This document shows positions 1-64,000 of a stretch of 64,000 bases of DNA, in pieces (the first letter of the stretch is position 1; every line of letters begins with the position of its first letter). Position numbers and translations under genes: made by a program. The notes beneath the pieces are model-generated. The model searched no databases. It saw nothing but the letters and a program-made list of their open reading frames with translations, and had not been told where the DNA came from. The DNA is taken from assembly GCA_944390725.1 (NCBI GenBank), contig CALXQU010000007.1, positions 1 to 64,000 of the forward strand. Direction: 5' to 3'. This DNA comes from an uncultured Spirochaetaceae bacterium (lineage in GTDB: Bacteria > Spirochaetota > Spirochaetia > Sphaerochaetales > Sphaerochaetaceae).

Positions 1-11
1 TACCCATCGCC

Positions 12-68
12 TTTCGGTTAGATTCTATTTTTGATTTTCAGCCTTCATTTCGGTTAGATTATTTTTGA
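12..68. repeat. Direct repeat upstream of the GH4 gene
   Basis: The 13-mer TTTCGGTTAGATT occurs at 12-24 and again at 48-60, start to start 36 nt, and both copies continue into ATTTTTGA. The pair lies 15-70 nt upstream of the likely -35 region of the GH4 gene. Spaced direct repeats at such a position often bind an activator. No regulator can be assigned. The first 114 bases hold no other recognisable gene. Confidence 0.45.
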
Positions 69-82
69 GTCAACGCGCCTTA

Positions 83-111
83 TTCCACCTGCATGCCTCT
101 ATGGCTATAAT
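83..111 (+). promoter_or_regulatory. Promoter of the GH4/ABC transporter operon
   Basis: A perfect TATAAT at 106-111 is preceded, 17 nt upstream, by a weak -35 (TTCCAC, 83-88). Transcription should begin near 118, giving a leader of about 33 nt that carries the AGGGAGGCGG ribosome site at 137-146 before ATG 151. The poor -35 and the upstream repeats suggest activator dependence. Confidence 0.5.
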
Positions 112-150
112 GGAGTGGCCGGCTGGCACGGCAGGCAGGGAGGCGGTTCT

Positions 151-1494
151 ATGCAGAAAGTCAAAGTATGCATCATCGGCGGCGGGTCAAGGCTCTGGGC
201 TATCCAGTTCCTCAAGGACCTGACATTGCAGGATAAGGTAGAGGCCCATGTGGTCCTCTATGATATCGACGAGGGGGCAGCCCTGAACAACGAGAAGGTC
301 GCCAATGAGATCTTCCGCGTCAACGGCAAGGAGAAGCAGCTCTCCGTTTCCGTTGCCAAGGTCCTCTCCGAAGGGCTCAAGGGCGCTGATTTCGTCATCA
401 TCGCAATCGAGCCGGGCCTTACGGAGATTAGGCAGTTCGACCTCGAGGAGCCTGAGAAGCTGGGAATACTCCAGTCTGTCGGCGATACCACGGGCCCTGG
501 CGGGCTCATGAGGGCAAGGCGCGCCCTTCCCCTCTTCTTCGATTTCGCCAGGAATATCGAGAAGCACTGCCCGGATGCATGGGTAATCAACTACACCAAC
601 CCGATGACGCTCTGCACGGCAGCGCTCTATAAGGCCTTCCCTGGCATAAAGGCGCTCGGATGCTGCCATGAGGTCTTCCACACAGAGACCTTCATTGCCG
701 AGTTCATTGCCCAGAGGCGCGGCATCGCCGTGCCTGACAGGCGCGAGATCGATATCGACGTCTCCGGCCTCAACCATTTCACGTTCGTGACCAAGGCCCT
801 GTATAAGGGCGAGGATATCATCCCGCTGCTGAAGGAGCATGTCTCCCATCCCGAGACATTCCCGGACCTTACGGAGAAGGCAAGGAAAAGGGTAAGCGAA
901 GGGAAGTGGTTCGAATCCGACCATCTTGTCGCGCTCTCGTTCCTGAGGGATTTCGGCACGCTTGGCGCAGCTGGCGACAGGCATCTTGCGGAGTTCGTCC
1001 CCTTCTTCCTCACCAGCGATGAGAATGTATGGCGCTACGGCTTCGTCCGCACACCATACTCATACAGGAAGGCAGAGGCCATCCGCAAGAGGAACAAGGT
1101 CTATACCGCAGATGAGCTGGTTGCCAAGCCATCCGATGAGGAAGGCGTGGATATCCTGCTCTCGCTTGCCGGAGAGAGGACGCTCAAGACGAACGTGAAT
1201 ATCCCGAACAGGGGACAGGTCAGGTACCTTTCCACGGGGCATATCGTCGAGAGCAACGGCTATATCTCCGATAATTCCATCGTGCCCATCATCTCCACGG
1301 ATCCAGCTCCCGCCATCCAGGGGCTCGTGAGGAGGGTCGAGAATGTCCAGGATATAGCGCTTGAGGCTATCTGGAACGATGACAGGGAGCTGCTTTTCCA
1401 GGCGTTCCTCCTCGATCCGCTGATGTCCCTCGATGTCGATAGGGCCAAGGAGCTGTTCGACAGGATGTATGCCGAGTGCGCATTAAGATACTGA
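151..1494 (+). CDS. GH4 family alpha-galacturonidase (LplD-like)
   Basis: This 447-residue protein is a family 4 glycoside hydrolase, the NAD- and metal-dependent type that oxidises C3 transiently and eliminates the aglycone. The N-terminus has the GGGS Rossmann loop; GDTTGPGG and NYTNPM follow, and the metal site is Cys172-His173. The sequence at 172-175 reads CHEV. The published family code uses CHSV/CHSI for galactosidases and glucosidases and CHEV for alpha-galacturonidases, so alpha-linked galacturonate is the best substrate. That agrees with the uxa/kdg genes 13-23 kb away. ATG 151 is chosen over an in-frame GTG at 115 because of the ribosome site and because the likely transcript starts near 118. 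It heads an operon with the ABC transporter that follows. Substrate remains an inference from motif and context. Confidence 0.85.
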   Translation: MQKVKVCIIGGGSRLWAIQFLKDLTLQDKVEAHVVLYDIDEGAALNNEKVANEIFRVNGKEKQLSVSVAKVLSEGLKGADFVIIAIEPGLTEIRQFDLEEPEKLGILQSVGDTTGPGGLMRARRALPLFFDFARNIEKHCPDAWVINYTNPMTLCTAALYKAFPGIKALGCCHEVFHTETFIAEFIAQRRGIAVPDRREIDIDVSGLNHFTFVTKALYKGEDIIPLLKEHVSHPETFPDLTEKARKRVSEGKWFESDHLVALSFLRDFGTLGAAGDRHLAEFVPFFLTSDENVWRYGFVRTPYSYRKAEAIRKRNKVYTADELVAKPSDEEGVDILLSLAGERTLKTNVNIPNRGQVRYLSTGHIVESNGYISDNSIVPIISTDPAPAIQGLVRRVENVQDIALEAIWNDDRELLFQAFLLDPLMSLDVDRAKELFDRMYAECALRY

Positions 1495-2948
1495 TCGCGC
1501 TCATCATCCTTGCGCTGGTCCCGTCCTGCCATTCCGGAGAGGACGGGATCCTTGACGTCGCCATGGCGCAGGAGCCTCCTACGCTTGACGTGATGGTCAA
1601 TTCCTCCATATCGGGGAAGATGATTGCCGTAGGCAATATATACGAGAAGCTCCTGGCCCTTTCGCCAGACGGCGTCATAGTGCCGGAGCTTGCCTCGTCC
1701 TATGCGCTTTCGCCTGATGGACGCAGGCTTTCCTTCGCTATCCGCAGCGGCGTTGCCTTCCATGACGGGCGCCTGATGGACAGCAGGGATGCCGCGCTTT
1801 CCATGAACAGGTGGCTGGACAGGTACCAGGCCGCCGGCATGATAGCGGGGGATGCCCGCTTCGTGGATGAGGGCGGTTCGATATCCATCGAATCAGAGGA
1901 GAGCCTTGCGCTGCTTCCGCTGATGATTGCCTCGTCGCCGCAATCAGCCATCATCGTACCCGCGGAATGCATCTCAGAGGGCCTTCTTCCTGCCGATGCC
2001 CCAGGTACAGGACCATATGCCCTCAGGGAATGGAAGTACGGGGAATCGATAGAGCTGGAGGCCTTTGCCGGATATGGGCCGCATGGCACCGACAAGACTC
2101 CCCGGATCGGGAAGATCATATACAGGTTCGTGCCTGATGGCGTTACGCGCCGCCTCGGGCTTGAGTCAGGCATATACGATGCGATTGATATGGTATCCTC
2201 CGAGGATATCCCTGCGCTTGCCAGCAATGATGGCATCCAGCTCCTGCAGGGCGGTGATTCCGGTTCCATCGCAGTGCTCTTCAACAAGAAGGACGGCATT
2301 GCGGCCGATGCCGATTTCCGCAGGGCAGTCTCCCTGCTGGCTGACCGCAATACGCTTATGGCCGCATGCTATGGCAGCTATGGATACAATCTCAGTACAT
2401 CCTATATGGAGACGGACCAGGAAGAGTGGAAGGCAGCCGGCAGCGACCCGTTCGGCCATGAGGATGATGCGCTTGGGGCGGAGTACCTTGCTGCATCAGG
2501 CTATTCCGGCAGCACGGTGAGGATACTCTCCTCGAATCTCTCCGGGCTCGACAGGATTGCCCTTGCCCTCTCTTCCGAGCTTGGGCAGGCTGGCATCGAT
2601 ACGGAGGTAACCGTGCTTGACTGGGCTTCCTTCCTTGAGAGGCGGAAGGATCCTTCAGCCTGGGACCTCTCGGTATCCGCGTTCTCCCGTGTGACGCTGC
2701 CGCAGCTGAAGAGCTATCTTTCCCCATCGTTCCCGGGCTGGACAGAGACCGACCTGCTGGAGAGGCTTGGCGAGGCAGGCTCCCTGGAAGAGGCAGAGGA
2801 AGCCTGGAGGGCGATACAGCCCCTGCTGTGGGAAGAGGTCCCCGCTATGATCCTCGGCCATTATTCGACTGTATATGCGGCCGATAGCGATATCCAGGGA
2901 ATCATAACGGGAGAGGGAATCTACTTCTGGGATGCCTCGCTGCGCTGA
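1476..2948 (+). CDS. ABC transporter substrate-binding lipoprotein, peptide/nickel family 5
   Basis: A 490-residue family 5 (DppA/OppA-type) binding protein. The GTG start gives Met-Arg-Ile-Lys, a hydrophobic run and the lipobox VPSC with Cys18, so it is a lipoprotein. The usual early motif (AMAQEPPTLDVMVN, LALSPDG, FAIRSGVAFHDG, GTGPYAL) is clear. The gene overlaps the GH4 gene by 19 nt and is followed by two DppB/DppC-type permeases. Family 5 proteins bind peptides, nickel or oligosaccharides. Next to an alpha-galacturonidase, a galacturonate-containing oligosaccharide is a plausible ligand, but nothing in the protein proves it. Confidence 0.85.
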   Translation: MRIKILIALIILALVPSCHSGEDGILDVAMAQEPPTLDVMVNSSISGKMIAVGNIYEKLLALSPDGVIVPELASSYALSPDGRRLSFAIRSGVAFHDGRLMDSRDAALSMNRWLDRYQAAGMIAGDARFVDEGGSISIESEESLALLPLMIASSPQSAIIVPAECISEGLLPADAPGTGPYALREWKYGESIELEAFAGYGPHGTDKTPRIGKIIYRFVPDGVTRRLGLESGIYDAIDMVSSEDIPALASNDGIQLLQGGDSGSIAVLFNKKDGIAADADFRRAVSLLADRNTLMAACYGSYGYNLSTSYMETDQEEWKAAGSDPFGHEDDALGAEYLAASGYSGSTVRILSSNLSGLDRIALALSSELGQAGIDTEVTVLDWASFLERRKDPSAWDLSVSAFSRVTLPQLKSYLSPSFPGWTETDLLERLGEAGSLEEAEEAWRAIQPLLWEEVPAMILGHYSTVYAADSDIQGIITGEGIYFWDASLR

Positions 2949-2966
2949 TTCTGCTATCCTTGCTAT

Positions 2967-3899
2967 ATGTACCGGTTCATAAGGCGCCTGGGTATAATCA
3001 TCCTCACGCTGGTCCTAGTCTCTTTCTCCGTCTTCCTCCTGCAGTCGCTCTCGCCTGGCGACAGCTCAGCCTATCTGCTTGCGGAGGAGGCCGGGGAGGA
3101 GGAACGTGCCGGATACAGGGAGTCCATGGGCCTCGATGATCCGTTCCTCCTGCGCTATGCATCATTCCTTTCCGCCTTCATCAGCGGCGACTGGGGGATG
3201 ACGGCCAACGGCCTCGATATCCAGGAGATCGTCATGCGCCGCTTTCCGGTGACGCTTTCCCTTGCTGTCATATCCATCACGATGGCCCTAGCTATTTCGG
3301 TGCCCCTTTCGATGCTTGCCGCCTGCAATAAGGCGGCAGGGAGGATTGCTGCTGCGGCATCGGTTGCCATCATGTCGCTGCCGTCATTCCTGACGGCTGT
3401 CTTCCTGATCCTTATATTCTCCGTATGGCTGGGGCTCTTCCCGCCTGCAGGCTATATAGCGCCAGGGGATTCCTTCACCGGATTCATGCGCACTATGTTC
3501 CTGCCGTCCCTTGCGCTTGCCCTCCTGCATTCATCGCTTTACCTGAGGGTGTTCCGCAAGGCATTGGCAGAGAACCTTGCAAAGCCATTCTCCATATCGA
3601 TGCTCGCTATGGGCGTTAAGCGTTCAGAACTTGTTGTTAGAAGCGCATTCAGGCCATCGCTGCCTGTATTGGCTTCGCTGATTGCCGGGTCTTTCGTGGC
3701 CTCGGCTGCCGGTTCGGCTGTCACGGAGACCATCTTCGCGATACCGGGAATCGGCTCCCTGCTCGTCGATGCGGCCCTTACGCGTGATGCAGCCCTCTCC
3801 GGGGTCCTGGTCATCCTCATAGCGCTTGCCGTATCCGCCGCCAACGCGCTTTTCGAGCTGCTGCTGTTCTTCGCGGACCCGCGGGCAAGGAGGGGCTGA
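2967..3899 (+). CDS. ABC transporter permease, DppB-like
   Basis: This 310-residue inner-membrane permease has the DppB layout: an N-terminal membrane helix (IIILTLVLVSFSVFLLQSL), the SPGD segment, then a binding-protein-dependent transport domain with about five further helices. Its C-terminal EAA-like loop region includes ETIFAIPGIGSLLVDA. It follows the binding protein by 18 nt and shares one base with the next permease. There is no Shine-Dalgarno sequence; the hexamer TATCCT lies 6 nt before ATG 2967, so it may be coupled or have its own leaderless start. No ATPase gene follows. Confidence 0.88.
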   Translation: MYRFIRRLGIIILTLVLVSFSVFLLQSLSPGDSSAYLLAEEAGEEERAGYRESMGLDDPFLLRYASFLSAFISGDWGMTANGLDIQEIVMRRFPVTLSLAVISITMALAISVPLSMLAACNKAAGRIAAAASVAIMSLPSFLTAVFLILIFSVWLGLFPPAGYIAPGDSFTGFMRTMFLPSLALALLHSSLYLRVFRKALAENLAKPFSISMLAMGVKRSELVVRSAFRPSLPVLASLIAGSFVASAAGSAVTETIFAIPGIGSLLVDAALTRDAALSGVLVILIALAVSAANALFELLLFFADPRARRG

Positions 3900-4666
3900 T
3901 GCGCAGGATAGCAGCAGGGCTGGCAGTCCTTGGGATAGTCATCATCTTCGCAGCTGCCGTGGCAGGGGATGCATATGCGGACGGAAGCGCACGCTTCCTG
4001 CCGCCATCGGCAGAGCATCCGTTCGGCACCGATTCCATGGGAAGGGATATCCTCACGCTGATAGGGAGCGGCATACTTGTATCGCTTTCGGTCGCTGTTC
4101 CCGCGACAGCGCTCTCCGCGCTGGGCGGGCTCCTTCTCTCATTCGGCTTCGCCGGGCGGAGATTCCCCTCTGCCGCAGTCATAGCCGTATCTGATTCCAT
4201 GCGCTCACTGCCGCCGATTATCCTCGCGCTGTTCCTCAATGCGCTCTCAGGCCCTGGGATGGCAAAGATCGTCGCAGCGCTCTCGATAGGCAATATGCCA
4301 TCGATTGCGAGGATGTGCCATGCGCGTATCGCCGTGCTGAGGACGGAGGGGCCTGCCGTGGCTGCCGAATGCATGGGCGTCAGCCGGCTGGGGATATTCA
4401 TCTACCATATCCTTCCCCATCTTGTGCCTTATCTTTCCGCCCAGTGCGTCTCGGTTTTCTCCGCATCGATCCTTACCGAGGCATCGCTGTCGTATCTTGG
4501 ATGCGGCGTGCCGCCGCAGCTGCCATCGCTTGGATCGATGCTCGCAGACGCAAGGGGAGCTGTCCTGACGCATCCGGCAATCGCCATATGGCCAGCTGCC
4601 TTCCTTCTTGCCATCGGCATCGCGCTGGAGCTGGTTGCGAAGGGGATCGATGAGGTCAGCAGATAG
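3899..4666 (+). CDS. ABC transporter permease, DppC-like
   Basis: The second permease is 255 residues. It has the DppC hallmark EHPFGTDSMGRDILTLIGSG near residues 38-57, one helix before it, and four or five after it, with LTEASLSYLGCGVPPQLPSLGSM near the C-terminus. Its ATG overlaps the preceding TGA by one base (TGATG), implying coupled translation. The DppD/DppF ATPases that normally complete such a transporter are absent: the next gene (recR) is convergent. The pair must borrow ATPases encoded elsewhere. Confidence 0.88.
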   Translation: MRRIAAGLAVLGIVIIFAAAVAGDAYADGSARFLPPSAEHPFGTDSMGRDILTLIGSGILVSLSVAVPATALSALGGLLLSFGFAGRRFPSAAVIAVSDSMRSLPPIILALFLNALSGPGMAKIVAALSIGNMPSIARMCHARIAVLRTEGPAVAAECMGVSRLGIFIYHILPHLVPYLSAQCVSVFSASILTEASLSYLGCGVPPQLPSLGSMLADARGAVLTHPAIAIWPAAFLLAIGIALELVAKGIDEVSR

Positions 4667-4672
4667 CTGCCG

Positions 4673-5263
4673 TCAGAGCTTCACCCTGCCTTTCATGGAC
4701 CTTGCCAGCGTGAGCTTGTCGGCGTAGCCCAGGTCCCCTCCTATAGGGAGTCCGGAAGCCAGGCGCGTAAGGACCAGGTCCGGCTTGCTGCGGAGGAGAT
4801 GGCGTATGTACAGCGCGGTGGTATCCCCTTCCTCCGTGGGGTTCGTCGCGATGATTATCTCCTTGAAGCTCCCTTCCTCTATCCTCCTGAGAAGGGCGGG
4901 GAAGGAAAGGGCGTCAGGCCCGATGCCGTCGAGCGGGTTTATGGCCCCTCCGAGCACATGGAAAAGGCCGTTGTAGGCCCCGGAGGCCGCGATTGATATC
5001 ACATCCTGCGGTTCCTCCACGACGCAGAGGAGCGAGCGGTCCCTGCTTTCGGAGGAGCAGTACTGGCAGATGTCCTGGTCGGTATAGCAGCCGCAGACAG
5101 GGCATGGGTGAATCCTCTCCTTGATGGTGGAAACCGCGTCCCCAAGCGCCTTGTTGTAGCTTTCGTCTGTCCTTATCAGATGATAGGCGAGCCTCGTTGC
5201 CGATTTCTCCCCCATGCCGGGAAGGCGCTTGAGCAGCCTGATCATGTCATCGATGGCGTTCAA
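4673..5263 (-). CDS. recR: Recombination mediator RecR
   Basis: RecR acts with RecO and RecF to load RecA on gapped DNA. The 196-residue protein has the N-terminal helix-hairpin-helix region (LLKRLPGMGEKSATRLAYHL), a four-cysteine zinc finger (CPVCGCYTDQDICQYC) and a Toprim domain (VVEEPQDV, GAINPLDGIGP). The TTG at 5263 is chosen because it gives the normal RecR N-terminus and length, and it overlaps the ybaB stop (TTGA), as expected for translational coupling. The order dnaX-ybaB-recR is a classic conserved operon. Confidence 0.93.
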   Translation of the reverse strand: MNAIDDMIRLLKRLPGMGEKSATRLAYHLIRTDESYNKALGDAVSTIKERIHPCPVCGCYTDQDICQYCSSESRDRSLLCVVEEPQDVISIAASGAYNGLFHVLGGAINPLDGIGPDALSFPALLRRIEEGSFKEIIIATNPTEEGDTTALYIRHLLRSKPDLVLTRLASGLPIGGDLGYADKLTLARSMKGRVKL

Positions 5264-5559
5264 TGGAGGATCCCTATGTTCCTGAGAGCGGACATGCCCG
5301 CTTCCGCCCTGTGCTGGTTCGACTTCTCGAGCGCCATGTTGACAGCTGAGACGATGAGCACGCACATATCGTTCTTGTCGCCCATGGCGTAGACCTCATC
5401 GGTCACTTCTATGGAGATGAGCTTGCCTGTGCCTGTTACCTTGGCCTTGACCATGCCGGCGCCTGATTCCCCTTCGATGACTGTATTCTCGAGCTCTGCA
5501 TTGAGGGAATCACTCATCGTCTTCATTTTCGTCATATCCAGATTGAATGGATTGAGCAT
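5260..5559 (-). CDS. ybaB: YbaB/EbfC nucleoid-associated protein
   Basis: A 99-residue small DNA-binding protein of the YbaB/EbfC family, which forms tweezer-like dimers on the nucleoid. The N-terminal NPFNLDMTKMKTM helix and the central GAGMVKAKVTGTGKLISIEV are diagnostic. A strong ribosome site (GGAGGAGGAAGG) precedes ATG 5559, and both lie inside the 3' end of dnaX, which the gene overlaps by 50 nt. It is coupled to recR downstream. Confidence 0.92.
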   Translation of the reverse strand: MLNPFNLDMTKMKTMSDSLNAELENTVIEGESGAGMVKAKVTGTGKLISIEVTDEVYAMGDKNDMCVLIVSAVNMALEKSNQHRAEAGMSALRNIGILH

Positions 5560-7285
5560 ATCCTTCCTCCTCCTCCGCTGTTTCTTCCTCTGTCTCCGCT
5601 GCAGCGGCTGCTGCCGCTGATGTCTTCGCCACAGTCCCGCCGAAGATGGACCGCAGCTTCTTCATGCCATCGGGGATGTCTTCCTCTTCCTTCTTCTCCT
5701 CTATGAGGCGGAACCGTATCTGCACGGGATGGCCAAGGTATGATGCGATGGCTTTCTCCGCATCCTTCTGCTGCAGCTTGAGGCTGTTGAAGGAAAGGGC
5801 CTTCGAGAGGGAAAGGAACAATGTGCCGCTTTCATCCTCCTCGATGGACTCTATATCCATGATGAGCTTGGCAAGCACCGCCTTCTTCGCGCTGGTCAGC
5901 GCTGCCGAGATGTCCTTGAGGTCCTCTTTGCGGAGAGGCCTGGCTGTCGGTGCAGGTGCCGGCTCCGGCTTGCCTGCCGTTATCGGCTGAGCTTCCTGCG
6001 CTGCCATTCCTTCAGGCTGGCTTATGGCAGCTGCCTGGGGAGTCACGTCTGCTGCCGGGACGGCAGGGCTGGCTGGCCCCTGTTCCACGATGACCTTGCT
6101 TGCAGCCTTCTTTATGACGATGCTCCCGTCAGCGATGCCTTCCTTGAGCGCCTCGAGCTTCTTCACCAGCACGTCAGGCGTGGAAAGGTACGGCAGCGAT
6201 CCGAGCCGTGAGAACAGCAGCTCTATCTCGAAACGCGGCGAGAGCGAGAACCTCAGCTCCCTGTAGAGCGTGAGGAAGGCCTTCAATGCCGCTTCGAGCT
6301 GCTCCCTTGTCAGCATCTCCGCGATATGGACAGGGATATCCTCCAGGGCCGACCCGAGGATCTCAGGCTTGCGTATGCCTTCCTTGTAGAGGAGCAGTGC
6401 GTGGAAGAAGTCAGCGGTATCCTTGACGATTCCCTCGGCGGAGACGCCTTGCGAGAATAGCTCTCCCAGCCTGGCTATGGCATCTGCCTGCCTGCCTTCG
6501 ATGGCGTCGCCGACAATGCCTGCAATTGCTGAGAACCCTGCGATAGCCAGCTTCTCCCTGATCTTGGCAAGGGTTATGTGGTCGCCTGAGAAGGCAGCCA
6601 CCTGGTCGAAGAGGGTGTATGCATCCCTCATCGATCCCGTCGCTTCCTTGGCAATCCAGAAGAGGGCATCCTCGTCTGCCTTTATGCCGATATCATCGCT
6701 TGCGCTCCTCAGGCATTCCATGATGAGGTCCTGGCTGATGAGCTTGAAGCGGAACTGCTGGCAGCGTGACCTGATTGTCAGCGGTACCTTCTGCAGCTCA
6801 GTCGTCGCGAAGATGAATATGATGTATTCGGGCGGTTCCTCGATGGTCTTGAGCAGCGCATTGAATGCTGATGTCGATAGCATGTGCACTTCGTCGATGA
6901 TATAGATCTTGTAGCGGGATGACTGCGGAGGGAACATGATCTCCTCCTTTATCGCCCTGATATCATTGACGGATGTGTTGGATGCGCCATCGATCTCGAT
7001 TACGTCGACCGAGGAGCCCTTTGCTATCTCCCTGCAGGAATCGCATACGCCGCACGGATGGGCGCTCATGCCCTGCTGGCAGTTCAGCGATTTCGCCAGG
7101 AGGCGGGCAGAGCTTGTCTTGCCGACGCCCCTGGGTCCTGAGAATAGGTATGCATGGGCTATCCTGTTCTCCTTGATAGCATTCTCTAGCGTCGATACGA
7201 CGAAGTCCTGGCCTACCAGGCGGTCGAAATCCTGGGGACGCTTCCTGGTCGCGGTGACTTCATATGTGCTTCTCTGCGGTTCCAT
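5510..7285 (-). CDS. dnaX: DNA polymerase III subunit gamma/tau
   Basis: DnaX is the clamp-loader ATPase that ties the replisome together. The 591-residue product has Walker A GPRGVGKTSSARLL, the zinc module with four Cys (CQQGMSAHPCGVCDSC), Walker B DEVHMLS and the SRC sensor. A Pro/Ala-rich linker (about residues 385-450) leads to a tau-type C-terminus ending in an acidic tail. I place the start at ATG 7285 (MEPQRSTYEV): a perfect TATAAT ends 7 nt upstream and there is no ribosome site, so the mRNA would be leaderless. ATG 7288 is the alternative. Transcription through the RNA genes upstream may also reach it. Confidence 0.93.
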   Translation of the reverse strand: MEPQRSTYEVTATRKRPQDFDRLVGQDFVVSTLENAIKENRIAHAYLFSGPRGVGKTSSARLLAKSLNCQQGMSAHPCGVCDSCREIAKGSSVDVIEIDGASNTSVNDIRAIKEEIMFPPQSSRYKIYIIDEVHMLSTSAFNALLKTIEEPPEYIIFIFATTELQKVPLTIRSRCQQFRFKLISQDLIMECLRSASDDIGIKADEDALFWIAKEATGSMRDAYTLFDQVAAFSGDHITLAKIREKLAIAGFSAIAGIVGDAIEGRQADAIARLGELFSQGVSAEGIVKDTADFFHALLLYKEGIRKPEILGSALEDIPVHIAEMLTREQLEAALKAFLTLYRELRFSLSPRFEIELLFSRLGSLPYLSTPDVLVKKLEALKEGIADGSIVIKKAASKVIVEQGPASPAVPAADVTPQAAAISQPEGMAAQEAQPITAGKPEPAPAPTARPLRKEDLKDISAALTSAKKAVLAKLIMDIESIEEDESGTLFLSLSKALSFNSLKLQQKDAEKAIASYLGHPVQIRFRLIEEKKEEEDIPDGMKKLRSIFGGTVAKTSAAAAAAAETEEETAEEEEGYAQSIQSGYDENEDDE

Positions 7286-7292
7286 CATGCGG

Positions 7293-7298
7293 ATTATA
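7293..7298 (-). promoter_or_regulatory. -10 element of dnaX, leaderless type
   Basis: The minus strand reads TATAAT, seven bases, then ATG 7285. With transcription starting about seven bases after the hexamer, the start codon itself would be the 5' end. No convincing -35 hexamer is seen 16-18 nt upstream. Confidence 0.5.
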
Positions 7299-7336
7299 GC
7301 ATAGAAAGGGTATCGGAATCCCCTGCTTAAAACAAA

Positions 7337-7437
7337 CAGCAGCAAATGGTCCTGGTCACATGCGGATTCCGCTTACCGCTGCTGCATTCCTGCCCTGACG
7401 GGGTTCGGCGGCCCACATTGCCAAGTATCTGCTGCTG
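7337..7437 (-). ncRNA. ffs: Signal recognition particle RNA, small bacterial type
   Basis: The minus strand carries the SRP RNA domain IV signature, CCGTCAGGGCAGGAATGCAG followed by CAGCGG, in a hairpin whose ends pair exactly: CAGCAGCA at the 5' end and TGCTGCTG at the 3' end. Length is about 101 nt. The 3' side runs into a T-rich stretch (TTTGTTTTAAG) that could terminate transcription. Its 5' end lies two bases after the discriminator base of tRNA-Ser(GGA), so it is co-transcribed with the tRNAs and probably released by tRNA processing. dnaX follows, as in Firmicutes. Confidence 0.9.
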
Positions 7438-7439
7438 AA

Positions 7440-7525
7440 CGGAGAGAGGGGGATTCGAACCCCCGATGGCTTTTGACCATACACGACTTCCAATCGTGCA
7501 CCTTCGACCACTCGGACATCTCTCC
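7440..7525 (-). tRNA. tRNA-Ser (anticodon GGA)
   Basis: A class II tRNA with a 7-bp acceptor (GGAGAGA/TCTCTCC), D-arm TCCGAGTGGTCGAAGG, anticodon loop TTGGAAG, a long variable arm and T-loop TTCGAAT. The discriminator is G, typical of serine. It reads UCC/UCU. CCA is not encoded. It is the last tRNA of a five-gene array. Confidence 0.95.
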
Positions 7526-7543
7526 AGAAAAGGCTCCGTGTAT

Positions 7544-7631
7544 CGGAGAGAGTGGGATTCGAACCCACGGTAATGCAGAGCACTACACCGGATTTCGAGT
7601 CCGGCTCCTTCGACCACTCGGACATCTCTCC
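7544..7631 (-). tRNA. tRNA-Ser (anticodon CGA)
   Basis: A class II tRNA with acceptor GGAGAGA/TCTCTCC, anticodon loop CTCGAAA in a GCCGGA/TCCGG-type stem, an extended variable arm and T-loop TTCGAAT. The discriminator is G. It reads UCG. CCA is not encoded. Confidence 0.95.
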
Positions 7632-7634
7632 AAT

Positions 7635-7708
7635 CGAGACCAAGAGGATTCGAACCTCCGACCCTCAGTTCCGCAAACTGATGCTCTATCCAGCTGAGCT
7701 ATGGTCTC
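7635..7708 (-). tRNA. tRNA-Arg (anticodon GCG)
   Basis: A class I tRNA with acceptor GAGACCA/TGGTCTC, D-arm GCTCAGCTGGATAGAGC (A20 present, an arginine identity base), anticodon stem TCAGT/ACTGA with loop TTGCGGA, and T-loop TTCGAAT. The discriminator is G. The anticodon reads GCG, decoding CGC and CGU. Bacteria normally use ACG, deaminated to ICG, for this box. CCA is not encoded. Confidence 0.93.
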
Positions 7709-7738
7709 AAGAGCAATTGGTCATGCAATTGGGTTTTC

Positions 7739-7828
7739 CGGAGAGGGGGGGATTCGAACCCCCGGACCCGGGTTTGCCAGGTCAACTCCTTAGCAGGGAG
7801 CCCGATTCGGCCTCTCTCGCACCTCTCC
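7739..7828 (-). tRNA. tRNA-Ser (anticodon GCT)
   Basis: A class II tRNA with acceptor GGAGAGG/CCTCTCC, anticodon loop CTGCTAA within CTCC/GGAG, a long GC-rich variable arm and T-loop TTCGAAT. The discriminator is G. It reads AGC/AGU. CCA is not encoded. Confidence 0.95.
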
Positions 7829-7842
7829 AGGTCTTCCTCTAG

Positions 7843-7927
7843 CGGAGAGAGAGGGATTCGAACCCCCGGTGACTTGCGCCACGGCTGCTTTCAAGGCAGC
7901 TACCTTAAACCACTCGGACATCTCTCC
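7843..7927 (-). tRNA. tRNA-Ser (anticodon TGA)
   Basis: The first tRNA of the array. Acceptor GGAGAGA/TCTCTCC, anticodon stem GCTGC/GCAGC with loop CTTGAAA, long variable arm, T-loop TTCGAAT, discriminator G. It reads UCA and other UCN codons. CCA is not encoded. Confidence 0.95.
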
Positions 7928-7957
7928 ATTAGATAAAAAACACCAATCAAGGTCTGA

Positions 7958-7986
7958 ATGATACAAAGCACGGGATTCGTTGTCAA
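7958..7986 (-). promoter_or_regulatory. Promoter of the tRNA-Ser/Arg and SRP RNA operon
   Basis: The minus strand has TTGACA (7986-7981), a 17-nt spacer and TATCAT (7963-7958), the best promoter in the window. It lies about 30 nt upstream of tRNA-Ser(TGA) and should drive all five tRNAs, the SRP RNA and possibly dnaX-ybaB-recR. Confidence 0.75.
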
Positions 7987-8056
7987 TATGCAGGCTGCGC
8001 AAGGGAAGGGATGCGCTGTTTCCGCATGCCGTGCCTTTCTGCTATATTCTGCTTAT

Positions 8057-9331
8057 ATGAGAGCAGCAGGATGGATTGCAGAGAAGGTAAGGAAGGCGAA
8101 GGAGCTGATCCTGCGCCGCTCCCAGCCTGAACCTGTGCAGGAGGAGGTGCAGCCGGAGAAGCCTGCGACGCTGCTCGATGATGCGCTGGAAGCCCTTGCC
8201 TCGATATCATGTGGATGCATAAGGCCTTCCGCTTCGGAAGAGTCCAGAAGCGCGGCTGAGCGCATCTTCTCTGCCTATAGCGCCATCAGTCCCGAGGCGG
8301 CCATCTCATCATCCCGCTTGATTGCAGGGGAACCGCTCCTTGGCCCGCTGCTTTCCGTCATCGGCTCAGGTCTCGTGCTTATTGCCACCATGGTCGGGCT
8401 TCCGTATCTTGCGGTGGCCTTAGGCGCCGCGGCGCTTATCCTGCCGCTCAAGGGCCGGGACTTCCTGTACAGGCATATGCAGGGCAGCGAGGGGAAGGAT
8501 GCATCATTTTCCATAGAGCCGGCAGGCGATGCCGACAGGACTGTCGTGCTTATCTCCCATGTCGATTCAAGGGAAAGGGCCTGCAGCCGGTATGCGAAGC
8601 CTGCCTCGCCGTTCTTCCCGCTGCTTTCCCTCGTGCTGGAAACCGGGATAGCCATGTCCTCCCTGCTGCTGGAGATCCTGCAGGCGAATCTCATCAGGCC
8701 CAATCTGGCGCTGTCCCATACGGCTGTGGCTGCCATCTTAGCATTCATACCTGCGGCAGCGATTTTCTTCTGGCCGCTTGCGCATACCGGTGAGCTGCAG
8801 GAGGAAAGCCTTGCGCCGGCTGCGGTCTCGATAGCCCTGGCTAAGCGTTTCCACCAGGAGAAGGCGGAGGGAAGGAGCCTGGCATCGACACGGCTGGTGT
8901 TCGCCTCATTCGATGGCTCCGGCATAGGCTGCCAGGGAAGCAGGCACTGGTTCGGGGAGCATGGGAAGATGCTCAGGAACGCGATAGCCATCAACATCGA
9001 TTCGATAGGGGCAGGGGAGACGATGAGGATTTGCTGCAGCGACAGGTCGGAGATCCTCGGGGACAATCTCTTCAGGCTCGCATCATCGCTGGGAATGGAT
9101 ATAAGGATGGAGAAGCCGGGCTTCCTCTCTGATGCGGATGATGCGTCTTCGGCTCAGGCATGCGGTATCCCAGCTGCCACGATAACGGCAGGAGATGGGG
9201 GAGAAGCTTCCCCGGAGGCTATCGATATGGTGCTTGCGCTTCTCCAGGAGATAATCAGGATCACCGATTCAGGGCCTGCTGCGGAGGGGCTTGCCTCCGG
9301 GAAGAGGAAGAACAGGATCTCTAGGTACTGA
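8057..9331 (+). CDS. Membrane protein with degenerate M28 peptidase fold
   Basis: This 424-residue protein resembles M28 zinc aminopeptidases but has lost key residues. VVLISHVDS matches the HxD metal motif and AINIDSIG the later Asp. FASFDGSGIGCQGSRHWF corresponds to the stretch that normally holds the Glu-Glu pair, here Asp-Gly, and SDADDASSAQACGIPA lacks the usual SDH histidine. The segment that should hold the second Asp ligand is replaced by membrane helices (FFPLLSLVLETGIAMSSLLLEIL, AVAAILAFIPAAAIFFWPL), with two more helices at about residues 95-135. The start at ATG 8057 is preceded 8 nt upstream by TATATT and lacks a ribosome site. It overlaps yigZ convergently by 11 nt. It is likely a membrane pseudo-peptidase. 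Confidence 0.6.
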   Translation: MRAAGWIAEKVRKAKELILRRSQPEPVQEEVQPEKPATLLDDALEALASISCGCIRPSASEESRSAAERIFSAYSAISPEAAISSSRLIAGEPLLGPLLSVIGSGLVLIATMVGLPYLAVALGAAALILPLKGRDFLYRHMQGSEGKDASFSIEPAGDADRTVVLISHVDSRERACSRYAKPASPFFPLLSLVLETGIAMSSLLLEILQANLIRPNLALSHTAVAAILAFIPAAAIFFWPLAHTGELQEESLAPAAVSIALAKRFHQEKAEGRSLASTRLVFASFDGSGIGCQGSRHWFGEHGKMLRNAIAINIDSIGAGETMRICCSDRSEILGDNLFRLASSLGMDIRMEKPGFLSDADDASSAQACGIPAATITAGDGGEASPEAIDMVLALLQEIIRITDSGPAAEGLASGKRKNRISRY

Positions 9332-9920
9332 GTTCCTCGAAGAGGATCCTTCCCTGCCCGATATCATCGGTACCGGCCTTCAGCGTGCCCAGCTTCGCGG
9401 AGGGGACGGTTCCTTCTATCCCGATCATAGTGTCGAATTTCTCGCTGTCGATGACGGCCTCCGATGCGCTGATGAGCCTCTTTATCTGGGTGTATGCATT
9501 ATAGGGGAGCAGCATGCGGAAGCGCGTCTTGTCCACAAGCTCTTCCGTCGGCACGATGCGCAGCACTTCCTTCGCGCTGTCGCCATATGCCTTGACGAGG
9601 CCCCCTGTGCCAAGCAGCGTCCCTCCGAAGTACCTGACGATGCATACCGCGATATCCGTGATGCCGGAGCCCTTGACCACTTCCAGGGCAGGCCTGCCTG
9701 CCGTATTCTTCGGCTCCTTGTCATCCGATGATGAGTATATGGTCCCTGCCTTGCCGACGACTGCCGCATGGACGACATGGGTGGCATCAGGATGCTCTGA
9801 CCGCACGAGGGCTACTGCCTCCTTCACCTCCTCAAGCGTCCTTGCCGGAATCGCTATGGAGATGAAGCGTGACTTCTTCACCTCGATCTCGGCCTCAGCC
9901 CTCGCTGTCGGTATCCTCAT
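9321..9920 (-). CDS. yigZ: YigZ/IMPACT family protein (UPF0029)
   Basis: A 199-residue protein of the widespread YigZ family, whose N-terminal domain has the motif run KKSRFI, HPDATHVVHA, SSDDKEPKNTAGRPALEVV and VRYFGGTLLGTGGLVKAY, followed by a ferredoxin-like C-terminal domain. The family's molecular role in bacteria is unsettled; the eukaryotic relative IMPACT regulates translation. Its start lies 26 nt inside the end of the upstream NUDIX gene, so the two are translationally linked. Confidence 0.9.
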   Translation of the reverse strand: MRIPTARAEAEIEVKKSRFISIAIPARTLEEVKEAVALVRSEHPDATHVVHAAVVGKAGTIYSSSDDKEPKNTAGRPALEVVKGSGITDIAVCIVRYFGGTLLGTGGLVKAYGDSAKEVLRIVPTEELVDKTRFRMLLPYNAYTQIKRLISASEAVIDSEKFDTMIGIEGTVPSAKLGTLKAGTDDIGQGRILFEELST

Positions 9921-10839
9921 CCCCTTCCTCTTCTATGACCTCAGCGTCCAGCATGGCCTTATCATCGAAGATGAAGCGCCCATCGAACTTCCTGCCTTCG
10001 AGCGCCATCGGGAGCCAGAGCCTGTCGTCTTCCCACATCCTCGAATAGTCCAGCGTGCTGATATCCGTCCAGAATGGCTTGGTCTCCTCGGTCTCCTCGA
10101 TAAGCTCGCCGGAGAATGATGAGGTGAAGAAGACATAGCCGAGCATGCGGAGGCCGTCCTTGAACTGGAAGCGCAGCACGCCTCTCTCCTCGAGGTCCGA
10201 GACATCCAGCCCGGTCTCCTCCTTAGTCTCCCTGATGGCCGCTTCTGCCTTCGTCTCCTCTATCTCGATATGGCCGCCCGGGGCATTTATATATCCGGCG
10301 CCGAGGCCGGTCTTCTTCTCGATCATCAGCACCCTGCTGCCATCGATTACGTAGGTAAGGACGCATTTCTCCGTCGCTTCCCATTCATCCCAGGGGATGT
10401 CGCTTACCTTGTCAGCCTTGGTGAAGGTCTCCTCAAGCCGTTGCTCGGCAGTCATCGCCTTGCGTCGCTTCTCCTCTGCATACTCAGGGTACATCTCGCA
10501 GAAGCAGTCCTCGCAGAGATTCTCGTCGCATCCGATTATATGGTTGAAATCAAGCCTTTTCCCGCATTTTGCGCACCTGAGCCGGAAAGGCCAGAATGTC
10601 CTGTGGAAGATGATGATGACGAGCAGGCAGAGCGCTACGGAGCACCAGTCGACCCATTCCGGGAGCTTAAGCTGCATCCTCATAGCCAGGAGGACCTGGA
10701 GCACCAGCATCACGACGGCAAGCAGTATCGTAGCCTTGCGCTTGCCATCTGAATGGGCGATCTTCCTCTGCGAGATATTCAGCAGGATTATGAAGAGAAG
10801 GAACCAATATGCGAATTCGGAAAAGAAACCAGCAACCAT
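9895..10839 (-). CDS. Membrane-anchored NUDIX hydrolase with Cys-rich module
   Basis: This 314-residue protein has three parts. Residues 1-80 hold two or three membrane helices (WFLLFIILLN, TILLAVVMLVLQVLLAM, WCSVALCLLVIIIF). Residues about 88-120 form a CxxC...C..CxxC cluster (CAKCGKRL, CDENLCEDC), probably a zinc knuckle. The C-terminal half is a NUDIX domain with a complete box, GGHIEIEETKAEAAIRETKE then ETGL, so pyrophosphohydrolase activity is expected, of MutT/8-oxo-dGTPase type. A membrane anchor on a NUDIX enzyme is unusual. It overlaps yigZ by 26 nt. Substrate unknown. Confidence 0.8.
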   Translation of the reverse strand: MVAGFFSEFAYWFLLFIILLNISQRKIAHSDGKRKATILLAVVMLVLQVLLAMRMQLKLPEWVDWCSVALCLLVIIIFHRTFWPFRLRCAKCGKRLDFNHIIGCDENLCEDCFCEMYPEYAEEKRRKAMTAEQRLEETFTKADKVSDIPWDEWEATEKCVLTYVIDGSRVLMIEKKTGLGAGYINAPGGHIEIEETKAEAAIRETKEETGLDVSDLEERGVLRFQFKDGLRMLGYVFFTSSFSGELIEETEETKPFWTDISTLDYSRMWEDDRLWLPMALEGRKFDGRFIFDDKAMLDAEVIEEEGDEDTDSEG

Positions 10840-10874
10840 AGCATATAGATTATTCTATCGGGGCGATAGCTGTC

Positions 10875-10880
10875 TATAAT
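10875..10880 (+). promoter_or_regulatory. -10 element, leaderless type, of the deoC operon
   Basis: TATAAT at 10875-10880 is followed by six bases and ATG 10887. There is no ribosome site before this ATG, so the transcript probably begins at or next to the start codon. Confidence 0.55.
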
Positions 10881-10886
10881 AAGGCC

Positions 10887-11831
10887 ATGATCGCTATTCT
10901 CGCAGGTACCGGCTGGAGGGCCGGCTTCTATCTGGATATCAGCAGGAAGCTTCCGGAGCTTCTCACGATACCATGCGTATATTCGCACAGGGCAGGGGAT
11001 GCCGAGGGCATTGTCGGCAGCCTTGATGAGGCGTTGTCCGCCAGGCACGATGCAGTCATCGTGTCGACATCGAAGGAGAGGTTCCTCCCGCTCATGAAGG
11101 AGCTCAGGGACAGGGGAGAGACCGTGATTTCCGAGACATCGTTCCTCCCGCTTGCGGATGAGGAGATGGATGCCATCGCCGATATGGAAGGGACTGTGGC
11201 GGAGCAGTATCCGTATACGCCGCTCTATGGGGCGATGCTCGCAGCCCTTCCCCTGGTCGGCAGGGTATCGCAGATCCGCCTCTCGGGACTCCATAGCCAT
11301 CATGCCGCCGCGATAGCGAGGAGGGTGCTCTCCCTGGGCAGCGAGATGCCGTCTTCCATGTCCTCCTGCGATTTCCCGTATGCTATCAGGAAGACAGGCT
11401 CCAGGGACGGGGACTTCATCGGGGATGAGATGGAGCAATGCACGAGGAAGCTCCGCATGCTTGATTTCGGCGGCAGGCTCTTCGTCAACGACTTCTCCTC
11501 GAACCAGTACCATAGCGCGTTCTATGGCAAGGAAGCGGAGATAAGGGGAGAGAAAGGCACTATCACGGAAAGGGGCGTGACGGCGCTCGATGATGATGGC
11601 TCTCCGGTCTGGATGCCGTTTGCATTCCATCGCGATGACTACCATTCATTCAGGGGTACATCCTATGTCTCCCTTGGCGGCAAGGTGGTCTGGAGGAACA
11701 GGTTCGCCGGGAAGGGGCTCACCGATGATGAGATAGGCATAGCCGAGCTTATCTACCGCTTCTCGGTCCTGAAGGAACCCTATACGATACGCGAGGGAAT
11801 CCTCGATGCAAGGCTCGGGAGGCTCTTATGA
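10887..11831 (+). CDS. Gfo/Idh/MocA-like Rossmann protein
   Basis: A 314-residue protein with an N-terminal Rossmann start ([17 protein letters not shown]) and a later layout like Gfo/Idh/MocA oxidoreductases ([55 protein letters not shown]). The usual catalytic EKP motif is replaced by SETSFLP, with no lysine, so it may not be a standard dehydrogenase. It is the first gene of an operon: its stop overlaps the deoC start (ATGA), and the thymidine kinase follows. That context suggests a role in deoxyribose or nucleoside use. The family call is moderate; the substrate is unknown. Confidence 0.55.
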
Positions 11832-12505
11832 AGGAAGAAAGGAAACCGATCGCATCATATATAGACCATACGCTGCTGAAGGCCGATGCCACCATGGATG
11901 ATATCACTAGGATTGCCGGGGAGGCTGCTTCATATGGCTTCGCTTCCGTATGCGTCAATCCATGCTGGGTCCCTCTCTGCAGGAAGCTCCTCGAGGGAAC
12001 CGGGGTCAAGGTATGCACCGTGGTCGGCTTTCCCCTGGGAGCCTCTTCTTCAACGGCGAAGGCCGCGGAGACGGCAGCTGCAGTGGAAGATGGTGCCGAT
12101 GAGATCGATATGGTGGTCAATATCGGCTATCTCAGGAGCGGCATGGATGATGAGGTCCTTGGTGATATCAAGGCGGTGAGGGAAGCCTGCCTCGGCAAGG
12201 TCCTCAAGGTCATAATCGAGGCATGCCTGCTTACGGATGAGGAGAAGATAAGGGCCTGCCGGCTTGCGGAGGAAGCAGGCGCGGATTTCGTCAAGACGAG
12301 TACCGGCTTCTCTTCCGGCGGCGCTACCGTGGCGGATGTCGCCTTGATGCGCAAGGCCGTAGGAGGACGGCTGAAGGTGAAGGCCGCAGGCGGGATCCGC
12401 ACGCTTGCCGATGCCAGGGCGATGATAGGGGCCGGTGCCTCCAGGATAGGCGCCAGCGCGGGGATTGCTATCGTGAGGGAGGAGCATGGCCAGGATCGTG
12501 AATGA
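11828..12505 (+). CDS. deoC: Deoxyribose-phosphate aldolase
   Basis: DeoC cleaves 2-deoxyribose-5-phosphate to glyceraldehyde-3-phosphate and acetaldehyde in deoxynucleoside catabolism. The 225-residue TIM barrel begins [15 protein letters not shown] and carries [20 protein letters not shown], the Schiff-base lysine Lys156 in DFVKTSTGF, and [12 protein letters not shown]. It overlaps both neighbours (4 nt upstream, 20 nt downstream), so the three genes form one tightly coupled operon. Confidence 0.97.
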
Positions 12506-13628
12506 GAACCCCAGCGCGGATTTCCTCAGGTCCCTTGGCCTCCCTACGCTGGATATCCATGAGACATCGCTCCATTCCGACTTCACCACTCCCGGCAGGC
12601 GGGTGCTGCTCATCGGGCCGATGGGGGCCGGTAAGACGGAAGCGGCAGCCAGGATCTGGCGCGATGCGGCAGTCGCCCTCAGGAAGAGCGATAAGGTGAG
12701 GGAGCTTACATCGACGGGACAGCTTGACAGGAGGAAGATCTTCTTCATCAGGCAGAAGCTCGATTCCGCACGCTTCGGGGATTACCCTGATGATGCCATG
12801 GCCTTCCGTTCCGGCTATATCCGCTGCGGGAACAATATAGCGAGGGTTGCCGATTCCTTCGGATTCGAGCAGGTGCTGAAGGACAATCCGGACGTAGGCA
12901 CCTATATAATCGATGAGGCATCGTTCTTCGATGAGCGCCTTGCCTATGTCGCCAGGAACTATGCTCTGGAGAAGGGCTGCATGTTCGTGTTCCCGACGCT
13001 GATGCTGAACTTCCGCCGGGAGTTCTTCAATTCCACCGCGCGGCTGATACTCGACATAGCGACAGATGTCATACCGCTTACCGCGTACTGCGAGCATCCG
13101 GACTGCATGGCATCGGCTTTCTATACGTATCGGTACTATACGGTGGACGGGAAGGAGTGCCCCGCCCTCTATTTCGATCCCCTTATCGTCATCGGCGGCG
13201 ACAGGGAGAAGCGCAGCGCCTCGGATCCCGACTATGCCGCACGCTGCGAGAAGCATCATTTCCTGCCAGGGAAGGAGTACACGTTCTTCACCCTCAAGCC
13301 TCTGGGGGAAGAGGCGGGGAAGGGGAATGCCGCTCCCCTTATACGGGAGCTCTCCATGCTCCATGAAGGCAATCCCGGCTCGCTGCTTGCCCAATCGCTG
13401 GAAAGGCAGTATGGCGATGATGCCGATGCGGGCATATACCTGAACGCGCTGCTGCCTCAGCATACGGCGGAGAAGGCGCTCGCGTATCTCTTCGCCGAGC
13501 AGGGCCTGCTGGGAGAGGGCCTGCTCGTGAAGCTCGCTACGGACCTCTCGCTTGACCTGGCCTATCTTGAGAAGACCCTTGCGGAGAACAGCCATCCCGT
13601 ATCGTTCTCGCAGCGGTACCTGCTCTAG
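12486..13628 (+). CDS. Enlarged thymidine kinase-like protein
   Basis: At 380 residues this is almost twice the size of a normal type II thymidine kinase. It has the P-loop GPMGAGKT at residues 44-51, the DEASFF motif at 143-148 in the place of the family's DEAQFF, a lasso-like segment REFF...LTAYC, and a zinc-type Cys/His set (CEHPDC ... CEKHH). Extra material lies N-terminal to the P-loop, between P-loop and DEASFF, and in about 120 C-terminal residues (from [10 protein letters not shown]) that I do not recognise. Its ATG lies inside the 3' end of deoC, after GAGGAG. Thymidine phosphorylation is likely; a broader nucleoside kinase is possible. Confidence 0.75.
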
Positions 13629-13646
13629 GCTCCAGGCAAAGGAAAA

Positions 13647-13666
13647 GCCAGGCATCGCTGCCTGGC
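13647..13666 (-). terminator. Terminator after eda
   Basis: GCCAGGCA and TGCCTGGC pair perfectly around a TCGC loop. On the minus strand the stem is followed by CTTTTCCTTT, so it ends the eda transcript. On the plus strand there is no T-run, but it may also slow transcription leaving the thymidine kinase gene. Confidence 0.75.
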
Positions 13667-13686
13667 CCCTGCTGACGGATGCTGCC

Positions 13687-14649
13687 TTATTTCACAAGGT
13701 GGATGGCGAAGCCGCCGATCTCCTCGTTGAGGTAGCATACCTTCATCTTGCCCTTGGCATCGTAGGCAACCGTATCCTCGTTGACCGTGAATCCCTTGTT
13801 CTTGAGGAAGTACACAGCCCTCTCGAGGTCATAGCACCTGAATGCGAGGTGGCCGTTCTTGCCGAGGTAGTTCTTCTTCATGACCTCGATCTCCTTGTTC
13901 ATGAAGATGGAGCTGTTGCCGTTCTTGATCTCCATGCCGAGCTTGGCGAACTCATTCGCGACGCCTTCTGCCGCTGCCGCATCAGGGAGGTTGATTCCCA
14001 CATGGGCAAGCTGGAAGCCCTGCAGCTTGATGTTGGCCTCTTCGCAGAGCCTTGTGATCTCGCTCCAGTTCTCATTCTCGATAAGGTCCGCCTTCACCAT
14101 CCATGAGCCGCCGATAGCGAGGACATTGGAAGCCTTGGCATAGTCAGGGAGGTTGTTCGGATTGATTCCGCCTGTGGTCATGAACCTGACCTGCGAGAAC
14201 GGGCCGGAAAGGTCCTTGAGCATCGCGACGCCGCCGGAAGCCTCTGCCGGGAAGAACTTCAGGACCTTGAGTCCCATGGAAAGGCCCATCTCGATCTCGG
14301 ATGGCGTGCATACGCCCGGCACTACGGGAACATTATGGGAAAGGCACCACTCGACGGTCTCCTTGTTGAATCCTGCCGATACGATGAACTTGGCACCAGC
14401 CGAGACAGCCTTCTCTGCAAGCTGCGGGTTGATGACCGTTCCAGCGCCTACGACCATCTTCGGGAAAGCCGCCGTGACCTTCCTGATAGCCTCTTCGGCT
14501 GCCGCTGTCCTGAATGTGATCTCAGCGGAATTGATGCCGCCATCGATCATCGCCTTGGCGAGCGGCACGGCCTTGTCCGCGTCCTCGATTTTCACAACAG
14601 GCACGATGCCTGAATCATGGAAGAAAGTGTAAAGTTCGTCTCTTGTCAT
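13687..14649 (-). CDS. eda: KDPG/KHG aldolase fused to a VOC (glyoxalase-fold) domain
   Basis: Residues 1 to about 205 are a complete class I 2-keto-3-deoxy-6-phosphogluconate aldolase (GIVPVVKIEDAD, EITFRT, VGAGTVINPQLAEKA, PGVCTPSEIEMGL, the Schiff-base lysine in LKFFPAE, TTGGINPNNL). It yields pyruvate and glyceraldehyde-3-phosphate. Residues about 213-320 form an extra domain (AHVGINLPDAAAA, GKNGHLAFRCYDLERAVYFL, GGFAIHL) resembling the vicinal oxygen chelate fold. Single-domain Eda is about 210 residues, so this is a true fusion. AGGAG precedes ATG 14649. It is divergent from kdgK and shares its operator. The VOC part may be regulatory or act on a side product. Confidence 0.93.
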   Translation of the reverse strand: MTRDELYTFFHDSGIVPVVKIEDADKAVPLAKAMIDGGINSAEITFRTAAAEEAIRKVTAAFPKMVVGAGTVINPQLAEKAVSAGAKFIVSAGFNKETVEWCLSHNVPVVPGVCTPSEIEMGLSMGLKVLKFFPAEASGGVAMLKDLSGPFSQVRFMTTGGINPNNLPDYAKASNVLAIGGSWMVKADLIENENWSEITRLCEEANIKLQGFQLAHVGINLPDAAAAEGVANEFAKLGMEIKNGNSSIFMNKEIEVMKKNYLGKNGHLAFRCYDLERAVYFLKNKGFTVNEDTVAYDAKGKMKVCYLNEEIGGFAIHLVK

Positions 14650-14669
14650 TCCTAACTCTCCTTTTCATT

Positions 14670-14698
14670 ACCATACCACAGAATGTATGAAAATGAAA
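14670..14698 (-). promoter_or_regulatory. Promoter of eda
   Basis: On the minus strand TTTCAT (14698-14693) and TATGGT (14675-14670) are 17 nt apart. The -35 lies inside the left arm of the KdgR-type operator, so repressor binding would block it. Confidence 0.5.
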
Positions 14699-14709
14699 CA
14701 ATGTTTCAT
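14693..14709. promoter_or_regulatory. KdgR-type operator between eda and kdgK
   Basis: The 17-mer ATGAAACAATGTTTCAT is a perfect inverted repeat: two 8-nt arms around one central base. It matches the known KdgR operator of enterobacteria (TGAAA...TTTCA). It covers the -35 of eda and abuts the -35 of kdgK. The IclR-family regulator at 17583-18350 is the obvious binder. Expected logic is repression relieved by 2-keto-3-deoxygluconate. Confidence 0.85.
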
Positions 14710-14736
14710 TGACAAACATGAAAGTCGTTGTACAAT
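14709..14736 (+). promoter_or_regulatory. Promoter of kdgK
   Basis: TTGACA at 14709-14714 and TACAAT at 14731-14736 are separated by 16 nt. The -35 shares a base with the right end of the operator palindrome, so the same repressor should control eda and kdgK. Confidence 0.7.
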
Positions 14737-14771
14737 GTTAAGCGTATTGTAATCCAAAAAAGGAGTTTTGC

Positions 14772-15803
14772 ATGTCCAGATATGTAACTTTCGGTGAAAT
14801 CATGCTCCGTCTCAGAAGCCAGGAGCTTTATCGTCTCTTCCAGACTCCGTCCCTTGAAGCCACCTTCGGCGGCGGCGAGGCCAACGTAGCTGTCTCCCTT
14901 TCCATCTTCGGCGAGGATGCGGTATTCGTGACAGCCCTTCCTGAGAACGCAGTCGGCGAGGCTGCCGAGAGGGAGCTCATGAAGTATGGCGTCGACACGA
15001 GCGCCATCAACAAGGTCAAGGGCAGCAGGCTCGGCATCTACTTCCTCGAGACCGGTGCCAACCAGAGGCCTTCCCTCGTCGTATACGACAGGGCAGAGTC
15101 CGCCATCGCTACAGCAAAGCCCTCTGATTTCGACTTCGATGCGATCATGAAGGGTGCGACATGGTTCCATACCACAGGCATCACGCCGGCTATTAGCCAG
15201 GGTGCCGCTGACTGCGCTCTTGAGGCTATGAAGGCCGCCAAGAAGGCAGGTGCCACCGTTTCCATCGACCTCAACTACAGGAAGAAGCTCTGGAACTATG
15301 GCAAGAAGGCCCCGGAGGTGATGAGGGAGCTCGTGAAGTATGCTGATGTCATCATCGCCAACGAGGAGGACATCCAGAAGTGCCTCGGCATCGAAGCAGA
15401 CAGCGATGTCACATCCGGCAAGCTCGATACGAAGGTATATGAGGAGCTCGCAGCCAAGGTGAAGGCACAGTTCCCGAATGTCACGACAGTCGCCATCACG
15501 CTCAGGGAGTCCAAGAGCGCAGACCACAACGGCTGGTCAGCTGCCCTCTCCGGCAAGACAGGCTTCTATCTCTCAAGGCACTACGAGATCACGGATATCG
15601 TCGACAGGGTAGGCGGCGGAGACAGCTTCGCAGCTGGCATCATCTATGCCCTTTCCCACTTCGAGGATGAGCAGTACTGCATCAACTTCGCAGTCGCTTC
15701 CTCCTGCCTCAAGCATTCGATCAGCGGTGATTTCAACCTTTCCCGCCTTTCGGAAGTCAAGGCTCTCTGCGAGGGAGACGGATCAGGCCGCGTGCAGCGC
15801 TGA
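14772..15803 (+). CDS. kdgK: 2-keto-3-deoxygluconate kinase
   Basis: A 343-residue PfkB-family kinase that phosphorylates 2-keto-3-deoxygluconate to KDPG, the substrate of the divergent Eda. It has the N-terminal GEIMLRL and GGGEANVAVSLSIFG motifs, and the catalytic DRVGGGDSFAAGIIYAL anion-hole segment with the general-base Asp. AAAGGAG precedes ATG 14772. A clear terminator follows. Pathway context makes KDG the substrate rather than fructose or ribose. Confidence 0.93.
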   Translation: MSRYVTFGEIMLRLRSQELYRLFQTPSLEATFGGGEANVAVSLSIFGEDAVFVTALPENAVGEAAERELMKYGVDTSAINKVKGSRLGIYFLETGANQRPSLVVYDRAESAIATAKPSDFDFDAIMKGATWFHTTGITPAISQGAADCALEAMKAAKKAGATVSIDLNYRKKLWNYGKKAPEVMRELVKYADVIIANEEDIQKCLGIEADSDVTSGKLDTKVYEELAAKVKAQFPNVTTVAITLRESKSADHNGWSAALSGKTGFYLSRHYEITDIVDRVGGGDSFAAGIIYALSHFEDEQYCINFAVASSCLKHSISGDFNLSRLSEVKALCEGDGSGRVQR

Positions 15804-15822
15804 GCCATCTATCTGCGGAAAA

Positions 15823-15852
15823 GGCCGCCAGTTTGCCCTGGCGGTCTTTTTT
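15823..15852 (+). terminator. Terminator after kdgK
   Basis: GGCCGCCAG (15823-15831) pairs with CTGGCGGTC (15838-15846) around TTTGCC, followed directly by six T. A textbook intrinsic terminator. Confidence 0.92.
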
Positions 15853-15903
15853 CATCAGGATATTTTCGTTAGAATAGCAGAAATTACGATAAAGGGGTGG
15901 AAA

Positions 15904-17466
15904 ATGAGCACTTCTTCTGCACAGATGCTTATATCGATGTCGCTTTATATCTGCGTCGTCATCGGGATCGGCATCTATTTCGCCAAGCGCGCCAATCAGA
16001 ACTCCGAGAACTACTATCTTGGCGGCAGGTCGCTTGGCCCATGGGTGGCTGCTTTCAGCGCGGAAGCCTCCGATATGTCCGGCTGGCTTCTGATGGGACT
16101 GCCTGGCGTTGCCTACTGGTGCGGCATAGCCGATGCCTTCTGGACAGCGATAGGGCTTGCGATAGGAACCTATGTGAACTGGCTTATCGTGGCCAAGAGG
16201 CTGCGCCGCTATTCGCATGTGGCCGGCAATTCGATCACGATCCCGGATTTCTTCAGCAATAGGTTCCATGAGGAGAAGAAGGTCATCCTTACGATCGCAT
16301 CGCTCTTCATCCTCGTCTTCTTCTGCGTATACGCTGCCAGCTGCTTCGTCACCTGCGGCAAGCTATTCTCCTCGATATTCGGGGCCGATTACCGCCTGAT
16401 GATGCTCTGCGGAGTCGCTCTGGTCGTCATCTATACCTTCCTCGGCGGATTCCTCGCTGAGAGCGCAAGCGATTTCATGCAGGCCGTCGTGATGGTGTTC
16501 GCGCTGGTCATGGTCCTCGTGATGGGCACGATCAACGCGGGAGGCCTCGGTGCCGTATTCGAGAACCTGAAGGCCATCCCCGGCTTCCTTGAGTTCTTCC
16601 AGATCGGCAATCCTGTCCTTGATGAGGCTGGCAGCCAGGTCATAGCGAACGGGGCCCCTGTCTTCGGCGAGGCGCTTCCGTATCCGCTTCTTTCCGTCGC
16701 ATCGATGCTCGCCTGGGGCCTTGGCTACTTCGGCATGCCGCAGGTGCTGCTGCGCTTCATGGCTATCCGCAAGTGCGATGAGCTTACGCTTTCAAGGCGC
16801 ATAGCGACCGTGTGGGTGCTTATCTCCCTGCTTGCCGCTGTCACGATCGGCCTTGTGGGAAGGGCCATGGCCCCGACTGCCTTCCTGACGAAGGCATCTG
16901 CCGAGAACATCTTCTCGCTGCTGGCCTCCACGCTCATGCATCCTCTCCTTGCAGGCCTTGTCATGGCGGGTATCCTCGCAGCAACGATAAGCTCGTCCGA
17001 TTCCTACCTGCTCATCGCTGCATCCGCATTCTCTAAGAACCTCTTCCAGGGTGTCTTCCACAGGAAGGCGAATGATGGCCAGGTCATGGTTGTCTCCAGG
17101 GTCACGCTTATCGTCATCGCACTCATCGGCGCTGTGATCGCCCTTGATGAGAACAGCGTCATCTTCACCATCGTCAGCTTCGCATGGGCAGGCTTCGGTG
17201 CCACATTCGGGCCGCTGATGCTCTTCTCCCTTTTCTGGAAGAGGACGACAAGGGCTGGCGCTATCGCGGGCATGGTATCCGGCGGCGCCATGGTATTCAT
17301 CTGGAACTATCTCGTGAAGCCGCTTGGCGGAGTGTTCGGCATCTATGAGCTTCTGCCTGCATTCATCGTCTCATCGATCTTCATCGTCGCTGTCTCGCTC
17401 CTCACGCCGGAGCCTGACAAGTCGATCCTTGATGAATTCGAGGCTTCGAAGACATTCGAGTGCTGA
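15904..17466 (+). CDS. Sodium/solute symporter, PutP type
   Basis: A 520-residue SSS-family symporter with about 13 membrane helices. It is closest in motif to the proline carrier PutP (NYYLGGRSLGPWVAAFSAEASDMSGWLLMGLPG, split here only for description: NYYLGGRSLGPW, then SDMSGWLLMGLPG; also ILAATISSSDSYLL). ATG 15904 follows GGGGTGG. A TAGAAT at 15870-15875 may be its -10. It lies between kdgK and the uxa operon, so galacturonate or another hexuronate is conceivable, but the PutP-like signature keeps proline a serious option. Confidence 0.85.
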   Translation: MSTSSAQMLISMSLYICVVIGIGIYFAKRANQNSENYYLGGRSLGPWVAAFSAEASDMSGWLLMGLPGVAYWCGIADAFWTAIGLAIGTYVNWLIVAKRLRRYSHVAGNSITIPDFFSNRFHEEKKVILTIASLFILVFFCVYAASCFVTCGKLFSSIFGADYRLMMLCGVALVVIYTFLGGFLAESASDFMQAVVMVFALVMVLVMGTINAGGLGAVFENLKAIPGFLEFFQIGNPVLDEAGSQVIANGAPVFGEALPYPLLSVASMLAWGLGYFGMPQVLLRFMAIRKCDELTLSRRIATVWVLISLLAAVTIGLVGRAMAPTAFLTKASAENIFSLLASTLMHPLLAGLVMAGILAATISSSDSYLLIAASAFSKNLFQGVFHRKANDGQVMVVSRVTLIVIALIGAVIALDENSVIFTIVSFAWAGFGATFGPLMLFSLFWKRTTRAGAIAGMVSGGAMVFIWNYLVKPLGGVFGIYELLPAFIVSSIFIVAVSLLTPEPDKSILDEFEASKTFEC

Positions 17467-17485
17467 GATCCGGTCAGCTGGATAG

Positions 17486-17510
17486 GGGCGGGGCTTCGGT
17501 TCCGCCCTTT
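17486..17510 (+). terminator. Terminator after the PutP-type symporter
   Basis: GGGCGG pairs with CCGCCC, extended by two G-T pairs around a CTTCGG loop, then TTTCTCGTT. It ends the plus-strand transcript. Confidence 0.8.
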
Positions 17511-17520
17511 CTCGTTATTG

Positions 17521-17555
17521 ATATAAAGACAGGGCAGGATCTGAGTCCTGCCCTG
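17521..17555 (-). terminator. Terminator of the uxa operon
   Basis: A perfect 10-bp stem, CAGGGCAGGA/TCCTGCCCTG, with a six-base loop. On the minus strand it is followed by TCTTTATAT. It lies 28 nt after the regulator gene that ends the uxa operon. Confidence 0.85.
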
Positions 17556-17582
17556 CATCGATAAGCATTGAAGGGAAGCCTT

Positions 17583-18350
17583 TCAGTCCATGCTGCCCAT
17601 GATAGAGGAGAGCTTGGTGGTCGTTGCCTTGATTGCATCGACCATGGCATCGAGGCTTCCTTCCTCGAAGCGGAATACAGGCCATGATACCGAGATTGCC
17701 GCGATGGTCTTGCCGGAATAGTCCTTGATGGGAGCTGCGATGCATCTGATGTTCATCTCATGCTCCTCGTCATCCATCGACCAGCCGTTCTCCCTGATGG
17801 CACTGAGCTCTTCCCTCAGCTCCTCCTCGGAGGTTATCGACTTGGGCGTGAACGGCTTGAGGCGGTGGGTGGAAAGATAGGCGCCCAGCTCATCCTCGCT
17901 CATCTCGGAGAGGAATATCTTGCCGATGGCTGTGCAGTAGAGCGGGATGGCCTTCCCGACCCTGGAGTACATCCTTATCGTGTATTTCGACTCCTCCTTC
18001 AGCACGTAGATGGCGCTGTCATCCTCGAGTATGCCCATATGGACTGTCTCGCCAAGCTCTTCCGCCAGCTTCCTGGCGAAGGGCCTGGCGGCAGAGACCA
18101 GGTCTATGTGCGAGAGGGACCTCGAGCCAATGGAGAACATCCTCAGCGTGAGGCGGTACATGTCGGCCGAGTCCCTGTGCACATACCCTAGTGATATCAG
18201 GGTAGAAAGGAATCTGAGAAGCGTGGCCTTCGGGAGATTCGTGATCTTCGCAAGGTTCTCCAGGTTTATCGCTTCTACGCCTGAGAGCGCTTCAAGGATG
18301 GCGATGGTGCGGGAGACCGCACTCATCTGCTTCTCGTCATCTCTACCCAT
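17583..18350 (-). CDS. kdgR: IclR family regulator, KdgR-like
   Basis: A 255-residue IclR-family regulator. The N-terminal winged helix-turn-helix (MSAVSRTIAILEALSGVEAI, NLPKATLLRFLSTLISLGYV) is followed by the effector-binding domain (GILEDDSAIYVLKEESKYTI, PLYCTAIGKIFLSEM, AAPIKDYSGKTIAAISVSWP). It is the last gene of the uxa operon, 5 nt after uxaC. A KdgR-type palindrome at eda/kdgK and a degraded one at the operon's own start make it the probable repressor of hexuronate use, responding to 2-keto-3-deoxygluconate. The symbol rests on family and context. Confidence 0.82.
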   Translation of the reverse strand: MGRDDEKQMSAVSRTIAILEALSGVEAINLENLAKITNLPKATLLRFLSTLISLGYVHRDSADMYRLTLRMFSIGSRSLSHIDLVSAARPFARKLAEELGETVHMGILEDDSAIYVLKEESKYTIRMYSRVGKAIPLYCTAIGKIFLSEMSEDELGAYLSTHRLKPFTPKSITSEEELREELSAIRENGWSMDDEEHEMNIRCIAAPIKDYSGKTIAAISVSWPVFRFEEGSLDAMVDAIKATTTKLSSIMGSMD

Positions 18351-18355
18351 CCCGA

Positions 18356-19759
18356 TCAGCCTTCGAAGTAGTTCTTCGCGTTGTTGAAGGATATATCCTC
18401 GACGATCTTGCCAAGGATCTCCATGTCAGCAGGGAACTCACCGTTCTCGACCCATGTGCCGATTACATTGCAGAGTATCCTCCTGAAGTACTCATGGCGT
18501 GAGTAGGAGAGGAAGGACCTGGAATCGGTGAGCATGCCGACGAATGCCGGAAGCATGCCGACGTTCGCGAGGATCTTGATCTGCTCCTCCATGCCGTCCC
18601 TGTGGTCGCAGAACCACCATGCCGAGCCGAGCTGCATCTTGCCCTTGATGCCATCTCCCTGGTAGCAGCCCATCAGGGTCGCGAGCGAGTAGTAGTCCTT
18701 CGGGTTGAGGGAGTAGAAGATCGTCTTGGGCACTTCATCGGTGACCGAGAGGTTGCCGAAGAAGATGGAGATGCCTTCCGCCAGCTCCTTGTCATGCGAT
18801 GCATCGTAGCCTGTGTCTGGTCCGAGCAGCTTGTACATCGTCTTGTTGTTGTCCCTGATCGATGCGAAATGGCACTGCATGGCGACATTGCCCTTCTTGT
18901 AGGCCTTGGCGAGCGCCGTGAGGACCATCGTCCTGTATGCATCGGCCTCTTCCGCAGTCACTTCCGCTCCGTCCATCCTCTTCGTGAAGACGGCGTTGAC
19001 CTTGGCTGCATCCCAGAATGTATGCGGGCAGGTGATGAGCGCATGGTCGGATGCGCGGCAGCCCATCTCGACGAAGAACGCAAGCCTCTTCTCGAGCGCG
19101 GCGATGACATCCTCGACGCTCCTGATCTCCATATCAGCAGCCTTGGCGAGCTTGGCGATGTAATCGGCGAAGTCAGGCTTGTCGATATTGAGCGCCTTGT
19201 CCGGGCGGTAGGAGGGGATGACCTTGGCAGGGCACTTGCCCTCTTCCCTGATGATCTTGTGGTACTTGAGGTCATCGGCAGGGTCGTCCGTGGTGCCTAC
19301 GGCATAGACCTTGAACTTCTTCATGATGCCGAATACGGAAAGCTCGGGATTCTCCTTGAACTGTACATTGGCCTCATCGTAGATCTTCTTCGCATTCTTC
19401 CTGCAGAGGATGTCTTTGATGCCGAAGTACCTCTGGAGCTCGAGGTGCGTCCAGTGGTAGAGCGGGTTGCCGATCAGGTTCTCCATGGTCTCTGCCCATG
19501 CGAGGAACTTGTCGTATGGATCCGCGTCGCCTGTGACGAGCTTCTCGTCGAAGCCGCAGGCCCTCATCATCCTCCACTTGTAGTGGTCGCCGCCCAGCCA
19601 TGCATCGGTAATCGTCGTGAACCTCTTGTCCGTGGCGATCTGCTCCGGGATCAGATGGCAGTGGTAGTCGAAGATGGGCATGTCTGCCGCATGCTCGTGG
19701 AAGAGCCTCTCAGCTGTCTTGGTTTCCAGAAGGAAATCCTTATCCATGAATTCTTTCAT
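18356..19759 (-). CDS. uxaC: Uronate isomerase
   Basis: UxaC converts D-galacturonate to D-tagaturonate (and glucuronate to fructuronate). The 467-residue protein is a member of the amidohydrolase superfamily with the N-terminal FDYHCHLIPEQIA metal motif, the W-G-D-H-Y-K-W region (AWLGGDHYKWRMMRACG), TTDDPADDL, and SAWWFCDHRDGMEEQ near the C-terminus. It overlaps uxaA by 4 nt and is followed 5 nt later by the IclR gene. First step of the pathway completed by uxaB, uxaA, kdgK and eda. Confidence 0.97.
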   Translation of the reverse strand: MKEFMDKDFLLETKTAERLFHEHAADMPIFDYHCHLIPEQIATDKRFTTITDAWLGGDHYKWRMMRACGFDEKLVTGDADPYDKFLAWAETMENLIGNPLYHWTHLELQRYFGIKDILCRKNAKKIYDEANVQFKENPELSVFGIMKKFKVYAVGTTDDPADDLKYHKIIREEGKCPAKVIPSYRPDKALNIDKPDFADYIAKLAKAADMEIRSVEDVIAALEKRLAFFVEMGCRASDHALITCPHTFWDAAKVNAVFTKRMDGAEVTAEEADAYRTMVLTALAKAYKKGNVAMQCHFASIRDNNKTMYKLLGPDTGYDASHDKELAEGISIFFGNLSVTDEVPKTIFYSLNPKDYYSLATLMGCYQGDGIKGKMQLGSAWWFCDHRDGMEEQIKILANVGMLPAFVGMLTDSRSFLSYSRHEYFRRILCNVIGTWVENGEFPADMEILGKIVEDISFNNAKNYFEG

Positions 19760-21267
19760 AGTACAACTCCGTCCTTGAATATGGATATCTCCGCGTATCC
19801 ATTGATTTCGTTCTTGGTCCTTCTCGTGCCGTTGGCGACGTCGAGGACATACTTGATCAGATTATTGGTCACCTGCTCGGGATCCTCTTCCAGCATCGGG
19901 GATGCATCGAAGTCGATCCAGTTCGCCTTGTGCTCCGCAAGGTCATGGTTCGTCGCGACCTTGATTGTCGGCACGGGCGCTCCGAGCGGAGTTCCCCTTC
20001 CCGTCGTGAAGAGAATCATATGGGCACCGGCTGCTGTCATGTCCGTGGTCGATACGATATCGTTGCCAGGGCCGGAAAGGAGGTTGAGTCCCTTCGTGTG
20101 GACCCTGTCGCCGTATCCCAGCACCGAGGTGACCGGGGCATGGCCGCCTTTCTGCACGCAGCCGAGGCTCTTGTCCTCAAGCGTGGAGATGCCGCCCGCC
20201 TTGTTGCCTGGCGAGGGGTTCTCGTACACGACCTGGTCATGGGAGGTGAAGTAGTGCTTGAAGTCCTGCACCATCTTCACAGCCTGGCTGAAGACGTCCT
20301 CGCTGACGCAGCGGTTCATCAGGACCTGCTCCGCGCCGAACATCTCCGGGACTTCCGTCAGGATGGCAGTGCCGCCCATTGCCGTGATGTCGTTGCAGAA
20401 CCTGCCTACCAGCGGATTCGCCGTGATGCCGGAGAGCCCGTCCGAACCTCCGCACTTGAAGCCGACCACGAGCTCTGACATCGGGGCAGGTTCCCTCCTG
20501 TCGCTGCGGATCCTCTCCGCAAGCTCTTCCATCAGGGCCTTCGCGTCCCTGATCTCGTCATCGGACTCCTGCGCAATCAGATAGCGGGTCCTGTCCGGGT
20601 CGACATCCTCGAGGAGGGTCCTGAAGGATGCCATCGTGTTGTTCTCGCAGCCAAGGCCGAGCACCAGCACGCCGCCGGCGTTGGGGTGGTGGACGAGGTC
20701 AGCCAGTATCCTGCGGGTCGTCTCATGGTCTCCGCCCATCTGTGAGCATCCGAAGGGATGCGTCCAGGCATGGACGCCATCGGCGATGCCGAGGTTCTCG
20801 TTGCCCCATTTCTCAAGCTCCTCTGCGATTCTGTTCACGCAGCCGACCGTCGGGACGATCCAGAGCTCATTGCGGATGCCGATCTTGCCGTTCTTCCTCC
20901 GGTAGGCATTGATAGTCGGTACCTTGTCCTTCCATCTGGCCTTGTCCAGCTCCGCCTCTTCCATGGCTTCTGCGGCAGCTGCCTTGTCATAGGTGTACTC
21001 CGCGTTCTCGGAAAGGAGCGTATGGATATTGAAGTTGTGGACATGCTGCCCCTGCATGATGTCCTCGCTTGCGGCACCGATGGGGTATCCGTACTTGATG
21101 ATCTTCTCATCCTTGCTGATATCCCTCAGGGCCACTTTGTGCCCTGAGGGGATATCCGAATAGATCGTGAACGTGATGCCGTCGACAGTCTCAACGTCGC
21201 CCTTGAAGAGCGGGTGGATGGCTACGGCTACGTTATCGCGGCTATTGATCCTTATCAGCTTCTTCAT
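19756..21267 (-). CDS. uxaA: Altronate dehydratase
   Basis: UxaA dehydrates D-altronate to 2-keto-3-deoxygluconate. The 503-residue protein has the small N-terminal SAF domain (DNVAVAIHPLFKG, GHKVALRDI, YGYPIGAA) and the large domain with GYRRKNGKIGIRNEL-like sequence (AYRRKNGKIGIRNELW), HPFGCSQMGGDHE, GCENN, FKCGGSDGLSGITANP and ILFTTGRGTPLGAPVPTIKV. These are diagnostic. It sits between uxaB (3 nt gap) and uxaC (4-nt overlap). Confidence 0.97.
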   Translation of the reverse strand: MKKLIRINSRDNVAVAIHPLFKGDVETVDGITFTIYSDIPSGHKVALRDISKDEKIIKYGYPIGAASEDIMQGQHVHNFNIHTLLSENAEYTYDKAAAAEAMEEAELDKARWKDKVPTINAYRRKNGKIGIRNELWIVPTVGCVNRIAEELEKWGNENLGIADGVHAWTHPFGCSQMGGDHETTRRILADLVHHPNAGGVLVLGLGCENNTMASFRTLLEDVDPDRTRYLIAQESDDEIRDAKALMEELAERIRSDRREPAPMSELVVGFKCGGSDGLSGITANPLVGRFCNDITAMGGTAILTEVPEMFGAEQVLMNRCVSEDVFSQAVKMVQDFKHYFTSHDQVVYENPSPGNKAGGISTLEDKSLGCVQKGGHAPVTSVLGYGDRVHTKGLNLLSGPGNDIVSTTDMTAAGAHMILFTTGRGTPLGAPVPTIKVATNHDLAEHKANWIDFDASPMLEEDPEQVTNNLIKYVLDVANGTRRTKNEINGYAEISIFKDGVVL

Positions 21268-21270
21268 AGA

Positions 21271-22749
21271 TCAGAGCCCCTTGATGGTTTCCGCCATGCC
21301 CTTTGTCCAGATGGACTCGAGATGGGCGGCGATGGCAGCCTCAAGGCCAGGGACGGCCGTAAGGTCCTGTCCCCACCATGCGGATTCGGAAAGGACTGCC
21401 TTGGCGATCTTGGCGGCCTTGTCCGCATTGTCGGCATAGCTGGCCTTGTAGAGCCCTGCGAACTTCGCAAGGACTTCCGGGCTGTCGGAGATCTTGTAGG
21501 TCTCTTCCCCTCTCCTGCCGTTGAGGTATGTGCCATCGGCTTCAGTACCCTCATAGAAGGAGATGAGGGCAGCCAGCGAGAATGTCAGCACTGCCGGGAG
21601 CTTGCCGAACTTCTCCATATAGCCGAGCAGGGAAGGAAGGTCCCTGGTCTTGTACTTCGATACGCTGTTGAGGGAGATCGAGAGGAGGAGATGCACGATG
21701 AACGGGTTCGCGAAGCGGACGAGGACATCATTCGCATATTCCTCAAGCTGCGCCTTGTCTCCATCCATCGAGGGGATGATCTCCTCGAAGAGGCCCCTCT
21801 TCATCATCGGGAAGATGAGGTCTGACTTGATGCATTCCTCGACTGTGTTGAGTCCTGTCTGGTATGCTGCGAGCACGGACATGGTATGCGCGCCATTGAG
21901 GATGCGGACCTTCCTGGTCCTGTAGAAGGACATATCATCGGTCCAGATCACGTTGACGCCAGCCTTAGCCGTCGGGAGCTCATCATCATGGAACTTGCCG
22001 TGGCACTCGATGACCCAGAGCAGGAAAAGCTCTGCGGAATCAAGGAGGTTGTCCTTGTAGCCGAGCTTCTCGCAGATGGCATCGGCCTCAGCCCTCGGAT
22101 ATCCCGGGACGATCCTGTCGACGAGGGAGTTGCAGAAGTCGCAGGCGCTGGTGAGCCATTCGATGAACTCCTTCTCCAGTCCCCATTCCTCGGCGTATCT
22201 GAAGACGATCTTCCTGAGGTTGTCGCCGTTCTTGTCGATGAGTTCGCACGGGATGGCGATGATGCCCTTGTCGGCGGCGCCATTGAAGTGCCTGAACCTG
22301 TGGTAGAGGAAGGCCGTTACCTTGCCGGGGAACGATACCTGCGGCTTGTCGTCGAGCTTGTCGCCCTCATGGTATGCGATGCCTGCCTCTGTCGTGTTGG
22401 AGATGATGAACCTGAGATCCGGGTTCTCGGCCTGGGCGATGAAGGCATCATAGTCGGAATACGGGTTGATGCAGCCTGCGACAGATGTGACGGCCCTGAA
22501 ATCCTCTGCGGGCTTTCCGTCCCTCATTCCCCTGAGGACCGTCGTATAGAGGCCGTTCTGGTCATTGATCATATCGCCCATGCCCTTGGCGAGGGGCTGG
22601 ACCATCATCACGGATCCGTTGAAGCCGCCCTTCTCGTTCAGCAGGTCGATGATCCAGTCCACGAATGCGCGGAGGAAGTTCCCCTCACCGAACTGCAGGA
22701 CCTTTACGGGCCGTTCCGTCTTCTTGATAGCTTCAGCTATTGTCTTCAT
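21271..22749 (-). CDS. uxaB: Tagaturonate reductase (altronate oxidoreductase)
   Basis: A 492-residue member of the long-chain mannitol dehydrogenase family. VLQFGEGNFLRAFVDWII is the NAD-binding start specific for UxaB-type enzymes, and KVRILNGAHT carries the catalytic lysine. It reduces tagaturonate to altronate, linking UxaC and UxaA. The same family includes UxuB (fructuronate reductase), but pairing with uxaA and absence of uxuA here favour UxaB. The ATG overlaps the stop of the transporter gene before it (ATGA) and has GGAG upstream. Confidence 0.92.
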   Translation of the reverse strand: MKTIAEAIKKTERPVKVLQFGEGNFLRAFVDWIIDLLNEKGGFNGSVMMVQPLAKGMGDMINDQNGLYTTVLRGMRDGKPAEDFRAVTSVAGCINPYSDYDAFIAQAENPDLRFIISNTTEAGIAYHEGDKLDDKPQVSFPGKVTAFLYHRFRHFNGAADKGIIAIPCELIDKNGDNLRKIVFRYAEEWGLEKEFIEWLTSACDFCNSLVDRIVPGYPRAEADAICEKLGYKDNLLDSAELFLLWVIECHGKFHDDELPTAKAGVNVIWTDDMSFYRTRKVRILNGAHTMSVLAAYQTGLNTVEECIKSDLIFPMMKRGLFEEIIPSMDGDKAQLEEYANDVLVRFANPFIVHLLLSISLNSVSKYKTRDLPSLLGYMEKFGKLPAVLTFSLAALISFYEGTEADGTYLNGRRGEETYKISDSPEVLAKFAGLYKASYADNADKAAKIAKAVLSESAWWGQDLTAVPGLEAAIAAHLESIWTKGMAETIKGL

Positions 22750-23744
22750 TTTTCCCGATCTCCTTTATCTTTTCTATTTCCTGGCTTCTTTCCGAAAAGG
22801 AAATGAGCCGTCAGGGCACATGTCGTCTGCTGCAGCACTATCCCCGATATCACGGGGATGACTGCGAGCGGGGGGAAGAAGTCGATGGCGATGACCATCG
22901 CCGCCGATATGTTCTTCATTCCCGATGCGAATGTTACGGATATTGTATCATCCCTTGTGAGCCTGAGAAGCTTCGATATGCAGAAAGCGATGAGGAATCC
23001 CAGGATCACGAAGAGGAATGTCGCGATGAATTCAGGTATGTAGGCCGCCGACATCCTGCCTATCAGGTCAGCGGCTATCTGGCTCGTGTTGATGATGATC
23101 ACCAGCAGGAGCGCGATCTTGGTGAATGGCTTGAGGCAGGGAGCCACGTGCTCGCAGCACCGTCCCTTCGTCATGGTGTTGATGGCGATCCCTATGACAG
23201 AGGGCACCACCACCATCAGCAGCAGCGACACCATCATGCCCCTGCTGTCTATCGCGATATCCGATGCTGCCAGGACCTTGACCGTCATCGGCGTCGACAG
23301 CGGTGCCAGCAATGTCCCGATCACCAGCAGCGTCAGGCTCAGCGCCCCGTTGCCTCCATAGATCCCGGACCATACGCAGCCGACGACTGCCGTAGGGATC
23401 GAATAGAGCAGGATGTAGCCGAGGATCGCATCGCCATTGCCATGGAAGAACAGCCTGGCCAGGATGGATACGGCAAGTGGGATCAGCATGTAGGCATTGG
23501 CTAGGAAGGCAAGCACGGGCTTCGGCTTCCTGACGACGGCCGTGAAATCCCCGATGGAGACGCCCATTCCGTTTACGAGGGTGAGGAAGGCGAAGAGCCA
23601 GGTCACCAGCGGCTTGAAAGGCCTGAACGGGCCAGGTACCAGCAGCCCGATTGCGACGCCTGCCAGCGTCATCACTGGCATGAAGCGCTCGAATGCGGCA
23701 TTCGCGGATCTGAGTTGCTGTTCAACAGCCGAAAAACGGAACAT
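22746..23744 (-). CDS. BASS family sodium symporter, first gene of the uxa operon
   Basis: A 332-residue protein of the bile acid:sodium symporter family, with about ten helices, the motif VNGMGVSIGDF, the crossing region VVPSVIGIAINTMTKG and GMKNISAAMVIAIDFFPP. Relatives carry organic anions such as keto acids or pantoate. As the first gene of the galacturonate operon it may bring in galacturonate or export or import a pathway acid. Its ATG lies 6 nt after a -10-like hexamer with no ribosome site, so the operon mRNA is probably leaderless. Confidence 0.85.
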   Translation of the reverse strand: MFRFSAVEQQLRSANAAFERFMPVMTLAGVAIGLLVPGPFRPFKPLVTWLFAFLTLVNGMGVSIGDFTAVVRKPKPVLAFLANAYMLIPLAVSILARLFFHGNGDAILGYILLYSIPTAVVGCVWSGIYGGNGALSLTLLVIGTLLAPLSTPMTVKVLAASDIAIDSRGMMVSLLLMVVVPSVIGIAINTMTKGRCCEHVAPCLKPFTKIALLLVIIINTSQIAADLIGRMSAAYIPEFIATFLFVILGFLIAFCISKLLRLTRDDTISVTFASGMKNISAAMVIAIDFFPPLAVIPVISGIVLQQTTCALTAHFLFGKKPGNRKDKGDREK

Positions 23745-23778
23745 GGTTTCAGTTTAGTCCATATTAAGGAACTGTCAA
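23736..23778 (-). promoter_or_regulatory. Promoter and degraded KdgR-type box of the uxa operon
   Basis: On the minus strand TTGACA (23778-23773), a 16-nt spacer and TAAACT (23756-23751) are followed by six bases and ATG 23744. The 17-mer at 23736-23752 matches the eda/kdgK operator at 12 of 16 arm positions by my count, and it covers part of the -10 and the transcription start. That places the uxa operon under the same repressor. Confidence 0.6.
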
Positions 23779-23859
23779 ATGGAATCAGCTATAGATAAGT
23801 GAGAATATCGGAAAATGGAGGAATCCAGACATGATTCCTTATGGAGAGGGCCGGGAATA

Positions 23860-23903
23860 TTGTAAAACCTCCGCCATACCCATTATATTCAGGAACTGAA
23901 TAT
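23860..23903 (+). promoter_or_regulatory. Promoter and inverted repeat before the P-type ATPase
   Basis: TTGTAA (23860-23865) and TATATT (23884-23889) are 18 nt apart. The -10 is embedded in a perfect inverted repeat, ATATTCAG-GAA-CTGAATAT (23885-23903), a position where a repressor would block initiation. AGGAGAGG and ATG 23923 follow. Confidence 0.5.
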
Positions 23904-23922
23904 TTCTGATCAGGAGAGGATA

Positions 23923-26571
23923 ATGAAGAAAGAATATCTGCTCACGGCAGAGGAGGTGCTGAAAGCGGAGGAGACGTCCGCGGAAGGCCTTTCGGCCTCC
24001 CAGGCCGCAACGAGGCTCGAGGAGCACGGGCGCAATAAGCTCAGGGAGGCCAAGAAGGATTCGCTCATCAAGCGCTTCCTCCTGCAGCTCAAGGAGCCGA
24101 TGCTGATCATATTGATGATCGCTGCGGTGCTTTCGGTCGTCACGAGCTATGCGGCAGGGGAGCCTGAGTGGTCCGATGCCGTCATCATACTCGCCGTCGT
24201 GCTCATCAATTCGATACTCGGCGTCTTCCAGGAGAACAAGGCGGAGAAGGCCATCGAGGCTCTGCAGGAAATCTCGGCGGCTACCAGCCATGTGATGAGG
24301 GACGGCAGGATAATCACCATACCCTCTGAGGAGATCGTTCCCGGAGATGTCGTGCTTCTCGAGGCCGGCGACAGCGTCCCTGCGGATGGCAGGATCATCG
24401 AATGCGCCTCGATGAAGATCGAGGAAGCCGCCCTTACCGGAGAATCGGTGCCTGTCGACAAGCAGGTAGAGAAGATCGATACCGAAGGCGATGTGCCGCT
24501 CGGCGACAGGAAGAACATGGTCTATATGGGCTCGACTGTCGTCTATGGCCGCGGACGCGCCGTCATCACGGCTACCGGCATGGATACCGAGATGGGCAAG
24601 ATCGCCAAGGCCATCCAGACAGCCAAGGAGGAGGAGACGCCGCTGCAGATCAAGCTCAACCAGATCTCCAAGATCCTGACGCTGCTTGTCCTCGGCATCT
24701 GCGTGATCATCTTCGCCGTTGATATCATCAGGATGGCCATCCTTTCCGAGGTGCAGGTCTCAGGCCTACTTGATACGTTCATGATTGCCATATCCCTTGC
24801 TGTTGCCGCTATCCCGGAAGGCCTTGCGGCTGTCGTCACCATCGTCCTGTCCATCGGCGTGACGAAGATGAGCAGGAACAAGGCCATCATCCGCAAGCTG
24901 ACTGCTGTCGAGACGCTGGGCTGCACGCAGGTGATCTGCTCCGACAAGACCGGCACACTCACGCAGAACAGGATGACGGTCGTGCGCGAATATGGCTCGG
25001 ATACCGAGCTCCTGGCCCGCGCTATGGCGCTCTGCTCCGATTCGACGCTCAATGATGAGATGAAGGCCATCGGCGAGCCTACGGAGGCAGCTCTCGTCAA
25101 CCATGCGTATTCCAAGTATGGGATGGACAAGAACGCGATGGAGAAGGGCGAGTGGCAGAGGGTCGGCGAGGCTCCTTTCGACAGCATGAGGAAGATGATG
25201 TCCACCGTCCACCGCACGCCGGATGGCAAGCTGGTACAGTATACGAAGGGCGCCCCTGACGAGCTTCTGAAGAAGTGCTCATCGGTATATAAGGATGGCA
25301 AGGTCGTTCCCATGACGCAGGAGGAGAAGGATGAGATCCTCAAGGCCAACAGCGCGATGGCTGATGATGCGCTCCGTGTCCTGGCTGCCGCGTTCCGCGA
25401 CTGGGATGCGATGCCTGAATGCACTCCTGCCAGCCTGGAGAAGGACCTGGTCTTCATAGGCCTGCTCGGCATGATCGACCCTGTGCGCCCTGAGGTCAAG
25501 GCTGCTATCGCGGAATGCAGGTCCGCGGGAATCAGGCCTGTCATGATCACCGGTGACCACAAGGATACGGCTGTCGCGATTGCCAAGGAGCTCGGTATCA
25601 TCAGCTCTCCGGCGGAAGCCATCACAGGCGCTGAGCTCGATAAGATCAGCGATGAGGAGCTCAATGACAGGATAACCCAGTACTCCGTATATGCGCGCGT
25701 CCAGCCTGAGCATAAGGTCAGGATCGTCCAGGCCTGGAAGGCGAAGGGCAAGGTCACCGCGATGACAGGTGATGGCGTCAACGATGCGCCTTCCATCAAG
25801 AATGCGGATATCGGGGTAGGCATGGGCATCACCGGCACCGACGTTACGAAGAATGTCGCCGATATGGTCCTCGCCGATGACAACTTCGCCACCATCGTCA
25901 AGGCGGTTGCTGAAGGCAGGAGGATCTACGATAACATCAGGAGGACCCTGCAGTTCCTGCTTGGCTCCAACCTCTCCGAGGTCATCGCCATCTTCACGGC
26001 CTCGATCCTCGGCTTCAATATCCTGATGCCGTCCCATCTGCTGTGGATCAACCTCATCACCGATTCGTTCCCGGCTATCGGCCTCGGCATGGAGGAGAGC
26101 GACCCGGACGTGATGGACCGCCCGCCACGCGACAAGAACGAAGGCGTATTCGCCGGCGGCCTCGGCATCAACTGCGTGATCCAGGGCTTCGCGGTAGCCA
26201 TCATCACCCTCGCCAGCTACTTCGTCGGCGAGTATATCGAGAATGGCGCCTTCCATGTCGTGAATAGCGCGGATGGCACCACGATGGCGTTCCTCACCCT
26301 CTCGATGGCGGAGCTCTTCCATTCCTTCAACATGAGGTCGATGGATAAGTCGCTCCTTTCCATCAAGGGCCACAACAGGTTCCTGTACTTCACGCTTATC
26401 GGAGCGTTCCTGCTGACGGTCTGCGTCCTGTACATTCCGTTCCTCAGCAATGCGTTCGGATTCGAGCATATATCGCTCATGGAATTCTGCGTCGCCTTGC
26501 TGCTGGCGTTCATGATTATCCCGATCGTCGAGATCCAGAAGCTGATCCAGAGGACAATCAGGAAGAAGTAA
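23923..26571 (+). CDS. P-type calcium/cation-transporting ATPase
   Basis: An 882-residue type II P-type ATPase like bacterial PacL and eukaryotic SERCA/PMCA. In order: cation ATPase N-terminal domain, TM1-2, actuator domain with ALTGESVPV, the M4 PEGLAAVVTIVLS segment, phosphorylation site DKTGTLT with Asp341, nucleotide-binding KGAPDELL, hinge GDGVNDAPSIKNADIGVGMG, and six C-terminal helices with NLITDSFPAIGLGMEESDPDVM. The PEGL motif in M4 fits Ca2+. The gene stands alone, between its own operator-like promoter and a terminator, so it is probably separately controlled. Confidence 0.92.
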   Translation: MKKEYLLTAEEVLKAEETSAEGLSASQAATRLEEHGRNKLREAKKDSLIKRFLLQLKEPMLIILMIAAVLSVVTSYAAGEPEWSDAVIILAVVLINSILGVFQENKAEKAIEALQEISAATSHVMRDGRIITIPSEEIVPGDVVLLEAGDSVPADGRIIECASMKIEEAALTGESVPVDKQVEKIDTEGDVPLGDRKNMVYMGSTVVYGRGRAVITATGMDTEMGKIAKAIQTAKEEETPLQIKLNQISKILTLLVLGICVIIFAVDIIRMAILSEVQVSGLLDTFMIAISLAVAAIPEGLAAVVTIVLSIGVTKMSRNKAIIRKLTAVETLGCTQVICSDKTGTLTQNRMTVVREYGSDTELLARAMALCSDSTLNDEMKAIGEPTEAALVNHAYSKYGMDKNAMEKGEWQRVGEAPFDSMRKMMSTVHRTPDGKLVQYTKGAPDELLKKCSSVYKDGKVVPMTQEEKDEILKANSAMADDALRVLAAAFRDWDAMPECTPASLEKDLVFIGLLGMIDPVRPEVKAAIAECRSAGIRPVMITGDHKDTAVAIAKELGIISSPAEAITGAELDKISDEELNDRITQYSVYARVQPEHKVRIVQAWKAKGKVTAMTGDGVNDAPSIKNADIGVGMGITGTDVTKNVADMVLADDNFATIVKAVAEGRRIYDNIRRTLQFLLGSNLSEVIAIFTASILGFNILMPSHLLWINLITDSFPAIGLGMEESDPDVMDRPPRDKNEGVFAGGLGINCVIQGFAVAIITLASYFVGEYIENGAFHVVNSADGTTMAFLTLSMAELFHSFNMRSMDKSLLSIKGHNRFLYFTLIGAFLLTVCVLYIPFLSNAFGFEHISLMEFCVALLLAFMIIPIVEIQKLIQRTIRKK

Positions 26572-26578
26572 GCTATGG

Positions 26579-26606
26579 GGCAGGCCGCAGGGCCTGCCTT
26601 CTTCTT
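26579..26606 (+). terminator. Terminator after the P-type ATPase
   Basis: GGCAGGCC (26579-26586) pairs with GGCCTGCC (26591-26598) around GCAG, followed by TTCTTCTT. Confidence 0.85.
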
Positions 26607-26641
26607 GCTATCGGCCAGATGCGCCCTTACAATCTCCATTA

Positions 26642-26657
26642 GGCGGCATCTGCCGCC
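26642..26657 (+). other. Small hairpin in the punA leader
   Basis: GGCGGC-ATCT-GCCGCC forms a tight six-bp hairpin directly before the CAGGAGG ribosome site of the phosphorylase gene. A TACAAT lies a few bases upstream, near 26626. The stem sits near the 5' end of the likely mRNA and may protect it or tune translation. Confidence 0.4.
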
Positions 26658-26668
26658 CAGGAGGCCCT

Positions 26669-27505
26669 ATGGATATGGACAAGCTCATGGAAAGCGCGGA
26701 TTCCATCAGGAAGGCATATCCGCATGATCTGGATATCGGCATTGTCCTCGGGTCAGGGCTGGGGGAGATGGCTGAGGCGATTGAGGATGCCGTCATCATC
26801 GATTACCATGACATCCCGCATTTCCCGGTATCGACAGTACCCGGCCATAAGGGCCGTCTCGTGATAGGCCATCTTGAGGACAGGACCGTCCTCTGCATGC
26901 AGGGACGCTTCCATTATTATGAAGGATGGTCGATGGAGGAGGTCGTCTATCCCATCCGCGTGATGAGGATGCTGGGAATCGGCACGCTCATCCTCACCAA
27001 TGCCGCAGGCTGCGTCAACGAGGCATGGAAGCCTGGCGACCTGATGGTCATCACGGACCATATCAAGCTGATAGCCGACAATCCGCTCAGGGGCGTGAAT
27101 CCCGATGCGCTCGGCCCCCGCTTCTTCGATATGACCCGGGCATATGACAGGGATCTCGCGGCACTGGCGGAGAGCGCTGCCGGCAGCCTTGGCATCACCG
27201 TGCGCAAAGGGGTCTACATGTTCTTCGCGGGGCCTTCCTTCGAGACGCCGGCGGAGATCCGCTTCGCCCGCATTGCCGGCGCTGATGCGGTAGGCATGTC
27301 CACCGTGCCGGAGGCAATCGCCGCTTCCCATATGGGCATGCGCACGCTCGGCATAAGCTGCCTTACGAATATGGCGGCAGGGATCCTCGGCCAGCCGCTC
27401 AGCCACGCGGAGGTGCTGGAGACAGGGGAGAGGGCCAAGGCCTCGTTCATGGCCCTGGTCAGGTCCGTGCTCCGCGGCTGGGGCCAGCTTGCCAGCATAT
27501 CTTGA
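26669..27505 (+). CDS. punA: Purine nucleoside phosphorylase
   Basis: A 278-residue trimeric-type PNP (PunA family) that phosphorolyses inosine and guanosine to base and ribose-1-phosphate. Motifs: GIVLGSGLG, PHFPVSTVPGHKGRL, MQGRFHYYEGW, LTNAAGCVN, DHIKLIADNPL, AGPSFETPAEIR and GMSTVPEAIAASHMG. CAGGAGG precedes ATG 26669; an internal ATG at 26675 is a second candidate. It complements deoC and the thymidine kinase gene in nucleoside salvage. Confidence 0.95.
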   Translation: MDMDKLMESADSIRKAYPHDLDIGIVLGSGLGEMAEAIEDAVIIDYHDIPHFPVSTVPGHKGRLVIGHLEDRTVLCMQGRFHYYEGWSMEEVVYPIRVMRMLGIGTLILTNAAGCVNEAWKPGDLMVITDHIKLIADNPLRGVNPDALGPRFFDMTRAYDRDLAALAESAAGSLGITVRKGVYMFFAGPSFETPAEIRFARIAGADAVGMSTVPEAIAASHMGMRTLGISCLTNMAAGILGQPLSHAEVLETGERAKASFMALVRSVLRGWGQLASIS

Positions 27506-27518
27506 GTTGGTGTATTTT
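27489..27518 (+). promoter_or_regulatory. Leaderless promoter of the phosphoesterase gene
   Basis: TTGCCA (27489-27494), an 18-nt spacer, TATTTT (27513-27518), then seven bases and ATG 27526. It overlaps the 3' end of punA. No ribosome site is present. Confidence 0.55.
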
Positions 27519-27525
27519 GTGACTG

Positions 27526-28227
27526 ATGAAGATCCTCTGCATTTCGGATGCGACAGATACGCTTATCTACTCATCGGTAGCCCCTGAGCTGTACAGGGAT
27601 GTCGATCTTGTCATATCCGCAGGCGATCTTCCCCTGCGCTACTACGACTATATCCAGACGATGCTCCGGAAGGACGTCTTCTACGTATATGGTAACCATA
27701 ACCTGGAGGAGTTCGGCCGCATGATGCGGAAAGGCGGCTCCATTGGGGCGATGGTGGAATCCGGTGCTGGCGGCAGGATCGTCGACATGCCGTATTTCGG
27801 CGGCTTCTTCCTCGACGGCAAATGCATATACGACAAGCAGCGCGACCTCATCATCGCCGGGCTCGGCGGTTCCATGCTCTATAACGGCGGCGAAAGCCAG
27901 TATACGGAGAGCCAGATGAAGTGGAGGATAAAGAGGCTTGCGCCCAGGCTCATGTACAACAGGAAGCGCTACGGCCGTGCCCTCGATATCCTCGTGACCC
28001 ATGCGCCGCCCAAGGGCATGGGCGATGGCGAGGACCTCTGCCATAAGGGCTTCTGCTGCTTCCTGGACTTCATCGAGACCTACAGGCCGAAGTACCTTCT
28101 CCATGGGCATGTCCATCTTGATGATGCCAATGCCCCGCGTGTCAGCGAGTACTGCGGTACTAAGGTCATAAATATCTACAAGAACTACATCATCGAAGAT
28201 GAGAGCCTCGGAGGACACAATGCATAA
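27526..28227 (+). CDS. Calcineurin-like metallophosphoesterase
   Basis: A 233-residue protein. MKILCISDATDT, ISAGDLP, VYGNHNLEEFG and LLHGHVHLDD are the DxD/H, GDxx, GNH(E/N) and GHxH-type metal motifs, although the first motif reads SDATD rather than the usual SDxHG. RIVDMPYFGG...IAGLGGSMLY resembles phosphoesterases acting on small molecules or nucleotides. The last 8 nt overlap the next gene, whose ribosome site lies inside this one. Substrate unknown. Confidence 0.85.
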   Translation: MKILCISDATDTLIYSSVAPELYRDVDLVISAGDLPLRYYDYIQTMLRKDVFYVYGNHNLEEFGRMMRKGGSIGAMVESGAGGRIVDMPYFGGFFLDGKCIYDKQRDLIIAGLGGSMLYNGGESQYTESQMKWRIKRLAPRLMYNRKRYGRALDILVTHAPPKGMGDGEDLCHKGFCCFLDFIETYRPKYLLHGHVHLDDANAPRVSEYCGTKVINIYKNYIIEDESLGGHNA

Positions 28228-29125
28228 CGACACTGCGGCAGACGATTTCTCCAGAGCGAAGAACAAGGCCAGGATGCAGACGATCCTCAATACGCTTACG
28301 TGGAGGAATCCGGACCTGCTTTCATTCTATGAGGTGACATCCCTGATCAAGCCGAAATCCGAGACATACCTCGGCATGCGTACCATCCCCGTGGACAGGA
28401 TCATCGGCTCCGAGGGGCGCTACCATGATTTCTCGGCTGCATTCTTCCCCAAGAGGGAGCTGCTGAGGAACAGGTGGGAGAGCATCGATTCCGCCATGAT
28501 CGGCGATGTCATCCTGCCTCCGATCTCCGTATACAGCCTTGGAGGCTATTACTTCGTCAGGGATGGCAACCACCGCGTGTCCGTCGCCAAGTCCAAGGGC
28601 GTCGAGTTCATCGATGCGGAGGTCGTGGAGCTTGATTCGCAGATCCCGCTCAGGGCCGGCATGACGATGAAGGAACTCCGCGAGGCCGTAGTCGCCTATG
28701 AGAGGAAGGATTTCATCGACCAGTACAAGCCGGATTACCTGCCGATGGATGAGATATCCTTCACCGTCCCCGGCGCGTATCCCGAGATGGTGAACCACAT
28801 ACTTGTCCACAAGTATTACGTGAACCAGGAATATCCCTATGAGATATCCTTCGAGGAAGCGGCGAAGAGCTGGTATGCCAATGTCTATTTCCCCATCGTG
28901 AACGAGATCCGCAAGCAGCATCTCCTCGCAGCCTTCCCCGGCCAGACCGAGGCCGATATGTATATGTGGATCGTGCGCAAATGGGATGAGTACAAGAGGA
29001 TAGAGAACAAGAACATAACGGCGGCGGAAGCCGTCAGGAGGATAGGAAGGGAGTCCAGGAGGAATCCCTTCACCCGCCTTGCAAGGTATATAAGGTATTA
29101 TCTGCTCAGGTTCCTAAAGCGCTAG
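28220..29125 (+). CDS. ParB/sulfiredoxin-fold protein, DUF4032-like
   Basis: A 301-residue soluble protein. The middle (GRYHDFSAAFFPKR, RWESID, ILPPISVYSLGGYYFVRDGN then HRVSVAKSKG) matches a ParB-N/sulfiredoxin-like domain in which the GNHRVSVA box binds nucleotide or phosphate; I associate it with DUF4032. The C-terminus is helical and ends in a basic tail. GGAGG precedes ATG 28220, inside the end of the phosphoesterase gene, so the two proteins are made together and may act on related substrates. It overlaps the convergent flavodoxin-like gene by 12 nt. Function unknown. Confidence 0.6.
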   Translation: MHNDTAADDFSRAKNKARMQTILNTLTWRNPDLLSFYEVTSLIKPKSETYLGMRTIPVDRIIGSEGRYHDFSAAFFPKRELLRNRWESIDSAMIGDVILPPISVYSLGGYYFVRDGNHRVSVAKSKGVEFIDAEVVELDSQIPLRAGMTMKELREAVVAYERKDFIDQYKPDYLPMDEISFTVPGAYPEMVNHILVHKYYVNQEYPYEISFEEAAKSWYANVYFPIVNEIRKQHLLAAFPGQTEADMYMWIVRKWDEYKRIENKNITAAEAVRRIGRESRRNPFTRLARYIRYYLLRFLKR

Positions 29126-29653
29126 GAGTATGAGGCCGAGCTCCCTGGCGATGCTGTCTATATCCTCCGATGGCCTGTTCGGCATCAGCTCGCCTTCCTT
29201 GTGCACATACGGCGTGTATGGCGCATTGACGAGCCCCATCATATTGCTCCATGAATAGAGGCACATAGCCGCTTTCTCACCATCCTCTATGGAGACAGGG
29301 GATGATGCTATCGCATAGAACTTCCTGCCTTTCAGCGCCTCTGACCTGTACAGGGGCCATGTCTTGTCCAGGAATGCCTTCATCTCGGCAGTCGGCATGC
29401 CGAACCGCGATGGGGTGGCCAGTATAATCGCATCGGCTTTCTCGAGCTTCGCATTCGTCGCCTCCGGAAGCGCGATGATGTCCTCATAGTACTCATTGAC
29501 TTCCGTACGCTCGTTGGCTTCTATGTGGAGGTCGGAATCGCTTACCGCATAGATCCTCGCGTCGATGCCCATTGCCGTGAACTGCTCGCGGAAAGCGTTC
29601 GCTATAAGATAGAGATTCCCTGATACCGAGTGTATGATGATGTTCGCTCTCAT
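29114..29653 (-). CDS. Flavodoxin-like protein, WrbA-type
   Basis: A 179-residue single-domain flavoprotein. It begins RANIIIHSVSGNLYLIANAF, where the Ser/Thr-rich loop between the first strand and helix binds FMN phosphate, and continues with ADAIILATPSRFGMPTAEMK and a tryptophan-containing loop, as in WrbA/NAD(P)H:quinone oxidoreductases. ATG 29653 is chosen over an upstream in-frame ATG because TATAAT lies exactly 6 nt before it; no ribosome site is seen. Likely an electron carrier or quinone reductase. Confidence 0.75.
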   Translation of the reverse strand: MRANIIIHSVSGNLYLIANAFREQFTAMGIDARIYAVSDSDLHIEANERTEVNEYYEDIIALPEATNAKLEKADAIILATPSRFGMPTAEMKAFLDKTWPLYRSEALKGRKFYAIASSPVSIEDGEKAAMCLYSWSNMMGLVNAPYTPYVHKEGELMPNRPSEDIDSIARELGLILLAL

Positions 29654-29659
29654 ACGCTG

Positions 29660-29665
29660 ATTATA
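29660..29665 (-). promoter_or_regulatory. -10 element, leaderless type, of the flavodoxin-like gene
   Basis: The minus strand reads TATAAT, CAGCGT, ATG. The six-base gap leaves no room for a leader. Confidence 0.5.
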
Positions 29666-29697
29666 GCCTGCAAAAGCCATCAGCGGGGAAAATATTG

Positions 29698-30474
29698 TCA
29701 GGAGAATGCCGTATAGATACCGTTGCGGCAGGCTACCATGACCTTCCTGCCATAGAGGTCCGAGAGGATATCCTCCCTTAGGGTCCCTTCCTTGGTGCCA
29801 TCCATCACGATGCGGCCGTCCTTCATCAGGATTATCCTGTCGATCGACGGGAGTATCTCCGCCAGCTCATGCGTGACCATGACGAGCGTCCTGTCTCCTG
29901 TCGTGTATGAGGCTATCGTGTCCCTGAGGTCGGCGCGGGAAGGGAAGTCCAGTCCCGAGGAGGCCTCGTCAAGCAGCAGGATCTCAGGATCCGTGACGGC
30001 GGCCCTTGCCAGGAGCACGCGGCGCTTCTCTCCCGTTGAGAGGGTGTTCATGGCCCTGTCTCCCAGCCTGTCCATGCCGACCTTCCTCAGCTCTATGTCT
30101 GCCTTCTCCCAGTCCTCCTGGCTCACGACATGGTGGAAGTCGAAGCCGAGCGATGAATGCAGGCCGGAGGCGACGATCTCCCTTGCCGTGTATGTCGTCT
30201 GGAAGAAGGAATCCTGCGAGGGGGATACGAGGCTCATCCTCTTCCTGAGGTCGAGGATCATCCATCTCTCCTCCCCGAGTATCGAGGAGCGGTACTCATC
30301 CAGGGCCAGCGGGTACGTGCGCCTTGCGATCACATCGACCAGCGTTGACTTGCCGGCCCCATTCGGCCCGATTATCGCGATATGCTCGCCCTTCTCGGCC
30401 CTGACCGACACCCCTGACAGGATATAGCGCCCATCGCGCCTTACGTACGCATTCTCGATAGTGAAGGCTTCCAT
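29698..30474 (-). CDS. ABC transporter ATP-binding protein, stand-alone
   Basis: A 258-residue ABC ATPase with Walker A GPNGAGKST, Q-loop LVSPSQDS, signature LSTGEKRR, Walker B ILLLDEASSG and the switch His in VTHE. TLRED near the C-terminus and the general layout recall ModF/YbbL-like stand-alone ATPases. No permease is adjacent. ATG 30474 is preferred over ATG 30480 because a TTGACA-N18-TATCAT promoter ends 7 nt before it. It might serve one of the two ATPase-less importers, but its sequence is not of the Dpp or MsmX type. Confidence 0.8.
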   Translation of the reverse strand: MEAFTIENAYVRRDGRYILSGVSVRAEKGEHIAIIGPNGAGKSTLVDVIARRTYPLALDEYRSSILGEERWMILDLRKRMSLVSPSQDSFFQTTYTAREIVASGLHSSLGFDFHHVVSQEDWEKADIELRKVGMDRLGDRAMNTLSTGEKRRVLLARAAVTDPEILLLDEASSGLDFPSRADLRDTIASYTTGDRTLVMVTHELAEILPSIDRIILMKDGRIVMDGTKEGTLREDILSDLYGRKVMVACRNGIYTAFS

Positions 30475-30481
30475 AGCCATG

Positions 30482-30511
30482 ATGATAGTTTCGCCGGCCT
30501 TCCCGTGTCAA
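30482..30511 (-). promoter_or_regulatory. Leaderless promoter of the ABC ATPase gene
   Basis: On the minus strand TTGACA (30511-30506), an 18-nt spacer, TATCAT (30487-30482), seven bases, then ATG 30474. Confidence 0.6.
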
Positions 30512-30753
30512 AGGATACGGTATCATGCCATCTATGAGGGTAGAAAAATTATATTATCCGCAATAGCTTGCATATCAAGGAATTAACATGGAAGAAACCT
30601 GGAAATTCCCGTTTTTTCGGAAAAAAGTCCGCGCTTGATGCCATTTTAACTTTGCGTATTCCGGAAACGTGTGAGAGAATAATCCTGTCGCTTGATAAGA
30701 GGATTATCTGGATAAGCGATGTCTCTATACCAAAAAGGGGACGAGGAGGTTTG
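30512..30753 (+). other. Structured gene-free region before an orphan terminator
   Basis: No convincing protein gene. A 16-codon reading frame (ATG near 30587, starting Met-Glu-Glu-Thr-Trp) follows AAGGA and could be a leader peptide. ATAATCCT (30679-30686) pairs perfectly with AGGATTAT (30700-30707). TCGCTT at 30688-30693 can instead pair with AAGCGA at 30714-30719; the two pairings exclude each other. TTGATG-N16-TATTCC near 30634-30661 is a possible internal promoter. GAGGAGGTTTG ends the region just before the terminator stem. It looks like a small RNA or a leader switch. Confidence 0.4.
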
Positions 30754-30785
30754 CCACTGGCTTAAAGAGCCAGTGGTGGTTTTTT
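30754..30785 (+). terminator. Intrinsic terminator with no gene in front
   Basis: CCACTGGCT pairs perfectly with AGCCAGTGG around TAAAG; TGG and six T follow. The nearest plus-strand gene upstream ends at 29125, behind two minus-strand genes, so this terminator must serve an unannotated transcript from the gene-free region or act as an attenuator for the lipoprotein gene at 30855. Confidence 0.85.
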
Positions 30786-30854
30786 CTTACGGCAGCTGCA
30801 GTTGGAGGCTGACACCCTGTAGCAAATGCAGCGCAAAAGGTGTTAAATAATGCC

Positions 30855-31634
30855 ATGAGTAGGAGCATCGCCGTCGCCATCCTGGCTATAGCCGTATTGC
30901 TGCTTTCCGCCTGTGCATCCGCAGGGGAGGCGGTGGCTGACGCTGATACGACGGTATCCATTCCTGCCATGCCGCAGTCCGAGAGGTCCTTTGCTGAGGC
31001 GATAGCAGCGTCGCAGCCAGTGAAGGCGGCAGCTCCCGAAGCGCCGGAGGATCTCCTTCCCGTACCTGCTGCCGAAAGCAGTGCGGAACCGGCTGCGGAG
31101 GAGCCTGCGCAGGAGACGGCGCTGCCTGAGGTGCCGGAGCTTCCCGCCATCGACAAGAATATCTCCATACCCTTCACGATAGATTTCCCCGTAGTGGAGA
31201 CCCCAAGCCCTGTGAAGGCGGAGGAGCCTGCCGTTGCGGCGGAGGAAGAGGCCGCGGTGGAGGATGTCCATCCCGAGCCTGTCCTGGAAGAGCCTGCAGA
31301 GGCTGCTGACGAGGAGCCCCAGGTCCCAGCTGTACTGCCGGAGGAGCCGGTGCTGGCATCCTCGGTCAATCCGGAGATGGATAGATGGATGGTCCAGCTG
31401 ATGATATCATCGGTCGCCATCGTCATACTCTTCACCCTTGCCACGGCGATACGCGGCATCTACCGCATGCAGCTTCCGCGCCTGCTTTCAGCTGCCCTGT
31501 CCGCGGCCTTGGCCTTGCTTCCGATGGTCATCTCGGCCGTGATAGGCGGCCTTTCCCTTGTCTGGCTTGCCTATCTGGTGCTTGCCTTCTCCTATATCAT
31601 ATTCAGAGGGCGGGGGACGAGAGGCTTTCGATAG
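30855..31634 (+). CDS. Membrane lipoprotein with acidic Pro/Ala/Glu-rich linker
   Basis: This 259-residue protein begins MSRSIAVAILAIAVLLLSAC, a lipoprotein signal with Cys at residue 20. Residues about 45-175 are a low-complexity stretch of Pro, Glu and Ala, probably an extended spacer. The last 85 residues hold two or three membrane helices (LMISSVAIVILFTLATAIRG, ALSAALALLPMVISAVIGGL, LVWLAYLVLAFSYIIF). A lipid anchor, a flexible arm and a helix bundle suggest an envelope-spanning tether. ATG 30855 follows TTAAAT by six bases and has no ribosome site. It overlaps the ROK gene convergently by 32 nt. No known family recognised. Confidence 0.65.
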   Translation: MSRSIAVAILAIAVLLLSACASAGEAVADADTTVSIPAMPQSERSFAEAIAASQPVKAAAPEAPEDLLPVPAAESSAEPAAEEPAQETALPEVPELPAIDKNISIPFTIDFPVVETPSPVKAEEPAVAAEEEAAVEDVHPEPVLEEPAEAADEEPQVPAVLPEEPVLASSVNPEMDRWMVQLMISSVAIVILFTLATAIRGIYRMQLPRLLSAALSAALALLPMVISAVIGGLSLVWLAYLVLAFSYIIFRGRGTRGFR

Positions 31635-32640
31635 CCTCAAGCTTCGCCAGGAGCGCTGAGTCGTAGAAGAAGGTGTCCAGGGCCAGTATCGCGGCACCTT
31701 CCGCGGCGCCGTTCTCTCCTGCAGCTCCCCTGTAGATTACCATGCCGCTGCGCCTCGGAGGCAGCAGCGAGGAGACGAGGTTCTGCAGGTAGGCATAGAG
31801 CGCGTCATCCATCTGCGACATGGCTCCGGTGATCATGACGGATTCCGCCGAGAGCGCCTGCACGCCCTGCGCGATTCCCGCGGCCATGGGCTGGAGCGCA
31901 TCCCTGAGCGCTGCCTTGTCCTGCATGAGGGATTTCAGGGAAGGATGACCTGTCCTGGCAAGCAGGGCCCTGCCTGAGGTGACTGCATCGAGGCAGCCCT
32001 TTCCCCCGCATCCGCATCTGCCTTCCCTGGATGCGCGTATATGGCCGAATTCAGGCAGGAACACAGGCGTTCCCTGGAATGAGAAGGACGCGGTGATAGA
32101 GTATCCCCAGGAGATGAAGAGGAAGGACCCGAGGGGGCCGCTCCTTGCCATCTCCGCTGACGCTTCGGCGACTGAGAACGGGATCCTTATCGAAGGGGCG
32201 TCGATATCCAGCTGTATATCCTCATCCGATACGATGGCGATTCCGTATATCCTGGCATTGCCGGCAAGCTTCGCCATCACCCTCCGCAGGTCCTCGCTGA
32301 AGGACGGAGCCTTCGGGAAGCGCTCGAAGCGCAGTATGCGTCCCAGCGTGTCTGATACCGCTACGGAAGCGGCCTTCTCCGATATGATGATGGAGAAGAC
32401 CCTGCCGGCCTTGCTGTTGATGGAGAAGAGGACGCCGGGCCTGCCCTGGCTCCGCATCTCCTTGCCGGACTCCTCGATAAGGCCCTCGCTCCTGAGGCTT
32501 TCGCAGATCTCCCCGATGGAGACCTTGTTGATCTGCAGCATGGCAGCCAGCTCCGCCTTGGAAGCGGGCTTCTTCCTCAGGGCCGATAGCACCTTGAGCC
32601 TGTTTATCCTTCTTGCGTTTTCCGGGCGGGAGAAATCCAT
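31603..32640 (-). CDS. ROK family transcriptional regulator
   Basis: A 345-residue NagC/XylR-type repressor. The N-terminus is a winged helix (NRLKVLSALRKKPASKAELA, NKVSIGEICESLRSEGLI), followed by the ROK sugar-kinase-like domain with PEFGHIRASREGRCGCGGKG then CLDAV, where the His and three Cys form the ROK zinc site. The ATP-binding loop is weak, as expected of a regulator. TATCAT lies 6 nt before ATG 32640, again leaderless. It is divergent from htpG; its ligand (a sugar) and targets are unknown. Confidence 0.85.
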   Translation of the reverse strand: MDFSRPENARRINRLKVLSALRKKPASKAELAAMLQINKVSIGEICESLRSEGLIEESGKEMRSQGRPGVLFSINSKAGRVFSIIISEKAASVAVSDTLGRILRFERFPKAPSFSEDLRRVMAKLAGNARIYGIAIVSDEDIQLDIDAPSIRIPFSVAEASAEMARSGPLGSFLFISWGYSITASFSFQGTPVFLPEFGHIRASREGRCGCGGKGCLDAVTSGRALLARTGHPSLKSLMQDKAALRDALQPMAAGIAQGVQALSAESVMITGAMSQMDDALYAYLQNLVSSLLPPRRSGMVIYRGAAGENGAAEGAAILALDTFFYDSALLAKLEAIESLSSPAL

Positions 32641-32646
32641 ACCATG

Positions 32647-32652
32647 ATGATA
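32647..32652 (-). promoter_or_regulatory. -10 element, leaderless type, of the ROK gene
   Basis: The minus strand reads TATCAT, six bases, ATG 32640. There is no ribosome site. Confidence 0.45.
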
Positions 32653-32728
32653 ATCCTTCAGCCCGATACGCGCTAGATGATTGTCGATTCACTGCCGTAT
32701 GCTTATTTTCATTATCTGGGAGATTCAT

Positions 32729-34603
32729 ATGTCAGAAAGGAAATTCAAGACCGAGGTCGCGGACCTTCTGCACCTCATCATTCACTCGCTTTATTCGAAT
32801 AAGGAGATCTTCCTCAGGGAGCTGATCTCCAATGCATCGGATGCCATAGATAAGCTCAGGTACCTTTCCCTCGTGGATGAGAAGCTCAAGGGCTTCTCCT
32901 TCGAGCCGAGGATTGACATCACGTTCTCATCTGAGGATAAGACGCTGACCATCAGGGATAACGGCATCGGCATGGACGAGGAGGACCTGAACGGCAACCT
33001 CGGCACCATCGCCTCATCGGGGACGAGGAAGTTCCTTGCCTCCCTCTCTGATGAGCAGAAGCACGATTCGAACCTGATCGGCCAGTTCGGCGTAGGATTC
33101 TATTCGGCATTCATGGTCGCGAAGAAGATAACGGTCATCTCGAGGAAGGCCGGGGATGGCAAGGCCTGGAAGTGGACATCGACAGGCGAGAGCTCGTACT
33201 CCATCACCGAAGGGGAAAGGGATGGCCAGGGTACGACGATCATCCTCTCCCTCAATGATGAGGGAGCGGAATATGCCAACCGCTGGACGCTGCAGAACCT
33301 GATAAAGAAGTATTCGGACAACATCGCATATCCAATCTACCTCGAATATGACCAGACCGATTACGATTATGAGGACAAGGATGCCGACGGCAATCCGAAG
33401 AAGACCGTGTCGCACAAGGTCGAGCAGGTCAACACCGCCTCCGCGCTCTGGAAGAGGAGCAAGAGCTCCATCAAGGATGAGGAGTATAAGGAATTCTACA
33501 AGAACTCCTTCTATGACAGCGAGGACCCGCTGTTCTATATCCATACCCAGGCAGAGGGCGCAACGGAGTACACGACGCTGTTCTACATCCCAGCCAAGGC
33601 CCCGTTCGATATGTACTATGCCGACTACAGGCCTGGTGTGAAGCTCTATGTGAAGAGGGTCTACATCACGGATGACGACCAGGACCTGCTTCCATCCTAC
33701 CTGCGCTTCGTCAGGGGCATCATCGACAGCGAGGACCTGCCGCTGAACGTATCCAGGGAGATGCTCCAGGAGAACAGGATCCTCATGTCCATCAGGAATG
33801 CCTCCGTCAAGAAGCTCCTCGGCGAGTTCAGGAAGATCTCCGAGAGCAATCCGGAGCTCTATGAGAAGTTCATAACCCAGTACAACAGGCCGCTCAAGGA
33901 AGGGCTCTATTCCGATTACTCGCAGCGCGAGGCCCTGCTTGAGCTGGTCAGGTACAGGAGCTCGGAGAAGGACGGCTTCGTGTCCCTCAATGAATACAAG
34001 GAAAGGATGAAGGAGGGCCAGAAGGCCATCTATTACATCTCCGGTGGCAAGGAGGATGTGCTGAAGGCATCACCGCTCGTGGCCGCATACAGGGAGAAGG
34101 GCTATGAGGTCCTCATCATGGGCGATGATATCGATGATATCGTCATCTCCACCATAAGCGAGTATAAGGATATCCCCCTGAAGGCCATCAACAAGAAGGG
34201 GGCGATGGATGACCTCCGGACCGACGAGGACAGGAAGAAGGAAGAGGAGAAGAAGCCTGTTGCCGACAGGATCAAGGCCGCGCTTGGCGACAAGGTGAAG
34301 GATGTCGTGATATCCACGCGCCTTACCGATTCCCCTGCGGCCGTGATCATGGGCGATGATGACCCGTCGATGCAGATGCAGAGGCTGGTGAAGCAGATGG
34401 GAGGCGAGGAGGTCTCCGTCAGGCCTATCCTCGAAATCAATCCCGATTCCCCGGTCATCAGGCGAATCGAGGAGAGCGGCGATGACGGCTTCGTCGCGCA
34501 GCTTTCGGCAGTCATCCTTGACCAGGCGCTCCTGCAGGAAGGCGTGATGCCGTCCGATCCCGCGTCTTTCGCGAGGAACCTGACAGCATTGCTTTCAAAA
34601 TAA
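32729..34603 (+). CDS. htpG: Chaperone HtpG (Hsp90)
   Basis: A 624-residue bacterial Hsp90. The GHKL ATPase domain starts KFKTEVADLLHLIIHSLYSN and has LISNASDAIDK, DNGIGMDEEDL and GQFGVGFYSAFMVA; the middle domain has YVKRVYITDD and LPLNVSREMLQ; the C-terminal dimerisation domain follows. ATG 32729 is chosen for the family N-terminus and the GGGAG before it. It refolds client proteins in the cytoplasm. Confidence 0.97.
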   Translation: MSERKFKTEVADLLHLIIHSLYSNKEIFLRELISNASDAIDKLRYLSLVDEKLKGFSFEPRIDITFSSEDKTLTIRDNGIGMDEEDLNGNLGTIASSGTRKFLASLSDEQKHDSNLIGQFGVGFYSAFMVAKKITVISRKAGDGKAWKWTSTGESSYSITEGERDGQGTTIILSLNDEGAEYANRWTLQNLIKKYSDNIAYPIYLEYDQTDYDYEDKDADGNPKKTVSHKVEQVNTASALWKRSKSSIKDEEYKEFYKNSFYDSEDPLFYIHTQAEGATEYTTLFYIPAKAPFDMYYADYRPGVKLYVKRVYITDDDQDLLPSYLRFVRGIIDSEDLPLNVSREMLQENRILMSIRNASVKKLLGEFRKISESNPELYEKFITQYNRPLKEGLYSDYSQREALLELVRYRSSEKDGFVSLNEYKERMKEGQKAIYYISGGKEDVLKASPLVAAYREKGYEVLIMGDDIDDIVISTISEYKDIPLKAINKKGAMDDLRTDEDRKKEEEKKPVADRIKAALGDKVKDVVISTRLTDSPAAVIMGDDDPSMQMQRLVKQMGGEEVSVRPILEINPDSPVIRRIEESGDDGFVAQLSAVILDQALLQEGVMPSDPASFARNLTALLSK

Positions 34604-34624
34604 GGAGTTTCATAATATCATCAG

Positions 34625-34649
34625 GACGGGCGCTTCTGCGTCCGTCTTT
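34625..34649 (+). terminator. Terminator after htpG
   Basis: GACGGGCGC (34625-34633) pairs with GCGTCCGTC (34638-34646), one G-T pair, loop TTCT, then TTT. The T-run is short, so read-through into the mscS gene is possible. Confidence 0.65.
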
Positions 34650-34666
34650 CCATATAGGGGGATGAT

Positions 34667-35512
34667 ATGCAGTCAGGAACGGCAGATGCAGTGACTATGA
34701 CGGAAGTCGTCGATGGGATATCCGCTGGATTCCATCTTCCCAAGGCCCTGGCAATGGTGATTACCGCTGCCATTATCGTGCTGGTTGCGAAGATAATAAT
34801 CGCCTTCATCAGGAGGGCGCTCGTGAAGGTCGCCGTCAAGGGGCTCAGGTTCACGCCCATGATGGCCTCGCTGGTGTCCAGGATCATCGCGGTGCTTGTC
34901 TGGATCGTGGCCGCAATCGCTGTCCTGGACGTCTTCGGCATCGACCTCACCCCTGTCCTTGCCGGCCTCGGCATCACCGGCGTTGTCCTCGGCTTCGCGC
35001 TGCAGGAATCGATAAGCTCCCTCTTCAGCGGCATAATGATAGCGATCAACAATCCGTTCCGCGTCGGCGACTGGGTCGATATCGGGGATATCTCCGGCAC
35101 TGTCGATTCGATTGACCTGATGTGCGTGACGCTCTCCTCCGCAGATAACAAGAAGATCACGGTGAACAATACGAACGTGTGGGGAAGCACGATAGTCAAT
35201 TATTCCTTCATCGACAGGAGAAGGCTGGATATGGTGGTGACAGTCCGCTATTCCGATGACCTGGAGAAGGCCAAGGAGGCTATCCGTGGCCTGCTTGCTT
35301 CCTATCCGGAGATACTCAGGGATCCTGCGCCTCTTGTCGAGGTCGGCAGCTATGGCGATTCCTCGATATCCATCTACGTGCGTCCATGGGTCAAGCCCAG
35401 CGACTACTGGCCGGTGTACTGGCGCTTCAATGCGGATATCCTCAGGACGCTGCAGGCCAATGGCGTCGATATGCCATTCAACCAGCTTGATGTCCATCTG
35501 ATAAAGGACTGA
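34667..35512 (+). CDS. mscS: Small-conductance mechanosensitive channel, MscS family
   Basis: A 281-residue MscS-type channel that opens under osmotic downshock. Three N-terminal helices are visible, with the pore helix TM3 at LTPVLAGLGITGVVLGFALQ then ESISSLFSGIMI, the beta domain with NPFRVGDWVDIGDISGTVDS, and a C-terminal alpha/beta vestibule. GGGGGAT precedes ATG 34667. It is convergent with rlmE, 6 nt apart. Confidence 0.95.
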   Translation: MQSGTADAVTMTEVVDGISAGFHLPKALAMVITAAIIVLVAKIIIAFIRRALVKVAVKGLRFTPMMASLVSRIIAVLVWIVAAIAVLDVFGIDLTPVLAGLGITGVVLGFALQESISSLFSGIMIAINNPFRVGDWVDIGDISGTVDSIDLMCVTLSSADNKKITVNNTNVWGSTIVNYSFIDRRRLDMVVTVRYSDDLEKAKEAIRGLLASYPEILRDPAPLVEVGSYGDSSISIYVRPWVKPSDYWPVYWRFNADILRTLQANGVDMPFNQLDVHLIKD

Positions 35513-35518
35513 CTTCCC

Positions 35519-36121
35519 TCAGGGGTTCTTGTCCAGCCCGATGAGGAACACCTCGAACGAATCATCCCTGGAGGCCTTCGGCTTGAAGGCCTTCGCCTTC
35601 GCGAACATCGTCCTCATCTTCTTCAGTATCTCCTGCTCCCCGCCGCCCTGGAAGATCTTTATCACCATGTTGCCATGCGCCTTGAGGTGCTCCTGGGCCA
35701 GTATCGTGACCTGTTCCGCCAGGTATTCCGACCTCGTCGTATCGACGATCCTGTTGCCTGTGGTCATCGGCGCGGCATCGGAGATGATGGCGTCATATGG
35801 CCCTTCTTCTATGAGGCGCGGCCTTATTCCGCTGGAGAAGGCATCTCCGGTAATCTCAGTCACCGTAGGAGGCATCGGGTCCAGCGATAGCGGGTTGAGG
35901 TCGCAGGAGACGATCCTGCCCTTGCCCTTTATGAGGCAGCGATGGGTGTAGAGGGTCCATGATCCGGGAGCTGCGCCCACATCGAGCACCGTATCGCCCG
36001 GCTTGATGATCCTGTGCGCCTGGTTGATCTCCTCCAGCTTGTATACCGAACGGGCCGGATAGCCCTCCGCATGGGCCTTCCTCGTATAGAAGTCAGCCTT
36101 GTCCCTTCTTGAAACCGCCAT
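35519..36121 (-). CDS. rlmE: 23S rRNA 2'-O-ribose U2552 methyltransferase
   Basis: RlmE (FtsJ/RrmJ) methylates the A-loop of 23S rRNA late in 50S assembly. The 200-residue protein starts RDKADFYTRKAHAEGYPARSVYKLEEI and has the SAM motif VLDVGAAPGSW, SDAAP and the KDKE catalytic set (Lys in ARSVYKL, Asp in SDAAP, Lys in VIKIFQGGG, Glu in SFEVFL). ATG 36121 has a promoter TTGCGG-N17-TAGACT ending 6 nt upstream and no ribosome site, hence leaderless. Two tandem structured elements lie upstream on the same strand. Confidence 0.95.
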   Translation of the reverse strand: MAVSRRDKADFYTRKAHAEGYPARSVYKLEEINQAHRIIKPGDTVLDVGAAPGSWTLYTHRCLIKGKGRIVSCDLNPLSLDPMPPTVTEITGDAFSSGIRPRLIEEGPYDAIISDAAPMTTGNRIVDTTRSEYLAEQVTILAQEHLKAHGNMVIKIFQGGGEQEILKKMRTMFAKAKAFKPKASRDDSFEVFLIGLDKNP

Positions 36122-36127
36122 GGCCTG

Positions 36128-36156
36128 AGTCTAATGGATTTCGCCCCGATCCGCAA
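36128..36156 (-). promoter_or_regulatory. Leaderless promoter of rlmE
   Basis: On the minus strand TTGCGG (36156-36151), a 17-nt spacer, TAGACT (36133-36128), six bases, then ATG 36121. The -35 touches the T-run of the terminator-like hairpin upstream. Confidence 0.55.
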
Positions 36157-36249
36157 ATAAAGACGCCGGACGGTGAGTATGGGGTGGGAGAGAACCGTCC
36201 GGCGAAGATTAACACACACTGCAAGGAGGTTTGTTAACGCTATTGCTCT
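36155..36249 (-). ncRNA. Tandem structured element, copy 1 (candidate small RNA)
   Basis: Read on the minus strand: AGAGCAA, a short spacer, AACAAACCTCCTT, AGTGTGTGTT, then an 11-bp perfect stem CGCCGGACGGT/ACCGTCCGGCG (36204-36164, 19-nt loop) and TCTTTATTT. The parts and their order match copy 2. The CCTCC segment is complementary to Shine-Dalgarno sequences. No protein gene lies upstream on this strand, so the terminator points to a small RNA or a leader of rlmE. No clear promoter was found. Confidence 0.45.
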
Positions 36250-36338
36250 GTAGCCTAAGGATAGGGCAGCTTGGCCTCCGATTCCATAGGGTTCATGCAA
36301 ATGACATAAATCTTCATCAAGGGGACACGGGAATGCGG

Positions 36339-36419
36339 GAAAGACAAAGACGCCGTTTCCACGGCGCCTTTGCTGAAATACACTAAAAAGGAGGTTTGTT
36401 TGAAAAAACTGTTTGCTCT
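36339..36419 (-). ncRNA. Tandem structured element, copy 2 (candidate small RNA)
   Basis: Read on the minus strand: AGAGCAA, spacer, AACAAACCTCCTT (36400-36388), AGTGTATTT, then the stem CGCCGT/ACGGCG (36366-36351, TTCC loop) and TCTTTGTCTTT. It is the diverged sister of copy 1, offset by about 165-185 nt. On the plus strand the same stretch reads AAGGAGGTTTGTT then a TTG-started 10-codon frame, a weak alternative reading. TTGCAC-N14-TATATC further upstream on the minus strand is a weak promoter candidate. Confidence 0.45.
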
Positions 36420-36474
36420 ACAAACATACTAGCAGGATGCGTGCCAACTTTATCCCGATATAATCGCGCATCTG

Positions 36475-36513
36475 TTGTGCAAATTCTTCACAGTGGGAAT
36501 TTTGTGCACATTC
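36475..36513. repeat. Direct repeat upstream of the rhomboid gene
   Basis: TTGTGCAAATTC at 36475-36486 recurs as TTGTGCACATTC at 36502-36513 (11 of 12 identical, 27 nt apart). It lies 90-130 nt before the rhomboid start and could be an operator for either that gene or the candidate small RNAs. A TATAAT at about 36462-36467 on the plus strand precedes it. Confidence 0.35.
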
Positions 36514-36602
36514 CCCCTTGCATTGCAATGCTTTGCGAAGTTCCATAGGAACTCCACTCAGGGCTGTTCTTGTTTTCCGCAGGCTATGCTATCGTCTTGG
36601 GC

Positions 36603-37235
36603 ATGAAGGACAGCATACTCAACCGTCGCATGCGCTACGTCTTCAACCCGTCGCTTATCCCCGCGATCATCGCCGTGGATATCGCGGTCTTCTGCCTGAC
36701 ATACTTCCTCTTCCCGAGGCTGATGTACCGGCTCGCGATGATTCCGTCAGCCGTGCTCTACGGCCACGCATACTGGCAGTTCGCCACCTATATGTTCTGC
36801 CATGGCGGCATCTGGCATCTGCTGATGAACATGCTGGCCCTCTATATGTTCGGCATGCCGGTCGCGCGCCAGATCGGCAGCAATGAGTTCCTGCTCTTCT
36901 ATCTGCTGACTGGGATTGCTGCAGGTATCATGAGCTTCTTCTCGTACTGGGCTGCCGGCATCAATGCCGTCCTTATAGGCGCTTCCGGCGCGATATACGG
37001 CGTCATGCTCCTCTTCTCCGTCTTCTATCCGCGCTCCGTCGTGTATGTATTCGGTGTCATCCCCGTCAGGGCGCCGCTGCTTATCGTGATATATTTCCTT
37101 ATCGAGTTCATGGGCTCCATGTCCATGCGCGGCGGCATTGCCCACGCCACGCATCTCTGGGGGCTCATCTTCGCGGCGCTTTACTGCATCGTCAGGCTGC
37201 GGATAAAGCCATGGCGCGTATGGTCAGCCTTGTAG
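36603..37235 (+). CDS. Rhomboid family intramembrane serine protease
   Basis: A 210-residue six-helix rhomboid. The conserved HGGIWHLLMNMLALYMFG loop and helix, catalytic Ser128 in GASGAIYG, and His184 in HATHLWGLIFA form the Ser-His dyad. The protease cuts membrane proteins within the bilayer. ATG 36603 is preferred over an upstream in-frame ATG because the family's N-terminus fits and TATCGT lies 7 nt before it; no ribosome site is seen. Confidence 0.88.
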   Translation: MKDSILNRRMRYVFNPSLIPAIIAVDIAVFCLTYFLFPRLMYRLAMIPSAVLYGHAYWQFATYMFCHGGIWHLLMNMLALYMFGMPVARQIGSNEFLLFYLLTGIAAGIMSFFSYWAAGINAVLIGASGAIYGVMLLFSVFYPRSVVYVFGVIPVRAPLLIVIYFLIEFMGSMSMRGGIAHATHLWGLIFAALYCIVRLRIKPWRVWSAL

Positions 37236-37274
37236 CATAGGCGCCTTTGCTGGTAGAATCCTTACATCTGATGC

Positions 37275-37303
37275 GGAAGGCAAGCCTGACGCAGAAGGGG
37301 AAG
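37275..37303 (+). repeat. Leader repeat, copy 1, before the TM1266-type gene
   Basis: A 29-nt block starting GGAAGGCAAGCCTGACGC and ending GGGGAAG lies 3-31 nt before ATG 37306. The same block, differing at only a few positions, precedes hydG (38573-38601) at nearly the same distance from its ATG. It contains the ribosome site and an imperfect AGGCAAGCCT dyad. A TAGAAT lies upstream near 37254. Confidence 0.55.
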
Positions 37304-37305
37304 CA

Positions 37306-37554
37306 ATGGAAGGAAGAAGAGTCGCCATCCTAGGCATAATAGTCGAGGACTCCCAGTCCGTAGACTCGCTCAATGCCATCCTGCATGAATGCAATGAATG
37401 GATCATCGGCAGGATGGGAATACCATACAGGGAACGCGGAATCAGCATCATCAGCATCGTCATGGATGCCCCTGGCGATGTCATCAGCGGCCTTTCCGGC
37501 AAGATCGGCATGCTCCATGGCGTCTCCTGCAAGGCGACTTACTCAAAGATCTGA
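37306..37554 (+). CDS. TM1266-type iron-only hydrogenase system regulator
   Basis: An 82-residue ferredoxin-fold (ACT-like/NikR C-terminal-like) protein of the TM1266 family: RRVAILGIIVEDSQSVDSLN, IIGRMGIPYRERGISIISIV, LSGKIGMLHGVSCKATYSK. Members occur beside hydE, hydG and hydF and are thought to regulate the system, possibly by binding a metabolite; direct evidence is thin. It is the first gene of the maturation cluster, and its stop lies one base before the hydE start. Confidence 0.88.
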   Translation: MEGRRVAILGIIVEDSQSVDSLNAILHECNEWIIGRMGIPYRERGISIISIVMDAPGDVISGLSGKIGMLHGVSCKATYSKI

Positions 37555-37555
37555 T

Positions 37556-38569
37556 ATGGACCTGCTGGATAAGCTCGAGAAGGAAGGGACGCTCTCTGCC
37601 GGGGAGTTCCTCTCCCTGTACCGCATGCGGAACGCCATCGGCAGGGAAAAGCTTTTCGCCAGGGCCAGGAGGCTGAGGGATACAGCCTATGGCAGGGATG
37701 TCTATCTCAGGGCGCTGGTCGAATGCACGTCATTCTGCCGCTGCGGCTGCCTGTACTGCGGCATCAACGCATCGAACCGGTATGCCGTGCGGTACAGGCT
37801 TTCGCCTGATGAGGTGATTGATGCGGCAGGACGGGCATATAGGGCTGGGTTCAGGACATTCGTCCTCCAGGGCGGAGAGGATCCGGTATTCGTGAAGGAT
37901 CTGTCCACGATTATCCGCCATCTCAAGGACAGCTTTCCCGATGCGGCCGTGACCCTTTCGTTCGGGGAGTGGCCCGAGCCGCTGTATGCGGAATGGAAGG
38001 AAGCGGGAGCCGACAGGTATCTCCTCAGGCATGAGACGGCGACGGCAGGGCATTTCGCCAGGCTCCATCCTGCCGGGCAGACCCTGGAGCACAGGCTCTC
38101 CTGCCTGCAGGCGCTCAGGAGGCTCGGATACCAGACAGGCGCGGGATTCATGGTCGGATCTCCGTTCCAGAGCGAGGAGGATGTGGCGAGGGACCTTGCC
38201 TTCCTGTCTTCATTCAGGCCGGAGATGGCGGGGATAGGGCCGTTCATCCCGCACCATGATACTGTCTTCGCCTCATGCGGCGCAGGGAGCGTCGATGATA
38301 CCCTGTTCATCCTTGCGCTGATACGTATAGCGATGCCCAATGTGCTCCTGCCTGCTACGACTGCGCTGGCCACGCTCTCGCCGACAGGCACGCGTGACGG
38401 CATACTGGCCGGAGCCAATGTCGTCATGCCGAACATGACCCCTGCGGGAGAGGGCCGTTACGAGCTGTATGATGGCAAGAAGCGACAGGATGCCGGAGAG
38501 GCGATGCGGAAGGAGATCGAGGCGGCCGGATGCCGGATGGCTATGGTCCGCGGTGATTATAGAGACTGA
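37556..38569 (+). CDS. hydE: FeFe-hydrogenase maturase HydE
   Basis: A 337-residue radical SAM enzyme that takes part in building the dithiomethylamine-bridged subcluster of the H-cluster. The SAM cluster cysteines are Cys61, Cys65 and Cys68 (CTSFCRCGCLYCG). Other motifs are FVLQGGED, ERYLLRHET-like DRYLLRHETA, GFMVGSPFQ and GPFIPHHDT. ATG 37556 follows the previous stop by one base. It consumes SAM and releases 5'-deoxyadenosine. Confidence 0.95.
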   Translation: MDLLDKLEKEGTLSAGEFLSLYRMRNAIGREKLFARARRLRDTAYGRDVYLRALVECTSFCRCGCLYCGINASNRYAVRYRLSPDEVIDAAGRAYRAGFRTFVLQGGEDPVFVKDLSTIIRHLKDSFPDAAVTLSFGEWPEPLYAEWKEAGADRYLLRHETATAGHFARLHPAGQTLEHRLSCLQALRRLGYQTGAGFMVGSPFQSEEDVARDLAFLSSFRPEMAGIGPFIPHHDTVFASCGAGSVDDTLFILALIRIAMPNVLLPATTALATLSPTGTRDGILAGANVVMPNMTPAGEGRYELYDGKKRQDAGEAMRKEIEAAGCRMAMVRGDYRD

Positions 38570-38572
38570 CGG

Positions 38573-38601
38573 GGAAGGCATGCCTGACCCAAAAGGAGAA
38601 G
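38573..38601 (+). repeat. Leader repeat, copy 2, before hydG
   Basis: GGAAGGCATGCCTGACCC...GAGAAG mirrors the block at 37275-37303. Here the core AGGCATGCCT is a perfect 10-nt palindrome. It starts 33 nt before ATG 38606 (31 nt in copy 1). Conserved spacing from the start codon suggests a translational or regulatory element rather than chance. Confidence 0.55.
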
Positions 38602-38605
38602 AAGG

Positions 38606-40024
38606 ATGTATGATCCGAAATCAATGAAGGCGGAGGATTTCATCAATGATGCTGAGATCCAGGAGACGATCGCATGGGCGGAGAGCCATAAGGAGGATGC
38701 TGAGCTCATCGATGCGGTGATTGCGAAGGCGAAGCTCCTCAAGGGACTCAGCCACAGGGAGGCTGCGCTCCTGCTCATGTGCACGCTTGAGGACAGGAAC
38801 CAGGAGATATTCCATCTGGCAAAGGAGATCAAGAGGAAGTTCTATGGCGACAGGATCGTCATGTTCGCTCCCCTCTATCTTTCCAACTACTGCGTCAATG
38901 GATGCGTATACTGCCCATACCATGCGAAGAACAGGCATATCCCGCGCAAGAAGCTGACGCAGGATGAGATCAGGGCAGAGGTCATCGCCCTGCAGGACAT
39001 GGGCCACAAGCGCCTTGCCCTCGAGACCGGCGAGGACCCTGTGAACTGCCCTATCGACTATGTGCTTGAATCGATTAAGACGATCTACTCGATCAAGCAT
39101 AGGAACGGTGCCATCAGGCGCGTGAACGTGAATATCGCGGCGACTACCGTGGAGAACTACAGGAAGCTCAAGGAAGCCGGCATCGGCACATACATCCTCT
39201 TCCAGGAAACCTATAATAAGAAGAGCTACGAGGAGCTTCATCCCACTGGGCCGAAGAGCGATTACGCGTACCATACGGAAGCCCATGACAGGGCAATGCA
39301 GGGCGGCATCGATGATGTGGGATTCGGCGTCCTCTTCGGACTGAACCTCTATAAGTATGATTTCGTCGGGCTGCTGATGCATGCCGAGCATATGGAAGCC
39401 GTCTTCGGCGTAGGCCCGCATACGATTTCCGTGCCGAGGATCTGTCCCGCCGATGATATCGACCCGGGCGATTTCGACAATTCCATCTCCGATGCGATAT
39501 TCGAGAAGATCGTCGCCTGCATAAGGGTGGCTGTCCCCTATACCGGCATGATCATCAGCACGAGGGAGAGCCAGAAGGTAAGGGAAGCCGTCCTCAATCT
39601 CGGCATCTCGCAGATTTCCGGCGGTTCCAGGACCAGCGTCGGCGGGTATGTCCATCCGGAGTCGGAGGGCGAGAGCTCCGCGCAGTTCGATGTCTCTGAC
39701 CACAGGACGCTCGATGAGGTGGTGGCATGGCTGATGGAGCTTGGCTATGTGCCGTCATTCTGCACCGCCTGCTACAGGGAAGGGCGGACAGGCGACAGGT
39801 TCATGTCCCTCTGCAAGGCCGGCCAGATCCAGAACTGCTGCCTGCCGAATGCGCTGATGACGCTTAAGGAATACCTTATGGACTATGCATCTGACCGCAC
39901 CAGGGCAATCGGCGAGCCTCTCATCGGGAAGCAGCTTGCCGGGATCACGAACGAGAAGGTGCTGTCTGTCGTGCGCGACCGCCTGAAGAGGATCGAGGAA
40001 GGCGAAAGGGATTTCAGGTTCTGA
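38606..40024 (+). CDS. hydG: FeFe-hydrogenase maturase HydG (tyrosine lyase)
   Basis: A 472-residue radical SAM enzyme that cleaves tyrosine to give the CO and CN ligands of the H-cluster. The SAM cluster is Cys96, Cys100, Cys103 (CVNGCVYC). The C-terminal second cluster motif is CTACYREGRTGDRFMSLCKA then GQIQNCC. LALETGEDP, LFGLNLYKYDF and TSVGGY are typical. Its TGA overlaps the hydF ATG by one base. Confidence 0.97.
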   Translation: MYDPKSMKAEDFINDAEIQETIAWAESHKEDAELIDAVIAKAKLLKGLSHREAALLLMCTLEDRNQEIFHLAKEIKRKFYGDRIVMFAPLYLSNYCVNGCVYCPYHAKNRHIPRKKLTQDEIRAEVIALQDMGHKRLALETGEDPVNCPIDYVLESIKTIYSIKHRNGAIRRVNVNIAATTVENYRKLKEAGIGTYILFQETYNKKSYEELHPTGPKSDYAYHTEAHDRAMQGGIDDVGFGVLFGLNLYKYDFVGLLMHAEHMEAVFGVGPHTISVPRICPADDIDPGDFDNSISDAIFEKIVACIRVAVPYTGMIISTRESQKVREAVLNLGISQISGGSRTSVGGYVHPESEGESSAQFDVSDHRTLDEVVAWLMELGYVPSFCTACYREGRTGDRFMSLCKAGQIQNCCLPNALMTLKEYLMDYASDRTRAIGEPLIGKQLAGITNEKVLSVVRDRLKRIEEGERDFRF

Positions 40025-41202
40025 TGGCACATGGTTCAGCTCCGGCTGCAGAGAGGATGCATATCGCGTTCTTCGGGCTCTGCAATGCAGGCAAGTCCAG
40101 CCTCGTGAATGCGTTCTGCTCGCAGCCTGTCTCGATAGTATCGGCGCAGAAGGGGACGACTACGGACCCCGTGGTTAAGACGATGGAGATCCTTCCCCTT
40201 GGGCCTGTCGCGATAATCGACACGCCCGGAATGGATGATAAGTCCGAGCTAGGCCGCCTGCGCATAGAGAGGGCGGAGAAGATGCTCCGCCGTGCGGATA
40301 TCGCGGTGCTTGCCAAGGAGGCCGGCAGCGGCAGCTCGGCGGATGAGCAGAGGCTGCTTGCCGCCTTCAGGGACAGGGGCATACCCTGCATAACGGCCTA
40401 CACCAAGAGCGACCTGCTTCCATCTGTCCCGGAAGATGGGCCTGATTATATCTATGTCAGCGCCAGGGAAGGATGGAATATCGGCAAGCTGAGGGAGATG
40501 GTGGCGAAGCTTGTGCATGAAGCGCCATCAAGGCCGCTTGTGGAGGACCTCATCTCTGAGGGGGATACCGTGGTGCTTGTCATCCCCATCGACTCCTCGG
40601 CACCCAAGGCGCGCCTCATCCTGCCCCAGCAGATGATGCTCAGGGCGATACTCGATGCGAAGGCCATCGCGGTGGCTACCCAGGTCGACTGCCTTGCTGA
40701 TGCGGTATCGCGCATGGATCCTAAGCTGGTCATCACCGACAGCCAGGCATTCAAGGCCGTTGCGCAGATAGTCCCCGACAGGATCCCGCTTACATCGTTC
40801 TCGATCCTGATGGCCAGGTACAAAGGCGAGCTCGAGGAGCAGCTGAAAGGCGTCGCCGCCCTCCGTTCCCTCCGCAGGGGCGATAGGGTCCTTATCGCGG
40901 AGGGATGCACCCACCACCGCCAATGCGAGGATATCGGGACGGTGAAGATCCCCAGGCTGCTGTCATCCGCTGTTTCTGATGGGATATCCTTTGGCTTCGC
41001 TTCCGGGCATGGCTTCCCTGATGACCTGTCGGATTATGCGCTCGTAATACACTGCGGGGCCTGCATGCTTACCGCTAAGGAGGTCGGGAGCCGTATGGAG
41101 CAGTGCAGGGCGGCCGGCGTTCCCGTCACCAACTACGGGATGGCGCTTGCGGCCCTCAACGGCATGCTCGACCGCTCGCTGAGGCCCCTCGGCCTGTCCT
41201 GA
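40024..41202 (+). CDS. hydF: FeFe-hydrogenase maturation GTPase HydF
   Basis: A 392-residue GTPase scaffold on which the diiron subcluster is assembled before transfer to HydA. The P-loop GLCNAGKSS spans about residues 18-26, with DTPGMDD as G3 and TKSD as G4. The C-terminal [4Fe-4S] site is Cys295 with His297 (CTHHRQC) and His343-Cys344-x2-Cys347 (HCGAC). Translation is coupled to hydG. The hydrogenase itself is not in this window. Confidence 0.97.
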   Translation: MAHGSAPAAERMHIAFFGLCNAGKSSLVNAFCSQPVSIVSAQKGTTTDPVVKTMEILPLGPVAIIDTPGMDDKSELGRLRIERAEKMLRRADIAVLAKEAGSGSSADEQRLLAAFRDRGIPCITAYTKSDLLPSVPEDGPDYIYVSAREGWNIGKLREMVAKLVHEAPSRPLVEDLISEGDTVVLVIPIDSSAPKARLILPQQMMLRAILDAKAIAVATQVDCLADAVSRMDPKLVITDSQAFKAVAQIVPDRIPLTSFSILMARYKGELEEQLKGVAALRSLRRGDRVLIAEGCTHHRQCEDIGTVKIPRLLSSAVSDGISFGFASGHGFPDDLSDYALVIHCGACMLTAKEVGSRMEQCRAAGVPVTNYGMALAALNGMLDRSLRPLGLS

Positions 41203-41207
41203 TTCCC

Positions 41208-41257
41208 GGCGGCAGCTGGCTGCGGCTGCCGCCCGCCGGTCTTCCCGCATTGGCGGG
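41208..41257 (+). other. Two hairpins after hydF
   Basis: GGCGGCAGC (41208-41216) pairs with GCTGCCGCC (41225-41233), and CCCGC (41244-41248) with GCGGG (41253-41257). Neither has a T-run, so they may be a weak or Rho-assisted end, or stabilise the hyd mRNA. Positions 41258-41399 otherwise hold only the promoter and leader of the ankyrin gene. Confidence 0.45.
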
Positions 41258-41304
41258 AGAATAGGTACTTTTCCTAAGACTGCATCTGTAAATTTTTGGA
41301 CTTA

Positions 41305-41332
41305 TTGCATTTATTTCGAGAAAAATTATACT
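41305..41332 (+). promoter_or_regulatory. Promoter of the ankyrin gene
   Basis: TTGCAT (41305-41310), a 16-nt spacer and TATACT (41327-41332) in an AT-rich stretch. The leader is about 60 nt, long for this genome, and ends in GGAGG before ATG 41400. Confidence 0.6.
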
Positions 41333-41399
41333 AATAAGGGAAAAAGCGCTTTACATTGCGCAAAAGCATGGTAAATATAAAGGTATCGGAGGAAATATA

Positions 41400-41912
41400 A
41401 TGGCCAAGACCACGGATTCATTGAATAAGAAGCTTCTTTCCGCTGCTGTCACAGCAACGAAGGCAAGGGATATCAAGGAACTGCTTGATAAGGGCGCTGA
41501 TGTGAATGCCCACAACGAATGGGGCCTTACCCCTGTGATGCTCGCAGCGCAGTACAACCATTCGGTCTCGGTGCTCAATGCGCTCATCGCAGCAGGCGCC
41601 GACATCCATGAGGCAGAGCCGAAGTACAGGTCGAATGCCCTTCACCTGGCAGCGAACAGCTCTACCAACCCCAAGGTGATCGATGCCCTTCTCGCGGCAG
41701 GCGCCAACATCGATGCAAGGAACTACCTTGGCGAGACGGCCCTCATCATGGCAGTCAACAGCAATGCCGAGACGAAGATTTCCACGCAGCTCATCAAGTG
41801 CGGCGCGGATATCAACGCAAGGGATTACCAGGGACATTCGGTCCTCGAGTATGCGAAGACCGCGAAGAGGACATACCTCGTGAACCTCCTCAAGGAGAAG
41901 GGCGCTGTCTGA
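41400..41912 (+). CDS. Ankyrin repeat protein
   Basis: A 170-residue protein without signal peptide, made of about four ankyrin repeats: IKELLDKGADVNAHNEWGLT, LNALIAAGADIHEAEPKYRS, IDALLAAGANIDARNYLGET and LIKCGADINARDYQGHS. Ankyrin stacks bind other proteins; no partner can be named. It is monocistronic, with its own promoter and terminator and a strong ribosome site, which suggests good expression. Confidence 0.92.
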   Translation: MAKTTDSLNKKLLSAAVTATKARDIKELLDKGADVNAHNEWGLTPVMLAAQYNHSVSVLNALIAAGADIHEAEPKYRSNALHLAANSSTNPKVIDALLAAGANIDARNYLGETALIMAVNSNAETKISTQLIKCGADINARDYQGHSVLEYAKTAKRTYLVNLLKEKGAV

Positions 41913-41935
41913 TAGATTCTGGCAGGAAAGCTGAA

Positions 41936-41970
41936 AGGGCCACGCATCCCCGACGGGGGAATGTGTGGCC
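41936..41970. terminator. Bidirectional terminator between ankyrin and iclR genes
   Basis: GGGCCAC...CCCC pairs with GGGG...GTGGCC in an imperfect long stem around GACG. On the plus strand TTTGCCTTT follows; on the minus strand CTTTCAGCTTT follows. It can end both convergent transcripts. Confidence 0.7.
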
Positions 41971-41981
41971 TTTGCCTTTCC

Positions 41982-42767
41982 TCATGCGGATGTCACCTTG
42001 TACAGGTTCAGCGTGATTTCCTTCGAAGCTTCCATCAGGGGCTCGCGGAAGGCCAGCAGGTCTTCCTTGCCTATGCTTATGAAGCCGCTGAAGGAAAGTG
42101 CTGCGATTATCCTCCCTGAGGAATCCCTTACCGGCACGGCGATGCAGCTGCCGTTTGCCGCGCTTTCCCTGTTGTCGATTGCATAGCCATCCCTCGAGAC
42201 CTTCTTGAGCTCATCCCAGAACCTGTCGGGGTCCGTTATCGTATTCGGCGTCAGCGGCGTGAGCTCCCTTGAGCTGATGATCTCATCAAGCAGGCCTATG
42301 GGAAGCTCCGAGAGCAGCACCTTGCCTCCCGAGCTGGCATAGAACGGAAGGTCGGAATAGAGGGGAGGGACGTAGTCTATCAGGTTCTTCGAATGGGACT
42401 GCTGTATTATGTAGCAGTGAGAGCCTTCCCTGATGAGGAGGTTCATCGCCTGGCCGTACCTGTCCGTATACTTCTCCATTATTATCGATGCCACTTCCTG
42501 CAGCGCGATATACAGGTTCTCCTTGCCGAACAGGAATGCAAGCTTCTCCCCGGCGATATACTTGTCATCAGCGCACTGGTATGCCCATCCATTGATGGCC
42601 AGGGTCTTGAGGATGCGGAAGGCGGTAGAGGGGCTTATCCCGCATTTCTTCGCGATCGCATTGACTCCAGCTGGGTTCCTTTCGGTCCTCAATGTGTCGA
42701 GAACATCCAGGGCACGATTCACCATCTTGATTGTATCCGTACTCTGAGCAGTGTTTCCCTTGTCCAT
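41982..42767 (-). CDS. IclR family regulator of the adjacent catabolic cluster
   Basis: A 261-residue IclR-type regulator with N-terminal winged helix (MVNRALDVLDTLRTERNPAG, KKCGISPSTAFRILKTLAIN) and C-terminal effector domain (NLLIREGSHCYIIQQSHSKN, YASSGGKVLLSELP, CIAVPVRDSSGRIIAALSFS). It is transcribed away from the lyase/oxidoreductase/transporter genes and an IclR-like operator lies in the gap. It is distinct from the KdgR-like protein at 17.6 kb. It likely senses the substrate of the neighbouring cluster. Confidence 0.88.
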   Translation of the reverse strand: MDKGNTAQSTDTIKMVNRALDVLDTLRTERNPAGVNAIAKKCGISPSTAFRILKTLAINGWAYQCADDKYIAGEKLAFLFGKENLYIALQEVASIIMEKYTDRYGQAMNLLIREGSHCYIIQQSHSKNLIDYVPPLYSDLPFYASSGGKVLLSELPIGLLDEIISSRELTPLTPNTITDPDRFWDELKKVSRDGYAIDNRESAANGSCIAVPVRDSSGRIIAALSFSGFISIGKEDLLAFREPLMEASKEITLNLYKVTSA

Positions 42768-42810
42768 ACAGCCTCTCCATCATCAGAAACGAAATCAGCA
42801 TTCACATTGC

Positions 42811-42822
42811 ACAATATATTGT
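42811..42822. promoter_or_regulatory. Perfect palindrome near the iclR start
   Basis: ACAATATATTGT is a perfect 12-nt palindrome 44-55 nt upstream of the iclR start codon. It may be an autoregulatory operator or include an AT-rich -10 region. Confidence 0.35.
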
Positions 42823-42900
42823 ATATCCAAACATTAATCCACAAAGCATGCTCTGTCAAATCAATTAGCAATCGCGGCTGCATGTCTAATATGGCAAAAT

Positions 42901-42918
42901 ATGGAATATACATTCCAT
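42901..42918. promoter_or_regulatory. IclR-like operator
   Basis: ATGGAAT-ATAC-ATTCCAT, a perfect inverted repeat. The core resembles the E. coli IclR box (TGGAAAT...ATTTCCA). It lies 134 nt upstream of the iclR start codon and about 185 nt upstream of the lyase gene. The rest of this 334-nt divergent gap is AT-rich, includes TTGACA near 43025, and holds no gene. Confidence 0.6.
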
Positions 42919-43101
42919 CGATAAGCAGAAGCCTGCCTTAAAATCGAGCAAAAACAGCGGAATATAGCCGTATTTTTCTTGATTATTATCCGGATTCCTT
43001 GGATTTATGTCGGAAATCATTTTTGTTGACAAGGCTCTGAAAGCATGGTTTCCTGAAAATAGAAATAGGCATTCCAATTCTGGGGCCTTAAAGGAGAAGA
43101 C

Positions 43102-44019
43102 ATGGCAAAGACAAAGCTGGAAGGCATTTACATTCCGATGGTTACACCATTCAATGCAGATGAATCAATCAATTTCGGCGGAATTAAGGAAGTCGTTGAT
43201 TTCCTTGTGGCGAATGGTGTCACAGGTGTCATACCTTCCGGAAGCACGGGCGAGATGGTCGCGATGACGCCCGAGGAGCAGATTTCCGTGAACGCTGCGA
43301 CGATCAAGGCCGCGGCTGGCAGGATCAAGGTCGTATGCTCGACGGGAGCATACAGGACCCAGGATGTCGTAAGGATGTCTGCGGCGGCCGAAGCCGATGG
43401 CGCCGATGGCGTCATGGTCGTCACTCCTTGGTATATGGCTCCCAATGAGAATGAGCTCTATCATCACTATGAGACGATAAGGAAGGCCATCAGCATCCCG
43501 ATCATGGTGTATCATAATCCGTATTACTCGACATGCCTGATGAGCGATGAGTTCATGGCAAGGCTCTATAATGACGGCCTTATCGACGCTGTCAAGGAGA
43601 GGCAGGCAGACGTATACAGGCAGCAGGATCTCCGCTACCTCACGGATGATGGGTTCGGGATATTCTATGGCTATGATGTATGCCCGGTGGAAAGCCTGAG
43701 CTGCTGGGCTGATGGCTGGGTCTGCGGAACGGGCAACCTCTTCCCCAAGGAGAATACGCATGTATTCCACCTGGCGAAGGAGAGGAAGATGGAAGAGGCG
43801 ATGAAGGCCCACTTCGATGAGGTGCGCCCGTATCTGCCGCTCTTTACGAAGCCGACGGCTGCCGGCCTTCCGACGCCTTGGCTGCAGATCATCAAGGAAG
43901 GTCTCAAGCTCCGCGGCGTCGACGCCGGCTTCTGCAGGAAACCGGTCATTTCCGAGCTTCCGTCCGATGTGATGGATAATCTTAGGAGAGTGCTTAAGGG
44001 ATATGGCTATCTTGCCTAG
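43102..44019 (+). CDS. DapA/NanA family lyase or dehydratase
   Basis: A 305-residue TIM-barrel of the dihydrodipicolinate synthase/N-acetylneuraminate lyase family. GVIPSGSTGEMVAMTPEEQ is the GxxGE substrate loop, the catalytic tyrosine is in VYHNPYY, and the Schiff-base lysine in DAVKERQAD. The family condenses or cleaves pyruvate-containing molecules, so this enzyme probably cleaves a 2-keto-3-deoxy acid or deaminates a related compound. It is not DapA proper by context: it leads an IclR-controlled operon with an FAD oxidoreductase and an importer. AAAGGAGAAG precedes ATG 43102. Confidence 0.85.
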   Translation: MAKTKLEGIYIPMVTPFNADESINFGGIKEVVDFLVANGVTGVIPSGSTGEMVAMTPEEQISVNAATIKAAAGRIKVVCSTGAYRTQDVVRMSAAAEADGADGVMVVTPWYMAPNENELYHHYETIRKAISIPIMVYHNPYYSTCLMSDEFMARLYNDGLIDAVKERQADVYRQQDLRYLTDDGFGIFYGYDVCPVESLSCWADGWVCGTGNLFPKENTHVFHLAKERKMEEAMKAHFDEVRPYLPLFTKPTAAGLPTPWLQIIKEGLKLRGVDAGFCRKPVISELPSDVMDNLRRVLKGYGYLA

Positions 44020-44036
44020 CTTCCCGAGGAGTGGAT

Positions 44037-45380
44037 ATGAAAGAGAAGAAGGTAGAAGTCCTCATCGCCGGCGGAGGTACTGCCGGCGTGATAGCAGGGA
44101 TAGCTGCTGCAAGGAATGGCGCCAAGACGCTTATAGTCGATAAGCAGAGGTGCCTGGGAGGCCAGTTCACCGCAGGCATGCAGGGAGCATGGGTAGGCTT
44201 CAGCGACAAGGACAAAATCATCGTCAAGGGAATCGCCTGGGAGCTGAGGGATATCCTCAAGGAGAGGGGAGCCATCGTCGATAACGACCCCGAGACGGAT
44301 GTCTGCTATCTCTATGATACAGAGGTCGCCAAGGTCGTGCTCGATGAGGTGGTCGCCAAGGAGCCTGACCTTGAGGTCTTCCTCGATACATCGATCGTTG
44401 ACGTTATCCAGGATGGCGATAAGGTGGAAGGCCTTGTAGTGCTATCGGAGACCGAGCTGATGGCGATAAGGGCGGATGTGGTGATCGACTGTTCCGGTGA
44501 TGCCGCGGTCGCTGCCAAGGCCGGGGCGCCATTCGAGATCCGTCCGAAGGAAGAGATCCAGCCGATGTCCCTTATCGGGAAGATGGCCGGCGTCGATATG
44601 GACAGGGTCAGGAAGTACTATGAGGAGCATCCCCCTGTCAAGGACAGCCATGTTCCTCCGGCATGGCATGATTTCAGGACCTTCCCCGGCTTCATGCATT
44701 TCGGGCTCCATGATGAGCTGGAGGGTGTCGACCTTCCCGAGGAGCTTGAGTATCTAAGGTCATGGCTCGGGATATTCACCTCCACCCCGAATCCGGGCGA
44801 GGTAACGATCAACTGCTCAGGTGCTATCGAGTCGCATAGCGTCGCCGGTTTCGGCGAGAGGTCAGAGCAGGAGGTCTTCTCGCAGAAGTGCCTCTATGAT
44901 GTGGCAGAAGCGCTGCGGAGGTATGTGCCTGGCTTCGAGAATGCATATCTTTCCGCTATCGCGAGCCTTCTCGGCATCCGCGAGAGCCGGCGCATCATAG
45001 GTGATTACAAGGTCACGCTCGATGACTTCCTTGCGGCAAGGGAATTCCCGGACAGCATAGGAAGAGGGGCCATGCCGGCAGGAGCGCATACTCCTGACGG
45101 GATAACCATGTATGTGTATGACCTGGACCCGGGCAAGTCGATGACGATCCCGTACAGATGCATGCTTCCGAAGGGCAAGGAGGGCCTTATCGTCGCCGGC
45201 AGGTGCGTATCGTATGAGGCACCGGTCGCGAACTGCATAAGGTGCATGCCGCAGTGCATGGCGATGGGAGAGGCGGCTGGAGTCGCTGCCGCTATCGCGG
45301 TGAAGACAGGTACGACGCCGAGGGGCGTTGACGTGTCCCTGCTCCAGAAGACGCTTAAGGACAGCGGGGCAATCATCTGA
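44037..45380 (+). CDS. FAD-dependent oxidoreductase (FAD_oxidored family)
   Basis: A 447-residue flavoprotein. The N-terminus has the dinucleotide motif VLIAGGGTAGVIAGIAAARN followed by RCLGGQFTAGMQGAW, the pattern of the PF12831 group. VIDCSGDAAVAAKAGAPFEI is the second FAD contact, and GLIVAGRCVSYEAPVANCIR then MPQCMAMGEAAGVAAAIAV the C-terminal one. GAGGAG fits ATG 44037 rather than GTG 44031. It lies 17 nt after the lyase gene and probably oxidises the imported substrate before cleavage. Substrate unknown. Confidence 0.85.
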   Translation: MKEKKVEVLIAGGGTAGVIAGIAAARNGAKTLIVDKQRCLGGQFTAGMQGAWVGFSDKDKIIVKGIAWELRDILKERGAIVDNDPETDVCYLYDTEVAKVVLDEVVAKEPDLEVFLDTSIVDVIQDGDKVEGLVVLSETELMAIRADVVIDCSGDAAVAAKAGAPFEIRPKEEIQPMSLIGKMAGVDMDRVRKYYEEHPPVKDSHVPPAWHDFRTFPGFMHFGLHDELEGVDLPEELEYLRSWLGIFTSTPNPGEVTINCSGAIESHSVAGFGERSEQEVFSQKCLYDVAEALRRYVPGFENAYLSAIASLLGIRESRRIIGDYKVTLDDFLAAREFPDSIGRGAMPAGAHTPDGITMYVYDLDPGKSMTIPYRCMLPKGKEGLIVAGRCVSYEAPVANCIRCMPQCMAMGEAAGVAAAIAVKTGTTPRGVDVSLLQKTLKDSGAII

Positions 45381-45422
45381 TTGCCTTGCATTGAAAAGGA
45401 GATATCCAAAAAGGAGGAGAGA

Positions 45423-46766
45423 ATGAGAAAGGCAGTTTCCATATTATGCATGCTGGCCCTTTGCGTTTCCGTCTTCGCAGGAGGGGCGGGCGAGAAGGCT
45501 GCTGTCCAGAAGGATGCTGATGACAAGATCATCATATGGACCAATCTGACTGCGGATGCCCAGGCCAAGGTGCTTGATAAGCAGTTCAGGGAAGTTGCCG
45601 AAGAGCTCGGCGTAGAGTTCGAGATGGTTACGATATCCTTCAATGACATGTACACCAAGCTTGCGACATCCGTCGAATCAGGGGATGTCCCGGATATCAT
45701 GCATACGAACTTCGCAGGAGCGGCATATCTTTATGCCCAGGGCATGATCGAGCCCCTTGATGACATCATCGATGATATCGGAAGGGATGATTTCATCCAG
45801 TCATACCTGCGTGTCCTCACCGTCGATGGGAAGACATGGGGCATACCTGACTGGGCTATGCATACATCGGTATGGTACCGCAAGGACCTCTTCGAGCAGC
45901 ATGGCATAGATATCCCGAAGGACTGGGAGGAGTTCAAGGCAGCCGCGGAGAAGCTCTGCATAGACGAGAACGGCGATGGGAATATCGACATCTATGGCTT
46001 CCCTGTGCCGATGAATGCCGTACAGGTTGCGCCGCAGACATACTATGAGCTTCTCTATTCCGCAGGTGTCTATACGCTCGATCCGGAGACCGGCGAGTAT
46101 ACGTTCGGCGAGCAGAAGGAGAAGGCTGCCGAGGTCATGGATTACATGATCGGCCTCTATAAGGCGGCTTCGCCTCCGTCGGCTATCGAATGGTCCTGGA
46201 ATGAGTACAGGAATGCGCTTGTCGAAGGCACTGTCGCCATGACGCTCGATATGGGAGCCGTGATCGGTCTTGCCCAGACGAACAATCCTGCGATGGTGGA
46301 GAAGCTCGGATGCTTCGACTTCCCAGGGCAGGATGGATACAAGCCGGCCTCGTTCGGCAGCGGATACGCTTTCGTGGCGAGCAACCAGGGAACCGATGAG
46401 AGGACAGAGCTGATAAAGGAATTCGTCAGGCGCCTCTATACATCAGAGCGTGCGGCTGAGAGGGCGCTTTCCAGGCCGATGTTCGCATTCCCGTCGCTGT
46501 ATTCCTCTCTTGAGATATACAGGCAGGATCCTTCGGTCGCCCTCTTCCAGGAGCAGATCGCGACGATTTCCGATGCATTCGAGAACAGCAACTGGTACTG
46601 GTATGGCATGGAGCATGGCCTGAGCCAGCTCTCATCGCAGATCGAGGCGACGACGTTCTTCGGCGAGGCGATGCAGAGCGTTGCGCTTGGCATGATGACG
46701 TCGGAAGAGGCTGTCGATTATATCGATGTGTCGCTTCAGGACCAGCTTGCGCTTATCGGCTACTGA
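45423..46766 (+). CDS. ABC transporter substrate-binding protein, sugar family 1
   Basis: A 447-residue family 1 solute-binding protein. The signal peptide (MRKAVSILCMLALCVSVFAG) has the VFAGGAGEK-type junction common in spirochaete binding proteins. The mature protein has IIIWTNLTADAQAKVLDKQF, VPDIMHTNFAGAAYLY, GIPDWAMHTSVWYRKDLFEQ and GTVAMTLDMGAVIGL. A strong GGAGGAG precedes ATG 45423. Family 1 proteins bind mono- or oligosaccharides. Two non-coding hairpins separate it from its permeases. Confidence 0.9.
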   Translation: MRKAVSILCMLALCVSVFAGGAGEKAAVQKDADDKIIIWTNLTADAQAKVLDKQFREVAEELGVEFEMVTISFNDMYTKLATSVESGDVPDIMHTNFAGAAYLYAQGMIEPLDDIIDDIGRDDFIQSYLRVLTVDGKTWGIPDWAMHTSVWYRKDLFEQHGIDIPKDWEEFKAAAEKLCIDENGDGNIDIYGFPVPMNAVQVAPQTYYELLYSAGVYTLDPETGEYTFGEQKEKAAEVMDYMIGLYKAASPPSAIEWSWNEYRNALVEGTVAMTLDMGAVIGLAQTNNPAMVEKLGCFDFPGQDGYKPASFGSGYAFVASNQGTDERTELIKEFVRRLYTSERAAERALSRPMFAFPSLYSSLEIYRQDPSVALFQEQIATISDAFENSNWYWYGMEHGLSQLSSQIEATTFFGEAMQSVALGMMTSEEAVDYIDVSLQDQLALIGY

Positions 46767-46770
46767 AGGC

Positions 46771-46839
46771 CCGCAGGCGATCCTGCGGTACAATAGGAGC
46801 CAGCTAGGGATTTCCGGGCCGCTTATCATGGGCGGCCCG
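46771..46839 (+). other. Two stem-loops between binding protein and permease genes
   Basis: CCGCAGG/CCTGCGG (46771-46788, loop CGAT) and CGGGCCGC/GCGGCCCG (46815-46839) form stable hairpins without T-runs. In other binding-protein operons such stems protect the upstream message from 3' decay so that binding protein outnumbers permease. The first is followed by TACAAT (46790-46795), which might also be a secondary promoter. Confidence 0.55.
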
Positions 46840-46853
46840 TGTATAGGAGCAAT

Positions 46854-47762
46854 ATGGAATTTACAGGTAAAAGGGTCCTGCAGCGCAGGAGGCAAGGTCC
46901 GCGCAGCCAGGCATTGGGCATAGCATTCATCATCCCTACGCTGGCATTCATCATCGTCTTCATAGCATATCCCGTGCTTTACAATATCTTCCTCAGCTTC
47001 ACGGATGCCAGGCTGCTTAAGAACGATATATCGTTTATCGGCTTCGATAACTATGCCAGGATCTTCTCCGACCTGAGATTCCTCCGTTATGCAAAGAATA
47101 CGGCAGTATGGACGGTGACGTCCGTGATAGGGCAGCTCGCGCTGGGATTCGCGATAGCGCTCCTGATAAACAGGAAGCAGTCCAATACAGGCGTGAGGAG
47201 CTTCATGCTCATCCCGTATGTCGTCCCGGCCGTGGCGATAGCCCTCGTCACGAAATGGGTGACCAATGGCGATTACGGGATAGTGAGCTGGTGGCTGCAG
47301 GATGCCGGGATAATCGAGCATCGCCAGTCGCCCCTGGCAATTCCCGGTGCTGCGATGGCAGTGCTTGTCATCATCAACATATGGCGCTCATACCCATTCC
47401 CGATGCTCATCTACTGGGCAACCCTGAGGGGAATCGACAAGGAGCTATACGAGGCCGCGGAGATCGATGGTGCCGGCAGCTTCAAGAAGTTCCTGTATAT
47501 AACGATCCCGCATCTGCGCAATACCACGATCGTGCTGGCAGTCCTCAGGATCGTGTGGACGGCGACGTATTTCGACCTGATATGGCTCGTGACAGGAGGC
47601 GGCCCCGCGGGGTCGACGACCCATCTCCCGATCATGATATACCAGGCGTCATTCGGCACATTCCAGACAGGGTATGCCTCGAGCCTTTCGGTACTGCTGG
47701 GCCTCTGTCTTTTCGTCTGCGTGATCTTCTATGTGCGCAAGTCGATCGATGCTGAGGACTGA
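46854..47762 (+). CDS. ABC sugar transporter permease, MalF-like
   Basis: A 302-residue permease with six helices, from SQALGIAFIIPTLAFIIVFI onward. The EAA loop near residues 195-215 reads LYEAAEIDGAGSFKKFLYIT, which contacts the ATPase. ATG 46854 follows AGGAG. It works with the MalG-like permease 12 nt downstream. No MalK/MsmX-type ATPase is encoded here, so a shared ATPase from elsewhere is expected. Confidence 0.92.
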   Translation: MEFTGKRVLQRRRQGPRSQALGIAFIIPTLAFIIVFIAYPVLYNIFLSFTDARLLKNDISFIGFDNYARIFSDLRFLRYAKNTAVWTVTSVIGQLALGFAIALLINRKQSNTGVRSFMLIPYVVPAVAIALVTKWVTNGDYGIVSWWLQDAGIIEHRQSPLAIPGAAMAVLVIINIWRSYPFPMLIYWATLRGIDKELYEAAEIDGAGSFKKFLYITIPHLRNTTIVLAVLRIVWTATYFDLIWLVTGGGPAGSTTHLPIMIYQASFGTFQTGYASSLSVLLGLCLFVCVIFYVRKSIDAED

Positions 47763-47774
47763 AGGAGGCAGGTC

Positions 47775-48617
47775 ATGGTCAATAAGCGTATGCATAGGAT
47801 AGCTAGCGGCCTTCTCTATTACATCCTGATAGCGATGGCCCTTGTGCTGGTCGGATTCCCGCTGCTCTGGATGGCGCTCAGCTCGCTCAAGCCGTCTGTC
47901 GAGCTCTTCAAGGTCCCGCCGAAGATGATCCCGCAGGATCCCACGCTCCTGTGGTATATGAATGCCTTCAGCAATTCGCTTGTCGTCAGGTATTTCATCA
48001 ACAGCCTCATCGCCGCTTCGCTTACGATGGCTATCGATGTCGTCTTCAGCTGCCTTGGCGCCTATAGCCTTGCCAGGTTCAGGTACAGGGGAAGGCATCT
48101 CATAATGGTTTCCGTCCTGTCGGCATACTGCATCCCGCCGATAATGCTGATGATCCCGCTGTACCGCATCATATCGGGGATGGGGCTCAATTCGACCTAT
48201 GCTGGAGTCGTGATCGGCCATATGACCATCACGCTGCCTTTCTGCGTCTGGCTCCTGATCCCGTTCTTCAAGAAGATCCCCCGCGAGATGGAGGAGGCCG
48301 CGCTCGTCGATGGCGCATCGAACCTGAAGATCTTCCTCCTGATCATGCTTCCGCTCTGCGCCCCTGGCATCCTGAGCACCGGGATTATGGCCTTCATCCT
48401 TTCCTGGAATGAGTACCTGCTCTCAAGCGTCCTCGTCTCCAGCGACAAGATGAAGACGCTGACTGTCGGCCTGGCGAACTACATAAGCTCCACGGAAATA
48501 GACTGGGGAACGATAATGGCCCTCGGGACAGCGACGACCATCCCCATAATCATCCTGTTCTCGGCGATACAGAAGTATTTCGTCGAAGGCCTTACGGCTG
48601 GGGCCGTGAAGGGGTAG
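47775..48617 (+). CDS. ABC sugar transporter permease, MalG-like
   Basis: A 280-residue partner permease with six helices. The EAA loop is EMEEAALVDGASNLKIFLLI, followed by MLPLCAPGILSTGIMAFILS. GGAGG precedes ATG 47775. It completes the membrane part of the importer. The TauE gene begins 3 nt after its stop. Confidence 0.92.
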   Translation: MVNKRMHRIASGLLYYILIAMALVLVGFPLLWMALSSLKPSVELFKVPPKMIPQDPTLLWYMNAFSNSLVVRYFINSLIAASLTMAIDVVFSCLGAYSLARFRYRGRHLIMVSVLSAYCIPPIMLMIPLYRIISGMGLNSTYAGVVIGHMTITLPFCVWLLIPFFKKIPREMEEAALVDGASNLKIFLLIMLPLCAPGILSTGIMAFILSWNEYLLSSVLVSSDKMKTLTVGLANYISSTEIDWGTIMALGTATTIPIIILFSAIQKYFVEGLTAGAVKG

Positions 48618-48620
48618 GCG

Positions 48621-49361
48621 ATGGAGGCCTGGGGATATGCCGCATTCTTCCTCGTCGCATCCGCGGCCTCTTTCCTGCAGACGAGCATCGGCTTCGGCTT
48701 CTCCGTATTCTCGATGCTCTTCCTGCCGTATTTCCTCCCATATGCCGATTCCGTGGTGCTGGCGCAGACGATTGCCCTGATAAACACGATCGTGGTCGCG
48801 GTCCTCTATCGCCGCCATATAGCATGGAAGAAGATGCTTCCGCTCCTGCTCCCTACGATGATAGCAGGCGGAGCCGCTGCCGTGCTGATGCTCGATATCG
48901 ATTCATCCTACCTCATGCTTGCGCTTGGCATCCTGCTCATATTCCTGTCTGCCAGCTTCTTCATACTCTCTGATAGGATACATTTCCAGCCGAATGCCAT
49001 CGCAGGCGTGGCCATGGGCGTGGTTTCCGGGATAAGCAATGGCTTCTTCGGCATAGGAGGGCCGCCGATAGCGCTTTACTTCGCTCCCTCCATTCCGGAT
49101 AAGACCGAATACAATGCGACAGTGCAGGCATTCTTCTCGATCGTGAATACCTTCATACTGGCGGTGCGCCTCGCCAGAGGCTCCTTCAGCATGGTGAGCC
49201 CGTCCTTGGTCCTTGTCGGGATCATAGCGCTCATCCCTTCATCATTGATTGCGATGAGCTTCTTCAGGCATATCAATGCAGATGCGCTGCGCAGGATCAT
49301 CTACGCATTCGTCGGGGTGAACGGGCTGATCATCGCGATAAGGGAGATCGCGGCTCTCTGA
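48621..49361 (+). CDS. TauE/SafE family anion exporter
   Basis: A 246-residue membrane protein with about eight helices in two similar halves, the TauE/SafE fold. SFLQTSIGFGFSVFSMLFLP and GVVSGISNGFFGIGGPPIAL are the paired half-motifs. Relatives export sulfite, sulfoacetate or other small organic anions. As the last gene of a lyase/oxidoreductase/importer operon it may expel an acidic end product, or sulfonate if the substrate is a sulfo-sugar. Which anion is unknown. Confidence 0.82.
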   Translation: MEAWGYAAFFLVASAASFLQTSIGFGFSVFSMLFLPYFLPYADSVVLAQTIALINTIVVAVLYRRHIAWKKMLPLLLPTMIAGGAAAVLMLDIDSSYLMLALGILLIFLSASFFILSDRIHFQPNAIAGVAMGVVSGISNGFFGIGGPPIALYFAPSIPDKTEYNATVQAFFSIVNTFILAVRLARGSFSMVSPSLVLVGIIALIPSSLIAMSFFRHINADALRRIIYAFVGVNGLIIAIREIAAL

Positions 49362-49363
49362 GG

Positions 49364-49391
49364 ATCCTGCCGCTCCATTGGAGGGCAGGAT
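49364..49391. terminator. Hairpin between the TauE gene and proS
   Basis: ATCCTGCC (49364-49371) pairs with GGCAGGAT (49384-49391), with an inner CTCC/GGAG stem. It stands between convergent genes with no T-run on either side, so it is a weak or Rho-assisted terminator. Confidence 0.6.
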
Positions 49392-49402
49392 TGAAATCCC
49401 GC

Positions 49403-51157
49403 TCAGAGCTCCTTCTCGACGACCTTGTCCTCGATGGCCTGTATCTCCCTGTCGATCTCGGCCTTCACTTCCTCCGCGATATCATCGATCAGATAGGATG
49501 ATGTCTCGCCTGTGGACCTGAGCCTGACTTCGACCTTGCCTTCCTTGAGGCTCCTGCTGCCAAGCGTGAGGCGGATGGGGATGCCGATGAGGTCAGCGTC
49601 TGCGAACTTTACGCCCGCAGTCTCGTTCCTGTCGTCATAGAGCACGTCGATGCCCTTCCTTGTCAGCTCCTCGTAGATCCTGTCAGCGACTGCCGGATCC
49701 TTGACCAGCGATACGAGATGCACCTGGTATGGAGCCACCGGCATCGGCAGCTTGAGGCCGCTTTCGTCGTTGTATTCCTCGGCAAGGCAGGCAAGGAGCC
49801 TGCCGACTCCGATGCCATAGGATCCCATCACGACGGGGATCTGCCTGCCGTTCTCGTCCTGGTATGTGCAGTTCATCGACTCCGAGTATCTCGTGCCGAG
49901 CTGGAAGATGTTGCCGATCTCGACGCCCTTGGAGGACTTGAGTGGCGCACCGCACTCAGGGCATGCCATGCCTTCCCTCGCCGATGCGATATCCTTGACG
50001 GTTCCCTGGTAGTCCCTGCCGAAATTGGTGTTCAGGTAGTGGTAGCCAGCCTCGTTGGCGCCTGCGACGAGATTGTTCGATTCAGCGACCGAATCATCGA
50101 CGATGCAGATGAAATCCCCGGTCGCGCCGATAGGCGAGGCATAGCCGGGCACCATCGAGCATGCCGCGATCTCCTCCTCGTGCGCCGGCCTGATGGAATT
50201 GGCACGCGCCGCGTTGGAGAGCTTCGATTCCTCTACTTCCAGGTCTCCCCTGACAAGCGCGACGATGAGCTTCTCTTCCTCCTCGCCGTTCCTGTCATTG
50301 ACGAATGTCCCCACCATGAAGACGCATTTGGCTGTCTTGCGCGGGTCGATGCCGAGGAACTCCGCGAGCTCCTCGATCGTCTTGCATTCAGGCGTGGCTA
50401 CCTTCTCGACAGGCTTCATCTCTTCCTTGAAGTATTCCTTCTGGAACCTGGCGATCTGCCTGTTGGCCGTATAGCCGCACTTGTCGCAGTAGATGATGGT
50501 ATCCTCGCCGATGGGGGAGAGATACATGTACTCATGGGAGATCTTGCCGCCCATCATGCCTGAATCGGCACCTACGGCAATCGAGGGGAGGCCGCAGCGG
50601 GAGAAGATCCTGAAGTAGGCCCTGTAGTGGTCCCTGTAGATCCTGTCGAGCCCTTCATAGTCCCTGTCGAAGGAGTATGAGTCGAGCATCGTGAACTCCC
50701 TTACCCTGATGAGGCCTGCCCTCGGGCGCGGGTCATCACGGAACTTCGTCTGCATCTGGTATACGAGCCTCGGGAGCCTTTTGTATGAGTCAAGCTCCGT
50801 CCTCGCGATGTCGGTGACGGCCTCCTCATGCGTCATGGCAAGCACCATGTCGCGGTTGTTCCTGTCGGTGAACCTCGCCATCTCCTTGTCGATGGAATAG
50901 AAGCGACCCGTCTCCTTCCAGATATCGGCAGGATTGACGACAGGCATCTGCATCTCCTCCCCGCCGATGGCATTCATCTCTTCCCTGATGATGTTCTGGA
51001 TCTTCTGGGTAGCCTTGAATCCGAGCGGCAGCAGCGAGAAGATGCCCGCTCCCATCTGTTCTATATAGCCTGCCCTGAGCAGATATTCATATCCTTTCGA
51101 ATCAGCACCTGAAGGTGCCTCCCTGAGCGTTCTGGAAAACATCCTGGACATTCTCAT
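49403..51157 (-). CDS. proS: Prolyl-tRNA synthetase, bacterial type with editing domain
   Basis: A 584-residue class II synthetase. Motif 1 and 2 regions (GIFSLLPLGFKATQKIQNII, VLAMTHEEAVTDIARTELDS, YQMQTKFRDDPRPRAGLIRV) and motif 3 (MGSYGIGVGRLLACLAEEYN) are clear. The INS editing insert lies between (EEFLGIDPRKTAKCVF-like, ELAEFLGIDPRKTAKCVFMV), and an anticodon-binding domain ends the protein. ATG 51157 (MRMSRMFSRTLREAPS) is chosen because a TATAAT with a TTGATT -35 lies 25-54 nt upstream; ATG 51151 is an alternative. Extension further upstream would run through mtnA's promoter. Confidence 0.95.
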   Translation of the reverse strand: MRMSRMFSRTLREAPSGADSKGYEYLLRAGYIEQMGAGIFSLLPLGFKATQKIQNIIREEMNAIGGEEMQMPVVNPADIWKETGRFYSIDKEMARFTDRNNRDMVLAMTHEEAVTDIARTELDSYKRLPRLVYQMQTKFRDDPRPRAGLIRVREFTMLDSYSFDRDYEGLDRIYRDHYRAYFRIFSRCGLPSIAVGADSGMMGGKISHEYMYLSPIGEDTIIYCDKCGYTANRQIARFQKEYFKEEMKPVEKVATPECKTIEELAEFLGIDPRKTAKCVFMVGTFVNDRNGEEEEKLIVALVRGDLEVEESKLSNAARANSIRPAHEEEIAACSMVPGYASPIGATGDFICIVDDSVAESNNLVAGANEAGYHYLNTNFGRDYQGTVKDIASAREGMACPECGAPLKSSKGVEIGNIFQLGTRYSESMNCTYQDENGRQIPVVMGSYGIGVGRLLACLAEEYNDESGLKLPMPVAPYQVHLVSLVKDPAVADRIYEELTRKGIDVLYDDRNETAGVKFADADLIGIPIRLTLGSRSLKEGKVEVRLRSTGETSSYLIDDIAEEVKAEIDREIQAIEDKVVEKEL

Positions 51158-51182
51158 AAGCTTTCTGTCTCCACGATGAAGC

Positions 51183-51211
51183 ATTATAGTGAATCTACGT
51201 GGTACAATCAA
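51183..51211 (-). promoter_or_regulatory. Promoter of proS
   Basis: On the minus strand TTGATT (51211-51206), a 17-nt spacer and TATAAT (51188-51183). Transcription should start near 51176, giving a leader of about 20 nt. It overlaps the opposite-facing mtnA promoter. Confidence 0.6.
51203..51208 (+). promoter_or_regulatory. -10 element, leaderless type, of mtnA
   Basis: TACAAT, six bases, ATG 51215. It is embedded in the proS -35 on the other strand, so RNA polymerase cannot occupy both promoters at once. Confidence 0.5.
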
Positions 51212-51214
51212 ACG

Positions 51215-52249
51215 ATGAGACCGCTGCCTTTCGAGACTGTCAGGCTGTCCGATGACGGGCGCCTTTGCATACTTGACCAGAGGATGCTTCCCGGCAGGGA
51301 GGAGTATATAGAGCTGCAGACCGCAGAGGATGTATGGCATGCCATAAAGGACCTTGCCGTAAGGGGAGCGCCCCTCATCGGAGTGGCCGCTGCCTATGGC
51401 TTCTATATCTCCGTGAAGGATATAGATGATGATTTCCTTGCAGGATGCAGGAAGGTGAGGGACTACCTTGACTCCTCGCGCCCCACTGCCGTCAATCTCT
51501 CCTGGGCCCTGGATAGGATGATGAGGGTCGCGGAGGCCGGAGGGCCTGATGTGAAGGTGCGGCTTTTGGCGGAAGCCCGGGCGATCCATAGGGAGGATAT
51601 CAGCATGACTGAGCTGATGGGCAGGCACGGCTATGGCCTGATAGGCCCCTCCACCGGCATCCTCACGCACTGCAATGCCGGCGCGCTTGCCACGAGCGGC
51701 TACGGCACTGCGCTTGCCCCTGTATATGCTGCCCTTGATGCCGGCCGCACTGACCTCAGGGTCTACTGCGATGAGACGAGGCCCCTGCTGCAGGGTGCGA
51801 GGCTCTCTGCCTTCGAGATGGCCAAGGCCGGTGCCGATACGACGGTGCTGACTGATAGCATGGCCTCATATGCGATGGCTTCAGGCCTGATAGACCTGGT
51901 GTTCGTGGGAGCGGACCGCATCGCGGCCAATGGCGATACTGCCAACAAGATCGGCACGAGCGGGGTCGCGATCCTCGCTAAGCATTATGGCATACCGTTC
52001 TATGTCGTCGCTCCGACATCCACGGTCGATCTCTCGCTTCCTTCCGGAAAGGATATCCCGATAGAGCAGAGGCTGCCGGAGGAGGTGACGGAGAAATGGT
52101 ACAGGGAACGCATGGCTCCTGAGGGCGTCAAGGTGCTCAATCCCGCATTCGATGTCACCCCGTCCGGGCTCATCTCGGCAATCGTCACGGAGAAGGGGGT
52201 GATCAGGCCCCCATTCAGGGAAGGGCTGCAAGGCATCATCGATGGCTGA
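51215..52249 (+). CDS. mtnA: S-methyl-5-thioribose-1-phosphate isomerase
   Basis: A 344-residue aldose-ketose isomerase of the eIF2B-like family that converts methylthioribose-1-phosphate to methylthioribulose-1-phosphate. IKDLAVRGAPLIGVAAAYG, the catalytic Cys in LTHCNAGALAT, YCDETRPLLQGARL and the catalytic Asp in GADRIAANGDTANKIGT are diagnostic. No mtnB/mtnC/mtnD-type methionine salvage genes follow; a class II aldolase does, 310 nt downstream. That pairing resembles the DHAP shunt, which disposes of 5'-methylthioadenosine and 5'-deoxyadenosine. Confidence 0.95.
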   Translation: MRPLPFETVRLSDDGRLCILDQRMLPGREEYIELQTAEDVWHAIKDLAVRGAPLIGVAAAYGFYISVKDIDDDFLAGCRKVRDYLDSSRPTAVNLSWALDRMMRVAEAGGPDVKVRLLAEARAIHREDISMTELMGRHGYGLIGPSTGILTHCNAGALATSGYGTALAPVYAALDAGRTDLRVYCDETRPLLQGARLSAFEMAKAGADTTVLTDSMASYAMASGLIDLVFVGADRIAANGDTANKIGTSGVAILAKHYGIPFYVVAPTSTVDLSLPSGKDIPIEQRLPEEVTEKWYRERMAPEGVKVLNPAFDVTPSGLISAIVTEKGVIRPPFREGLQGIIDG

Positions 52250-52255
52250 CGCCTG

Positions 52256-52450
52256 CTATGGCGCAAGCATGCAGGGAGGAATGGCATAGACGCCGTCCTC
52301 CATCAGGTATGCCTTCTTTCCAGCTGTAACGGCCATCATGAAAGAAGGGGATACGGCAGTCTTGTTCCAGAGCCTCAGCAGGTTCCTGCTAACGCTGGGA
52401 ATCCTGAGTATTGATCGGGATCCTCCTTGATCTGCTTCTATGGTTTCCAT
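52256..52450 (-). pseudogene. Possible remnant or small gene, minus strand
   Basis: The 310-nt gap between mtnA and the aldolase gene holds a 64-codon minus-strand frame whose second half (MMAVTAGKKAYLMEDGVYAI) reads like real protein and ends just before mtnA's stop. The first half looks random and no promoter or ribosome site is seen. It may be the tail of a decayed gene. The remainder, 52451-52524, holds nothing recognisable; the aldolase promoter begins at 52525. Confidence 0.25.
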
Positions 52451-52524
52451 CCAGCAGCATCTGCCTTCTTCCTGGAATTGCTAATCCGGAAGATCCAAGT
52501 CTGCGGGCTGTGCTTCAGCTGGCT

Positions 52525-52553
52525 TTCTCAGGATTCTCCTTATATGCTAATAT
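52525..52553 (+). promoter_or_regulatory. Leaderless promoter of the class II aldolase gene
   Basis: TTCTCA (52525-52530), a 17-nt spacer, TAATAT (52548-52553), six bases, ATG 52560. No ribosome site. Confidence 0.55.
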
Positions 52554-52559
52554 GTTGCC

Positions 52560-53180
52560 ATGGCACAGGAAGAGCTGAAGGCGGCAGTGGCTGCTTTCAT
52601 GAAGAGGGCATATGGCAGAGGGCTTACCACCGCGACCGGAGGCAATGTGAGCGCGAGGGATGGAAGCGTCATGCTCATAACCCCTTCAGGCAAGGACAAG
52701 GCATCCCTTTCTGCCGATGACATCGCCTCTGTCGATATCCTCACAGGCACCAGCCTCTCGCCTGGCATGAAGCTCAGCATCGAGACGGAGATGCACAGGC
52801 TCGTGTATGCGGCAAGGCCTGATATCAAAGCGATTGTGCATGCCCATCCTGTTTTCGCATCGCTTTTCTCGGCATCTGAGGATAAGATAGATACTGCGAT
52901 TATCGCTGAGAGCTGGTATCTTCTCGGCGATGTCCGCAAGGTGCCATACCATCTGATGGGTACCAGGGAGCTGGCTGAAGCCGTTGCCGCATGCTCTGCC
53001 GATGGCAATGCGCTGCTTCTTGAGAACCATGGTGCCATTGCCTTCGGGCGTACCCTCCTGGAGGCTTTCGACAGGCTTGAATGCCTTGAGCAGAGCGCGA
53101 AGCTGACGTATATATCACGTACTGTCGGCATAACGGCGCTTGATGAAGGAAGGAAGGCGGCCATTGCCGCCATGCGATAG
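52560..53180 (+). CDS. Class II aldolase, FucA/Ald2-like
   Basis: A 206-residue zinc aldolase of the FucA/AraD/adducin family. The zinc ligands are His94 and His96 (HAHP) and His157 (NHG), two residues from the FucA numbering, with TTATGGNVSARDG as the phosphate-binding start and SIETEMHRLVY near the catalytic Glu. It cleaves a ketose-1-phosphate to DHAP and an aldehyde. Next to mtnA, methylthioribulose-1-phosphate or 5-deoxyribulose-1-phosphate is a good candidate (DHAP shunt, Ald2); fuculose-1-phosphate is the alternative. It leads an operon with split transketolase, 10 nt downstream. Confidence 0.85.
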   Translation: MAQEELKAAVAAFMKRAYGRGLTTATGGNVSARDGSVMLITPSGKDKASLSADDIASVDILTGTSLSPGMKLSIETEMHRLVYAARPDIKAIVHAHPVFASLFSASEDKIDTAIIAESWYLLGDVRKVPYHLMGTRELAEAVAACSADGNALLLENHGAIAFGRTLLEAFDRLECLEQSAKLTYISRTVGITALDEGRKAAIAAMR

Positions 53181-53190
53181 AGGAGGAAAA

Positions 53191-54027
53191 ATGGACAGTA
53201 AGCTTTTGGAACAGCTTAAGGACCTGGCCTTTGACATCAGAGTCAAGACCATCAGGGAAATAGCATGCTTCGGTTCCGGCCATATCGGGGGGAGCATGTC
53301 GATCGTGGAACTGCTGACATATCTCTACTATGCCGAAATGGATGTCGATGCGAAGGCCCCGAAGAAGGATGACCGCGACAGGCTTGCGGTATCGAAGGGG
53401 CATTCAGGCCCGGCTGTCTATGCGACCCTGGCAACGAAGGGCTTCTTCCCGGAGTCATGGCTTGAGACGCTCAACCAGGGAGGCACTAGCCTTCCTTCGC
53501 ATTGCGATATGACGAAGACTCCCGGAGTCGACTTCACGGGAGGCTCCCTCGGGCAGGGCTTCTCGGCAGCCGTAGGCATCGCGCTTGGGCAGAGGCTCAA
53601 GGGCTATAAGTCGAGGACTTTCTCGATCGTCGGCGATGGCGAGGCCCAGGAAGGGCAGATCTATGAGGCCGCGGAAGCTGCCGGATCATGGAAGCTCGGC
53701 AATCTCTTCGCGTTCCTCGACCTCAACGGGCAGCAGCTCGATGGCTATACGAAGGACATCATCCCCTCCGGGGACGTGAAGGACAGATGGGAGTCATTCG
53801 GCTGGGATGTGCAGGTCTGCGAGAACGGCAATGACATTGCCCAGATCGCTGAGGCGATGGAGAAGGCCAAGGCAGTGGCCGACAAGCCGCATATGATCAT
53901 CCTCAAGACGGTCAAGAGCTATGGATACATCCCTGGAGAAGGCGTCAAGGCGAACCATTCGATGCCGATTTCCAAGGAGCAGGCAGAGCAGGCCATCGAA
54001 GAGCTCAGGAAAAGGGAAGGGAGGTAA
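53191..54027 (+). CDS. Transketolase, N-terminal subunit
   Basis: A 278-residue protein equal to the thiamine-diphosphate-binding half of transketolase. GSGHIGGSMSIVELLTYLYY, SKGHSGPAVYATLA, TGGSLGQGFSAAVGIALGQR and the ThDP motif GDGEAQEGQIYEAAEAAG with NLFAFLDLNGQQ are clear. ATG 53191 follows GAGGAGG. Splitting of transketolase in two genes is common in anaerobes and archaea. It forms one enzyme with the next gene, shuttling two-carbon units in the pentose phosphate pathway. Confidence 0.94.
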   Translation: MDSKLLEQLKDLAFDIRVKTIREIACFGSGHIGGSMSIVELLTYLYYAEMDVDAKAPKKDDRDRLAVSKGHSGPAVYATLATKGFFPESWLETLNQGGTSLPSHCDMTKTPGVDFTGGSLGQGFSAAVGIALGQRLKGYKSRTFSIVGDGEAQEGQIYEAAEAAGSWKLGNLFAFLDLNGQQLDGYTKDIIPSGDVKDRWESFGWDVQVCENGNDIAQIAEAMEKAKAVADKPHMIILKTVKSYGYIPGEGVKANHSMPISKEQAEQAIEELRKREGR

Positions 54028-54030
54028 GCT

Positions 54031-54975
54031 ATGAAGGATGCACATGTTTTCTCGCATTACAAGGAAGCCGTAATCGGCGCGATCGTCGACCTCGCGGCAG
54101 AGCATAAGGATATCGTATTCCTCGATGCCGACCTCTCGTCATGCATAGGCTCTACGGCATTCCAGAAGGCCTATCCCGACAGGTTCTTCAACTGCGGCAT
54201 CGCAGAGGCCAACATGGCAGGAGTCGCTGCCGGACTGGCATCGATGGGCTTCACCCCGTTCATCCACTCCTTCGGCTGCTTCGCATCCAGGAGGGACTAT
54301 GACCAGCTCTTCATCTCAGTCGGCTATACCCATCAGACTGTCCATGTGATTGGATCCGATCCCGGCATCACCGCGCAGTACAACGGCGGTACGCATATGC
54401 CTTTCGAGGATATCGCGCTGTTCAGGCAGATCCCTGGATTCGTGATCGTGGAGCCTTCCGATGCGCAGTCGCTCTATTCGCTTACGCAGCAGGTCTATGC
54501 CAATGGCCATTCCTCATATATCAGGACGCCGCGCAAGGGCATCGTCTACCGCTATGATCCCGATGCCGAGATCGTGCTCGGGAAGGGAATCGAGCTTCTC
54601 GACGGAGAGGATGTCGCCATCATCGCGACAGGTGCGCTGATGGTCGATGCTGCCATGGGAGCCGCTGAGCTCCTGAAGGCCAAGGGCATCAAGGCCACGG
54701 TAGTCGACCTCCATACCGTCAGGCCCCTCGATACCGAGCTGATCGACAAGGTGGCAGCCCGCACAGGGCATGTGCTCGTCTGCGAGAACGGCAGGTACTG
54801 CGGCGGAGTCGGCGAGATGATCGCAGGGCATCTCGTGCAGTCCAATCCTGTGAAGATGTCATTCCTCAATGTCGGCGAGAGATTCGGCGAGGTCGGCAAC
54901 CTCAAGTACCTTTCGCAGGCGTTCGGATTCAATGCCGAGACAATCGTCTCCAAGGTCGAGGCTCTGCTCAAGTGA
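54031..54975 (+). CDS. Transketolase, C-terminal subunit
   Basis: A 314-residue protein with the pyrimidine-binding (DLSSCIGSTAFQKAYPDRFF, CGIAEANMAGVAAGLASMGF) and C-terminal domains (LHTVRPLDTELIDKVAARTG, ENGRYCGGVGEM). The catalytic Glu is in GIAEANM. It follows the N-terminal subunit by 3 nt and its stop overlaps the GTG start of the next gene, so all are one transcript with the aldolase. Confidence 0.94.
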   Translation: MKDAHVFSHYKEAVIGAIVDLAAEHKDIVFLDADLSSCIGSTAFQKAYPDRFFNCGIAEANMAGVAAGLASMGFTPFIHSFGCFASRRDYDQLFISVGYTHQTVHVIGSDPGITAQYNGGTHMPFEDIALFRQIPGFVIVEPSDAQSLYSLTQQVYANGHSSYIRTPRKGIVYRYDPDAEIVLGKGIELLDGEDVAIIATGALMVDAAMGAAELLKAKGIKATVVDLHTVRPLDTELIDKVAARTGHVLVCENGRYCGGVGEMIAGHLVQSNPVKMSFLNVGERFGEVGNLKYLSQAFGFNAETIVSKVEALLK

Positions 54976-55706
54976 AGCTCCAGCTCGAGACCATACCCGT
55001 ATGGGACGGCGTCAAGGAAGGAAGCGAATGCTTCCTCTGCTCCCTGATGAAGCAGGCTGAGGAGGATGGCGTAAGATACTATCTCTCCTCGGCTGTCATG
55101 ACGCCTGAGGTGAGGGTGGAAACCAATGAGAAGGGTTTCTGCCCCCATCATTTCCATCTGCTGGCAGAGGGCGGCAAGGCCCAGTCCCTCGGCCTCGTGA
55201 TGGATACCTATTACGATGAGGATTCCAGGATACTCGGCCCCTATATCGACAAGGTCATCGAATCAGGGAATGCCAGGAAGGCCCTGAAGGCGGTCTCTGC
55301 CTTCATCAGCAAGGCGGAGGAGCGCGGCAGCGGATGCCTTATCTGCTCAAGGATGGAGGACAGGCTGATGCGCTACTGCTATACCGTGGCATCCCTGTGG
55401 CGTGATGACCCTGAGTTCAGGTCCGCGCTCCTTGCCTCCAAGGGATTCTGCATGCACCATACGGCAGAGCTTGCGACGCGTTCGAAGGAAGCTCTCTCAG
55501 GCGATGACCTCGCAGGCTTCCTCCATGATATCTTCTCCCTTCTCAAGACCAATCTCGCAAGGGTCAAGCAGGATGACTGGTGGCTTACGCAGATGTACAA
55601 GAGCGAGAACAAGGACAGCGACTGGCGCGGCTGCGAGGATGCCCATAAGAGGGCCGTCTACAAGCTCGTGGGCCAGTATCATGTGATGGATCCCATCAGG
55701 AAGTGA
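54972..55706 (+). CDS. Cys/His-repeat protein, DUF6062-like
   Basis: A 244-residue soluble protein built from two similar halves. Each has a CxxC pair (ECFLCSLMKQ, GCLICSRMED) and, about 40 residues on, a GFCxHHxxxLA motif (GFCPHHFHLLAEGG, GFCMHHTAELATRS). The eight Cys/His ligands could hold two metal sites. I associate this layout with DUF6062, whose role is unknown. The GTG start overlaps the transketolase stop (GTGA). It overlaps the convergent gene at 55696 by 11 nt. Alternative names would be speculation. Confidence 0.65.
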   Translation: MKLQLETIPVWDGVKEGSECFLCSLMKQAEEDGVRYYLSSAVMTPEVRVETNEKGFCPHHFHLLAEGGKAQSLGLVMDTYYDEDSRILGPYIDKVIESGNARKALKAVSAFISKAEERGSGCLICSRMEDRLMRYCYTVASLWRDDPEFRSALLASKGFCMHHTAELATRSKEALSGDDLAGFLHDIFSLLKTNLARVKQDDWWLTQMYKSENKDSDWRGCEDAHKRAVYKLVGQYHVMDPIRK

Positions 55707-56199
55707 CCTTCTTCCTGCCTTTGAGCGGCAGATGCAGCTGCCTCGCTTCCTTCCTGCCGTATACGGGACGCTGCCTGAGCATCGTCTCGGCCCCTGTCTC
55801 CTTGTCTATGTGGATGTAGTCTATGGCGTCATCGGCGAATCTGTAGACGAGGAAGAAATCCCTGCCATGCATCGGCGTGAACGCCAGGGTGAGCGTCGCC
55901 TTCACATCCTTGCCGAAAGCCTCGATCCGCTTCCGCTGCTGCGCTGTCAGGTATCTGCTGCACCAGAATACGGCGAGAGGGCAGGAATCATCGCGGTGGA
56001 TGAGTATGTCAGCTCCATCGGTATCTATATCGATGCTGAGGGACGGAGGGAAATACGGCCGCAGCGAGAGCGCGATGCGGTGGGTGTCGGCGCTCTTGCT
56101 CTTCCTGCCCGGCATGTCATGGTTCTCCGTTGCCAGGTAATCCCTGACGCCGCTGATGAATGCTGAATAGATCGATGCCTTCTCTGTCAGGTCCTTCAT
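55696..56199 (-). CDS. Hypothetical protein coupled to OsmC
   Basis: A 167-residue protein of no family I recognise. It starts MKDLTEKASIYSAFISGVRD, includes a mixed alpha/beta middle (SLSIDIDTDGADILIHRDDS, PLAVFWCSRYLTAQQRKRIE, DFFLVYRFADDAIDYIHIDK) and ends in a basic tail. The central part recalls PD-(D/E)xK-like folds only loosely. Its ATG overlaps the osmC stop (ATGA), so the two are made together; a longer in-frame start further upstream would lie inside osmC and is less likely. Confidence 0.6.
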   Translation of the reverse strand: MKDLTEKASIYSAFISGVRDYLATENHDMPGRKSKSADTHRIALSLRPYFPPSLSIDIDTDGADILIHRDDSCPLAVFWCSRYLTAQQRKRIEAFGKDVKATLTLAFTPMHGRDFFLVYRFADDAIDYIHIDKETGAETMLRQRPVYGRKEARQLHLPLKGRKKVTS

Positions 56200-56573
56200 G
56201 CGAAGCTGATTGCCACCTCCATGTCCGAGACGCCGGAAACGGTGGCGAATATGGAGCATTCGGCTTCTGCCTTCTCCACCAGCGCCCTGAACTCATCCCG
56301 GTCCTCGACGCCGCAGGCCGTTATCTCCAGGATAGTCGTCTTCAGCGTAGAGGGAATCCCGTCGCGCTTGATTCCCCTTACCTTGATATCCACGCTGCCC
56401 CAGGGCTTGTGCCCATAGGAAGCAAGCGTGAGGTAGAAGCATCCTGCAAGGGCTCCCAGAAGGTATTCATAGGGGCCCGTGGCTGCTGTATAGTCATATT
56501 CCCTGCCGAGCGAATTCTCGAAATAACGCCTGCTGTCGCTGAAGTGCGCTGTTATCGTCCGTTCCTTTGCCAT
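56196..56573 (-). CDS. OsmC family protein
   Basis: A 125-residue OsmC/Ohr-superfamily protein. GPYEYLLGALAGCFYLTL carries the first peroxidatic cysteine, and AEAECSIF the second, so thiol-dependent reduction of organic peroxides is plausible. RDGIPSTLKTTILEI is typical of the family's beta-sheet. A perfect TATAAT ends 7 nt before ATG 56573 and there is no ribosome site: another leaderless gene. Confidence 0.88.
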   Translation of the reverse strand: MAKERTITAHFSDSRRYFENSLGREYDYTAATGPYEYLLGALAGCFYLTLASYGHKPWGSVDIKVRGIKRDGIPSTLKTTILEITACGVEDRDEFRALVEKAEAECSIFATVSGVSDMEVAISFA

Positions 56574-56580
56574 ATTATGG

Positions 56581-56586
56581 ATTATA
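56581..56586 (-). promoter_or_regulatory. -10 element, leaderless type, of osmC
   Basis: The minus strand reads TATAAT, seven bases, ATG 56573. Confidence 0.5.
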
Positions 56587-56643
56587 GCACACAGTGATGC
56601 GCTGCCGCCTCTCCCCAGGCGTCCTCATATGTCAGAAAGGACG

Positions 56644-57765
56644 TCATCTTGATCCTGCGATGGCCCTATACGCAGCATAGGCAGATGCGAATGCGAAGGT
56701 AAGCGAATAGCCTCCCGTGTTGCTGTCGACGTCAAGGACGTCCCCGATGGCAAAGAGACCGGGGACAAGCCTGGATTCCATCGTGGCGGGGTCGAACTGC
56801 GATGTGTCGGCCCCTCCGCATGTAGACATCGCCGCGGAGGCGATAGGCCAGGCCCTGCTTGTGAATGACGTGATGCTGCGCTCTGCCGCCATCTCGTCGG
56901 CTCTGGAGAAGTTGCCCAGGTTCTTCCTTGACAGCGGCCCCAGCAGGGCAACGGCAAGCCTGGGCGGCACCGGAAGGGCATTCCTTGCCTCCTTCTTCGG
57001 GGAAGATGCCCTCAGCTTCCTTATGTCGGCATCAGCAAAGCGGATCGATACCTCATCGCCGTCGCCTATCCAGCGCGAGAGGTCCAGCACGGCCGGTCCG
57101 GAGATGCCGTCGTGCGTGATCAGCAGGCTTCCCCTGCATGCCCTGCGGCCCGCGCGGATCTCCCCTTCCAGGGATATGCCCATCGCAGGGGTGAGCTTCC
57201 TCTCGAGCCGGAGCGGTGCGAGTGCGGGCCGTATCGGCGTTATGCGGTGGCCAAGGGCGGCGAGCAGCCTGGTGCCGCTGCCGTCCGAGCCTGTCTGCGG
57301 ATAATGTGAGCCGCCTGCCGCTATCACGACAGTGTCTGCTGCCAGCGTCCTGCCGCCGTCAAGCGCGATGCGGAAGATGCTCCCGTCCCAGGATACAGAG
57401 ACGGCATTCCCGCTTATGATGTCCCCGGCTCTCCTGAGAAGCGCATCCCTGATGATATGGGCATCTTCCCCTGCAGGGAAAAGCCTTCCATCCTCGCATA
57501 CCGATTCGACCCCGAGTGCCCGGAAGCGTGCGGCTATATCCTCAGGGACATGGCCGTAGAGTACCTTCCTGATGAACTGCCTGCTGCCGTTGTAATGCGG
57601 AAGCAGGTCCTCCGGAGTGCCCTCATGGGTGAAGTTGCAGCGCCCGCCGCCTGTGAGCAGGAGCTTGCGGCCGCATTCTGCATTCTTCTCTATTATGGTG
57701 GCAGATGGATAAAGAGCCGCAAGATACAGTCCTGCGGCTCCTCCTCCGATTATAGCTGATTTCAC
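56644..57765 (-). CDS. BaiN/HI0933-type flavoprotein
   Basis: A 373-residue NAD(P)/FAD-dependent oxidoreductase of the BaiN/YhiN/HI0933 family. It begins KSAIIGGGAAGLYLAALYPS, with CGRKLLLTGGGRCNFT, DTVVIAAGGSHYPQTGSDGS and, at the end, VPGLFAIGDVLDVDSNTGGY. The GTG start (57765) overlaps the aspS stop as GTGA. Family members act on bile-acid intermediates or unknown substrates; nothing specifies the role here. Confidence 0.88.
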   Translation of the reverse strand: MKSAIIGGGAAGLYLAALYPSATIIEKNAECGRKLLLTGGGRCNFTHEGTPEDLLPHYNGSRQFIRKVLYGHVPEDIAARFRALGVESVCEDGRLFPAGEDAHIIRDALLRRAGDIISGNAVSVSWDGSIFRIALDGGRTLAADTVVIAAGGSHYPQTGSDGSGTRLLAALGHRITPIRPALAPLRLERKLTPAMGISLEGEIRAGRRACRGSLLITHDGISGPAVLDLSRWIGDGDEVSIRFADADIRKLRASSPKKEARNALPVPPRLAVALLGPLSRKNLGNFSRADEMAAERSITSFTSRAWPIASAAMSTCGGADTSQFDPATMESRLVPGLFAIGDVLDVDSNTGGYSLTFAFASAYAAYRAIAGSR

Positions 57766-59549
57766 TCGCCATCCGGCTTCACGATGGAAAGGTGAAGCTC
57801 CTCGAGCTGCTTGTCCTCCACATATGACGGGCTGTCGTCCATAGGGGAGAGCGCTGCCGTATTCTTCGGGAAGGCGATGACTTCCTTGATCGATGCCTCG
57901 TTGGCGATAATCATGCAGAGCCTGTCGATTCCCGGAGCGATTCCCCCGTGCGGCGGCGGTGAGAAGCGGAAGGCATCGAGCAGGAATCCGAATCTCTCCT
58001 TCGAGACCTCGTCAGGGATGTTGCAGATGCGGAAGATCCTCTTCTGCAGCTCCACGTCATGGATCCTTATCGAGCCTGATGCCAGCTCATATCCATTGAG
58101 CACGAGGTCGTACAGGTCGCCCTTGACTGCACCGGGGTCCGATTCGAGCGTGTCGATGTATTCTGCCTGCGGCATGCTGAACATGTGGTGAGCCGCTTCC
58201 CAGTGCCCCTCGTCCTCGTTGTATTCGAAGAGCGGGAAGTCGATGATCCAGCAGAACTCGAAGCCTTCCCTGATAAGCCCGAGGTCGGCACCGAGGCGTG
58301 AGCGCACGGCTCCCATGCTTGTGCAGCACTTCTTCCAGTCCTTATGCGCGACGAGGAGGATGACATCGCCATCCTTGGCGCCTGTCTCCGCCAGGACCTC
58401 TCCCTCAAGTCCCTGGAAGAACTTGGAGACTCCTCCTGCCAGGCTGCCATCCTCGACCTTCATCCATGCCAGGCCGTGCGCGCCGTAGATCTTGGCAGCG
58501 GCCTCGAGCTCGGAGAGGTACTTCCTCGTATAGTCATGGCCTTCCGTGCGGGGAGCGACGATATACTTCACATAGCCGCCTTCAGCGAGCGTCTCCGTGA
58601 AGGCATTGAATGATGATTTCGCGGCAAAGGAGGAGGCATCATGGATTTCCACCCCGAACCTGAGGTCCGGCTTATCGGATCCATACGTGTTCATCGCGTC
58701 ATGGTATGTAAGGCGCCTGAAATGGGCAGGGAGCTCGACGGAGAGCACTGACCTGAATACATAGCCGAAGAGATCTTCCATCAGCGACAGGACATCATCC
58801 CTCTTCACATAGCTCATCTCGATATCGAGCTGGGTGAACTCAAGCTGCCTGTCTCCCCTTGGGTCCTCGTCCCTGTAGCAGCGGGCGATCTGGAAGTACT
58901 TGTCGAAGCCCGATACCATCAGCAGCTGCTTGTAGAGCTGCGGTGACTGCGGAAGCGCGAAGAACTTGCCCGGGTAGATCCTCGAAGGCACGAGGAAATC
59001 CCTGGCCCCTTCCGGGGTGCTCCTGATAAGCGTCGGTGTCTCTATCTCAAGGAAGTCCGTCTTGTAGAAGAACTCCCTGATGGCCCTGACCACCATGTGC
59101 CTCATCGCGATGCGCTCCTGCATGCCGAAGCATCTGAGGTCGAGGAAGCGGTACTTGAGCCTGAGGTCTTCCCTGGCATTGTTCTCCTGGTCGATCATGA
59201 ACGGGAGGACATCGCACTTGGAAAGGATATCTATCTTCTCTGCCTTCACCTCTATCTCGCCTGTGGCCATATCGGGATTGATCATCTCCTGCGGCCTGCG
59301 GCGGACCAGCCCCTTGACGGCGATGCAGTATTCGAGCTTCAGCTCGGCTGCCTTCTCCTGCAGTTCCCTGGATGCATCGTCATCGACGACTACCTGCGTC
59401 ATCCCATAGCGGTCGCGGAGATTGATGAAATGGAGTGCGCCGTGGTTCCTGTCCCTGTGCACCCAGCCGTTCAGTATGACTGTCCTTCCTTCATCTGCGG
59501 CGCGAAGGCTTCCGCATGTGGCTGTACGCTGCATGAACGCTTCTTCCAT
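57762..59549 (-). CDS. aspS: Aspartyl-tRNA synthetase
   Basis: A 595-residue bacterial-type class IIb synthetase. The N-terminal OB anticodon domain (VILNGWVHRDRNHGALHFIN) precedes the core with FLEIETPTLIRSTPEGARDF, the flipping-loop region SPQLYKQLLMVSGFDKYFQI, motif 2 CYRDEDPRGDRQLEFTQLD and motif 3 GIAPGIDRLCMI, plus the bacterial GAD insert. AGGAG lies 8 nt before ATG 59549, with TAGAAT further up; this is one of the leadered genes. It is coupled to the flavoprotein gene downstream. Confidence 0.97.
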   Translation of the reverse strand: MEEAFMQRTATCGSLRAADEGRTVILNGWVHRDRNHGALHFINLRDRYGMTQVVVDDDASRELQEKAAELKLEYCIAVKGLVRRRPQEMINPDMATGEIEVKAEKIDILSKCDVLPFMIDQENNAREDLRLKYRFLDLRCFGMQERIAMRHMVVRAIREFFYKTDFLEIETPTLIRSTPEGARDFLVPSRIYPGKFFALPQSPQLYKQLLMVSGFDKYFQIARCYRDEDPRGDRQLEFTQLDIEMSYVKRDDVLSLMEDLFGYVFRSVLSVELPAHFRRLTYHDAMNTYGSDKPDLRFGVEIHDASSFAAKSSFNAFTETLAEGGYVKYIVAPRTEGHDYTRKYLSELEAAAKIYGAHGLAWMKVEDGSLAGGVSKFFQGLEGEVLAETGAKDGDVILLVAHKDWKKCCTSMGAVRSRLGADLGLIREGFEFCWIIDFPLFEYNEDEGHWEAAHHMFSMPQAEYIDTLESDPGAVKGDLYDLVLNGYELASGSIRIHDVELQKRIFRICNIPDEVSKERFGFLLDAFRFSPPPHGGIAPGIDRLCMIIANEASIKEVIAFPKNTAALSPMDDSPSYVEDKQLEELHLSIVKPDGE

Positions 59550-59708
59550 AAATTGGCTCCTATGTCCTTCGGATTCTATCATCACGGCAGATAAAAGAAA
59601 AGGATAGCCAGGATGTCGTGGAATAACGACCATTAGGATATCTTCAGGATTTTCGCTTCCATATTGGTGGAAAGATGGTAATTTTGAGTAGAAGGATGGT
59701 GGTGCGTC

Positions 59709-60062
59709 TTGCCTGGAGTGGATCTCGACAATGGAATCATAACGGTTGCCGGCGAAAACGGCCGCGGCTTCTCGGTGGAAGCCTCGCGCATCAGGAAGCT
59801 TGTCTATTTCCCAGGGGCCTCATTTCCCGGGATATGGGATGATGATGCGCTCTTCATCTATGCCAGCGATGGCTTCCGGGAAGCCTGCGACATAGATGGC
59901 GAGAGATTCCCGGCCGGATGGGACCATGCCATCTGGGGAGCGGATATCATGCCGTTCCTGGATGCTGTCAGGAAGTCATCCTCCTATGATGTCCAGCCTG
60001 TCCTGGATGCTATCGCGGAGAAGGCAGGGCTCTTCCCAGGGAAAGCCAGGAAAGGGCCCTGA
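59709..60062 (+). CDS. Small protein of unknown function
   Basis: A 117-residue frame between aspS and carB, TTG-started (GTG 59718 is an alternative), with GGTGGTG upstream. It has no signal peptide or helix of membrane type; composition is mildly acidic (FPGIWDDDALFIYASDGFRE, WDHAIWGADIMPFLDAVRKS). I recognise no family. It ends 8 nt before the convergent carB stop. The coding look is fair but the start is uncertain. Confidence 0.45.
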   Translation: MPGVDLDNGIITVAGENGRGFSVEASRIRKLVYFPGASFPGIWDDDALFIYASDGFREACDIDGERFPAGWDHAIWGADIMPFLDAVRKSSSYDVQPVLDAIAEKAGLFPGKARKGP

Positions 60063-60070
60063 GGATGGTG

Positions 60071-63000
60071 CTACCGCCTTGGTCCCTGCGGAAGCTCCCT
60101 GACGATGAAGCGGTTCTCCTGCAGGTATCTGATGGCTTCTACGGCAGCCTTGGCGGCGCTGGTGGTAGTGGTATAAGGCACATGGGCGCGTACCGCTTCC
60201 GTACGGATATCATCATCGCTCTTGCGCGAATGGAATCCCATAGGCGTGTTGATGATCAGGTCGGCCTTCCTCGCCCTTATGTAGTCCACGATATTCGGAT
60301 GGCCATCCTGCGTCTTGAGCACGACATCGGCAAGTATCCCTTCCTTGAAGAGGTCGCGTGCGGTTCCCTTTGTCGCGAGGAGTGAGAATCCCAGCTCCTG
60401 TAGCGACCTGGCAATCGGCGCAATCGTCCCGCGGTCCTTGCTGTTCACGCTGATGATGACCCTTCCCGATGTAGGCAGCCTGTTGGCGGCAGCGGCCTGG
60501 CTTTTCGCATATGCCTCGCCGAATGTCCTCCCATAGCCGACTACCTCGCCGGTGCTCCTCATCTCGGGGCCAAGCGCCGGGTCTACGCTCTGGAAGCGGT
60601 CGAATGAGAAGACGGCTTCCTTGACAGCCCATCCCATTATGCATCTTCCTTCTGCCCATGAGCCCCTTTCCCTCACGAGCCCCTGCTGGACAAGGTCCTC
60701 GCCAAGCCATACGCGCACGGCTGCCTCGACAAGGTCGACTCCGCTTGACTTGGAGATGAATGGGACTGTCCTGCTTCCACGGGGATTGACCTCGATGATG
60801 TAGAGCTTCCCGTCCTTCTCCGCGAACTGTATGTTCATCAGCCCCTTCACGGAGAGATGCTTCGCAAGCCTGAGCGTCCATTCCCTCATCTGCGCGAGGA
60901 TCTCCGGCTTGCTCTTGTAGGGCGGGAACACGGCAGCGCTGTCGCCGGAATGGATGCCTGCCGCTTCGATGTGCTGCAGTATGCCGCCGATGTATACAGA
61001 TTCGCCATCCGATACGGCATCAAGGTCATATTCGAAGGCATCCTCGAGGAACTGGTCGACGAGGACCGGGGATTCCGGCGATATCGTGACCTCGGGCTTG
61101 GCGATGAACTCATCGAGCCCGGATTCGTCATAGGCAATGAACATCGCCCTGCCGCCGAGCACGAATGATGGCCTGAGGAGGACAGGGAAGCCTATTTCCT
61201 CTGCCTTCTCCCGGATTTCGTCTATGCTTGAGGCGCTCCTGTTCTCTGGCTGGCGCAGCCCCAGCTCCTTCACAAGCTCCGAGAACAGCCCCCTGTCCTC
61301 GGTCCTGTCGATGGATGACAGCGATGTGCCGACGATATGGGCACCGTTCCTCTCGAGTTCCGCTGCCATGTTCAGCGGGGTCTGCCCGCCAAGCTGCACG
61401 ACTACATCGCGCGTCCCTTCCTTCCTCATGATGTCCAGCACTGTCTCCGCTGTCAGCGGCTCTATGTAGAGCCTGTCGGAGGTGTTGTAGTCGGTGGATA
61501 CGGTCTCCGGGTTGCTGTTGACCATGATCGTCTTCCTGCCATGCTTCCTGAATGCCCGGGAAGAGAGGGTGCAGCAGGTGTCGAACTCGAGTCCCTGTCC
61601 GATCCTGTTGGGTCCTGATGCGAGGATGATGACCGCATCCTTGCCAAGCCCGGTCCCTTCATCCTCCTCCCCATAGGATGTATAGCAGTATGGGGTGAGC
61701 GCCTCGAACTCTCCTGCGCATGTATCCACGTAATGCCTTGCCGGGATGATATGCTCCGGCAGCGGCTCATCGGTCAGCGTCCTGATATGCTTATCCGACA
61801 GCCCTGCCTTCTTTGCCTTCAGGTAGAGCCCATCTGTCATGGGACCTGCAGCTATCTCGTCTTCCAGTTCCTTCATCTCCATCAGGATCGATAGGAAATA
61901 GATGTCGAAGCCGGTGATCCGCGAGAGCTTGCCCAGGTCTGTCTCGCCATCCTTTATGGCTGTATATGCGGCGAGATAGCGCAGCGGATGGGCGCTTCTG
62001 AGCAGGAGGTCGCTGTCGTATCTCGACTTGTCCAGCGCCGTTATGCCTTCCAGCTTCTGCTCCGATGACCTGAAGGCCTTGTTGATGGCCTCGAGCGCGG
62101 TGCGTCCCAGTGCCAGCGTCTCTCCTACGGAACGCATCTGCGTGCCGAGGGCCGCCGCCTCAAGCGGGAACTTCTCCAGCTCGAAGCGCGGCACCTTCAC
62201 CGCGACGTAGTCAAGCGCGGGCTCGAAGCATGATACGGAAGCCCCTGTGATCTCGTTCTGTACCTCGTCCAGCGTATATCCTACAGCCAGCTTCGCGGAA
62301 ATCCTCGCAATCGGGAATCCCGTGGCCTTGCTGGCCAGCGCGGATGAGCGCGAGACGCGGGGATTCATCTCGATGACTACCATGCGGCTGTGGTCCGGTG
62401 AGAGGGCGAACTGCACATTCGACCCGCCGCAGTCGACCCCGACTGCGCGGAGGATCTCTATCGATGCCGTCCTCATCCTCTGGTATTCGTCATTGCTGAG
62501 CGTCTGTATCGGGGCAATCGTGATGGAGTCGCCGGTATGGACGCCCATCGGGTCTATGTTCTCGATAGAGCAGACGATGATGGCATTGTCCTTGCTATCG
62601 CGCATGACCTCCATCTCGAATTCGCGCCAGCCGATAAGCGATTCCTCGATGAGGATCTCATGCACGGGGCTGACTTCCAGAGCCTTCTCCACAAGCGGTA
62701 TGAAGTCCTCCTCCTTCTCGGCGATGGACCCGCCCATGCCTCCCAGCGTGAACGAGGGCCTGATGATGAGCGGAAGGGGGATATCCTCCTTCACCGCAAG
62801 CGCCTCCTCCACGGACCTGGCGATGCCGCTTCTGGCGCTCTCGTATCCCAGGCTTGTCATGATATCCTTGAAGATGCCCCTGTCCTCGGCTTTCTCTATG
62901 GCCTCGGCGGAAGCGCCTATGACCTTGACCCCGTACTTCTTAAGGATGCCTTCCTTTTCCAGCTCCATCGTCAGGTTGAGCGCCGTCTGCCCTCCCATTG

Positions 63001-63262
63001 TCGAGAGGATTGCATCAGGGCCGACCTGGTCGAATATCCTCTCGATGTATTCCTTCTTCAGCGGCTCGAGGAATATATGGTCAGCAATCGATGGCGTCGT
63101 CATGACCGTTGCCGGGTTCGGGTTTATAAGGGAGACTTCATAACCCTCTTCCTTCAGCGCCCTTACCGCCTGGTTGCCGGAGTAGTCGAATTCGCAGGCC
63201 TGTCCTATGACGATGGGCCCCGATCCGATGACCAGTATGTGGTGGATATCATCCCTTCTCAT
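60071..63262 (-). CDS. carB: Carbamoyl-phosphate synthase, large subunit
   Basis: A 1063-residue enzyme that makes carbamoyl phosphate from bicarbonate, glutamine-derived ammonia and two ATP for pyrimidines and arginine. The two homologous ATP-grasp halves are visible (GSGPIVIGQACEFDYSG and ASGPNRIGQGLEFDTCC starts; STMGGQTALNL and VQLGGQTPLN; ATP-grasp IIRPSFTLGGMGG and LLRPSFVLGGRAM), followed by the MGS-like allosteric domain at about residues 930-1063. It overlaps carA by 4 nt (ATGA). Confidence 0.98.
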   Translation of the reverse strand: MRRDDIHHILVIGSGPIVIGQACEFDYSGNQAVRALKEEGYEVSLINPNPATVMTTPSIADHIFLEPLKKEYIERIFDQVGPDAILSTMGGQTALNLTMELEKEGILKKYGVKVIGASAEAIEKAEDRGIFKDIMTSLGYESARSGIARSVEEALAVKEDIPLPLIIRPSFTLGGMGGSIAEKEEDFIPLVEKALEVSPVHEILIEESLIGWREFEMEVMRDSKDNAIIVCSIENIDPMGVHTGDSITIAPIQTLSNDEYQRMRTASIEILRAVGVDCGGSNVQFALSPDHSRMVVIEMNPRVSRSSALASKATGFPIARISAKLAVGYTLDEVQNEITGASVSCFEPALDYVAVKVPRFELEKFPLEAAALGTQMRSVGETLALGRTALEAINKAFRSSEQKLEGITALDKSRYDSDLLLRSAHPLRYLAAYTAIKDGETDLGKLSRITGFDIYFLSILMEMKELEDEIAAGPMTDGLYLKAKKAGLSDKHIRTLTDEPLPEHIIPARHYVDTCAGEFEALTPYCYTSYGEEDEGTGLGKDAVIILASGPNRIGQGLEFDTCCTLSSRAFRKHGRKTIMVNSNPETVSTDYNTSDRLYIEPLTAETVLDIMRKEGTRDVVVQLGGQTPLNMAAELERNGAHIVGTSLSSIDRTEDRGLFSELVKELGLRQPENRSASSIDEIREKAEEIGFPVLLRPSFVLGGRAMFIAYDESGLDEFIAKPEVTISPESPVLVDQFLEDAFEYDLDAVSDGESVYIGGILQHIEAAGIHSGDSAAVFPPYKSKPEILAQMREWTLRLAKHLSVKGLMNIQFAEKDGKLYIIEVNPRGSRTVPFISKSSGVDLVEAAVRVWLGEDLVQQGLVRERGSWAEGRCIMGWAVKEAVFSFDRFQSVDPALGPEMRSTGEVVGYGRTFGEAYAKSQAAAANRLPTSGRVIISVNSKDRGTIAPIARSLQELGFSLLATKGTARDLFKEGILADVVLKTQDGHPNIVDYIRARKADLIINTPMGFHSRKSDDDIRTEAVRAHVPYTTTTSAAKAAVEAIRYLQENRFIVRELPQGPRR

Positions 63263-64000
63263 CTTGCATGCTCCATGAATGTGTCGAATATAGCCTCGGC
63301 TTCCTCCGGTCCTGGCGCGGCTTCCGGATGGAACTGCACGGACCTGACATTGAGGCTGTCCTCATAGAGGCCCTCAACCGATCCGTCATTGGCATTGACG
63401 AACCAGATGGAGACATTGACGGGCAGCGAGTCCCTGTCCGACATGAACCCATGGTTCTGCGCGGTGACGAATGTCCTGCCGCTGAGGCAGTCCCTCACAG
63501 GGTGGTTGGAGCCGTGATGGCCGAACTTCATCTTCACGGTCCTGCCGCCGAGCGCCATGGTTATGATCTGGTGGCCTAGGCATATCCCCTGCACGGGCAG
63601 CCTTCCGATGCATTCCCTTGCCATCCTGACGGCATCTGCCAGCAGCGCAGGATCTCCTGGCCCGTTGGAGAGGAAGAGGGCATCGATGCCCTTCATCGCC
63701 AGGATCTCCTCCGCTGTCACCGATGGGGGCAGGAGCGTCACTGCCGCACCGCGCCTGTAGAGGCAGTCGATTATCGAGCGCTTGATGCCATAGTCCACGA
63801 GGGCGAAGTGCCGTATGGGCTTATCGGGGGCCGTGGCGAATCCGCTGCCAAGGAATGGGTTCTCCACAGGCTCCTTGACCGATACGCCGTCAATCAGGTC
63901 CCTCTCCGTGATAAGCGGGAACGCAGCGAGCTTTTCCTCGGCTTCCTTCCTGTCTTCCGGATAGAAGAGGATCCCGTTCTGCGATCCATGCTCCCTCAGG
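63259..64000 (-). CDS. carA: Carbamoyl-phosphate synthase, small subunit (5' end outside the window)
   Basis: The frame stays open to the window edge, so this is the C-terminal 246 residues of CarA; the start lies beyond 64000. LREHGSQNGILFY near the window edge matches the end of the N-terminal domain. The class I glutamine amidotransferase domain follows, with nucleophile Cys in VQGICLGHQII and the His/Glu of VQFHPEAAPGP. It supplies ammonia to CarB. An internal GTG at 63867 is not a real start. Confidence 0.97.
   Translation of the reverse strand, partial: LREHGSQNGILFYPEDRKEAEEKLAAFPLITERDLIDGVSVKEPVENPFLGSGFATAPDKPIRHFALVDYGIKRSIIDCLYRRGAAVTLLPPSVTAEEILAMKGIDALFLSNGPGDPALLADAVRMARECIGRLPVQGICLGHQIITMALGGRTVKMKFGHHGSNHPVRDCLSGRTFVTAQNHGFMSDRDSLPVNVSIWFVNANDGSVEGLYEDSLNVRSVQFHPEAAPGPEEAEAIFDTFMEHAR

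Follow-up and report, generated by a model that had tools for sequence, protein, structure and literature searches.

Tandem predicted small RNA genes with a sigma54-type promoter and an anti-initiation core in Sphaerochaetaceae, with relatives in other spirochaete families

Introduction

Two tandem structured elements on the minus strand of an uncultured Spirochaetaceae genome raise the question of what they encode and on which genes they might act. The window analyzed here is the whole stretch of 64,000 nucleotides in which they lie. An initial annotation had read the elements as two small RNA genes, each with a single-stranded anti-Shine-Dalgarno (anti-SD) seed and a terminator, and had suggested that such an RNA could act selectively on leadered mRNAs in a genome with many leaderless genes. 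Here we describe the genes, their promoter and their relatives, and ask which mRNAs they would be expected to bind.

Results

The tandem pair sits between a gene for a rhomboid family protein (36570-37235, plus strand; Pfam Rhomboid, 3.2e-29) and its downstream neighbor rlmE (35519-36121, minus strand), which encodes an FtsJ family 23S rRNA U2552 methyltransferase (Pfam FtsJ, 9.9e-42; TIGR00438, 5.2e-47, under its naming cut-off). The rhomboid gene is on the plus strand and diverges from the pair, in agreement with the earlier statement that no protein gene lies upstream on the minus strand. All the motifs and hairpins named in the initial annotation were present at this minus-strand place and in the order described.

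Small RNA A (36339-36419, minus strand; hairpin to 36345) is approximately 75-80 nt long, with a predicted transcription start at 36419-36421, and the start codon ATG is absent from its putative transcript. It opens with AGAGCAA (36419-36413), followed by AACAAACCTCCTT (36400-36388), AGTGTAT, a terminator hairpin (36372-36345) and TCTTTC. The terminator is the sole hairpin of A, which is thus built as a single-stranded stretch, AGAGCAAACAGUUUUUUCAAACAAACCUCCUUUUUAGUGU, and then the terminator. The seed region (36388-36410, minus strand) comprises an anti-start part, UUUUUUCA, spaced by AACAAA from the anti-SD part CCUCCUU; it was unpaired in the folds and near-invariant across 23 aligned A-type RNAs. 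The covariance model score of A was 82.5 bits.

Small RNA B (36158-36249, minus strand; approximately 90 nt) is found beside A in most relatives. Its AGAGCAA (36249-36243) and AACAAACCTCCTT (36235-36223) are followed by AGTGTGT, a hairpin (36204-36164) and TCTTTATTT. When the whole of B was folded, the CCUCC segment was held in a 5' hairpin, GUUAACA...UGUUAA (36209-36238, minus strand). Relatives of B have UUUUUCA...UGAAAAA at this place, with the CCUCC segment enclosed in 37 of 39 folds and its first one or two Cs usually paired. The large loop of the B terminator hairpin (36164-36204, minus strand), UUCUCUCCCACCCCAUACUCA, contains CUCUCCCACCCCA and holds a conserved second C-rich motif, CTCTCCCACCCCA; the loop letters UCUCCCACCCCA were invariant in 20 sequences.

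The window holds exactly two occurrences of the 13-mer AACAAACCTCCTT, where 0.56 would be expected even at two mismatches. The composite AGAGCAA..CCTCCTT..AGTGT was likewise present twice in the window and in 0 of 200 dinucleotide shuffles, and the folds of A and B were better than those of shuffled sequences (z-scores of -3.1 and -4.7, respectively). The earlier reading, in which a tandem pair of small RNA genes each has a single-stranded anti-SD seed and a terminator, is supported, and we treat the elements below as predicted genes of this kind.

A near-perfect sigma54 (-24/-12) promoter of A, TTGGCACGCATCCTGC (36432-36447, minus strand; consensus TTGGCACGN4TTGCW), has its GC 12-13 nt before AGAGCAA. 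Among 142 elements extracted from the matches of a scan described below, the consensus was also found at positions left free by the search pattern, i.e., G in 134/142, T in 112/142, and A or T after the GC in 138/142. RpoN was encoded in 21 of 21 genomes. NtrC-type activators were present in every genome examined, and the window's genome encodes at least three that are clear; these include two response regulators nearest AtoC/NtrC (NCBIfam, below naming cut-offs) and another clear activator gene with no receiver domain. The marks of a sigma54-dependent gene, i.e., TGGCACGN4TTGCW with the right spacing, RpoN and activators, were found together for A, but not for B of the window. A general scan for consensus promoters and terminators gave no result at the locus, because sigma54 promoters are outside its scope and the hairpin loops of the terminators are long or their T runs short.

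Whereas most relatives have a sigma54 box before B, the window species does not. By sequence comparison, a possible -10-like element, TATCCT (36252-36263, minus strand), is a candidate promoter for B, and three same-genus loci (L003, L004 and L010) also have TATYYT before B. Because B of the window species, like that of a few relatives, has lost its sigma54 box, the two RNAs may respond to different signals. The window (36252-36300) and the same three loci also have a common TGAACYCTATAG-like stretch, together with TATYYT, in place of the sigma54 box.

At 29 nt upstream of the sigma54 box of A lies a 17-bp palindrome, TGTGAAGAATTTGCACA (36476-36492, minus strand), a putative enhancer site for a sigma54 activator. 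In most relatives, a dyad of the form TGTGMAN5TKCACA lies approximately 45-70 nt before the sigma54 box. It had a single match in the sampled window genome (G000), at the small RNA locus, and one match at the small RNA locus in most same-genus genomes. As the palindrome is single in the sampled genome and has a similar placing across the family, it is likely to be bound by a dedicated activator.

Other sigma54 boxes were seen in the window's genome. One, TTGGCACGCCTCCTGC (G000 C18, 28757-28771), precedes a gene for an RpoS/RpoD-like sigma factor (L151, 6172-7182, plus strand), an arrangement that recalls the sigma54-to-RpoS (RpoN-RpoS) cascade of Borrelia (PMC3037356). Another (G000 C13:65389-65403; L147) lies just before a gene starting MRYYISSAAPYISDIGSFFDDFF, possibly for a small heat-shock protein.

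By DNA search, the locus was present in nearly all of 35 same-genus genomes. A pattern consisting of the sigma54 box, AGAGCAA and CCTCCTT was then applied to approximately 85,000 species, with one genome per species, and yielded 93 stretches, every one of them with a spirochaete title. Carriers include Sphaerochaeta halotolerans, Bullifex porci, Pleomorphochaeta and Candidatus Ornithospirochaeta, and the pair is kept through the window's genus and Sphaerochaetaceae. Many of the genomes are metagenome assemblies, the window's own being approximately 84% complete.

In these relatives the single-stranded core, AGAGCAA-CAGUUUUUUCA-CCUCCUU, stays fixed while the terminator stems change. Compensatory stem changes, which the initial annotation had set as a test, were found in both genes. 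Six of the 10 pairs in the A terminator had changed on both sides, with 98.3% of cells paired and none of 500 shuffles as good; in the B terminator this was the case for eight of 11 pairs (98.2% of cells paired), a count reached by 0/500 shuffles. The B terminator exceeded shuffles in the other measures, but not in its number of further pair types. Covariation was counted within the genus only, as a MAFFT alignment over all classes misaligned the CCUCC block. An own promoter, an intrinsic terminator, no reading frame and compensatory structure changes are what defines a trans-acting small RNA gene, and all of these were found.

The same data bear on the idea that DNA features alone matter, with the sigma54 and activator sites serving neighbor genes and the short transcripts being by-products. 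While the sigma54 boxes are the strongest feature and the neighbors are conserved, conservation of the core and, through compensatory changes, of the stems extends far downstream of the start, and families that have no sigma54 box still keep the core. We regard this explanation as highly improbable and favor genes whose RNA product is the functional part.

The arrangement rhomboid < > A-B > rlmE is conserved, with the rhomboid gene diverging in most loci; in 67 of 94, rlmE is the next gene downstream and has the same orientation, mostly approximately 150-180 nt from the last sigma54 box. Sphaerochaeta-type genomes carry three to four tandem copies at the same locus (L203, G282 C1; L207, G264 C1; L081), and a rumen clade has the RNA at an unrelated locus, beside apt. 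The proximity of rlmE would suit a leader or attenuator of that gene, in which sigma54-driven transcription enters, the hairpins stop it early and a signal permits read-through. In most relatives, however, either RNA has a promoter and a terminator of its own, tandem copies reach four (L203), the RNA occurs away from rlmE in the rumen clade and in other families, and an alternative anti-terminator pairing was not seen. An attenuator is therefore unlikely, and separate small RNA genes are the reading that we retain.

The covariance model of A (R1) was run on 297 Spirochaetia genomes and gave matches in other families, of which those inspected were either clear homologues or false matches. The matches in two families (f19 and f24) and at three loci (L194, L198 and L199) were judged false, having no CCUCC core or lying inside other features. 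With a pattern of the homologues' core, TTTTTCATNNACCTCCTTTT, small RNAs were found in at least eight other Spirochaetia families. Their core, UUUUUCAUnnACCUCCUUUU, is exactly the reverse complement of AAAAGGAGGTNNATGAAAAA, and the terminator loop carries a second CCUCC. In most of them this loop repeats (A)CCUCCUUUU, the promoter is of the TGTAAC type and a sigma54 box is absent. These RNAs adjoin pgi and often also pfp. In these families (L213, L225, L229, L234 and L239), the RNA gene often converges on pgi and has a phosphofructokinase gene immediately upstream, a neighborhood that makes a link to sugar metabolism possible. The order of the motifs suggests that the sigma54 branch and the pgi-linked branch are likely to share descent.

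The core itself suggests how targets may be chosen. CUUUUUCAUnGACCUCCUUUU is the reverse complement of AAAAGGAGGUCnAUGAAAAAG, i.e., a Shine-Dalgarno (SD) sequence, a spacer, the start codon and two lysine codons, the core as a whole being the reverse complement of SD, AUG and AAA AAA. The linker between the anti-start part and CCUCC varies from 0 to 6 nt. The initial annotation had left out this anti-start-codon part of the core, as well as the sigma54 promoter, the palindrome and the B-loop motif. Its supposition of many leaderless genes was not supported, with an SD match of 5 nt or more in 48% of called genes of a 461-kb sample, an upper estimate as start choice favors SD, vs. 8.5% for shuffled upstream sequences; in the window itself, 44% of genes had an SD match. 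Moreover, any anti-SD RNA would trivially be selective for leadered mRNAs, and pairing with the start and lysine codons is predicted to be a better source of target choice than SD alone.

Targets were predicted in three genomes on samples of approximately 400-460 kb per genome, with accessibility ignored and with home-made gene calls that favor SD-bearing starts. Over all genes, real flanks paired no better with the RNA than shuffled flanks in the three genome samples, so that any preference is limited to a subclass and general repression of every gene with an SD is not favored. Purine hexamers at codons 2-3 were far commoner in exported-protein genes than in others (Fisher p of 3e-7 to 3e-10 in the three genomes), and predicted pairing with the RNA was stronger for the exported class (p of 3e-5, 1.5e-4 and 7e-6). 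The difference between exported and other genes was larger with the real flank order than in all 60 flank shuffles in each of the three genomes. Solute-binding-protein-like products were, as judged by eye, frequent among the exported top predictions; the number of exported genes in the top 25 was above the shuffle mean, but not above every shuffle. Overall, the predicted preference for exported proteins is a moderate effect.

No long gene-specific complementarity was found: when the locus was compared by BLAST with the genome that carries it in search of extended complementary targets, the sole match was another sigma54 box. A search with the B loop's complement hit the small RNA locus itself and gave no clear conserved target elsewhere.

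Alternatively, the RNAs might not bind mRNA but serve as a decoy for a protein or the ribosome, given that the CCUCC core mimics the 16S rRNA 3' end (UCACCUCCUUU). Judged against the usual 16S rRNA 3' tail, this likeness is exact for UCACCUCCUU(U) in several B-type RNAs, and the 40-nt single-stranded region is conserved beyond the needs of one short seed. A decoy, however, has no need for the UUUUUUCAU part in register with CCUCC, and the 0-6 nt variation of the linker fits pairing to start regions with variable SD spacing. We consider a decoy rather improbable and pairing with mRNA start regions the better account of the core.

Discussion

The genes described here probably encode trans-acting, base-pairing small RNAs, specific to spirochaetes and, in the case of A, driven by sigma54, that block translation initiation at the SD and start region, preferentially in mRNAs of exported (solute-binding) proteins. 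Sigma54 RNA polymerase, together with an enhancer-binding protein at the upstream palindrome, would transcribe A, and B would in most relatives be transcribed from its own sigma54 box; the intrinsic terminator would end each RNA. The exposed core, UUUUUUCA-x-CCUCCUU, could then pair with the SD and AUG AAA AAA of target mRNAs and block the ribosome, with the B terminator loop contributing a second C-rich seed. Likely targets would be transcripts for exported proteins, chiefly the solute-binding proteins of ABC transporters, whose genes begin Met-Lys-Lys. Hfq (PF17209) was found in 0 of 21 genomes, so the RNAs do not qualify as Hfq-dependent and would use another chaperone or need none.

Several known small RNAs share single features with the family. 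RsaE/RoxS and RepG have a C-rich single-stranded seed aimed at G-rich leaders, which in RepG lies in the terminator loop. The present RNAs resemble them in the C-rich seed but differ in promoter and body, and the RsaE model reached 14.4 bits against a threshold of 79. Qrr and GlmY/GlmZ are, besides NrsZ, other sigma54-driven small RNAs. With NrsZ, Qrr and GlmY/GlmZ the RpoN-type promoter is shared, whereas the body of NrsZ differs. The best Rfam model was P11 (RF00625), which we take to be NrsZ; its 19.7 bits fell short of the threshold of 70 and the aligned part was mostly the sigma54 box, which places the RNAs outside that family. NrsZ is itself a small RNA gene driven by RpoN and an NtrC-type activator (PMC8395346).

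The csRNAs of Streptococcus have an unpaired anti-SD and anti-start (CAU) region that is thought to block initiation, and, as here, several related copies occur per genome, in their case under one regulator as the CiaRH regulon (PMC3091779). The likeness is functional, and no sequence homology is claimed: many copies, as well as the other families, have CAU and CCUCC, while the window copies have CA(A) for CAU. The csRNAs differ in having their unpaired region between two stem-loops and in depending on CiaR, and A has neither two flanking stem-loops nor a CiaR-dependent promoter. Instead, the present genes have a sigma54 promoter with an enhancer site, a seed 5' of the terminator and, in B, an extra C-rich terminator loop.

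Alphaproteobacterial alpha-r14/NfeR1 and cuckoo RNAs, for which ABC transporter mRNAs are most of the predicted targets, similarly carry repeated anti-SD motifs in unpaired regions and variable stems (PMC10746234). They have CCUCCUCCC in three hairpins and an RpoD promoter, in contrast to CCUCCUU with UUUUUUCA(U) and sigma54 here. The defining CCUCCUCCC in several hairpin loops was not found, the motifs here being CCUCCUU and CUCUCCCACCCC.

Rfam searches at gathering and permissive thresholds gave noise only, with no model for the elements. At locus L032 (6299-6437, minus strand), two Rfam mir-598 matches below the cut-off point to a repeated hairpin; the family identity is surely spurious, mir-598 being an animal microRNA family. 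Neither Rfam 15 nor the literature searched, which leaves most subscription journals outside, contained a small RNA of Sphaerochaetaceae. The family is thus undescribed in the databases and papers searched, and it recurs across much of Spirochaetia.

The family combines a fixed anti-initiation core with sigma54 control in genomes that, as far as sampled, have no Hfq, and it offers an entry to post-transcriptional control in a class that has been little studied. The palindrome makes the activator and its signal directly testable, and the core illustrates a way in which targets could be chosen by the MKK start that exported proteins have in common. As to physiological role, a wider proposal is tentative and in our judgment possible rather than probable: class-wide, Hfq-independent spirochaete small RNAs may be a ready-made antisense of the generic "SD + AUG-AAA-AAA" start of exported genes, their control having been rewired in Sphaerochaetaceae from an ordinary pgi/pfp-side promoter to a dedicated sigma54 enhancer circuit. 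One signal would then repress the transporter proteome as a class and not gene by gene.

Two further features of the window were observed. A bacterial small SRP RNA lies beside four tRNA genes (7337-7927, minus strand), and beyond the rhomboid gene, at 37373-41202 on the plus strand, three consecutive genes resemble hydE, hydG and hydF of [FeFe]-hydrogenase maturation, as judged by sequence inspection.
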